Virus record (IMG/VR): IMGVR_UViG_3300037502_003558
Location: 1-33,124 of that record
DNA: 33,124 bases
Direction: 5' to 3' (one strand)
Origin: a virus
The first letter of the stretch is position 1; each line of letters opens with the position of its first letter. The notes below the pieces were generated by a model that made no database searches, was not told where the DNA came from, and saw only the letters and a list, made by a program, of their open reading frames with translations. Position numbers and translations under genes: made by a program. Positions 1 to 33,124 of the stretch are shown here, one piece after another.

Positions 1-138
1 CTCTTCGTCTCGGGGTCTGCCGAATTTACGGCAGCGGAAGTTACAGCCAAACGTGCGGAAGAAAACACTGGGCACACCGGCCCAGCGTCCTTCGCCCTGC
101 AGGCTGTAGAATATTTCAGTGTAGGTTATCTTTTCCAT
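1..138 (-). CDS. queE: 7-carboxy-7-deazaguanine synthase QueE, N-terminal part (gene cut by window edge)
   Basis: Reading leftward from an ATG at 138 gives 46 codons that stay open to the window edge. The protein starts [17 protein letters not shown] and continues to a GCNFRC segment. The pattern EIFxSLQGEGxxxGxPxxFxRxxGC is the hallmark N-terminus of QueE, a radical-SAM enzyme that converts carboxytetrahydropterin to carboxydeazaguanine. Cys32 and Cys36 are the first two iron-sulfur cysteines. The usual third cysteine (CxxxCxxC) is absent at residue 39, where the sequence reads RKFGRP, so the third ligand must lie further on, outside the window. The gene follows the small membrane gene by nine bases and has no obvious Shine-Dalgarno. 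It is the last visible gene of the deazaguanine cluster. Family assignment is confident; completeness and activity cannot be judged. Confidence 0.88.
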
Positions 139-147
139 GCGTTTATT

Positions 148-387
148 TTACAGCCAAGTGTTGATGATTCCTATGACGTATATCACCGTTACCACGAGTT
201 GCACGATGAACAAGCTGGTCTTGCGCCACAGCACGGCCTGTATGACCCAGCCGAAGTTGCTGACCAGCAACACATAGATATTGAGTGGGTAGACATTGAA
301 ACTGGTGAGGATCACGCCCACTATCAACAGTGCCGTGATCCCCCACTCAAACCACCAAGTCCAAGGTTGGCTCAGTGGATTGGTCAT
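148..387 (-). CDS. small polytopic membrane protein of unknown function
   Basis: 79 residues with about three hydrophobic stretches (roughly residues 12-30, 33-52 and 56-78), separated by short polar turns such as WRKTS. The start ATG overlaps the stop of the transporter gene upstream (TAATG), implying translational coupling, and queE follows nine bases later. The size and the N/W/G-containing loops recall half-transporter families (SemiSWEET- or PnuC-like), but I cannot confirm membership. Lying between a queuosine-precursor transporter and queE, it may serve in precursor uptake; that is inference from position only. It could equally be an unrelated small phage membrane protein. Confidence 0.75.
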   Translation of the reverse strand: MTNPLSQPWTWWFEWGITALLIVGVILTSFNVYPLNIYVLLVSNFGWVIQAVLWRKTSLFIVQLVVTVIYVIGIINTWL

Positions 388-1088
388 TACTTGAGCTCGC
401 GTGCTTCTTCACGTGTGGGACTGAGGCTCACCAGGGGTGTCAGTACCAGGATGATGGCCAGCTTGAACAAGGTCTGTCCACTAGCGATGCGTGCTGCCGC
501 CGCGCCCAGTTCAATGGGTGTAGCACCAAACAACGGGGGAAACACCACGAAAGCCAGGATGGTAAAGAACACAGCATCCACAGGCAAGCTAACCACGTTG
601 CTCCATATAGTGCGGCTCCAGTTGCCATGTCCGCGATCCCACAGCTTCTGATACACCCAGGTGTTGACCAATTGGCTGATGAGTCCTGCTATGATCGAAC
701 CTGCCACGATGGCTGGTGCCAGGGCAAACACAGTGTCAAACGCATCGCTGGGCCGGAAACTGGGCGCAGGCAGCGTGGTCATGAGCCACATGAACAAGGC
801 CGTGAGCACATTCAGCGCAATGGCGATGAAGATGATCTTTTTGACCATGGCACCACCCACCAGCTTGTGCAACATGTCGCGAGTGACGAAAACAAAAGCA
901 AACAACAAACTACCAGCCGGGGTCATGACCCAGCCTAGATCCAGGAACTTCACTGCCGCGAAGTCAGCCACGGTCATGGTGAGAATAAACGTGGCGGCCA
1001 AGCCTATGACCCAGGCCAGGGTGTTCCGGTCAAACGTCAAGACGTCTGACTCATGGAACCGGTCATGCAAGGTTACAGTTGTACTCAT
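387..1088 (-). CDS. VUT/YhhQ-family queuosine precursor transporter
   Basis: 233 residues with about six membrane segments. After a polar N-terminus, the block FVTRDMLHKLVGG and then APAIVAGSIIAGLISQLVN, a WSRTIWSNVVSLPVDAVF segment and a final hydrophobic helix follow the layout of the VUT family (YhhQ/QPTR). Those proteins carry queuosine precursors such as preQ0 and preQ1 across the cytoplasmic membrane. The start ATG at 1088 has a GAGGAG ribosome-binding site. Sitting beside queD, folE, queE and dpdA, it would let the phage draw 7-deazaguanine precursors from outside the cell as well as make them. The family call is from pattern recognition; substrate is inferred from family and neighbours. 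The C-terminus is short and charged. Confidence 0.8.
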   Translation of the reverse strand: MSTTVTLHDRFHESDVLTFDRNTLAWVIGLAATFILTMTVADFAAVKFLDLGWVMTPAGSLLFAFVFVTRDMLHKLVGGAMVKKIIFIAIALNVLTALFMWLMTTLPAPSFRPSDAFDTVFALAPAIVAGSIIAGLISQLVNTWVYQKLWDRGHGNWSRTIWSNVVSLPVDAVFFTILAFVVFPPLFGATPIELGAAAARIASGQTLFKLAIILVLTPLVSLSPTREEARELK

Positions 1089-1111
1089 AATCTCCTCTCA
1101 GTGAGTAAAGT

Positions 1112-1124
1112 CGGCCCGGGGCCG
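1112..1124 (-). other. GC-rich hairpin between the glycosyltransferase and transporter genes
   Basis: CGGCC (1112-1116) and GGCCG (1120-1124) can pair around a three-base loop in the 48-base gap before the transporter gene. No T-run follows on the minus strand, so it is not a good intrinsic terminator. It lies about 11 bases upstream of the GAGGAG ribosome-binding site and could affect translation or stabilise the transcript end. Confidence 0.3.
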
Positions 1125-1136
1125 GGTGATCCCTGA

Positions 1137-2021
1137 TCAAGCCCCCATGGGCTTGGACGTGGATGGGGTTTCTACTGCGAAATGCGTGTATGGATTCTTG
1201 AACTGCACCATTTGTTGATTGACATCGTTGGCTTTGAGCTGCACCCAGGGATCTTGCCGTCCATTGACCACGTTTTCCCAGAAGCTCACATCCATGTGGT
1301 ATTGATGTTTCATGTTCTTGGCCATGCGATGACAATCGGTCATTCGCAAGGCAATCATGTCTCGGTGATGATAGTCTCCGGGCTGATCGGGCCTGCCCTC
1401 TAGGATGATGCGTTCTTGATAGGTACTGTCTTGATTGTTGCCAGTGAGATCAAATCTATCATGCACTACCCAAACAGGTATGCGTTGGTATATGTTCAAC
1501 ATGTAGGCCTGTTGGCTGACCCAGGCATCCTGGCTGGGATGCGGAGAGATGTAGCCCAGCAATTCATACCAGGTGCGCGGCACTATGGGAAATATGCTGT
1601 AGGGATGATCTCGATGTGTGTGTACGCTCAGCAGGCGGTACTGACCTTGATACTGCATGATCTCTCGATCCCAGCTCTGGGTCTGCATCAGTGCATCGTC
1701 GTTCCAGATCATCAACCAGTGTGCTGGTGCGTGCCGCGCCAGGGTGTTGCTGTAGCGATGCAGACCAGTATACCCCATGCGATCAAACACCATGGCAGTG
1801 AAGTTGGCCTGCCGTTGTTGTAGTTCTGCTTGATAAGTATCCTGGAAAAATTTCAGTCCCCGATCATCGTCGCGATCAAACCCAAACAAAATCTGCACTC
1901 GATCAGGCTGCGCAGCGTTGTCTAGCAGGCTATCTACACTGCGTTTCAAGGCATCAGTGCGCCCGCGCGTGGCCAGCAGCACTGAGATGTCGTATCGTAT
2001 GCTATCAGTCTGTGAACTCAT
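1137..2021 (-). CDS. GT-A fold (family 2-like) glycosyltransferase
   Basis: 294 residues from the ATG at 2021, which is preceded by GGGAGGACA; a start at 2039 lacks a better site and overlaps queD more. The N-terminus DISVLLATRGR (residues 11-21) and the FDRDDD and WNDDA motifs (about 48-53 and 106-110) match GT2-type enzymes, where the acidic pair coordinates the nucleotide-sugar metal. The C-terminal third is rich in His, Met and aromatic residues and has no recognised domain. It begins inside the 3' end of queD and ends before a GC-rich hairpin. The donor and acceptor are unknown. In this setting it may glycosylate a virion or host glycan, or possibly a modified base; both are inference. 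Confidence 0.78.
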   Translation of the reverse strand: MSSQTDSIRYDISVLLATRGRTDALKRSVDSLLDNAAQPDRVQILFGFDRDDDRGLKFFQDTYQAELQQRQANFTAMVFDRMGYTGLHRYSNTLARHAPAHWLMIWNDDALMQTQSWDREIMQYQGQYRLLSVHTHRDHPYSIFPIVPRTWYELLGYISPHPSQDAWVSQQAYMLNIYQRIPVWVVHDRFDLTGNNQDSTYQERIILEGRPDQPGDYHHRDMIALRMTDCHRMAKNMKHQYHMDVSFWENVVNGRQDPWVQLKANDVNQQMVQFKNPYTHFAVETPSTSKPMGA

Positions 2022-2481
2022 TGTCCTCCCTGTGGCCAACTCTCATGGCCATGTTTGAATCGGTCTCGCGCACTTCCACGCGGCAGCACCATACACGATC
2101 TGCGTCACCGCCCCATGAGGGCAGCATGATGGTGTTGATGTATTCGTACAAGAAATCTGCTATGCCCTCGCAACCGGTTTTCTCTACTTCGGTGATCTTG
2201 GCCAAGCCTTTGCGCCCCAGTTCCAGCAAGGTCTCGCGCTCAGGATCGTCCTGTGCCACCAAGAGGGTATGGTCAAACCAGTCTTCTAGCTTGTATTTGA
2301 GCTCGCGCAGTCCGCCGAAATCCACGCACCAGTTGCGCGCATCCAAGGTGTCGCATTCAAACTCAAAATGGAACGTCAGGGCATATCCATGTATGAGATT
2401 GCAGTGGCTGTCAGCTCGCCACTGTCGATAGGCCACAGGGCCTAGTTGCCTATAAGTTTTGGTTGAAATGTACTTTGCCAT
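2005..2481 (-). CDS. queD: 6-carboxy-tetrahydropterin synthase QueD
   Basis: 158 residues from the ATG at 2481, chosen because CCAGGAGAG lies nine bases upstream; an ATG at 2514 has no ribosome-binding site. QueD turns dihydroneopterin triphosphate into carboxytetrahydropterin. The segment ADSHCNLIHGYAL (residues 23-35) aligns with the E. coli zinc and cysteine region: His26 and His31 as zinc ligands and Cys27 as the nucleophile, with the usual loop between first His and Cys deleted. The third ligand is Tyr33 instead of His (HGY for HGH). Asp70-His71 and Glu140 match the catalytic relay and pterin-binding Glu. An exact TATAAATA box and a TCTAAATA box lie upstream, pointing to late expression. 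The following glycosyltransferase starts inside its 3' end. Confidence 0.87.
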   Translation of the reverse strand: MAKYISTKTYRQLGPVAYRQWRADSHCNLIHGYALTFHFEFECDTLDARNWCVDFGGLRELKYKLEDWFDHTLLVAQDDPERETLLELGRKGLAKITEVEKTGCEGIADFLYEYINTIMLPSWGGDADRVWCCRVEVRETDSNMAMRVGHREDNEFTD

Positions 2482-2520
2482 CTCTAGTCTCTCCTGGAGC
2501 AAGTTTGATGGCATGCAGAA

Positions 2521-2528
2521 TATTTAGA
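2521..2528 (-). promoter_or_regulatory. T4-type late promoter box upstream of queD (TCTAAATA)
   Basis: Read on the minus strand this is TCTAAATA, seven of eight matches to the T4 late -10 element TATAAATA. It lies 39 bases upstream of the queD ATG, giving a leader of about 30 bases that still carries the ribosome-binding site. T4 late promoters have no -35 element, so the box alone is the signal. Confidence 0.45.
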
Positions 2529-2562
2529 GAGGGATGAATGCCTGGAGTCCTCTTGAAACTGA

Positions 2563-2570
2563 TATTTATA
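2563..2570 (-). promoter_or_regulatory. exact T4 late promoter element TATAAATA upstream of queD
   Basis: The minus strand reads TATAAATA, identical to the gp55-recognised late -10 element of T4. It overlaps the stop codon of the HIT gene and lies 81 bases before the queD start, in the only sizeable gap of this region. Late transcription of queD onward would fit modification of newly replicated DNA, though that timing is inferred. Confidence 0.6.
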
Positions 2571-2964
2571 CGTGGTTTTCCATGACCCTGTAGCTGGCGC
2601 TGCGATAGTTGGCCTGCCCTGGGATCACTGCCCGTACACCGCCCACGGGATCCTCACAATCACCGGATCTGCGTGGAATGAGATGCACATGCGGATACAT
2701 CACAGTCTGCCCTGCTGCACGGCCCATGTTGAGTCCCACATTGTAGCCATCGCATTCACCGCGATCTACCATGCTGTCACCCAGGCACTGCGCAGCGAAA
2801 AAAGCTTCGCGTATCATGTGACTGTTGTTGTACACCGGTACGAACAAGAGATGGCCCGGGGTCACGGGAAATCTATCGCGGAATACCTGCACATATTGGT
2901 CCTGGGACACCAAGAGATCCCAGGGCGCTACGCCCTCACGCTGTGCTTGCTCTAGATCAGTCAT
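2566..2964 (-). CDS. HIT (histidine triad) family protein
   Basis: 132 residues starting at an ATG that overlaps the folE stop (TGATG); a TTG one codon upstream is less likely. The middle contains FPVTPGHLLFVP, the conserved strand region of HIT proteins, and the C-terminal part has YPHVHLIPRR, the H-x-H-x histidine triad with the last His replaced by Pro-Arg. HIT proteins hydrolyse nucleotidyl phosphoesters such as Ap4A or AMP-lysine-type adducts. The gene sits between folE and queD, so it could act on a nucleotide by-product of the pathway, but HIT proteins are also common as lone phage genes. Its stop codon lies inside the late promoter of queD. Family is confident; substrate is unknown. 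Confidence 0.82.
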   Translation of the reverse strand: MTDLEQAQREGVAPWDLLVSQDQYVQVFRDRFPVTPGHLLFVPVYNNSHMIREAFFAAQCLGDSMVDRGECDGYNVGLNMGRAAGQTVMYPHVHLIPRRSGDCEDPVGGVRAVIPGQANYRSASYRVMENHV

Positions 2965-3647
2965 CAATCATGCCCTTTCATGGACAGGCAGATATCATAG
3001 AATTCTTTCTTCAAGGCAGGATCACTTCGGAACGCTCCCAGCATGATGGCAGTGGTCATGTCAGACTCATGCTCACGCACGCCGCGCTGTGTCATGCAGT
3101 GATGCTCGGCTTTGACCACCACTGCGATGTGATCTGTGCGGGCATATTGTTTGAGAGCGTCGGCGATCTGCGTGGTCATCTCTTCCTGTATCTGTGGGCG
3201 TTCGCAGATGTGATGCACCAGGCGATTGAACTTGGACAGTCCTATGACCTCTGTGTCAGGCACGATACCTACCCAGCAACGTCCCACGATGTTTTGGAAG
3301 TGATGTGCGCAGGTGCTGCGTATCGAGATGGGACCCGTGGTATAGAGGCTCTTGTAGCCGAGATTGGGAAACGCTGTGACTCGTGGTGCAGGCAAGTATC
3401 TACCACTGAATGTCTCTTTGACGAACATCTTGGCCACCCGGCGAGCCGTGTCCTGTGTGTTGTGATCGTTGGCAGTGTCTATCACCAGGCTGTGTAGCAC
3501 GCCCTGCATTTTTTCTGCCACTTCGTCTACCAATTGATCTACTTCTTCTGGTGTCACGAAATCTGAGATATTGTCGTTTGAGTGGAAACGCGCACCGGCC
3601 TGCTGGATGCGTTCGCGTATGATGTCGCTGAGATGTCTGTCTGTCAT
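2964..3647 (-). CDS. folE: GTP cyclohydrolase I FolE
   Basis: 227 residues, normal length for the family. It opens the GTP imidazole ring and forms dihydroneopterin triphosphate, the QueD substrate. Zinc ligands are present: Cys113 and His116 in STCAHH and Cys184 in EHHCMTQRG, matching the Cys-His-Cys set of E. coli FolE. Other hallmarks are GLSKFNRLVH and QERL-like QIQEEMTTQ. The ATG at 3647 is preceded by GGAGG at ideal spacing. Upstream are a strong sigma70-type promoter and an overlapping late-type box, so the gene may be transcribed early as well as late. The HIT gene overlaps its stop. First committed step of the deazaguanine pathway. Confidence 0.95.
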   Translation of the reverse strand: MTDRHLSDIIRERIQQAGARFHSNDNISDFVTPEEVDQLVDEVAEKMQGVLHSLVIDTANDHNTQDTARRVAKMFVKETFSGRYLPAPRVTAFPNLGYKSLYTTGPISIRSTCAHHFQNIVGRCWVGIVPDTEVIGLSKFNRLVHHICERPQIQEEMTTQIADALKQYARTDHIAVVVKAEHHCMTQRGVREHESDMTTAIMLGAFRSDPALKKEFYDICLSMKGHD

Positions 3648-3663
3648 AGTTCCTCCATGTTTG

Positions 3664-3692
3664 ATTGTAGGAGATATTTAGGTCGTTGTCAA
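3664..3692 (-). promoter_or_regulatory. sigma70-type promoter of folE
   Basis: On the minus strand TTGACA (3692-3687) is followed after 17 bases by TACAAT (3669-3664), a near-perfect bacterial promoter, with the folE ATG 17 bases beyond the -10. The leader contains GGAGG. The -35 lies inside the 3' end of the aminotransferase gene, so the folE-queE segment can be expressed separately from the upstream sugar genes. Confidence 0.7.
3675..3682 (-). promoter_or_regulatory. late-type box (CCTAAATA) inside the folE sigma70 spacer
   Basis: The minus strand reads CCTAAATA, six of eight to TATAAATA, within the 17-base spacer of the sigma70 promoter. The same CTAAATA core occurs before queD and the Dps gene. 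If used, early and late promoters overlap at folE. Alone it is weak evidence; recurrence at gene starts strengthens it. Confidence 0.35.
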
Positions 3693-4271
3693 GGATTTTA
3701 TGGATAAGTTTCTGAGATCTGGATAATCTTGATGCGTGATACCACCGGGGAATGTCGCCAACTTTTGGATGCCCCGCTCACACAGCTCCAGAGTCGGGCA
3801 GTAGTGCCAGCCGGCATCAAATTGCGATTGGCTCCACCAAGGCTCTGTGGCGAGATCCCGACCATCACTGCGCGCGCGGCTCAACCATTTATAGGCTCTT
3901 GCGTCATCCAGCAGCACAGCACCCCCGCGACCGAGATTCAAGGGTTTGCTGTGGCCAAAACTGATGCATTGTATGGCGCCGGGTCGATACATGCCGGGTT
4001 CAAGCCTGCGTGCTGAATCCCAGATGCGGGTGGCATGGAACTGGTATTCGCCTTGCCAGGATTCATCAGACATGCCAAACCCAATGTCTAGGCGGTTCAG
4101 CATCTGGGGGACACTGATGTATGTGCGGGCAGTGAATCTGGTGCGCCGCACACCATCGTATCGCATCACCAATTCTAGGGCATGGGTGCAGCAGTCAGTG
4201 AGTACCACATAGGGTGCATGGGTGAATTCACTGAGCCGGGCTTCAAATTCAAACAGCGCCTGAAAGCTCAT
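3678..4271 (-). CDS. compact DegT/DnrJ/EryC1-like PLP-dependent sugar aminotransferase
   Basis: 197 residues from the ATG at 4271, whose ATGA overlaps the epimerase stop. DegT enzymes transfer an amino group to keto-sugars using PLP. Visible are the PLP phosphate region TDCCTHALEL (25-34), the Asp that contacts the pyridine nitrogen (WDSARRLEP, Asp85) and the Schiff-base lysine in SFGHSKPLNLGRGG (Lys109), in the order and spacing seen in the family. Family members usually have about 370-400 residues; the C-terminal domain is missing here. No frameshift is apparent and the end is clean, so it looks like a reduced form, not a broken gene. It is coupled to galE. Activity is not assured. Confidence 0.72.
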   Translation of the reverse strand: MSFQALFEFEARLSEFTHAPYVVLTDCCTHALELVMRYDGVRRTRFTARTYISVPQMLNRLDIGFGMSDESWQGEYQFHATRIWDSARRLEPGMYRPGAIQCISFGHSKPLNLGRGGAVLLDDARAYKWLSRARSDGRDLATEPWWSQSQFDAGWHYCPTLELCERGIQKLATFPGGITHQDYPDLRNLSIKSLTTT

Positions 4272-5212
4272 CGATTGTACCAAGCCCAGGCATGCTGGAT
4301 CATGTCGCGCAGAGAATATTGTGGTTCCCAACCCTGTGATCTGATTTTGGTGGTGTCGGCCAGCAACTGTCCAGGATCACCAGCTCGCCGTGGACCCACG
4401 GTGTACTTGAGTTGCCGTCCTGTGATTTCTTGAGCCAGCTCCATGATTTCACGGTTGCTGGCCCCGTGCTGTATGCCCACGTTGTATGCCCCAGGCTGCA
4501 GCGCAGGATACAGTGCCAATGCGTGTAACCGTGCCACGTCTTGCACATGCACATGATCGCGCACGCAGGTGCCATCGGCGGTGTCATAGTCATCACCGTT
4601 GAGACGGAATTCAGTGCCATCTCTGAGGCTCTCCAGCACCCGTGCTATGATGTGCGTGGCACCGGGTTCTTGTCCGTGACGTGCTTCGGGGTCAGCGCCG
4701 CACACATTGAAATATCGGAAACTCACGACCTCTAGACCATAGGCACGAGCCACGCTGTGCAGGATGAATTCACCAGTGAGTTTGGTCTGCCCATAGGGAC
4801 TCATGGGATTGAATCCATGATCCTCGGTGATTGGCACCGAACGAGGTTCGCCATAAACTGAGCTTGAACTGCTGAATATTATGCGTGTGCGTGGGAGGAC
4901 CTGTCGCCAGAACTGTGTCATCTGCCACAGCCGGAACACATTGTTGTGGATGTATTGTTCGGGTTGCGCGATACTGGGAGCCACTAGACTGCTGGCGGCG
5001 AGATGCAGTATGGCTTCGGGACGCATGTCCATCATGGCCTTGTGCGCATGGATCCCACCATAGTCATCCTGCACGAATCGCACGCAGGTGGCCTGTATTT
5101 CTGGTGAGCAGGGGCGTAGATCCACGCCCAGGATTTCTATGCCCAATGAATGTAGATACAGCGCGACCTGACCACCGATAAATCCTGAAATGCCTGTGAT
5201 TGCTACCAACAT
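4268..5212 (-). CDS. NAD-dependent nucleotide-sugar epimerase, GalE-like
   Basis: 314 residues, an extended short-chain dehydrogenase. The N-terminus carries the NAD loop TGISGFIGG (6-14), Asp31 that follows the second strand, the SSSSSVYGEP strand with its serines (114-123) and the catalytic YGQTK (Tyr140, Lys144). FRYFNVCGADP and the later RDHVHVQDVA match UDP-glucose/UDP-GlcNAc 4-epimerases. The start has AGGAGA eight bases upstream. It is translationally coupled to the aminotransferase, a common pair for making amino-deoxy sugars. Substrate specificity cannot be read from sequence, so I give no symbol. Confidence 0.88.
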   Translation of the reverse strand: MLVAITGISGFIGGQVALYLHSLGIEILGVDLRPCSPEIQATCVRFVQDDYGGIHAHKAMMDMRPEAILHLAASSLVAPSIAQPEQYIHNNVFRLWQMTQFWRQVLPRTRIIFSSSSSVYGEPRSVPITEDHGFNPMSPYGQTKLTGEFILHSVARAYGLEVVSFRYFNVCGADPEARHGQEPGATHIIARVLESLRDGTEFRLNGDDYDTADGTCVRDHVHVQDVARLHALALYPALQPGAYNVGIQHGASNREIMELAQEITGRQLKYTVGPRRAGDPGQLLADTTKIRSQGWEPQYSLRDMIQHAWAWYNR

Positions 5213-5223
5213 TGTTGAGTCTC

Positions 5224-6411
5224 CTAGTATTTTGGTGTTGCCACGTGATCACGATACCTGGCACCGTCACGACGCCACTGCTCACCGCGTCCCTCTAGGA
5301 TATCCACAATGCGATCTATGGTGCCATCGTTCCAGGCAGATATCGCTCCCTGGCGGTGATGTGGTGCGGTCAAGAGATGTTCCAGCTTGGTGATGGCATC
5401 CGCTGGGCTCCAGGGCACATAGAGTCTCTCGGCATCGTTGGCGAATGTCTCGGGAAAACTGCGATAGGCCGGATACAGCACATTGGCACCCAGGGCGTCG
5501 GCCTCGCTGACAGTGTTGGAAACCCAGTCCTGCAGCGCGCAGTTGAACAACACACGGGTATCGTTGAGGAGGTTGTAGTAATCGTTTTTGGTGAGATTTT
5601 CATAGATGCGCAGCAGTCCGCGCGCCTCTAGATCACGCGCCCGTGTCACGGCTTCTGCTCGGTTACTGCGTAGCTCTCCGCCTTGGAATATGCAGAATTC
5701 TATGTTGGCACGCTGCTGGCCCTGGCTGTGATAAAGCTCGATGAGATCCATGAAGAAGTCAGGTTGTTTTTCCTGATCAAATCTCGCGGCAAATCCCACA
5801 CGCATGGCTCTTTGATCAAATGCCCGGATGTTACCTGCACCACCTATGCGTTCCCGCACTTCATCGCGTCCAAACGCTAGACCGCTAATGTTATAGAGAG
5901 GAGCACGCCAGCCAGCGATGCGCATGTGAGCAACCATCTCTTCGTTGGTGGCGAGAACTCCGGCAGCAAACTCATTGACCATGGCCTCATAGAGACCCAT
6001 CCAGCGCGCCATGCCCCAGACATGAACGAAATCATCAGGATCAATGGACTGAGCAAGACAGCGAACAAAAACGCGAGGACGCTGATTGCTAGGGATCTGA
6101 TCCATGATATAAGGTAGGCTCTCGATACCGGGTTGAAACATGTCTTCAAAGAATACCACATCGTCTGCTGTGACCTCCCCTTGTTGCATTAGCCTCACTA
6201 GGTTCATCATCTGGCTCATGGAAAAATAGCTGCGTCCATGAGCATCCAAGACCTGCCCCACTGATATTCGCTGGCTGTTGTCCAGCGTGAGACCCGGCAC
6301 ATATACCGCATCTATGCCGCGTCGTTCAAACACGCGCCGGTTCCACTCAGTGAGCTGCAGGGTATAACGAGCTTGATAACTTTCCAAGCCCATGTAAAAA
6401 AGTTTTCTCAT
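5224..6411 (-). CDS. GT-B fold glycosyltransferase (family 4-like)
   Basis: 395 residues. The C-terminal half has the donor-binding Rossmann domain of GT4-type enzymes: VGFAARFDQEKQPDFF (about 207-222), a strand and helix, then LLNDTRVLFNCALQDWVSNTVSEADALGANVLYP, where the glutamate after SNTVS corresponds to the E of the family E-x7-E region. The N-terminal half is the acceptor domain. The start overlaps the SGNH gene stop (ATGA) and the stop is followed by the galE ribosome-binding site. Sugar donor and acceptor are unknown. Together with GalE, DegT and the SGNH protein it forms a continuous glycan-building block. Confidence 0.8.
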   Translation of the reverse strand: MRKLFYMGLESYQARYTLQLTEWNRRVFERRGIDAVYVPGLTLDNSQRISVGQVLDAHGRSYFSMSQMMNLVRLMQQGEVTADDVVFFEDMFQPGIESLPYIMDQIPSNQRPRVFVRCLAQSIDPDDFVHVWGMARWMGLYEAMVNEFAAGVLATNEEMVAHMRIAGWRAPLYNISGLAFGRDEVRERIGGAGNIRAFDQRAMRVGFAARFDQEKQPDFFMDLIELYHSQGQQRANIEFCIFQGGELRSNRAEAVTRARDLEARGLLRIYENLTKNDYYNLLNDTRVLFNCALQDWVSNTVSEADALGANVLYPAYRSFPETFANDAERLYVPWSPADAITKLEHLLTAPHHRQGAISAWNDGTIDRIVDILEGRGEQWRRDGARYRDHVATPKY

Positions 6412-7136
6412 TGGTGTTCCTCTAGGTAATCTTTGATGTATTGTGACATGATCTCATGCGCTTTGCGACTGGGATGGAAATCTCCAAAGCTGGGTCCCAT
6501 CCATTCAGTGTCCATGAGATCCTGGGCTTGGGCCCAGAGTTGGTCTGCTCGAGCCAGGATATCTGACACCAGACCGTGATTTTGTGCTGCCCGGGCCCGC
6601 TGCAACAACGTGCTTTCCAGGGTCATGGGCACCACACTGGCCTCATGTTCTGGACTGAACAAACGGATCCAGCTGTCGCACAATACCTGGATGCTAGCAT
6701 GCGGCGCTGCTGTGGCGACGTCAACATCAGTGAGAGCACCACACAGCATCACTGGCTTTTGGAATTCCTGGCTCAGCGCCTGTAGCTTGTAATAGAATAT
6801 TTCCGTGGCACGGCAGTAGAAATCCTGGAGGTCCTGGCTGCGCGCATACAGAGATTGATAATCTACATCAAATCGTTCGTGCGCTGCGTCTCGCATGCTG
6901 TCGGTCTGGAACACGATGATCACATCAGGCGGTGACACAGCATGTCGTAGATAGTTCCAGACTGCGTACAGGGTCTGCCAGTTGCTGTAGCCAGGTCTGG
7001 CCAGATTGGTCACACGATATTCAGGCTGTAGATACTGTGACATGCCGGGATGTTCGAGATGTATGTCTCTGTCACTGCCGGCACGCCACTCACCACAGGC
7101 CCAGCTGCAACCAGCTAGGACCAGGTGTTGCTGCAT
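6408..7136 (-). CDS. SGNH/GDSL-type hydrolase-like protein
   Basis: 242 residues. The N-terminal strand ends in LAGCSWACGEW with Ser11 in the block I position, RPGYSN (about 47-52) resembles the block II glycine / block III asparagine region, and the C-terminal GDFHPSRKAHE has Asp219 and His221 as the block V Asp-x-His pair. SGNH proteins remove or transfer acyl groups, often acetyl on sugars. It is the first gene of the sugar block and overlaps the glycosyltransferase. I infer O-acyl editing of the glycan made by the next genes. Similar phage proteins are usually left as hypothetical. Confidence 0.65.
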   Translation of the reverse strand: MQQHLVLAGCSWACGEWRAGSDRDIHLEHPGMSQYLQPEYRVTNLARPGYSNWQTLYAVWNYLRHAVSPPDVIIVFQTDSMRDAAHERFDVDYQSLYARSQDLQDFYCRATEIFYYKLQALSQEFQKPVMLCGALTDVDVATAAPHASIQVLCDSWIRLFSPEHEASVVPMTLESTLLQRARAAQNHGLVSDILARADQLWAQAQDLMDTEWMGPSFGDFHPSRKAHEIMSQYIKDYLEEHQ

Positions 7137-7139
7137 CTG

Positions 7140-7361
7140 TTATCTCGGCCGATAAGACCTGCGAGCATCTTCGGCCCACATGTCCTTGGCATTCTTGCCC
7201 TGCAAGAATTTGTTGAACTGCTGGTAAGCGTAGCTCTTCCAGTTGTAGAGATCCCGCTCGTCATAGCGGTAACCATACCCCCGGCAAAACGCCAGATACT
7301 GATCGAGATCGTCAAAGGTGGCTGTGACGCGGGGGTTACTGCGGATCTGGGGACGGCCCAT
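7140..7361 (-). CDS. small conserved-looking protein of unknown function
   Basis: 73 residues, rich in Tyr, Arg, Asp and Trp (segments FDDLDQYLAFCRGYGYRYD and YNWKSYAYQQF). No membrane segment or signal. It has a good ribosome-binding site (AGGAG, six bases from the ATG) and lies between the T-fold gene and the SGNH gene with gaps of 12 and 3 bases, so it belongs to the same transcript. Probably an all-helical protein; no function assigned. Confidence 0.7.
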   Translation of the reverse strand: MGRPQIRSNPRVTATFDDLDQYLAFCRGYGYRYDERDLYNWKSYAYQQFNKFLQGKNAKDMWAEDARRSYRPR

Positions 7362-7373
7362 GATATACTCCTG

Positions 7374-7823
7374 TTAGATAGTGATTGATAGATTGGGTTT
7401 GGTGGTCTCGTAGCGTATCAGGCAGCCGTTCTCGCCATCCTCTGACACTTCGATCCACACCGCACGATCAGGATACTGATCAGCGATGCGTGTATATAGG
7501 TCGTCTGCGATCATCTCGCAGCTTTTGTAGTCTAGCGACAGTACAGACGATTCGCCATGATACAACCTTTCAAGCCATCGCTTGAACTGTATGAACTCCA
7601 CGTCTCGGTCATTGTGGTAGACATCGATCCAAACACGAAAATGGAATATGTGACGATGAGGATGAGCAAGGAACGATACATCACGCCAATCTCCTGTAGC
7701 AAGCAGCGGATCTGTTTCGGCCGCTGGATATCTATGTATGCCTTCTCTCTGGAACGTGACCCAGATCTTGCGATCCGCTGCGGCTCTACGGCGTTCGATG
7801 TTGTCTCTGTGTTGTTGATTCAT
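7374..7823 (-). CDS. QueD-like (T-fold) protein, second pterin-synthase-like paralogue
   Basis: 149 residues. I see a QueD-like plan: a strand with HPHRHIFHFRVWIDVY (54-69) in the place of the zinc-binding HGH strand; a short DVEFIQFKRWLERLY helix (74-88) in the place of the DF-x-LK helix; SCEMIADDLYTRI (101-113) for the TSE-x2-A-x3-W helix; and VWIEVSEDGENG (122-133) for the final V-x-V-x-E-T strand. The catalytic Cys is not in its usual place, so it probably does not do the QueD reaction. It overlaps the gene upstream (ATGA) and is two genes from dpdA. I infer a role in the deazaguanine pathway or base tailoring. Fold assignment is by eye and could be wrong. Confidence 0.6.
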   Translation of the reverse strand: MNQQHRDNIERRRAAADRKIWVTFQREGIHRYPAAETDPLLATGDWRDVSFLAHPHRHIFHFRVWIDVYHNDRDVEFIQFKRWLERLYHGESSVLSLDYKSCEMIADDLYTRIADQYPDRAVWIEVSEDGENGCLIRYETTKPNLSITI

Positions 7824-8344
7824 AATGGTTGATCCCAGGAGTATTGATTCCAGTCAGTGAAAGTTTCCCGGCTTTGTAGATTATGTAGGCTGTGGCACCA
7901 CACACCGGGATTGGTGGCAGCGAAATCTCGATCATCGATTTTCAGCATGGTGTTGTAGTTCCACAGGCCGATGTAGGGTATGCTCACACGGATCTGTGGT
8001 ATAAAGTTGCGATGCTCGCACAGTCCACCTTCGTGGAATCCCTCGACCTGATTCATGGGTATGTCCAGGCTGCAGAGAAATCCACGATCCAGGTACAGTT
8101 GTATGACCCGTTCCCAGGCCATGATCTCCGCGACTGTCCTGGGATCGTAGCTGTGATTGGCACCGAAAAATATGTGTCGTATGGGTTTGGGTAGGCTGTC
8201 GAGATTTGCGTCCCGCAGAGCCGCATCTATAGCAGACTCTGTTTGCAGTCCCACCACGAACAGCGTTCGCTCACCGTATGCGGGAGTGCGCTCTACTTCG
8301 GTGCCCAGGAAAAACTCAGTGTCTTGGTGTCCGGGTCTATTCAT
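7820..8344 (-). CDS. conserved-looking protein of unknown function beside dpdA
   Basis: 174 residues, soluble, start overlapping the dpdA stop (ATGA). It has distinctive runs: FFLGTEVERTPAYG (11-24), LFVVGLQ, HIFFGANHSYDP, VSIPYIGLWNYN, KIDDRDF and the near C-terminal NPGVWCHSLH. Alternating strands and helices with LCSLDIP and RHIFFGANHS recall half of a Rossmann or TIM-barrel fold. No catalytic family was recognised. Tight coupling to dpdA on one side and the QueD-like gene on the other suggests a job in making or placing the modified base. Confidence 0.72.
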   Translation of the reverse strand: MNRPGHQDTEFFLGTEVERTPAYGERTLFVVGLQTESAIDAALRDANLDSLPKPIRHIFFGANHSYDPRTVAEIMAWERVIQLYLDRGFLCSLDIPMNQVEGFHEGGLCEHRNFIPQIRVSIPYIGLWNYNTMLKIDDRDFAATNPGVWCHSLHNLQSRETFTDWNQYSWDQPL

Positions 8345-9909
8345 GCTTGATCCTGTTCTAGTTGGTCTAGTTTGTGTTCGTCTAATTCTACTGTGTCTGC
8401 GGGCGGTGCGTCAACCTCAGTTTGCTCTACTGCAAATAATCGGTTGAATTGCGTGGTGGCGTTTTTGGTTTTCTTGCCTTTGAGTCCGCGGGTGCCAACG
8501 ATGTCCATCCAGTAACGATCATAGCGTTCGATCAGGGCCTCGGCCGCGGCGCGGTCTGGAGCGGCAAAGATATCTTCCACTAGATCTTCAAATCGCGCAT
8601 GGTCACCGTTCTGATGCCACATCATGCCGGGTCTCTCGCCTGCATCAAACTGCCGGTTGGCACGCTGCACTGATTCCAAGTGCAGCCAAACATTGTGCGC
8701 CATGAGCAGTGCATAGCTAAAACTGTCCCAGCTGGTCCGGGCCACTTTGCCGTTTTTGTTGGTTTGGTTGGGTTGATACACACAGATATCTTTGAGCTGG
8801 CATCTCAGGCTCACAGGACTTTCGTCAAAATGATCGATCCAACCTTCCTGCAGCGCGGCCTGGCCATACAGCCTGGTGTCTGAGCTCCACCGCCGATCAT
8901 CCACGATGGGCGACATCTTGTAACTCCACCTGCCGTTGTCGGGCAAATCGATCCGATAGTACACCTGTCCATTGGCTGTGGCCAGGAACGGTGATGCACA
9001 GTCGAAACTTATGGTGAATCTGGGGTTCACGTGCCTACGCACCGCGCGTTGTAGTGCTGTCAGCAGCACTGCCCACTCCAGTTTGGATGTGCCCAGGAAG
9101 TGCATCCAGTCATGCACACCCGGCTGCAACAGCCCATCATATCTCAAGGCCACCAAGCGCCGAAGTATGAGATGCACGTCGCACATGTTCTGTCCACCCA
9201 TGCCCCAACCATCGAAATGCCTGCCGGGATATTTGCTGGGATCGCAGTAGTGTTTCATGGTGTCGTACCATGAGTCAGCGTCGCGATGATTGGCACCCTG
9301 CAGCACATTGAGATACCGAGCTCCGCCCTGGTCCACACCACGGCGATTGGCTATGAAGTAGTCGTTGTTGTATATGGTGGCCTCGACCGCGTCGCGATAA
9401 TCGCGTATCCGGGTCTTTTCAGTGCTGCCTGGCCACTGCGAAGTCCAAGTGGGTATATCCAGTGTGAGTCCGTATGTGGCCAAGCCATCTTGCCACTTCA
9501 GCACTGCCTCGCGTTTCTTTTGTGCTCGCGGACAACCTGAATTGGCCCGCCAGTCACCTTCCCACACACCCTTGGCGATCTGGAATCCTCCTGAATCGCA
9601 CAGCATGGTCACCGCGGGATCACGATTGCGGATCATGTCCTCTTTGGGATTCACTCGTGTGAGATCTAGGTCTGCGTGGCCTGCGCTGTACAGAGCCCAC
9701 TGATAGGGAAACAGCGCCCGCTGTGCATTGAGGAAGTTCAAAGCCTCCATGTCCTTGATCTGCGCAGGCATGCGTGCAGGATCCACATATTGCTCATGGC
9801 GCTGGCGGCCTATGAACGTGGCGTAAAAACTCGATATGGCTGGCAAGAAAATCGCGTAATCGTTCTGCGCAGCAGTGAAATTATGTTGAAGAAGTTGAGT
9901 GTCAGACAT
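8341..9909 (-). CDS. dpdA: DpdA, DNA 7-deazaguanine transglycosylase (TGT-like)
   Basis: 522 residues. Phage DpdA exchanges guanine in DNA for a 7-deazaguanine base and is a relative of tRNA-guanine transglycosylase (TGT). Seen here: LCDSGGFQIAKG (Asp105, the TGT substrate-binding Asp), LDIPTW (Asp151), YLNVLQG (199-205), GWGMGGQN (234-241) and ISFDCASPF (Asp303, matching the TGT nucleophile in its FDC-x-x-P motif). The TGT C-terminal zinc motif CxCxxC is not evident, as in other DNA-acting relatives. The acidic C-terminal tail is rich in Asp, Glu and Gln. It lies in the same gene string as folE, queD and queE. The start overlaps the end of the sulfotransferase-like gene by eight bases. Confidence 0.87.
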   Translation of the reverse strand: MSDTQLLQHNFTAAQNDYAIFLPAISSFYATFIGRQRHEQYVDPARMPAQIKDMEALNFLNAQRALFPYQWALYSAGHADLDLTRVNPKEDMIRNRDPAVTMLCDSGGFQIAKGVWEGDWRANSGCPRAQKKREAVLKWQDGLATYGLTLDIPTWTSQWPGSTEKTRIRDYRDAVEATIYNNDYFIANRRGVDQGGARYLNVLQGANHRDADSWYDTMKHYCDPSKYPGRHFDGWGMGGQNMCDVHLILRRLVALRYDGLLQPGVHDWMHFLGTSKLEWAVLLTALQRAVRRHVNPRFTISFDCASPFLATANGQVYYRIDLPDNGRWSYKMSPIVDDRRWSSDTRLYGQAALQEGWIDHFDESPVSLRCQLKDICVYQPNQTNKNGKVARTSWDSFSYALLMAHNVWLHLESVQRANRQFDAGERPGMMWHQNGDHARFEDLVEDIFAAPDRAAAEALIERYDRYWMDIVGTRGLKGKKTKNATTQFNRLFAVEQTEVDAPPADTVELDEHKLDQLEQDQA

Positions 9910-10654
9910 TGGAAGTGGCGTGATAAAAGTCAGCGTGGCGTATTAGGGTATAATCAAAATGGTAAAAATCTCTCAGGCGATCAAGTCCTGCAGGATTCTG
10001 CTGGAGATATTGTAAACCAGCTTGTACTATAGACGAAAAGTCAGATCCTTGCAACCGATGCCGAGACCGTGGCACGGCAAACCACTGAGCGGTCTGGAGA
10101 TGCCCACGATTGTAGCGATTGGTGTGGTCGTGGTCCATGTCAGGCAGCGTCATGGTGAGATTGTCACGGCTCCAGGCCCGTACCTGTTCGGACAGCGTGT
10201 GATCCACCCAAAACCACACGATGTTTCGAGTATCAATGCCCGAGACAAAACTGGCCTGCGGCTCGGTGTGATCATCAAACACGACTTTTTCCAATACCCG
10301 ATCCCAGCCCATCTGGCTGTAGTGACGTGGTTTCGTGGGATCTATGCCTATCTGATTTTGCGCTAATCCCGACAGCCATCTAGACACGGGATCACGCAAC
10401 AGCACAAGATAGGTACGCTTGGCTTCTCTGGCAGCCGCATGCCAGGATTGATGTGATCCCGTGAATGAATTGTTTAGATAGTTGAATCCACAGCAATTCG
10501 TCGCGCTGCCCATGGCATCAGTCATCCATGTGCTGGCATTCTTGGGAATGTTCACATAGACAAAACTGTGCATGTGTGCAGCGTCATAGGCCAGCCACGA
10601 CGAACCATATTCATGACCGGGCCAATGTTGAGTAGGCTGGTGTCGTATCAACAT
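9902..10654 (-). CDS. sulfotransferase-like protein
   Basis: 250 residues from the ATG at 10654; an in-frame TTG one codon earlier is less likely. VNIPKNASTWM (34-44) matches the 5'-phosphosulfate loop of PAPS-dependent sulfotransferases (HIPKTAGT type), and VLLRDPVSRWLSG (84-96) matches the 3'-phosphate-binding RDP-x-R-x-W/Y motif. Sulfotransferases of this class transfer sulfate from PAPS to sugars or other acceptors. It directly precedes dpdA with an eight-base overlap. The acceptor is unknown; a phage glycan or a host polysaccharide is most plausible. Confidence 0.75.
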   Translation of the reverse strand: MLIRHQPTQHWPGHEYGSSWLAYDAAHMHSFVYVNIPKNASTWMTDAMGSATNCCGFNYLNNSFTGSHQSWHAAAREAKRTYLVLLRDPVSRWLSGLAQNQIGIDPTKPRHYSQMGWDRVLEKVVFDDHTEPQASFVSGIDTRNIVWFWVDHTLSEQVRAWSRDNLTMTLPDMDHDHTNRYNRGHLQTAQWFAVPRSRHRLQGSDFSSIVQAGLQYLQQNPAGLDRLRDFYHFDYTLIRHADFYHATSNV

Positions 10655-10657
10655 CAA

Positions 10658-10975
10658 CTAACGACGCATGCTTTCCAGGGTGATGCATTTGCCTAGCTCA
10701 CGCTCAAATTCCTGATCATCGGTGATGATGTAGGTACGCTGATCAGACCTGTCTGTTTTGCGATCATACACGCGGAAGGTCACGATATGTCCACCTATGA
10801 CTTTCTTCACAGCGATGCGCAAGCCGTCGTTGACATCGTGCGGATCATCATCGCTTTCCAAAGCTATCGACCTACCACGCTTGGTGTTGGGTGCCGCCAG
10901 CAGCTCTTCCAGCTCATCGCGATTGCGCCAACTGTTCAACCATCGGCGATGAAACCATCGATCAAACCATTTCAT
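10658..10975 (-). CDS. small basic N-terminus protein of unknown function
   Basis: 105 residues. The first 25 are rich in Trp, Arg and Phe (MKWFDRWFHRRWLNSWRNR), then an acidic linker, then a predicted strand-rich part with HIVTFRVYDRK and TYIITDDQEFERELGK. It lies between the sliding clamp and the sulfotransferase-like gene with gaps of 9 and 3 bases. The basic aromatic N-terminus may touch membrane or nucleic acid. Function unknown; possibly a replication accessory because it follows the clamp. Confidence 0.72.
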   Translation of the reverse strand: MKWFDRWFHRRWLNSWRNRDELEELLAAPNTKRGRSIALESDDDPHDVNDGLRIAVKKVIGGHIVTFRVYDRKTDRSDQRTYIITDDQEFERELGKCITLESMRR

Positions 10976-10984
10976 GTCAACTCC

Positions 10985-11707
10985 TTATTTTGTCTGTGCA
11001 GGGATGATATAGGTGTACACTGCCAGGCCCGAATCCACTGTGATCTCTGCGGCTCCGTCATCGGATATACGCATGACCTTGTCTCCTGTGAGTGACAAGA
11101 TGTTTTGTATCACAGCCACAGGCCAACTCCATGCACGTTTCAGTGTGCCGGTGACACCGGCCTGGAACACGAATTCTCCAGCATGGGTGCTGTGGTCGCC
11201 AAAGTAAAATTTGAGATTGCCGCTGTCTACCCGTGTCTGGAAGTTGGGTTCCTCGGCGTTGGCCTGTGCTTGCATACGCAGTCTCTGGATCGAGGCCACG
11301 CTGGGTTCAAATTCGATGTGCCAGGGCACGCCCAAGAACTTGGCTGTTTTGAGTTTCTGATTCACGATCTCTGCGTCCATGTATCGATATTTGTTGCTGA
11401 AGTCTCCAGTGGCATTGCAGAATGACACACCTTCAGGAGATCCGTCAGGCTTGTGCAGCACATTGAGTTGGGCGTTTTCACGATATTCCGGAAGAGTCAA
11501 CAGTATCTTGAGTTTGCCGAGATTGGGCATGCCAAATGTGCCTATGAACTCTGGCACTGGTGTTTTGAATTTTGCTGACAGCACTGCAGAGACATCGTTG
11601 GCGATGCCACTGATCACAGTGGATTTGTCATCGCCCACGATCTTGATGAGGTCGATGCAGCCAACGTCATGTGTGTGTTCTACTAGGTCCAGTAAATGAT
11701 CTTTCAT
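10985..11707 (-). CDS. DNA polymerase sliding clamp, gp45-like
   Basis: 240 residues from the ATG at 11707, which has CAAGGAG upstream; a longer start at 11755 is inside the previous gene. The T4 clamp gp45 is a trimeric processivity ring. The protein alternates strands and short helices in the order of clamp domains, with GTFGMPNLGKLKILLTLPEY in the first domain and VMRISDDGAAEITVDSGLAVYTYIIPA at the end, resembling the closing strand of gp45. A central RLRMQAQANAEEPNF helix joins the domains. It follows the polymerase and the methyltransferase-like gene in the same direction. Sequence identity to T4 gp45 is low, so the call rests on layout and context. Confidence 0.72.
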   Translation of the reverse strand: MKDHLLDLVEHTHDVGCIDLIKIVGDDKSTVISGIANDVSAVLSAKFKTPVPEFIGTFGMPNLGKLKILLTLPEYRENAQLNVLHKPDGSPEGVSFCNATGDFSNKYRYMDAEIVNQKLKTAKFLGVPWHIEFEPSVASIQRLRMQAQANAEEPNFQTRVDSGNLKFYFGDHSTHAGEFVFQAGVTGTLKRAWSWPVAVIQNILSLTGDKVMRISDDGAAEITVDSGLAVYTYIIPAQTK

Positions 11708-11744
11708 TGTGTTCTCCTTGATGTTGAGTATACTGTAAATCCAC

Positions 11745-12695
11745 TCATCGTGCATGAGTTTTGGTTAAAAAAGGTCCGCCCTTGAGTGGTTGCCATTTGG
11801 GTTGATTCCAATGCAGCACCATCCAGGACACTCCGTTGTCAAAGTGCTGATGATCTTCTACCGTGAATCCCAGGTCTTGGGCTCGATGCCGGATCTGATG
11901 GCCGGGCGTGAAACACTGGGCATTTTTTTCTGCCAGCGCACAGTTCACAGCATAGTCGCAATCGTTGAAGGTAAAGACCACCCGGCCATTGGCGCGCAAC
12001 ATGGTTGACAATTCCCAGAGGTAGTGATAGATCACGTCCAGGGGTTTGAAGTTGAAAAAATTGTAGGCCAATATGATCTTGAGCTGATGGCGCGGGAGAT
12101 CTCGCCATGGGTCTTGATCATGCCCCCAGTATGGCAGATAACGTCCTTGCTGATGATCAGGGATCCCGCCAAAAGCATCCATCACGGTGTCTCTGTGGTT
12201 GTCAAACAGATACAGCTGATCTACTCCGGCCATGATCGGGATCCACTGTGAATAGTAGGGCCGTATCAGCAGTCCCGGCGAGTTGGAATGACAGTGCGCC
12301 CACACACGATTGACCAACAGCTGGTGTTGATCGGGCGTGAGCGGCAAATCTGACTTTTCCAGCACCGAGTCAGGGATCACGCGGAACTGCTGTTGATAGA
12401 GATCTTGGCTGGCGGCCAGCATGTGTACCTGCTGATTGCGTATGATATCCTCTACCACAGCATGATATTCGCGCAGGCAGTCAACTAGATCCTGGCACTG
12501 AGATTCAGTGCGCGCAGCACTGTTGATCAGTTTCTGCAGGCCGGGATCTGATGCCAGACCTCGGCTCTGCAACAAAGAGTGGTCTAGGACGCTGTGCATG
12601 GTGCCAGCCAGCGCCGTGAGGAACTGCTGATGTGGAAGATTCTGCTGCAACAACAGGAGATTTTCAGCATAGCGCATGAGATCACTGAGAATCAT
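11745..12695 (-). CDS. class I SAM-dependent methyltransferase-like protein
   Basis: 316 residues. The N-terminal 130 are helical and rich in Gln and Leu without a recognised domain. From about residue 155 there is a Rossmann-like plan: QLYLFDNHRDTVMDAF where motif I/II would lie, IILAYNFFNF (about 207-216) as the motif IV strand, and a helix LWELSTMLRANGRVVFTFNDCD ending in the motif V/VI strand, as in many methyltransferases. A G-x-G motif I is degenerate. It overlaps the DNA polymerase stop (ATGA). S-adenosylhomocysteinase is encoded upstream in the same direction. Substrate unknown. Confidence 0.6.
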   Translation of the reverse strand: MILSDLMRYAENLLLLQQNLPHQQFLTALAGTMHSVLDHSLLQSRGLASDPGLQKLINSAARTESQCQDLVDCLREYHAVVEDIIRNQQVHMLAASQDLYQQQFRVIPDSVLEKSDLPLTPDQHQLLVNRVWAHCHSNSPGLLIRPYYSQWIPIMAGVDQLYLFDNHRDTVMDAFGGIPDHQQGRYLPYWGHDQDPWRDLPRHQLKIILAYNFFNFKPLDVIYHYLWELSTMLRANGRVVFTFNDCDYAVNCALAEKNAQCFTPGHQIRHRAQDLGFTVEDHQHFDNGVSWMVLHWNQPKWQPLKGGPFLTKTHAR

Positions 12696-15352
12696 GAGAA
12701 CTGGAACAGCGACTGCAGTGTGCTGGTGGTGTTGGTGGCTGATTCTAGATCCCAGTTCAAGACCCCCAGGAGATTGTCGATCTTGCCATCTATCACGGTG
12801 CTCTCCATGGCCCCATCATCAAACGGTAGTTCCCGGAACCACTGCGGCAGGTGCAGTTCGTCGGTGGGATAGGCCACGCTGGTCCAGCCCAGGGGATTAG
12901 ACTTCAGCTTACACACTATGACCTTCATGCCATCTACGATCTGCATGCTGTAATTGTCGCTGTTCATGCGACGCAGGGTGTTCCAATTCAACGCGGCTCG
13001 CACATGACCTGGCATGTTGGCTTTGCCTTCCTTGGCTTCGCGATTGCCGTACATGGTGAGATTGTTCACGCGCTTGGGCGATCCTTTTTCCCAGCCCGGG
13101 CGCTCCTGGAACGCAAATTTGAAACTGCGAATTTTCGCTATCACGGATTCTCGGTCCGCGCCGGCCAGTACATCATCCAAGATCTCTGACAGGAACTCTT
13201 GTATGACCTTGGGAGTGTCTGATCTTTTGAGATCAAGGCCCATGGCCTTGACTCGGCCAGGTCGGCCATTGATGTCTTGGCGCTTGCCTTCTTTGTCATA
13301 CACCAGCACCGCGTAGCGTTTCTTGGTGATGAATAGACCGCGCGACGCCACGATCTCGCGGCCTCCGCGTATCACTGATCCCATGTCTCGGGGACAGTGG
13401 AATGCCCGCTCCATGAAGCCAGGAAAACTCTGATTCACCTGTTCGGCTATGCTGTCATACAAGGCCACTGCGGTCTCTTTTGACCACTCCATGCGTCCTG
13501 ATTCCACTTCCGCTCGCACAGCGGACCAGGCTGAGAAGTAGCAGCTATCTGTGTCACCATAGATTATGGCATCGCCGGTGTGATCATAACGGCCAGTGAT
13601 ACATTCGTTGACATAGGCGTCCATGTGCTGTGCGATAGCACGCCCTGTGAGCGTGGTGCTCTGGCCTATGCGTTTGTCAAAGAATCTGCAACCGGGATTC
13701 AAGATAGCTCCATAGAGGCTATTTAGATTGATCTTCTTGACCAGCTGGCGTTTGTCCCAGTATTCTTCTTCCTCGCGTGTGGTGACCTCTTTGAGTTTTC
13801 GCTGCATGTCTTTGCGTTCAGCATACCAACGCTTGAGCAAGCCTGGGATCACTGCCTCTGTCTCATAGGTGAATATAGTGCCATTGGCCGAAAGTATCCA
13901 GGGCTGGTTTGAATCAAAGATCATGCGCCATATTTCTGCTGCGCTGTGTATGGATTCTTCACCTGACGCCCAGTCAATGGTTATCTCTGTGCCGCGCTGT
14001 TGTTCCATGACGGCGGTGTATTCCAGGCTACCAAACAGCCCCTCCCAGGCTGCTGCAAAACTGTCGCCCCGTCCCATGCGCTCTTGGATGTGTCGATCAG
14101 TCATGATGGGCCGCAATTGTCCAACGATGGTCTCGGGTCCCATGTTGAGAGCCCGGATCGCTGATGGATACAGGCTGTTGATGTCTATGCTTCCGATCCA
14201 GTCATGCATGCCCTTCTTGGGATAGGCCACATAGGCACCTGCGGCCTGTGTGTCATCATCAGTGAGCCGCTGATTTCGATTGGGCACCACCATGCCGCGC
14301 TCGTGTGCTTCGTTGATGATGGCCTGCTCTGTCACAGCAACGGCGCCCATGGTGGTGGGCAACAACACTGTGTTCTCATGCGCCAGGGTGTTGGCCAGAT
14401 CCAGGAATCTCAGTTTGCGATCCAGTTCTCTGAGGCCATTGACGTCCTGACGGTTGTATTCAATAAACGTGCGCCAGTTCTGATTGTAGAGCTGGTCCAA
14501 GGTACCTTCAAACTTGGTCTTGCCTTCCAGGCCCTCGTACTCCAGGATGGCATCTAGGCTGTAGCTGTGTCGCTCTTCATAGGTGTATTTCCTGTAGAGC
14601 TGCATGTAGTCTAGATGTATGCGACCCACGAGATCAAATGTGATGTTTTCAGCACCGTAGCGTTCAAAAGTTCGCTGTTTGGGAAATTGCCCCCAGAGGC
14701 AGAATCTCCGGGTATCATCCCGACTCAGCACTCGCGTGGTGCGCATCACTGTGTAGGGTATGTCATAGCCCTCGCTGTTCCAACCACTCAACACGTCTGC
14801 GTCGTCGATGAGATCCAAGAATGTTTTCAGCAGTTCACCTTCGTCGCGGAACACATAGGTATTGGGAAATTCAGCCGCGATCTCTGCTGCGGTGTCGTCT
14901 GACATATGACGCGGTGGCACCACCAGGGTGACCAGCTGATCCAGCCAATCTAGGTATATGCTTATGGCAGTGATGGGATTGAAAGGATCATCGGGTCTAG
15001 AAAACCCGCGTTCATGATCAAAATCAACTTCGATGTCGAAAAACGCAGTGTGCAATCGCGGCGCGTCCTGGCCTTTGTAATTTTCCTCCAGGCATCGGAA
15101 CACGGGATTGATGTCAGCTTCATAGAGCTGCACGCCCCGATGCGCAGCCATCTCACGTCGGAACTCTTTGTTGTTGCGGCTGCTGAAACGCGACACTGGG
15201 CCACCATAGATACTGCGGAACTTGCCGCGAGGGTCGTCGTAGTAGAAGATGTATGTGGCTGGATATTCCGCATAGTAGCGATCGCCGTCTCGGCGCCCCA
15301 CCACATGGATGCGATCGCGCTCGCGATCAAAAATTGCGTCGATGTAAGAAAT
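12692..15352 (-). CDS. family B replicative DNA polymerase, T4 gp43-like
   Basis: Proofreading and polymerase motifs are complete: exonuclease FFDIEVDF (Asp and Glu), GWNSEGYDIPYT and YNRQDVNGL; polymerase A DINSLYPSAI, B KINLNSLYGAI and C YGDTDSCY. The first ordinary start in frame is GTG at 15304 (870 residues), but reading further back gives SYIDAIFDRERDRIHVVG, which continues the first strand of the family and follows an ATT codon at 15352 that is six bases after GGAGG. No ATG or GTG exists in frame between the upstream gene and 15304. I therefore place the start at ATT, a rare but known initiation codon. The methyltransferase gene overlaps the stop. Confidence 0.93.
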   Translation of the reverse strand: MSYIDAIFDRERDRIHVVGRRDGDRYYAEYPATYIFYYDDPRGKFRSIYGGPVSRFSSRNNKEFRREMAAHRGVQLYEADINPVFRCLEENYKGQDAPRLHTAFFDIEVDFDHERGFSRPDDPFNPITAISIYLDWLDQLVTLVVPPRHMSDDTAAEIAAEFPNTYVFRDEGELLKTFLDLIDDADVLSGWNSEGYDIPYTVMRTTRVLSRDDTRRFCLWGQFPKQRTFERYGAENITFDLVGRIHLDYMQLYRKYTYEERHSYSLDAILEYEGLEGKTKFEGTLDQLYNQNWRTFIEYNRQDVNGLRELDRKLRFLDLANTLAHENTVLLPTTMGAVAVTEQAIINEAHERGMVVPNRNQRLTDDDTQAAGAYVAYPKKGMHDWIGSIDINSLYPSAIRALNMGPETIVGQLRPIMTDRHIQERMGRGDSFAAAWEGLFGSLEYTAVMEQQRGTEITIDWASGEESIHSAAEIWRMIFDSNQPWILSANGTIFTYETEAVIPGLLKRWYAERKDMQRKLKEVTTREEEEYWDKRQLVKKINLNSLYGAILNPGCRFFDKRIGQSTTLTGRAIAQHMDAYVNECITGRYDHTGDAIIYGDTDSCYFSAWSAVRAEVESGRMEWSKETAVALYDSIAEQVNQSFPGFMERAFHCPRDMGSVIRGGREIVASRGLFITKKRYAVLVYDKEGKRQDINGRPGRVKAMGLDLKRSDTPKVIQEFLSEILDDVLAGADRESVIAKIRSFKFAFQERPGWEKGSPKRVNNLTMYGNREAKEGKANMPGHVRAALNWNTLRRMNSDNYSMQIVDGMKVIVCKLKSNPLGWTSVAYPTDELHLPQWFRELPFDDGAMESTVIDGKIDNLLGVLNWDLESATNTTSTLQSLFQFS

Positions 15353-15355
15353 AGT

Positions 15356-15409
15356 CTTCCTCCTCGGGTTTGTGGCCCCGCTGCCTTTCTACATGCTGGT
15401 AACGCCAGC
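15356..15409 (-). promoter_or_regulatory. hairpins in the DNA polymerase leader
   Basis: On the minus strand GCTGG-CGTTA-CCAGC (15409-15395) forms a five-pair hairpin, and CGGG-GCCACAAA-CCCG (15380-15365) a four-pair stem with an eight-base loop that directly abuts the AGGAGG ribosome-binding site. T4 and RB69 gp43 repress their own translation by binding an operator hairpin with an eight-base loop next to the Shine-Dalgarno, so the arrangement is suggestive. The stems are short and could be chance. Confidence 0.35.
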
Positions 15410-15420
15410 GACTCGTTGGG

Positions 15421-15750
15421 TTATTGTGGTTGCACTGCGGATTGGGTATTTAAGCATCCCACGACGATCATGACCACAAATCCCACATAGGGCAATAAAC
15501 TGGCCGCGGTCCACCAGGGATTGATCCCAGCGTCACGGCATCGGCTGGCGGTGGTGGCCAACATGGCCCAGATCAGCACGATGAATCCCGCCAACATGAT
15601 CAGGCCGCCCAGCAACACAAACAAACCGTCAAGGATCATCACGGCTATGGTCACGATGCTCAACACCGCTGCCAGGATCCACGAGATGATCAGCACACCC
15701 CAGTATTCGCTGCGAGTGGCACGTCGGCCCCAATCTAGATATCTACGCAT
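15421..15750 (-). CDS. DUF805-family inner membrane protein
   Basis: 109 residues with about three membrane helices. The family marks are present: RRATRSEYWG at residues 9-18 (the GRxxRxEYW motif), and SRCRDAGINPWW (about 69-80, the RRLHDTGRSGWW position) before a final hydrophobic helix. DUF805 proteins are small bacterial membrane proteins of unknown role. The start overlaps the dsbA stop (TAATG), so it is expressed with dsbA from the same sigma70 promoter. It is an unusual gene in a phage replication block and was probably taken from a host. Confidence 0.85.
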   Translation of the reverse strand: MRRYLDWGRRATRSEYWGVLIISWILAAVLSIVTIAVMILDGLFVLLGGLIMLAGFIVLIWAMLATTASRCRDAGINPWWTAASLLPYVGFVVMIVVGCLNTQSAVQPQ

Positions 15751-16010
15751 TACAGTGTTTTTCCTACGGTTGTGAGGATATTTTCCAGCAGCTCGTGATC
15801 CTGCTGCTCTTTACCAAATTCAGCTTTGTGGGCCAGCCTGATGGCTTTCTTTAACACATTGGGTTTGATCTCGAGTTCCTCGGCCACGGCCTTGATGGTG
15901 TCCGAAAGTCCACCATTGAGGGTTTCGATCTCATGCATGACCTGCATGCCTTCATTGACTATCTGCGTGAGTTTGGCTTTTTGTTCAGCTGTGAATGTTT
16001 TGTCTGTCAT
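15750..16010 (-). CDS. dsbA: dsDNA-binding protein, T4 DsbA-like
   Basis: 86 residues, all helical. SDTIKAVAEELEIKPNVLKKAIRLAHKAEF (split over about 40-69) gives the helix-turn-helix-like core seen in T4 DsbA, including the LxIKPxxLxKAI pattern and an acidic C-terminal helix. T4 DsbA binds double-stranded DNA and stimulates late transcription. A consensus sigma70 promoter lies just upstream, so it should be made early. The symbol follows phage usage and is unrelated to the periplasmic thiol oxidase of the same name. Confidence 0.72.
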   Translation of the reverse strand: MTDKTFTAEQKAKLTQIVNEGMQVMHEIETLNGGLSDTIKAVAEELEIKPNVLKKAIRLAHKAEFGKEQQDHELLENILTTVGKTL

Positions 16011-16032
16011 GGGATCTCCGGATTAAAACGCT

Positions 16033-16060
16033 ATTATACAAGGAATTTCTGCGATGTCAA
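16033..16060 (-). promoter_or_regulatory. consensus sigma70 promoter for dsbA
   Basis: TTGACA (16060-16055) and TATAAT (16038-16033) on the minus strand match the bacterial consensus exactly, with a 16-base spacer. The -35 overlaps the stop codon of the S-adenosylhomocysteinase gene. Transcription would start about 15 bases before the dsbA ATG, with GGAG in the leader. Confidence 0.78.
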
Positions 16061-17340
16061 TAGCGATAGGTATCCGATTTATATGGTCCCGCCACGTCTA
16101 CTCCGATGTAACGAGCCTGATCAGGGGTAAGTTCAGTGAGTTGGGCACCGATCTTTTCCAGATGTAACCGGGCCACTTCTTCATCGAGATGTTTAGGCAG
16201 CACATACACATGACCATCCTGATACCGGTCATGATGATTGAACAGTTCGATCTGTGCAATGACTTGATTGGTAAAACTGTTGCTCATGACAAAGCTGGGA
16301 TGGCCCGTGGCACACCCTAGATTGACCAGTCGGCCTCTAGCCAGCAAGATAATCCTCCGGCCATCAGGCCATACCACATGATCTACCTGTGGTTTGATCT
16401 CGATCCACCGGAGATCGGACAACGAAGCCACATCGATCTCGTTGTCAAAGTGTCCGATGTTGCACACGATGGCGTTGTGTTTCATCCGGTCCATGTGCTC
16501 ACGGCGGATCACGTCCACATTGCCTGTGGCTGTGACAAAGATGTCTGCGCGCTCTGCTGCATAATCCATTGTCACGACACGGTAGCCTTCCATGGCGGCC
16601 TGCAGCGCACAGATGGGATCTGTCTCCGTGACCCAGACCTGGGCCGAAAGACTGCGCAATGCAGCAGCCGATCCTTTGCCCACGTCACCAAATCCACACA
16701 CCACTGCGACCTTGCCAGCGATCATGACGTCAGTGGCACGTTTGATACCGTCTACCAGGCTTTCCCGGCAACCATATAGATTGTCAAACTTGGACTTTGT
16801 TACACTATCATTGACGTTGATGGCAGGAAAGATCAAGGTACCAGCCGCGGCTTTCTCTCGCAGTCTCAGCACACCAGTGGTGGTCTCTTCTGTGACACCC
16901 AAGATGCCCGCGGCTATTTCGGGATAGCGTGTGAGTATGCGATCAGTGAGGTCATGCCCGTCGTCTAGGATCATGTTGGGCTGCCATCCTTGGATGGTCT
17001 GGTCTATGCACCACCAGTATTCCTCTTCGGTCTCGCCTTTCCAAGCCCACACCGGAATGCCCAGGTCTGCCATGGCTGCAGCAGCATGATCCTGCGTGGA
17101 GAAGATGTTGCAGGAACTCCAGCGCACTTCTGCGCCCAAGGCCACCAAAACCTTGATCAGCACAGCGGTCTGTATGGTCATGTGCAGGCTGCCTACGATG
17201 CGTGCGCCCTGCAAGGGTTGCTGGTTGATATATTTGTCCCGGATCGCGATCAATCCCGGCATCTCGCTTTCAGCGATGGCTATTTCACGGTGCCCCCAGG
17301 CAGCCAGGCCTATATCGGCCACTCGATAGTTTTTGTTCAT
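16057..17340 (-). CDS. ahcY: S-adenosylhomocysteinase (adenosylhomocysteine hydrolase)
   Basis: 427 residues, full length. The enzyme splits S-adenosylhomocysteine into adenosine and homocysteine, relieving product inhibition of methyltransferases. Motifs: [39 protein letters not shown] (catalytic Lys and Asp), the NAD loop [24 protein letters not shown] and the conserved C-terminus [13 protein letters not shown] whose Lys and Tyr reach the neighbouring subunit's NAD site. Its 70-base leader can form a stable hairpin. The ribosome-binding site is weak. The dsbA promoter begins in its stop codon. It would serve the methyltransferase-like protein encoded downstream or host methylation during infection. 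Confidence 0.97.
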
Positions 17341-17361
17341 GCTTTATGTATGCTCACTGCA

Positions 17362-17411
17362 GACCGAGAGTAGCGAATTCCCGGCCTGGGGCAGCAGCCG
17401 CCCACTCGGTC
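17362..17411 (-). promoter_or_regulatory. structured leader upstream of ahcY
   Basis: GACCGAG (17411-17405) pairs perfectly with CTCGGTC (17368-17362) across 36 bases that contain a second stem (GGGC/GCCC, 17403-17389). No T-run follows, so it is not an ordinary terminator. Being the whole gap before ahcY it may be a regulatory RNA. The order of elements does not fit the SAH riboswitch consensus as I know it. Confidence 0.4.
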
Positions 17412-19961
17412 CTAAGGTCGAGTTTTGGTGAAGTTTTCCCAGAGCCTGGCAGTAGGGTCAAACTTACTGCTCCATTGCAGCGATTCGTTGCTGACCACGG
17501 GTTTGCCATTTTTGGCTACATTGGCGCCACGTCCTGAGAGTTGTCCAGCGCGTGGTTCTGTGCCTTTGCCTATGTGCCTGCTGCCCATCCTACGCAAACG
17601 TGTCTTGAGACGGGGTTCTTTGTAGGGTTCTTGGATGACTTTTCCACCACGTGCGAAGAAATCTCGTTTGGCCTGTTCATACTCATCGTCGGTGTATTCT
17701 TCGAGGTTTGTTTCTAGCATCCGGCCCCGATTTTTCTTGCTGGCCATGAGTCCCACTGCGCGTCGGGCCGCTGTGAGATCACTCATGGCGATGTCAGCCT
17801 TGCCTACACCAGATGCCAGTTGGTTCAACACTTTGGCCACTGCAGCAGGAGCAGCAGTGCCTTGGCTGTCCACCCACTGTGGTGTAAATGTATACTTTAG
17901 ATTGGTACCAGGCATTTCCAGTTCCTGCCCAGCTTCAGGTTGTTTGGCAGAAGATGCCGCTGTAGCTGCCGGTGCTTCCGGGGCAGCAGTGGCAAGAGGT
18001 TCTGACGCAGCTGGGGTGGCTGCGGTTGCGGCAGGTTCTGCAGCAGCTCCAGCGGCAGCGGGTTGTGCAGTTGCGTCTGCAGCAGCGGGTTGTGCAGTTG
18101 CGTCTGCAGCAGCGGGTTGTGCAGTTGCGTCTGCAGCAGCGGGTTCTGCAGCAGCTCCAGCGGTATCCGCTGCAGGTTCTTGAGCAGCAGCTGGAGGAGC
18201 AAACTTACCTTTGGTAGGCGGAGTGATCTTCATCTGGGCGTAGATACCTTTTACTACGTCTGGACTAACTCCTTGGCTCACTAGGAAGAATGCCACTGCC
18301 TCGCTGTCAGTGGGGCTACCTGCTATCTTCCAGTTCATCTTGAGTTTTTCTGGAGTGATTTTGGTAGTAAACTGTTTGCCCAAAGTTTTAAGTCCACTGC
18401 CTATGCGGCTCATGAGCCCAGGTTTGGCAGCGGCTGCAGGAGCCGCTGCGGCAGCGGCTGGTTGTGCGGTGGCAGCGGCTGCAGGTTGTGCAGCAGCAGC
18501 TGGTTGTGCGGCGGCAGTGTTGGCAGCAGCGCCAGGATCCCCGGTGTACTCCATGAGGCTTTCCATGACCATACGACTGCTGACCTTGCGGAACAATCTA
18601 TTGATCTGCAGTTCTGATAGACGGCGTTTGGCGCGAGCCCTGCGGTTTTCTCGCAGACCTGCACTGGCCTGACGAGCTAATTCTGCGCTGGCTGCGTTGG
18701 CTGCTCGCATGGATTGGCCAGCCTGTACCAATTGCTGTTGTGCCGGGGTCAGCAGCTCCATGGGAACCGGTTGTCCATTAATGGCTGTGGGAATAGTGCC
18801 GTTGAGTTGGATGCTGATTTTGCCAGGTGGTATTCCCATCTTCTGTGCCAATTCGCGGCCCAACGCTGTTGATTGCTCTCGGGTCAATGCCTGCACAGAT
18901 CCCTGTGCTGCGTTGCTGGCAGCATTGGATGCGGTACTGGTGGCTGCGTTACCAGCAGTGGATTGAGCGGTCTGTGCCAAGGTGTCAGTGGCCACACCAG
19001 TGTCACCGCCAGCAAATGTGCCTGGGGGAAAGTTTATACCGGTGTCACCAGTGGGCGTGGATCCACCTAGACCAACACCACCTTGATATACTGGAGCACC
19101 CGTGGGAGCGGGAATATCGATCTTGAGACCGGCCGCGATCTTGTTGGGATCAGTGATCTGGGGATTGGCCTGCATGAGATCTTGCACGCTGACGTTTTGT
19201 TTCTGCGCGATCTGGCTCAAGGTGTCACCGGGTTGGACTTTGTACGAGGCCAAATCGCCGCTTTGTGTGGTCACACCGGGTACTTCACCGGTATCACTGC
19301 CAGTGGGAGCACCTGATGCACCTCCACCTTGGAACGCCTGCACGGCTTTGCTGACACCATAGGCCGTGGCGCCGGTGAGGAATCCCGACCACAGCGAAGA
19401 GCTCAGTTTGTTACCCTGCAATAGTTTATCGGCCATTTTGATACCGCCCAACAGAGCAGCACCGCCTAGACCTGCACCGCTGATACCTGCCAGTGCGATC
19501 AAGATCGAGTAGATCGCACCTTGCATCACAGGATGTTTCTTGGCGAACTCTCGGTATTTGTTTATGGCCGTCATCACGGTGCCTTCGTCACCGCCGGCAG
19601 CGGCTTTGATCTTGTCCGTGAGTTTGTCATACAGCTTATCAGCACCGGCCACAGGACCGCTGTTGCTGATCTTCTGTGATACGCCTTGATAGGCCTTGTT
19701 GATGGCAGAAGCAACATCAGTGGCCACGTCTTTGCCCTTGCCTATGAGAGTACGGTTGGTGCCAGCATCGTTCATGCCTTTCTCGGCCATGCTGAAGATG
19801 TCTGTGATCTGTTGTGGTGTCAGCACCTGTCCCTCGGTGCGTTCTATCAGCATGCGTCCCGCGGCACGGAATTGTTGGTATATGGGTTCTTCTATGAGCC
19901 AGGCTTCGGTGATCGTGACACGGCGAGTGCGTGGTGTGGCGTACAGATTATTGATTTGCAT
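17412..19961 (-). CDS. virion-associated LysM protein with membrane-like segment and Ala/Pro-rich repeats
   Basis: 849 residues. The N-terminus contains VTITEAWLIEE, two (I/L)-x-E sites of T4 prohead-protease type. A helical part is followed by a Gly/Ala-rich hydrophobic segment (148-175). A LysM domain (239-283, YKVQPGDTLSQIAQ, then NPQITDPNKIAAGLKI) would bind peptidoglycan. The rest is low complexity with Ala, Pro, Thr and Gln, including three exact copies of a 9-residue unit, then a basic C-terminus. GAGGA precedes the ATG. I infer an internal or ejection protein that meets the cell wall during DNA entry. The Gly/Ala segment might insert into membranes. Confidence 0.72.
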   Translation of the reverse strand: MQINNLYATPRTRRVTITEAWLIEEPIYQQFRAAGRMLIERTEGQVLTPQQITDIFSMAEKGMNDAGTNRTLIGKGKDVATDVASAINKAYQGVSQKISNSGPVAGADKLYDKLTDKIKAAAGGDEGTVMTAINKYREFAKKHPVMQGAIYSILIALAGISGAGLGGAALLGGIKMADKLLQGNKLSSSLWSGFLTGATAYGVSKAVQAFQGGGASGAPTGSDTGEVPGVTTQSGDLASYKVQPGDTLSQIAQKQNVSVQDLMQANPQITDPNKIAAGLKIDIPAPTGAPVYQGGVGLGGSTPTGDTGINFPPGTFAGGDTGVATDTLAQTAQSTAGNAATSTASNAASNAAQGSVQALTREQSTALGRELAQKMGIPPGKISIQLNGTIPTAINGQPVPMELLTPAQQQLVQAGQSMRAANAASAELARQASAGLRENRRARAKRRLSELQINRLFRKVSSRMVMESLMEYTGDPGAAANTAAAQPAAAAQPAAAATAQPAAAAAAPAAAAKPGLMSRIGSGLKTLGKQFTTKITPEKLKMNWKIAGSPTDSEAVAFFLVSQGVSPDVVKGIYAQMKITPPTKGKFAPPAAAQEPAADTAGAAAEPAAADATAQPAAADATAQPAAADATAQPAAAGAAAEPAATAATPAASEPLATAAPEAPAATAASSAKQPEAGQELEMPGTNLKYTFTPQWVDSQGTAAPAAVAKVLNQLASGVGKADIAMSDLTAARRAVGLMASKKNRGRMLETNLEEYTDDEYEQAKRDFFARGGKVIQEPYKEPRLKTRLRRMGSRHIGKGTEPRAGQLSGRGANVAKNGKPVVSNESLQWSSKFDPTARLWENFTKTRP
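18060..18140 (-). repeat. 27-base tandem repeat, three exact copies, in the Ala-rich region
   Basis: Starts at 18060, 18087 and 18114 with an imperfect fourth copy after 18141. Each unit encodes nine residues of the type PAAADATAQ. It lies in frame in the LysM protein, so copy-number change would alter linker length without a frameshift. Confidence 0.9.
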
Positions 19962-19962
19962 A

Positions 19963-20634
19963 TCAGCGTTCCTCTACGTAGTCTTGATCTAAGCTGGATT
20001 TCTTGCGGCGATTACGGAATAAATCAATGGCCATCTGTGCCTGGTCTATGTCCGGGAAGCGTGTGAGCATGCTGCGACCACCTCTGCGTATCTCAAAACC
20101 ACGATGCTGATCACCGTGTATCTCCAGCATCACACCGTCTTCCATGGCCACGGTTTTAACCGGTGCTGATTCCGGCATCACAGGATCCTGTGTGGGTGCA
20201 GGTGGCGCTGCAGTAGTGGTGTCTATGGCTGTGGGGTCTTCGTCGACTTCTTGTTCTTCGGCTTGGCCTTTTTCCACAGCATCCACGGCTTTTTGTTTGA
20301 GTTCGCGATCTACTTGTGCTTTCTTTTCCAGCTTGTCTAGGTACGTGGTGAGATCTCGTTTGACCTTGCTCAGCATGTCTTCTTCTATCTCGGTCATGGC
20401 CTCTTCTAGGGCAGTGCCCTGCGGTTCCCGGCTGTCACCCACAAACTTGCCGGCCATGGGATGCTGGGGATCTTGTTTGTTGCCCAGCGCACGGATCTTT
20501 TTAGGATGGAACAGTGCGGGCAGCTGATCCACTGATTTCTGTTGCGGATTGAGTCCTTTGGTCACCGAAGTTGGTGTTAGATCTGACTCTGCGATCTGAT
20601 CTATGCGTGTGAGTATCGCGCGGATATCGTTCAT
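19963..20634 (-). CDS. virion-type protein with helical N-terminus and protease-site leader
   Basis: 223 residues. It begins MNDIRAILTRIDQIAES, with I-A-E as a candidate cleavage site and a resemblance to the leader of the nuclease candidate at 27959-29140. Then a charged coiled region (about 80-130, with EEAMTEIEEDMLSKVKRDL), a Pro/Thr-rich linker, and a small strand-rich C-terminal part with VAMEDGVMLEIHGDQHRGFEIRRGG. It overlaps the Dps gene stop (ATGA) and precedes the LysM protein gene. Possibly a prohead core or internal protein; no family recognised. Confidence 0.68.
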   Translation of the reverse strand: MNDIRAILTRIDQIAESDLTPTSVTKGLNPQQKSVDQLPALFHPKKIRALGNKQDPQHPMAGKFVGDSREPQGTALEEAMTEIEEDMLSKVKRDLTTYLDKLEKKAQVDRELKQKAVDAVEKGQAEEQEVDEDPTAIDTTTAAPPAPTQDPVMPESAPVKTVAMEDGVMLEIHGDQHRGFEIRRGGRSMLTRFPDIDQAQMAIDLFRNRRKKSSLDQDYVEER

Positions 20635-21074
20635 TGCCGTTCCTCTCTCAGGAAACTACGCAGCATCCAACGATGCTTGCCCATGGCATCTATGCGCTGC
20701 GCTAAGAAATCCATGATACCCTGTTGGTTTTCTGATTCCGCTGTGGCAAAAGTGCTGTTGAGGAGATCGATCATGGTCTGGCAGTCAGCCAACAATTCTT
20801 GTATCATGAGCCGGGCTCGCGGAACTTTGAGCTGCCCTTTGATCTGACTGAGTTCTGCAAATCTCTCAAAGCTGCCAGGGGTATAATCGTCTAGGATACG
20901 TATGAATTCTGCGGTCCGATCTATGCTGTTGTCGTAGACTTCTTGATAGATGTCACCAAAAAATTCGTGTAATTGCGCAAAGTCGCTGCCTTCTACGTTC
21001 CAGTGGAAAAATTGGGCTTTGACCACGAACGCATACTGCGTTGACAAAAGAGTTTTGAGATCATCTACCAGCAC
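20631..21074 (-). CDS. dps: Dps-type mini-ferritin (DNA-protection protein)
   Basis: 147 residues from a GTG at 21074 with TCTGGAG six bases upstream; the longer ORF would start inside the preceding gene and upstream of a late-type promoter box. Dps proteins form dodecamers that bind DNA and oxidise iron with peroxide. The first helix has FFHWNVEG and LHEFF, and the second IDRTAE: His24, His36, Asp52 and Glu56 fit the inter-subunit ferroxidase site, with one extra residue between the two parts relative to E. coli Dps. There is no Lys-rich N-terminal tail. Placed among packaged proteins, it may protect DNA in the virion or the host nucleoid; it has no visible capsid leader. Confidence 0.85.
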   Translation of the reverse strand: MLVDDLKTLLSTQYAFVVKAQFFHWNVEGSDFAQLHEFFGDIYQEVYDNSIDRTAEFIRILDDYTPGSFERFAELSQIKGQLKVPRARLMIQELLADCQTMIDLLNSTFATAESENQQGIMDFLAQRIDAMGKHRWMLRSFLREERQ

Positions 21075-21097
21075 GGCTGACTCCAGAAAAGTTAGAG

Positions 21098-21105
21098 TAT
21101 TTAGC
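21098..21105 (-). promoter_or_regulatory. late-type promoter box upstream of dps
   Basis: The minus strand reads GCTAAATA, six of eight to the T4 late element TATAAATA and sharing the CTAAATA core found before queD and folE. It overlaps the stop of the preceding gene and is 23 bases upstream of the GTG start, which supports that start. Confidence 0.42.
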
Positions 21106-21415
21106 AGTGCGGCATAGTGATCAGGCCTTGTTGATCTATGGTGGCTGGACCTGACAGTATGTGCCAATTCACCACAGTGATGCGTGCTTGCTGTGGATCC
21201 AGCAATTCATGTGTTACTTGGTAGTTCCTAAATTGTCCCGGAACCTTGCCGCCCTGGCACAACACCACAAACTGTTCTTCTAGATAGCACTGTTCCCAGG
21301 TAAATCGCTGTTCATGGAACAATTGATCCTGTACCCAGACTCTATAGCGCGGTGGCTTGCCTTGCCAGTCCATGTACACATAACAACCCACCTTTACTGG
21401 GATGATTTTTTTCAA
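21101..21415 (-). CDS. unknown small protein with TTG start
   Basis: 104 residues. It starts at TTG with CGAGGA upstream and overlaps the stop of the previous gene by TTGA. It begins MKKIIPVKVGCYVYMDWQG and is strand-rich with many Gln, Trp and Tyr (RYRVWVQDQLFHEQRF, ITVVNWHILSGPA), likely a small beta-barrel or beta-sandwich. No capsid-targeting leader. Between the internal-protein block and Dps; a virion-associated role is possible but unproven. Confidence 0.68.
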   Translation of the reverse strand: MKKIIPVKVGCYVYMDWQGKPPRYRVWVQDQLFHEQRFTWEQCYLEEQFVVLCQGGKVPGQFRNYQVTHELLDPQQARITVVNWHILSGPATIDQQGLITMPHC

Positions 21416-21597
21416 GCGATCCTCGTGACACCTGTGACCAGGGCATCATTACCGTATTGTGCTTTCAACAACAGTCTGGCCATCACAGGTGACTTGGCGA
21501 ATATAGCTACATCTATGCCCATGGTGTAGCCGGGGTTCTTGACTTTGACCCGTGCCGAGTATACATGGAATCCTTGATCAAACTCTTGCGCTCTCAT
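21412..21597 (-). CDS. 61-residue protein with capsid-leader-like start
   Basis: Starts MRAQEFDQG, a variant of the shared MRAREF leader but without an (I/L)-x-E cut site. The body, HVYSARVKVKNPGYTMGIDVAIFAKSPVMARLLLKAQYG, looks like a small strand-helix protein. ATGA overlaps couple it to both neighbours. Function unknown; membership of the packaged set is inferred from the leader. Confidence 0.72.
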   Translation of the reverse strand: MRAQEFDQGFHVYSARVKVKNPGYTMGIDVAIFAKSPVMARLLLKAQYGNDALVTGVTRIA

Positions 21598-21989
21598 GAT
21601 CGACTTTTGTTGCCCCAGTTTTTAGCACCACGTTTGCGACACTGAACCAGAGCTCCGGACGCATAGGCGCTGGGCCATACCTTGTAGCGGCTGCGTACTT
21701 TGTGGTAACAGGCGTCTTTCTTTTCACGCAGATTGCGCTGTTTCCGGAGAGCGTCGATCTGTCGCTGGATGTCAGCTATCTCCCGATCTTCTACGTCGTT
21801 TTCTTGGTCCAGGCGCATGATGTCGTCGCGGTCCTGGCCCTGTGTGCGGCGATAATCAAACACCAGGGCTTCGATATCGCTGTTGGCATGCGGGTTTGCT
21901 GCCCGTAGTTGTTTCATGATGCGCGCAGTGCGTGGTGATGAACCTACTTCTACGCCGGTATCTTCCTGGATGAATTCTCGAGCCCTCAT
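21594..21989 (-). CDS. packaged basic protein with MRAREFIQE leader
   Basis: 131 residues from the ATG at 21989 (ATGA overlap with the gene before); a start at 22121 would run through that neighbour. MRAREFIQE gives the leader and an I-Q-E cleavage site. A coiled region (ENDVEDREIADIQRQIDALRKQRN) follows, then KKDACYHKVRSRYKVWPSAYASGALVQCRKRG, a cysteine- and lysine-containing basic motif that I know as a recurring domain of unknown function in phage proteins. It probably binds nucleic acid in the capsid. Confidence 0.78.
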   Translation of the reverse strand: MRAREFIQEDTGVEVGSSPRTARIMKQLRAANPHANSDIEALVFDYRRTQGQDRDDIMRLDQENDVEDREIADIQRQIDALRKQRNLREKKDACYHKVRSRYKVWPSAYASGALVQCRKRGAKNWGNKSRS

Positions 21990-22339
21990 GACTTTTTCCT
22001 TGTGGCTACGTTTTTGGCTGCGCCGCGGCGCTCGGGATTGGGATCTTCTCTGCGCTTGCGTGCTGCTGCAGATGCGCGTCCTTTTTTGCCCAGGGCGTGT
22101 GCCTTGCTCTGCGGCAGGCACTTGGGCTTGCCTTCGGATTCGCTTCCCCTAGCACACTCACCACGGATTTTGCCGTCGGGGCCAAAACGCACCCATTTTT
22201 CACGGAACCACTTGCGCAGATCCTCGTCCACGGGCTCGGTCCTGCGTTGTGCGAACATGGGCATGGCCACGGTGGCTACACCACCCGCGGCAGTGGCACC
22301 TGCGCTGGCTGTTTCTGTGATGAATTCTCGGGCTCGCAT
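21986..22339 (-). CDS. packaged Lys/Arg-rich protein with MRAREFITE leader
   Basis: 117 residues. The leader MRAREFITE is followed by an Ala/Gly-rich hydrophobic stretch, then EKWVRFGPDGKIRGECARG, a Cys/Lys part (GKPKCLPQSKAHALGKKGRA) and a strongly basic tail (ARKRREDPNPERRG). The WVRFGPDGKIRG-C-C pattern recurs as a small domain of unknown function in phage proteins. Charge and leader point to a DNA-associated internal protein. Overlaps the next gene by ATGA. Confidence 0.8.
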   Translation of the reverse strand: MRAREFITETASAGATAAGGVATVAMPMFAQRRTEPVDEDLRKWFREKWVRFGPDGKIRGECARGSESEGKPKCLPQSKAHALGKKGRASAAARKRREDPNPERRGAAKNVATRKKS

Positions 22340-22343
22340 GTGT

Positions 22344-24656
22344 TTACTTATTCTTCTTGCCGCTCTTCATGTTGGCGCACCAGTGGTACATTTTCCCCCG
22401 TTCGCCACCATATTTCTTGGCTCGAGCTCGCAGATCTGTCACACTGCCCTTGCAACTGGCACCAGCGCGTCGCACACGGCCAGGTCTGCTTTTTCCTTTG
22501 ATTTTGCCATCCGCGAAATTTTCATCCATTCTCTGCGCAAATGCCCGGGCCTGTTCGAGATCTCTGCGGCTGAATGGTCGCAGTTCGCCACGAGCTACAT
22601 CCGCCCGCACCCTGCTGATGTCATAATCTACAAACTGTGTTTCGGCGCCGCCGGTCTCGTCTGGGCCTACCAACTCTTGTTCCGAGGCGAATCTACCGCG
22701 GCAATCAAAGGCCGTACCGTCGGGAGCAACGACATAGACATGATCCACTCGATAATCGTTATCACTTTCTGCATCTTCGTCCCAACCTATGTGCGCACGC
22801 AACTGCCAATCGGGATGCAGCGTCAGGAGAGCCAAGGCCATGACATGGCAATGTCCGCGCATGAAGTCAGGCTCTGAGGTGGCCTCTGATACATCATCGG
22901 GCCGCCGGCGTGGCAGCCGCTCGATGTCCTTGATGGATCCAGCGGCACCGAGATCAAACTCCGGAGGCACATATCTGCCACCATGGTCGCGTATATGATC
23001 CCGGAGATCCGCTATGCTGCCAAAGCCGCGCCGCTCCAGTTCTTCATCCATGTCAAACATCTCGCCCGTGGCCCACTGATACAGTGCCAGGCTCATGACG
23101 TCAGGATCTTCACCACGGCGCACACCATGCTCGACTCGTCCCACCACGGAGTCCCACTGCTGGTCTTGCAGGTCTATATCAAGATCACTGATGCGGCCTT
23201 CGGCCATGGCCTGTGTGCCCAGGTGTCCATAACGCCTCAAGGTTGTTTTCAAGGCTTCCATGACCTCGTTGCTGTAGCGTATCAACCGGGGATCCACCAC
23301 ACGCACCGGTGCCTGCTCAATTCCCGCCTGCTGCAAAGCAAAGTAGCGATGGTGCCCGTCTATGATGCGATAGCCTCCGCGCACTGGTGTGACCAACAAG
23401 GGCGGTATGCGTCCTCCTTGCTGTAATGTCCGTATGAGGCTGGCCACGGTACGCCGGCTGGGCAAGTCCTGCATCTTGATCATGGGTTCCCAGGGTTTTA
23501 ATTCTGATACTGCCACGGTCTTGAGGGGGAAGTCCTCGATGCGCATGCGCTGGCCCGACGCTGTGCGTGCCCCGGTGTTTTGCGGATTGGTCATCATGAC
23601 TATGGGCGCATCTTGCTCGCTGCCGATGTTGCGTATGTAATTGACGATGTCGCGCAGACCTTCGTCTAGATAGTCACGCCAATCCGCGGGATCACCGCTC
23701 ACACGATAGAACACCACGTCACGCGGTTCAAATCTAACGTCCGGCAGTTTCTTCCATGAAAAGCCCCCGCCCTGTTCATAGATGTGGTAGGGTATGTCTA
23801 TGGTGTAGACGCCTTCAGCGAACCGCGCTGCCACATACACATGCTGCTCGTGGCTGCAGCTCACCGAGGTGCATTCAATGCCTGCATCACTCAACACATC
23901 ACACACGCTGTCGGCTATGATGTGGCAGATGCCGCCACCGGCATAGGTATCGCGATCCTCTTCGTCCCAGGCATCGTAATCCCGTTGTGCCCGGGCCAGG
24001 ATCTGGGGTATGGCCTGCTGCGCCCGTGTCACCGACGGCAGATTTTCTGTGTCAGAATCTTCACGCAGTCCGCTGCGGTGGTATTCGGTGGCACGACCGT
24101 TGGGATCCACATGCCAGGCGTAGAATCGGCTCCATGGAAAGTCACTGCTCAATGTGAGAAACGCATTGAGATTGGGCACGCTGTCGTCGTACATGATGAC
24201 TTTGTCGTAGTGTTGTTTGCCCAAGAGATGCTGGAGGATTATTTTTTTCTTTTCTTCAGTTGCCGCACGCGTCTGTAGATTGCCAGCACGGTACACATGC
24301 ACCCGGTTCATGTCTATGCCATACTTGCGGAAAGTGTCTAGGAACACATCGCGATCATTGAAGTCTGCGCGTGCTGTGAGCATGATGACCTTGTTGCCCG
24401 TGGCGATGTCTCTCTTGAGACGATCGATCATGGGTGCTATGGGCCTGGCGTTAGTGTAGAATTCACGAGCATCACGGAAACGCCCAAAGTCAAACTCTTC
24501 ACCGGGCTGTAGTTTGTAGTGCGTAAAGTCATGGCTGTTGAGTTGTTTGACAACCTCACCATCCCGCACTACATTCACACGTGTGTCAGTGTTGACCAGC
24601 GTGTCGTCAATGTCAAACACCACCAGTTTGGTATTGGCGAATTCACGGGCTTTCAT
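22344..24656 (-). CDS. multidomain packaged protein: HAD, papain-like, ParB-like, papain-like, basic tail
   Basis: 770 residues. The leader MKAREFANT lacks the usual Glu. Residues 10-185 are a HAD-type phosphatase (FDIDDT 14-19, LTAR 93-96, YDDS 156-159). Residues 240-290 hold a cysteine-peptidase-like Cys244, His272, Asp287 set. Residues 378-460 match a ParB/Srx-like fold (DGHHRYFAL 433-441). Residues 600-655 hold a second set: Cys603, His639, Asp651. The C-terminus (715-770) is a basic Cys-containing domain ending in Lys-rich sequence. Such fusions suggest a multifunctional injected protein acting on host DNA or proteins. Reactions are unproven; both Cys-His-Asp sets are read by eye. Confidence 0.8.
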   Translation of the reverse strand: MKAREFANTKLVVFDIDDTLVNTDTRVNVVRDGEVVKQLNSHDFTHYKLQPGEEFDFGRFRDAREFYTNARPIAPMIDRLKRDIATGNKVIMLTARADFNDRDVFLDTFRKYGIDMNRVHVYRAGNLQTRAATEEKKKIILQHLLGKQHYDKVIMYDDSVPNLNAFLTLSSDFPWSRFYAWHVDPNGRATEYHRSGLREDSDTENLPSVTRAQQAIPQILARAQRDYDAWDEEDRDTYAGGGICHIIADSVCDVLSDAGIECTSVSCSHEQHVYVAARFAEGVYTIDIPYHIYEQGGGFSWKKLPDVRFEPRDVVFYRVSGDPADWRDYLDEGLRDIVNYIRNIGSEQDAPIVMMTNPQNTGARTASGQRMRIEDFPLKTVAVSELKPWEPMIKMQDLPSRRTVASLIRTLQQGGRIPPLLVTPVRGGYRIIDGHHRYFALQQAGIEQAPVRVVDPRLIRYSNEVMEALKTTLRRYGHLGTQAMAEGRISDLDIDLQDQQWDSVVGRVEHGVRRGEDPDVMSLALYQWATGEMFDMDEELERRGFGSIADLRDHIRDHGGRYVPPEFDLGAAGSIKDIERLPRRRPDDVSEATSEPDFMRGHCHVMALALLTLHPDWQLRAHIGWDEDAESDNDYRVDHVYVVAPDGTAFDCRGRFASEQELVGPDETGGAETQFVDYDISRVRADVARGELRPFSRRDLEQARAFAQRMDENFADGKIKGKSRPGRVRRAGASCKGSVTDLRARAKKYGGERGKMYHWCANMKSGKKNK

Positions 24657-25036
24657 GATCGCTCATACCGGAGTGGTGCTACTCTGCGGTATCCATAATC
24701 ACTGGCCAGGCGATCCGCCATGCGTTGATATAATTTTGTGCGTGCAGGATCTTGCGCAGTGAATTCTATCCTGCGAGGTGGCCTGCGCTGTGACAAAAAT
24801 TCTCGCATGGCCTGTATGGCCGTGGCGAACACTCTGGCAGCATCGCCTTGTCCTGTGGCATCGGTGCGGCCGCCACGGGTGAATGCCAATTCTAAAGTGT
24901 CGGTGTCAGGCCAGAAACTGAATTCAAATTCCAGCACACGATTTTCATCGTCACGGGCCAGGGCAGTGCCGACACCACGCCATCTCAAGGCATAGGGACG
25001 ATCAAATAGTTCAGTGATGACTTCCCGAGATTTCAT
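24653..25036 (-). CDS. packaged small protein with MKSREVITE leader, possibly GNAT-like
   Basis: 127 residues. The leader is MKSREVITE with an I-T-E cut site. After strands VLEFEFSFWPD and LELAFTRGG comes a helix (DAARVFATAIQAMREFL) and a C-terminal strand-helix (RRIEFTAQD, RTKLYQRMADRLASDYGYRRV) resembling the second half of GNAT acetyltransferases, though the acetyl-CoA RxxGxG loop is not seen. Coupled by ATGA to both neighbours. Function uncertain. Confidence 0.7.
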   Translation of the reverse strand: MKSREVITELFDRPYALRWRGVGTALARDDENRVLEFEFSFWPDTDTLELAFTRGGRTDATGQGDAARVFATAIQAMREFLSQRRPPRRIEFTAQDPARTKLYQRMADRLASDYGYRRVAPLRYERS

Positions 25037-26346
25037 GTGCGAACGTCTCGCTTGCCTAGATACTGATAGAAATCAGCGAAGTTTTCTTGGCGATCACGGG
25101 CGCCAGCCTGCGCTGGATTTATGGTGGCTGTGACACGGCGCGTGTCATAGAAGTTTCGGACGTTGGGTTTGGTGCGATTTTTCCAATACCATACCGCTAT
25201 CTGGGCCGCGATCTCGGGCTGGCTGGCTATGTCAGGTTGTTTTTCCAAGGGCAAACCCAAGGCTTGTCCAGCGCGACGATAGTTTTCACGGCCAGTGAGT
25301 TGTATGTAACCACGACCCCGATAGCGCCAGCCATCACCACTGGCTTCGTCGCCATTGCCGTTACGGTTGGCATAAGCACGATTGGCTATGTCCCGGGGAC
25401 GATTGGCATACTGACTGGCGATGCGTGCCGTGGGGAATGCCGAGGGAAATGTCTTCATGAGTCCCTGCGCTGAATAACTGAGATCTTCGCCCATGACGCG
25501 GAAATCATTGCTTTCGTGCGCGGTCTGTGCCAGCAGTGCGGCCAATTCACTGCGTTTGCGTATGCCAGCCTTGACAGCGGCCTGTGTGACCAGGGCTTCG
25601 CCACGTGTGCCGGTGAGAGTCCGGTTGACATCGATATTCTTGGTTGGTTTGGCAGCTGCCCCCGGTGCTGCAGCAGCGGGTTTTTTGTTGGCCACAGGAG
25701 TTTTTGCAGCGGGTTTGGTCTGCACCGGTTCTGACGTTCTACCCAGTTTAGGCACAAGGATCTCTTGATCGACTTCGACCCGGAAGTCAGGACCCAGCCC
25801 ATTCAATCGTTGTATGACCTGGGGTGTGGTGCCAAACGCACGAGCGATGCTGTACACGGTCTGTCCAGGCTGCACCACCACTGTCTCTGTGCCTGCAGCC
25901 TGGGCCGGTGACCCCATGGCCACGCCAGCGCCCAAGGCCAGGCCAGCCAGGGTGTCGCGCCAGCCTTCCTGCAGTGATGCAGGATCCACACCCGGCACAT
26001 GCAGCACATGGTCTGCGTCCGCTGGCAGCCTGCCAAACACTGTGGCCACTTTGTAGATTTTATCTTTGTGATCCATGACCCTGAGGCCCACGGCTTTGTT
26101 GAGTTTTGGGTCATACAGCCAGAACTCTTGTCCTCGAGTGAATTCCATCATACGGCGCCGTACCATGGGCAACTGTTTCAAGATCGCATCACGTTCTTGA
26201 TCCGATACTCCGCGTTCTATCTGCCGATCTCGTAGATGATATTCCTTTTCGGGTGGATCTCCAGGACCCGGTTCGTCGAAAATGAGATTGATGTCGCCGA
26301 TGCCCCATGATCGCTGACGTTCCGTGATGAAGTCTCGGGCTCTCAT
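25033..26346 (-). CDS. packaged LysM plus glycoside hydrolase family 19 enzyme
   Basis: 437 residues. Leader MRARDFITE (I-T-E site). Residues 36-115 are a small unknown domain with HLRDRQIERG. A hydrophobic segment (131-150) is followed by a LysM domain (155-199) for peptidoglycan binding, a Lys/Pro/Ala linker, then a GH19 domain (about 245-415) with TAHESNDF (Glu278 as catalytic acid) and GRGYIQLTGRENY, the family signature. GH19 phage enzymes cut peptidoglycan. With a capsid leader it would be carried in the particle, unlike most endolysins; it may aid entry, or serve lysis with the holin-like gene at 27738-27962. Confidence 0.88.
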   Translation of the reverse strand: MRARDFITERQRSWGIGDINLIFDEPGPGDPPEKEYHLRDRQIERGVSDQERDAILKQLPMVRRRMMEFTRGQEFWLYDPKLNKAVGLRVMDHKDKIYKVATVFGRLPADADHVLHVPGVDPASLQEGWRDTLAGLALGAGVAMGSPAQAAGTETVVVQPGQTVYSIARAFGTTPQVIQRLNGLGPDFRVEVDQEILVPKLGRTSEPVQTKPAAKTPVANKKPAAAAPGAAAKPTKNIDVNRTLTGTRGEALVTQAAVKAGIRKRSELAALLAQTAHESNDFRVMGEDLSYSAQGLMKTFPSAFPTARIASQYANRPRDIANRAYANRNGNGDEASGDGWRYRGRGYIQLTGRENYRRAGQALGLPLEKQPDIASQPEIAAQIAVWYWKNRTKPNVRNFYDTRRVTATINPAQAGARDRQENFADFYQYLGKRDVRT

Positions 26347-26348
26347 GG

Positions 26349-27068
26349 TTATCCCCGCCAGGCCACGAGGCCTATGTCATAGTGATTGATATAGCCCCGG
26401 CGATACACATGTATGTTTTCGGGCGTGCGCACGTTGGTATCCATGACTCCCCGCTGTGGGCTCACTGGAAACACATAGGTGGGGAATCTACCCGACACCG
26501 GAGCAGGCTGGGCTCCCATGAGTTCTAGGCTGCGTACATATTCACGGCCACCTTCGGCATCCAGTTCCTGGGGCGTGCGGTTAGAGTTGAACTGTATCCA
26601 ACCTTGCACAGGTATGCCTGCCGCAGCCATGTTGACCCAGAGCCTGGCACCAGCAGGACTCTGTGAATCATCGGCCACGAGAGTGTGTCGGGCTCGCAGC
26701 TGACTGTACAGCGCACGGGACAAGCCCTGTCCGCGATATCGGGGATCCACAGCGATAAGCCGCACGTCTTGGGGATTACCGGGAAAATTTACACTGCTGT
26801 CATCGTACATGATCACAGCCACGGCACGACCGGTATCGCGCTCCACGAATCCCGATGCCGAGTAAAGCGGCACATACTCTCCTGCGTAATCGTCCACGGG
26901 TATTATGTCGGGTGCTGACAGGTCTTGGAACGCTGCGAGCTTTTGATTCACGGGTCGGGTTTGGCTGGGGTCTACCTCGATCTTGTCCAGGGGCACACCG
27001 TCCGGGAACAGATCTTGTTCCGCGCTGAGATTTATCTCTTGTAGGGGTTGGAATTCACGGGCACGCAT
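26349..27068 (-). CDS. packaged GNAT acetyltransferase
   Basis: 239 residues. Leader MRAREFQPLQE (L-Q-E site). The acetyl-CoA motif is at 103-122 (RLIAVDPRYRGQGLSRALYS, with R-G-Q-G-L at 112-116), preceded by the strand VAVIMYDD. The C-terminal 90 residues have no clear family. GNAT enzymes acetylate amines of proteins or small molecules. I infer an injected modifier of a host target. Next to the GH19 and kinase-fold genes in the leader-bearing block. Confidence 0.78.
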   Translation of the reverse strand: MRAREFQPLQEINLSAEQDLFPDGVPLDKIEVDPSQTRPVNQKLAAFQDLSAPDIIPVDDYAGEYVPLYSASGFVERDTGRAVAVIMYDDSSVNFPGNPQDVRLIAVDPRYRGQGLSRALYSQLRARHTLVADDSQSPAGARLWVNMAAAGIPVQGWIQFNSNRTPQELDAEGGREYVRSLELMGAQPAPVSGRFPTYVFPVSPQRGVMDTNVRTPENIHVYRRGYINHYDIGLVAWRG

Positions 27069-27071
27069 GGC

Positions 27072-27707
27072 CTAGCTCCAGCGGATCCAGGGATCTGTTA
27101 TCACATAGGTGCCATCACTGCGTTTCATGACATTGCCGCCGTGTAGGTCCCACTCATATCGCCAGTTGGCCTTGCTGTAAGCATCCTTGACGGCCTGCCA
27201 CAGGCTCGGTATCTGCTTCTTGTTTTTCTTGACCCAGTCGCGGGCGTAGTTATATTTTTCTAGTCCCCGGAGGAACTGCCCAAGGTCCCGATTGTCCTGG
27301 ATATATGCTGACATCATCTCGATGATCTCGGCTTCTACGTCGTCGATATCCTCCAGTTGTTCCATGGCGATCTGCAGGTAATTTCTGTTGCCGATGCGGA
27401 ATTTTGCGAACACGCTGCTGCGTCCTTGTTCGTCCTGCATGGGAAAGAACCGAGGCCAATGAGAGCTGGGGCGGGCCTGTGTGAGTTTTAGGAATCTCTT
27501 GAAGGTCTTCATGGCGGGTTTGTTGGAATCCCCTTCGCTCATGATGATCTTGATGACCCTGCCATCATCTTTTGCCCAGGCCGTGGCGTCAGCTCCGCCG
27601 CCCAGATAGGTATAACCAAGCTGGTGCAGACGCTTTTCGATTTCTTCGGCGCGCGGGGTAAGGTGTTCGTATTCTTGTACGGGTTCTTGGAATTCTTTGA
27701 ATCGCAT
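27072..27707 (-). CDS. packaged kinase-fold protein
   Basis: 211 residues. The leader MRFKEFQEPVQE is a variant with a Q-E cut site. A Gly-rich loop YLGGGADATAWAKDD (34-48) is followed by VIKI (Lys53), and near the C-terminus WDLHGGNVM (Asp187, Asn192) and ITDPW (Asp205) correspond to the catalytic loop and metal-binding DFG/D of aminoglycoside-phosphotransferase-like and protein kinases. The fold is short but key residues are present. T4 injects an ADP-ribosyltransferase (Alt) by the same type of leader; this may be a kinase counterpart. No ribosome-binding site is obvious. Confidence 0.77.
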   Translation of the reverse strand: MRFKEFQEPVQEYEHLTPRAEEIEKRLHQLGYTYLGGGADATAWAKDDGRVIKIIMSEGDSNKPAMKTFKRFLKLTQARPSSHWPRFFPMQDEQGRSSVFAKFRIGNRNYLQIAMEQLEDIDDVEAEIIEMMSAYIQDNRDLGQFLRGLEKYNYARDWVKKNKKQIPSLWQAVKDAYSKANWRYEWDLHGGNVMKRSDGTYVITDPWIRWS

Positions 27708-27737
27708 CAGTTATTTACCGTGGTCACTGATACTGTG

Positions 27738-27962
27738 TTATTCGGGATTTTTGTTGCTATTTCCGTTGCCGTAACGCATGTTCAGGAACTTTTTGGCCAC
27801 TTCCGAACCGCCCACAGTGGCCACGTACACCAGCAGTAACTCCCAGTTGGTGGAATTGGCATTGGCTATCACCACGTAGGTAGCAGTGGCATAGGCCACG
27901 TTGGTCCAGAATTTGCTGGCGGAAAAATTACCGTTGGGATCACGGCACAGCGCAGAGATCAC
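27738..27962 (-). CDS. small holin-like membrane protein, GTG start
   Basis: 74 residues with two hydrophobic stretches (about 22-35 and 41-52). The start GTG overlaps the stop of the nuclease-candidate gene (GTGA). The N-terminus CRDPNGNFSASKF and charged C-terminal tail with Asn and Lys resemble small phage holins (D-x-NG-x-x-S-x-x-K-F). No capsid leader. A holin role is inferred from size, topology and the nearby GH19 gene; it is not certain. Confidence 0.62.
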   Translation of the reverse strand: MISALCRDPNGNFSASKFWTNVAYATATYVVIANANSTNWELLLVYVATVGGSEVAKKFLNMRYGNGNSNKNPE

Positions 27963-29140
27963 CGCCTGCGCTCCCGTCCCAGCGTGGCCACGTCACGGCG
28001 CGGTTCTGCGCGCGACCGTGCTGCTCGCGCTCCTGGCCCTGTGAGTCTGGGCCCTGTGGTCACACGGTCAAGCTCCTGGTCTAGGTCAGCTTTTTTCTCG
28101 GCACGACTGGGACGCTCTATCACGTTGCCATCCTTGTCCACCAGTATCACGTCTTTGTCGCCGCGGCGTCCTATGGCCCGGGTCAGCACCGAAGCCATAG
28201 GCCTCAAACCACGTATGCCCAGGCTCTTGCTGAGCCTACCAGCATTGTTGCGGATCAACCACACCATGAGATGGCTCTCGGGTATGTCTTCTTTGTTCTT
28301 GATCACGGCATGGCACTCTATGGTGATCTTGTCTTCTTCCTGCAGGAAGTGCTCGGGACGGAATGTCTGTATCACGATGCCGCCCTGAGGATTTATGTCC
28401 GAACCAAAGATAGCGCTCATGGCTTCTTCTTCCGTGGGCTCTACCACGATCTCTTTGCTGAGAGCGTAGCCATCTTCGCCTGGCAACTTGCGCAGTTCTA
28501 CCACACCCCGGTCCACGAGATCGTCGATGATCTCCCGGGCTTTCTTGCCAAACATGGTATCAGCGCTTTCCCAGGTCTCTGCGTCCAGTTTCTTGAGACT
28601 CACAGGCAAGCGTTGCTTTTCGCTTTTCAGCACCACGTCGGCTTTTTTGCGCTCTTTGACATCTTTGCCCACGAGTTCTACGTCTGTGACATCTCGGATG
28701 TCCAAGGTCTTGCCGCGTGGATCCTGGAACCGCACGTCGATCTTGCCATAGCGTTCCACCATGCTCTGTAGTATGCTGGCCAGCTCGGCTTCGTTGGCCA
28801 CACCAGCGCTGCGTTCGCCCTGCACTCCTACGTCCTTGACCACGATCTTGGTGGGATCGTTGGCAAATCCTATAAAGCCCAGGCTGCTGATCTTGGCGTC
28901 TACACCAGCATAGGGTTCGAGATCCGGCGCTTGCCGGAGCAGCGTGGCCAGGAGATCACGGAATATGTTTTTACGGTATTCGTTCTTCTTTGCACCATCG
29001 GGTATCTGCACCAGCACCGACATGCGGTTGCCACTGGACTTGGTATCAAACCCCGCGGCCTGGATCATGCTTTCCAGCTCAGGGTTCACGGCTTCGGTGA
29101 GGCCTGCGATTTCATCCAGTCGATCTAATATGTCTCTCAT
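27959..29140 (-). CDS. putative PD-(D/E)XK-type nuclease, virion-associated
   Basis: 393 residues. It begins MRDILDRLDEIAGLTEA, with an L-T-E site. ANEAEL (Glu117), KADVVL (Asp168) and PVSLKKLDAETWESAD (Lys183) have the order and spacing of the E...D...(S)xK core of restriction-endonuclease-fold enzymes. The C-terminal 60 residues are Arg-rich. It overlaps the holin-like gene (GTGA) and the GNAT gene (ATGA). A packaged nuclease could act on host DNA at entry, with phage DNA protected by its base modification. Fold assignment is moderate and no biochemical role is proven. Confidence 0.62.
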   Translation of the reverse strand: MRDILDRLDEIAGLTEAVNPELESMIQAAGFDTKSSGNRMSVLVQIPDGAKKNEYRKNIFRDLLATLLRQAPDLEPYAGVDAKISSLGFIGFANDPTKIVVKDVGVQGERSAGVANEAELASILQSMVERYGKIDVRFQDPRGKTLDIRDVTDVELVGKDVKERKKADVVLKSEKQRLPVSLKKLDAETWESADTMFGKKAREIIDDLVDRGVVELRKLPGEDGYALSKEIVVEPTEEEAMSAIFGSDINPQGGIVIQTFRPEHFLQEEDKITIECHAVIKNKEDIPESHLMVWLIRNNAGRLSKSLGIRGLRPMASVLTRAIGRRGDKDVILVDKDGNVIERPSRAEKKADLDQELDRVTTGPRLTGPGARAARSRAEPRRDVATLGRERRR

Positions 29141-29700
29141 GTTGTCTGGGCTTTCTTGATATCACGTCCCGGCGCCAAGATACGACGCCAGCGCTGCAGG
29201 AATCCTTGAGGCTGGGGCTTGGTGGGTTCTGGTGGCGGTGGGGGAGGTTCGCTGCGGAACACCGGCTCGTCGGAGAGTTCCAAGGGTTTGCCGGCACCGG
29301 CTCCGCCCTGCTGCCAGAAATCCGCGCCGGCATGGGTCTGCAATCTGCTGGGTCGCACTTCGTTGTCCAGCATGCGGGCAAAGTTGTACATGGCCGATGC
29401 CAGCCCGCGGCGACGATATGCTTCTTTGGTGCCGGTGTTGAGGCTGGAGAGATACCACTCACCGGTGTCGCGATCCTGTTTGGCGGCGAACGACACATCG
29501 GCCACGGGCCATCGCAGTTCGGGATCTGTGGCAGGATCAAAGATCTCTATCTTGACGCCACGACTGTCGGGCATGTCGGAATATCTTTTTTGACCACGCG
29601 CCTGTATCACTAGGCCATTTTTCATGCGGCGCTGCAGGCGGAAGTCGGGTTCCAACACTGCATCGTTGATCTTTTCTGGCAGGAACTCTTGGGCTCGCAT
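29137..29700 (-). CDS. packaged GNAT-like acetyltransferase with Pro-rich tail
   Basis: 187 residues from the ATG at 29700, which overlaps the amidoligase stop (TAATG); a start at 29766 would run into that gene. Leader MRAQEFLPE (L-P-E site). WYLSSLNTGTKEAYRRRGLASAMY (split over about 82-105) shows the GNAT beta4-alpha3 region with R-R-G-L-A. A Pro-rich linker (about 150-165) and basic tail follow. Acetyl acceptor unknown. Confidence 0.75.
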   Translation of the reverse strand: MRAQEFLPEKINDAVLEPDFRLQRRMKNGLVIQARGQKRYSDMPDSRGVKIEIFDPATDPELRWPVADVSFAAKQDRDTGEWYLSSLNTGTKEAYRRRGLASAMYNFARMLDNEVRPSRLQTHAGADFWQQGGAGAGKPLELSDEPVFRSEPPPPPPEPTKPQPQGFLQRWRRILAPGRDIKKAQTT

Positions 29701-32700
29701 TATCTCATCTCCGGTACGACTTCGATGTCCGAACCTGCCAGGTCCGGTCGGTTGCGTGCCACCCATGCCGCGGCCACGCGATTGGCATCGGCCTGCACGT
29801 TGCCAAGACCTATCAGCGCTGTGAGGTTCTGTCCAGTGTTGGGATCACGCACTAACCAACGTCCCGTGAACTCGCCCTGTGATTGTTGGGCTGCCTGCTG
29901 TCGCTGCCGTTGGATATCCAGGGTGGATCCTGGCACGGCATTCTCCAAAGGTACCAACTGATAACCCGTGGGGCCGCCCATCGGGCGGACCCAATCTTGA
30001 AAGTATGCCAGAGCTTCTTCGGGGGTATTGCGAGTGAACGATATCAAGATGCGATCATCCCCAGTGTTTACGATGGCATAGTTGGCATCAGGATCGCGAG
30101 TGGTGTTGGCACGTGGTGCACCCATGTTCGGATTGCCGGTGGGCAATGGCCGTGGTGCGCGCCAGGCAGGAGGATCTGTAGGTGCGGCTGTGACGTTGAA
30201 AGGTTGGCGTCCCTGCGCCCTCAAGGAATCGATCAGTCTTTGGGAAGCCTCGGCCGCGGTGCGGGCCACGGTGCGCAGGCTGTCATTTACCATTCTTTCC
30301 CGTGTGCGAGTGGTGCCGTCGTTGGCACGCCCGGTCTCGGTGCGATATTCGCTCCAGCGCACCAGCCAATCGCTTTCTCCCGGTGCCAGCGCGTTGGGAT
30401 CCGGTCTCGCTCCAGGTGCTGCGCCCAGGCGTGCCTGCAGTTCCTGGCTGTCGGCCTGGGCATCGGCCCGCTGTTGTATATACTGCTGGGTTTCGGCAGC
30501 AGTGGCGGCCCGCACCAAGAAACTGTCGGGATCGTTGTGATACAGATAGTTGAAGCCGGGATCGATCCTGCGTGCTTCCCGGTGTGCTGCATCTTTGTCA
30601 CTGGCCTGCACCAGGATCACGCGACCGTCATTGGTGTCCTCCACGCGCCATACCAAGGGACGATCCAGGATCTTCCGGGCTTTTTCCGCTCGGCGAGCCC
30701 CGGTCTTGCTGCGGGGTTCCGGTGTTGGGGGTTCCGTCTGTATGGTGTCTCGAGTGTCCTGGCGATTTTCCATGTCCAGCACGGCCTTGGCCCACCGTGT
30801 CTTGAGTTCCGGGCCTGACAGTGTGCCGGCAGAATAGTCAGCGAACAGTTGCATGAAAGGACTATCGCCCTGTGTCTGCACATCGGTGCTGTATCTCAGG
30901 CGTGCGGGAAACTCTCGACGTTCCTGGTCAGTGGCCCGGCGCACCTGCATGCTGTTGGCGTCCTGCCACTGGGGTCTCACGCGACGCACTGCCTGCCGTG
31001 CCGCATCTGCTGTGGTGGCCGCGACCTGTGCTGTTTCGCCCGTGGGCTCCCAGGTCACGGTGTAGACGTCCTCGCCACGGCTGATCTCGGTTCCTTGGTA
31101 ACCGGTCAGGACCTTGTAGAGTTTCTTGGCGTATTCATCTCGATAGAGATCGGGCCTGCCCGCGATATTCATGGCATAGGCCAGCCGCAGCATGGTGTTT
31201 TCCAACACATCATCGATCTCATCACTTTTTGCGAGATAGTCACCGCCCGGCCCACGGAATTCAATGTAGCCATCGTGGGGATTCACGCTGACATACTTGT
31301 TGCCCAGCACGCCGCGCTTTAAGTCTCGGTCTGCGAGTTCTATGAGATTTTTCTTCATGAGATCCATGATGCCCGAGATCTGCTTTGGGCCAGCTTTTCG
31401 CATGTCGTCTATTTTGCTTTGCAAACGTTGCATGGCCGAACGCGCGTAGGTGTTGCTCTCGCGCCCAAAGGTCTCCAGGATGTTCCGGTCGCCCATGAAC
31501 AGGATCAGCTTGATGGGATCCACTTCACCGCCTTTGTAGGGCAGGCTCACGCCCATGTGCAGGCCTGTTGATGTGTTGGTGTAGGCATTGCCTGCGCCGT
31601 TGGCCCAGTTTATCACTCTCTTCAGTTGCTCCAGGGCCTCGGGCAAGGGCAGGGGCGGGCTCACTATCTCCAGGCCAAAGTCTGTGCTGTCATCGGAGTC
31701 GATGCTGCCATCGGGTTCTAACACATAGTGGCCGGGTATGCGCCTCTTGCTGTGATAGCCCGAGCCCACGTCCACGGGCATGCCCGTGATGCCTTCCAGG
31801 CTGGCACCGATGTCGGCCCAGTCTCGGCCACCGGAACCGCTAGACTCCGTGAAGTAGGGCCAGTCGATGTTCCAAGCATCGGCCACGTCGGTCATGTAAC
31901 GATAGCCATTCTCGCTGAGCCAATCCGCTTCGTCGGCTTCGCTGATATAGTCATTATACAGCTCTTCGTCAGCCCGCTCGTTCCACTCTCCGTTGCGCCG
32001 ATAATCCCGCTCGGCGTCTTCGCGGAACAGTTCCAGGGCTTGCTTTTCCAGTTCTTCGTCGCTGATTTCATCATCGCCCAGGGCGTCACGGGCCTGCTCA
32101 CGATAGTCATCCTCTACTTCGGGCCATATGTTTTCTTCCACCCACTCCATGAAGCGCGATTCAGTGAAGTAGTCGTTGTCGAAACTTTCCCGGATCCAGT
32201 CCAGATACTGTTCTTGCATGTCAGCACGCAGTCGCTGGGCCCGCCTGAAACTGATGCCTTCTTGGCCGCCCTCGAAAAACTCTATGACTTGATCTATGCT
32301 GCGGGCCCGCTCGTCCTGGCTATAGTCATATCCACCTTCATCAACGTCGTCATCGCCCTGGGCATCGCGGAACACCATCTCGGCCTCAAAGCCCGCACGG
32401 ATGCCCGCAGCCTCGGGGCTGGCCAGGAACTGCCGCAGCGCTGATGGTGACATCTTGACTTCTGTGAGTTCTTGTGATTCCGTGAGATTGGGGTCTCTCC
32501 ACCCCACAGGCGGGAGAAAAGGCACCAACTGATAACCTCGGGGGTTCATCCGTTCCTTGACCCACTCCTGATAGAACTCCATGGCTTCCCGATCGTTGTC
32601 GCGGCGGAACGGCAACACCACGCGATTGTCCTGGACCTGTACAATGGCATAGTTGGCATAGGGATCGTGATTGATGTTCTGACGTGGTGGACCCATGACC

Positions 32701-33124
32701 GTGCTGCTGGCTGGCCTGGCGGCGGGAGGCTGATACTCGGGAGGCTGATAAGGTTCTACCCGCATGTCCCGGGCCCTCCGGGCACTGGCATCGCGCATCT
32801 TGACCAGATCCAGGGCCTGGCGCGCGCTGTCAGCCTGCACGATGAGTGTGGCGGGCTTTATGCCCCGGCGTATGGTCCAGGTCAAGCGCCATCCCGGCTT
32901 GCCTTCACGGTCAGGCTCTGGCTCCAGTGGCACCAGCCACACAGCTATACCAGGACGTTCGTTCTGATAACTGCGCAAGCGATCTTGTGCTGCCGCGGCG
33001 GTGGGGGCCGGGAAGCTATCCGAGACGTCACCGTTTTGAACCACCATGGCCCAGTTGTGACCTGACTGTCCCCAACCCTGGTAGAAGGTACGACCGCGTA
33101 CGGTCTGTGGTGGGCGTGGCGTGG
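29700..33124 (-). CDS. giant amidoligase-like virion protein with repeated small domains (5' end outside window)
   Basis: Reading is open from the stop at 29700 to the window edge, at least 1,140 residues; an ATG at 33047 exists but 25 more in-frame codons upstream match a repeat unit, so the true start is outside. Numbered from that ATG, residues 198-650 resemble amidoligases of the glutamine-synthetase-like fold: GFEAEMVF (219-226), a long acidic helical insertion, FGLEIVSPPL (457-466), STGLHMGV (493-500) and IEFRGPGGDY (595-604). LTESQELTEVKM (188-199) holds cut-like sites. Two small domains recur around it (see findings). Such enzymes form amide bonds. I infer an injected peptide- or protein-tagging enzyme; the activity is unproven. 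Confidence 0.8.
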   Translation of the reverse strand, partial: TPRPPQTVRGRTFYQGWGQSGHNWAMVVQNGDVSDSFPAPTAAAAQDRLRSYQNERPGIAVWLVPLEPEPDREGKPGWRLTWTIRRGIKPATLIVQADSARQALDLVKMRDASARRARDMRVEPYQPPEYQPPAARPASSTVMGPPRQNINHDPYANYAIVQVQDNRVVLPFRRDNDREAMEFYQEWVKERMNPRGYQLVPFLPPVGWRDPNLTESQELTEVKMSPSALRQFLASPEAAGIRAGFEAEMVFRDAQGDDDVDEGGYDYSQDERARSIDQVIEFFEGGQEGISFRRAQRLRADMQEQYLDWIRESFDNDYFTESRFMEWVEENIWPEVEDDYREQARDALGDDEISDEELEKQALELFREDAERDYRRNGEWNERADEELYNDYISEADEADWLSENGYRYMTDVADAWNIDWPYFTESSGSGGRDWADIGASLEGITGMPVDVGSGYHSKRRIPGHYVLEPDGSIDSDDSTDFGLEIVSPPLPLPEALEQLKRVINWANGAGNAYTNTSTGLHMGVSLPYKGGEVDPIKLILFMGDRNILETFGRESNTYARSAMQRLQSKIDDMRKAGPKQISGIMDLMKKNLIELADRDLKRGVLGNKYVSVNPHDGYIEFRGPGGDYLAKSDEIDDVLENTMLRLAYAMNIAGRPDLYRDEYAKKLYKVLTGYQGTEISRGEDVYTVTWEPTGETAQVAATTADAARQAVRRVRPQWQDANSMQVRRATDQERREFPARLRYSTDVQTQGDSPFMQLFADYSAGTLSGPELKTRWAKAVLDMENRQDTRDTIQTEPPTPEPRSKTGARRAEKARKILDRPLVWRVEDTNDGRVILVQASDKDAAHREARRIDPGFNYLYHNDPDSFLVRAATAAETQQYIQQRADAQADSQELQARLGAAPGARPDPNALAPGESDWLVRWSEYRTETGRANDGTTRTRERMVNDSLRTVARTAAEASQRLIDSLRAQGRQPFNVTAAPTDPPAWRAPRPLPTGNPNMGAPRANTTRDPDANYAIVNTGDDRILISFTRNTPEEALAYFQDWVRPMGGPTGYQLVPLENAVPGSTLDIQRQRQQAAQQSQGEFTGRWLVRDPNTGQNLTALIGLGNVQADANRVAAAWVARNRPDLAGSDIEVVPEMR

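Follow-up and report, generated by a model that had tools for sequence, protein, structure and literature searches.

The window analysed here, a 33-kb fragment (33,124 nucleotides) of an uncultivated virus, holds nine neighbouring minus-strand genes (21412-29700) whose products open with MRAREF-like peptides, all of them as listed in the first-pass annotation. In seven of them an [ILV]-x-E is reached by residues 9-12 (three ITE, and one each of IQE, LQE, VQE and LPE); the annotation gave most leaders an (I/L)-x-E there, and one of the seven has V at P3. In the minus-strand coordinates that follow, the upper end of each leader is the start of its gene. The site-bearing leaders are MRAREFIQE (21963..21989), MRAREFITE on protein 21986-22339 (22313..22339), MKSREVITE on a DUF6934-type module (25010..25036; gene 24653-25036), MRARDFITE on a LysM-GH19 protein (26320..26346), MRAREFQPLQE on a GNAT-like protein (27036..27068), MRFKEFQEPVQE on a T7 gp0.7-like kinase (27672..27707) and MRAQEFLPE on another GNAT-like protein (29674..29700). 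The cut site is absent from the 770-aa HAD protein (MKAREFANT, 24630..24656), whose homologs retain the core, and from a 61-aa protein (MRAQEFDQG, 21571..21597), whose homologs retain MRA[RQ]E[FL]-like starts. A 393-aa minus-strand protein (27959..29140) starts with MRDILDRLDEIAGLTE and has [IL]-x-E near its start without the MRAREF core. Adjoining the leader block, a 74-aa protein (27738-27962), holin-like by our reading, had no homolog among the comparison loci.

The source appears to be a jumbo relative of phage T4. The closest isolate to the DNA polymerase of the contig is Sinorhizobium phage Phosso (49.5%), the next is Agrobacterium phage Atu_ph07 (46.6%), and after these it lies nearest to the jumbo phages of the GAP32/121Q cluster. 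No MRAREF-like leaders were found in the 81% of the Phosso genome that was scanned, and neither a 125-aa leader family nor the CKGS module described below had a match among the isolates searched. Several leader families of 120-135 aa occur in the related loci (L073, L003, L023, L119 and others), often in tandem and with a common C-terminal tail like SPVKGFKGY[PA]R. Elsewhere in the window lie a GTP cyclohydrolase (2964-3647; phrog_2197, 2e-50) and neighbours (2005-2514 and 8341-9909) that we read as 7-deazaguanine-like genes.

The MRAREF leader is a phage signal beyond chance. In the window the motif stands at 8 of 37 gene starts, while of 256 other in-gene ATGs one has it (p = 3e-7); the corresponding figures for G001, a 316-kb relative used for comparison, are 8 of 439 and 3 of 2255 (p = 5e-5). 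Both comparisons rest on our own greedy gene calls. A DNA pattern made degenerate to cover MRAREFIxE matched at least 120 viral-contig stretches, and among the viral matches listed nearly all are starts of open frames, while a control pattern with the codons in scrambled order had no viral match. Run over 257 Gb of genomes from bacteria and archaea, the same MRAREFIxE pattern gave 17 matches, mostly gene-internal. Among 95 leaders of relatives that were not selected by the pattern, position 9 is Glu in 60 (background 6%) and positions 7-9 read (I/L)-x-E in 58. The probabilities given here treat the cases as independent, and common descent inflates them.

The proteins behind the leaders belong to unrelated families, and their functions are putative readings at the family level. 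A kinase fold and a peptidoglycan hydrolase had been named in the set, and both hold: the T7 gp0.7-type kinase matches phrog_15752 (5e-15) and, in a structure search, kinase/APH folds, while the hydrolase combines GH19 (PF00182, 2e-12; residues 264-395) with LysM (PF01476, 3e-11; residues 157-199) at 25162..25878 (minus strand). The kinase had no relevant match among PDB sequences, and in its predicted model residues 1-18 are disordered and the remainder is kinase-like. Stand-alone GH19 copies of up to 231 aa are without a leader and most multidomain copies have one; the leader in this way tracks the GH19 form, and the window protein is a multidomain one. Of the proposed HAD/papain/ParB fusion, a 770-aa protein (22344..24656, minus strand), the HAD part stands (phrog_415, 1e-13; residues ~5-190) and ParB_N (residues 402-453) falls just under Pfam's cut-off (1.9e-5), whereas the 'papain' part comes from our own reading of Cys/His motifs and is a possible Cys-peptidase-like part. 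The GNATs named in the set are weak assignments (3.5e-4 at best). A further multidomain protein (29700..33122, minus strand), open at the contig end, contains an Amidoligase_2 module (PF12224) and a joint, ELTE/VKMSPSAL (here and below a slash marks the putative cut); a related 1699-aa protein likewise has an amidoligase, together with a nucleotidyltransferase-like part (weak, below cut-off).

The larger proteins are mosaics of modules, and the motif of the leader site recurs at the module boundaries inside them, a feature absent from the first-pass account. Five small module types were located across all comparison loci, and each distinct upstream octamer was counted once. Directly before the module, [ILVM]-x-E stands in 118 of 126 distinct contexts (background 1.7% per position), both after leaders and at internal positions; where the module follows a leader, the motif is found in 28 of 28 cases with a tolerance of one residue. 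One protein, in locus L256, consists of a leader and four modules, each preceded by such a motif, and the DUF6934-type module that follows a leader in the window occupies an internal position in other loci, behind HLKE in L246 and GIME in L248. On the minus strand of the window, an ACYHK-type basic module (21597..21722; phrog_727, 2e-23), with a relative in cyanophage S-SCSM1 gp29, is preceded by NLRE, a CARG-type basic module (DLRKWF..GPDGKIRGECARG, 21989..22222; phrog_727, 6e-14) by PVDE, and the C-terminal CKGS module of the 770-aa protein (NFADGKIKGKSRPG..YHWCANMKSGKKNK, 22347..22520) by RMDE. At 25897..25968 (minus strand), in the hydrolase, the joint SLQE is directly followed by GWRDTLAGLALGAGVAMGSPAQA, a segment that we read as signal-peptide-like. 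Candidate joints of the 770-aa protein end at GLRE199, YLDE332, DVSE591 and RMDE712; its model (mean pLDDT 52) is poor outside HAD, too poor for placing the joints in linkers. From the pattern of residues, the joints are likely protease sites.

A protease of the expected type occurs in the relatives. Three isolates and 16 metagenomic relatives carry the T4-type prohead protease gp21 (PF03420), and these 16 are the related metagenomic records with gp23, all of which have it; the window itself, being a 33-kb fragment, has neither gene. In 28 further contigs, most of which look fragmentary (27 of 64-167 kb, and G002 of 262 kb), gp21 gave two matches, and gp23 is also absent from G002. Near its N-terminus, the gp23 of the relatives has a conserved L-x-E/[NST]A[ST]AG[AS]T..GN[IV]AT, and MRAREFITE/TASAGATAAGGVATVA in window protein 21986-22339 is nearly this cleavage-site context. 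Therefore, by resemblance, the leader site can be tied to the site of the head protease.

Related proteins are reported from cyanophage virions. S-SCSM1 gp29 is made of the same basic modules as window proteins and is labelled a virion protein in its GenBank record. According to the genome paper on S-SCSM1, mass spectrometry detected 45 virion proteins, the NMNAT among them (PMC9602691), and the gp29 label presumably reflects those detections. This NMNAT starts with MKSFLQFLKE/A. For S-CRM01, a kinase has been reported among the contents of the virion (PMC10665884), and the annotated kinase of that phage starts with MISFDQFLSE/K. The S-CRM01 acetyltransferase g185 (L406:5045-5440, plus strand) also has a T4-type leader, MKTFDEFLTE. 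T4 IPII and IPIII start with MKTYQEFIAE/A, and T4-type MKTFxxYLxE leaders coexist with MRAREF leaders in the 316-kb relative and in another genome (G003).

On this evidence we regard it as probable that the leader proteins are packaged in the head and injected, with a gp21-type cut after the site, and that the larger ones are polyproteins cut at their joints. The MRA[RQK]E[FL] leader would direct proteins that are made late to the core of the prohead, much like the T4 capsid-targeting sequence; a gp21-type protease would cut after the (I/L/V)-x-E that follows the leader in most cargo, and the mature proteins would enter the host along with the DNA. Larger cargo would be built of swappable modules, each with its own [ILVM]-x-E at the front edge, and would be split at the joints by the same type of protease inside the head. 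Targeting, cleavage, virion presence, injection and host effect are all steps that we infer from sequence comparison. The first-pass annotation had proposed a T4-type head-targeting leader on injected cargo, and the core of that proposal is well backed, on comparative grounds, by gp21 in relatives, the gp23 context, the unrelated domains and the cyanophage virion proteins; the two leaders without a site depart from it. The residues for targeting and those for processing can be separated in T4 (PMC9026906), so leaders without the site can still target, and the HAD and 61-aa proteins may be packaged uncut.

It is rather unlikely that the leader targets and its site is cut while the internal [ILVM]-x-E is a conserved structural edge of the module that stays uncut, the big proteins entering the host in one piece, a route proposed for polyvalent proteins. 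Since the modules have a common origin, the joint Glu could persist for another reason than cleavage, and the N4 virion RNA polymerase is reported to be packaged unprocessed (PMC5512222). At the joints, however, P3 and P1 are fixed and P2, P4 and positions further upstream vary freely, as in a protease site, and one motif is common to leader, joints and gp23. Probable cleavage at the joints is the reading that we keep. That the N-terminal peptide sends the proteins elsewhere, to a replication compartment or membrane, so that they act in infection and never in virions, would agree with the leaders that have no cut site, but we hold it to be highly improbable: the site context resembles that of gp23, the EF-I-x-E layout agrees with T4, and virion proteins of cyanophages have the same modules together with leaders of a comparable kind. 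A last alternative is that the starts resemble one another through a translation-start element or through a 5' cassette that spread as DNA. Cassette spread was suggested earlier from similar coding DNA around the leaders and the recurrence of GAATTC (19 in the window, 5 of them at leaders). This alternative can scarcely be credited and was rejected, since leader codon positions 1 and 2 are 75% identical and third positions 54%, the 30 bases upstream of leader genes are 30% identical, near background, and GAATTC, which encodes 13 of the 37 E-F pairs outside leaders in the window, is the common Glu-Phe codon pair here.

A late promoter directly before each leader gene was considered and rejected. 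The late-promoter core TAAATA is present upstream of the kinase gene, at a distance of 10 bases (27712..27717, minus strand), but it precedes 10 of 163 leader genes as against 892 of 4801 other genes; it is probably rarer before leader genes because most of them lie within operons, and the signs of late expression are at operon level. A Dps-like DNA-binding protein (20631-21167; phrog_3636, 5e-26), which has the same gene order in the 316-kb relative, has TAAATA at 21103, upstream of its likely true start.

A further step can be offered tentatively, as a possibility that we would sooner doubt than assume. The prohead protease may process cargo polyproteins in such a way that few late genes yield strings of modules, cut at each joint in the head into many injected proteins, and some cuts would expose an export signal, by which the host would send the hydrolases to its own envelope. 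Candidates for such signals are a Pfam TAT signal (1.1e-6) right after MRAQELLVE in a leader protein of the 316-kb relative, from residue 9, at the predicted cut, and Sec-like GW..LA..A segments right after L-x-E before GH19. At L311:10570-10965 (plus strand), MRAQELLVE is directly followed by a Pfam TAT signal, which cleavage behind Glu9 would place at the N-terminus.

The leader together with [ILVM]-x-E before each module may serve as a sequence rule that predicts virion-carried, injected proteins among the unknowns of T4-like and jumbo phages. Should the joints be cut, the cargo would form a packaged polyprotein system, modular in build, of a DNA phage, for which we know of no earlier description and which would let one protease make many injected proteins from few genes.

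Several known systems invite comparison. The ejected head proteins of phiKZ and SPN3US share with the cargo proposed here a giant head, many injected proteins and a prohead protease that cuts after Glu, although, as seen through one review (PMC9026906), these phages are of another lineage. The kinases and NMNAT/cytidylyltransferases carried by virions of cyanophages S-CRM01, S-SCSM1 and S-CREM2 are likewise non-structural enzymes reported from virions, and those whose starts were read have MxxFxxF[LF]xE; their leaders, in contrast to MRAREF, are T4-type, and virion presence is not linked to the leader in the accessible parts of those papers. Polyvalent proteins of phages and conjugative elements (Iyer et al., 2017, PMC5512222) also combine ParB, peptidase-like, GNAT and peptidoglycan-enzyme parts in multidomain mosaics, and the several unrelated domains per protein that mark them are found here, with HAD, ParB_N and the CKGS module in 770 aa. 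Packaging and injection of polyvalent proteins are predictions (PMC5512222), and neither a leader for head targeting nor a prohead-protease motif where modules meet was found described in that paper, whose text has 'prohead' once and 'leader' nowhere. A further parallel is the capsid-targeting sequence of the T4 internal proteins and Alt, which are processed by gp21: it too is a short N-terminal peptide, laid out as EF-(I)-x-E, that proteins otherwise unrelated have in common, and a gp21-type protease is present in relatives with gp23. The T4 targeting residues are an aromatic at position 4 and Phe at 7, whereas here the core is one residue shorter to Phe, which stands at 6, and R/Q/K occupies position 4, with Arg replacing the aromatic. 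The T4 aromatic at residue 4 being unmatched, the leader would work like the T4 one rather than belong to that sequence family. Unlike the T4 sequence, it is found on kinases, HAD, GH19 and GNAT-like proteins, and its cut motif is met again within the larger proteins.
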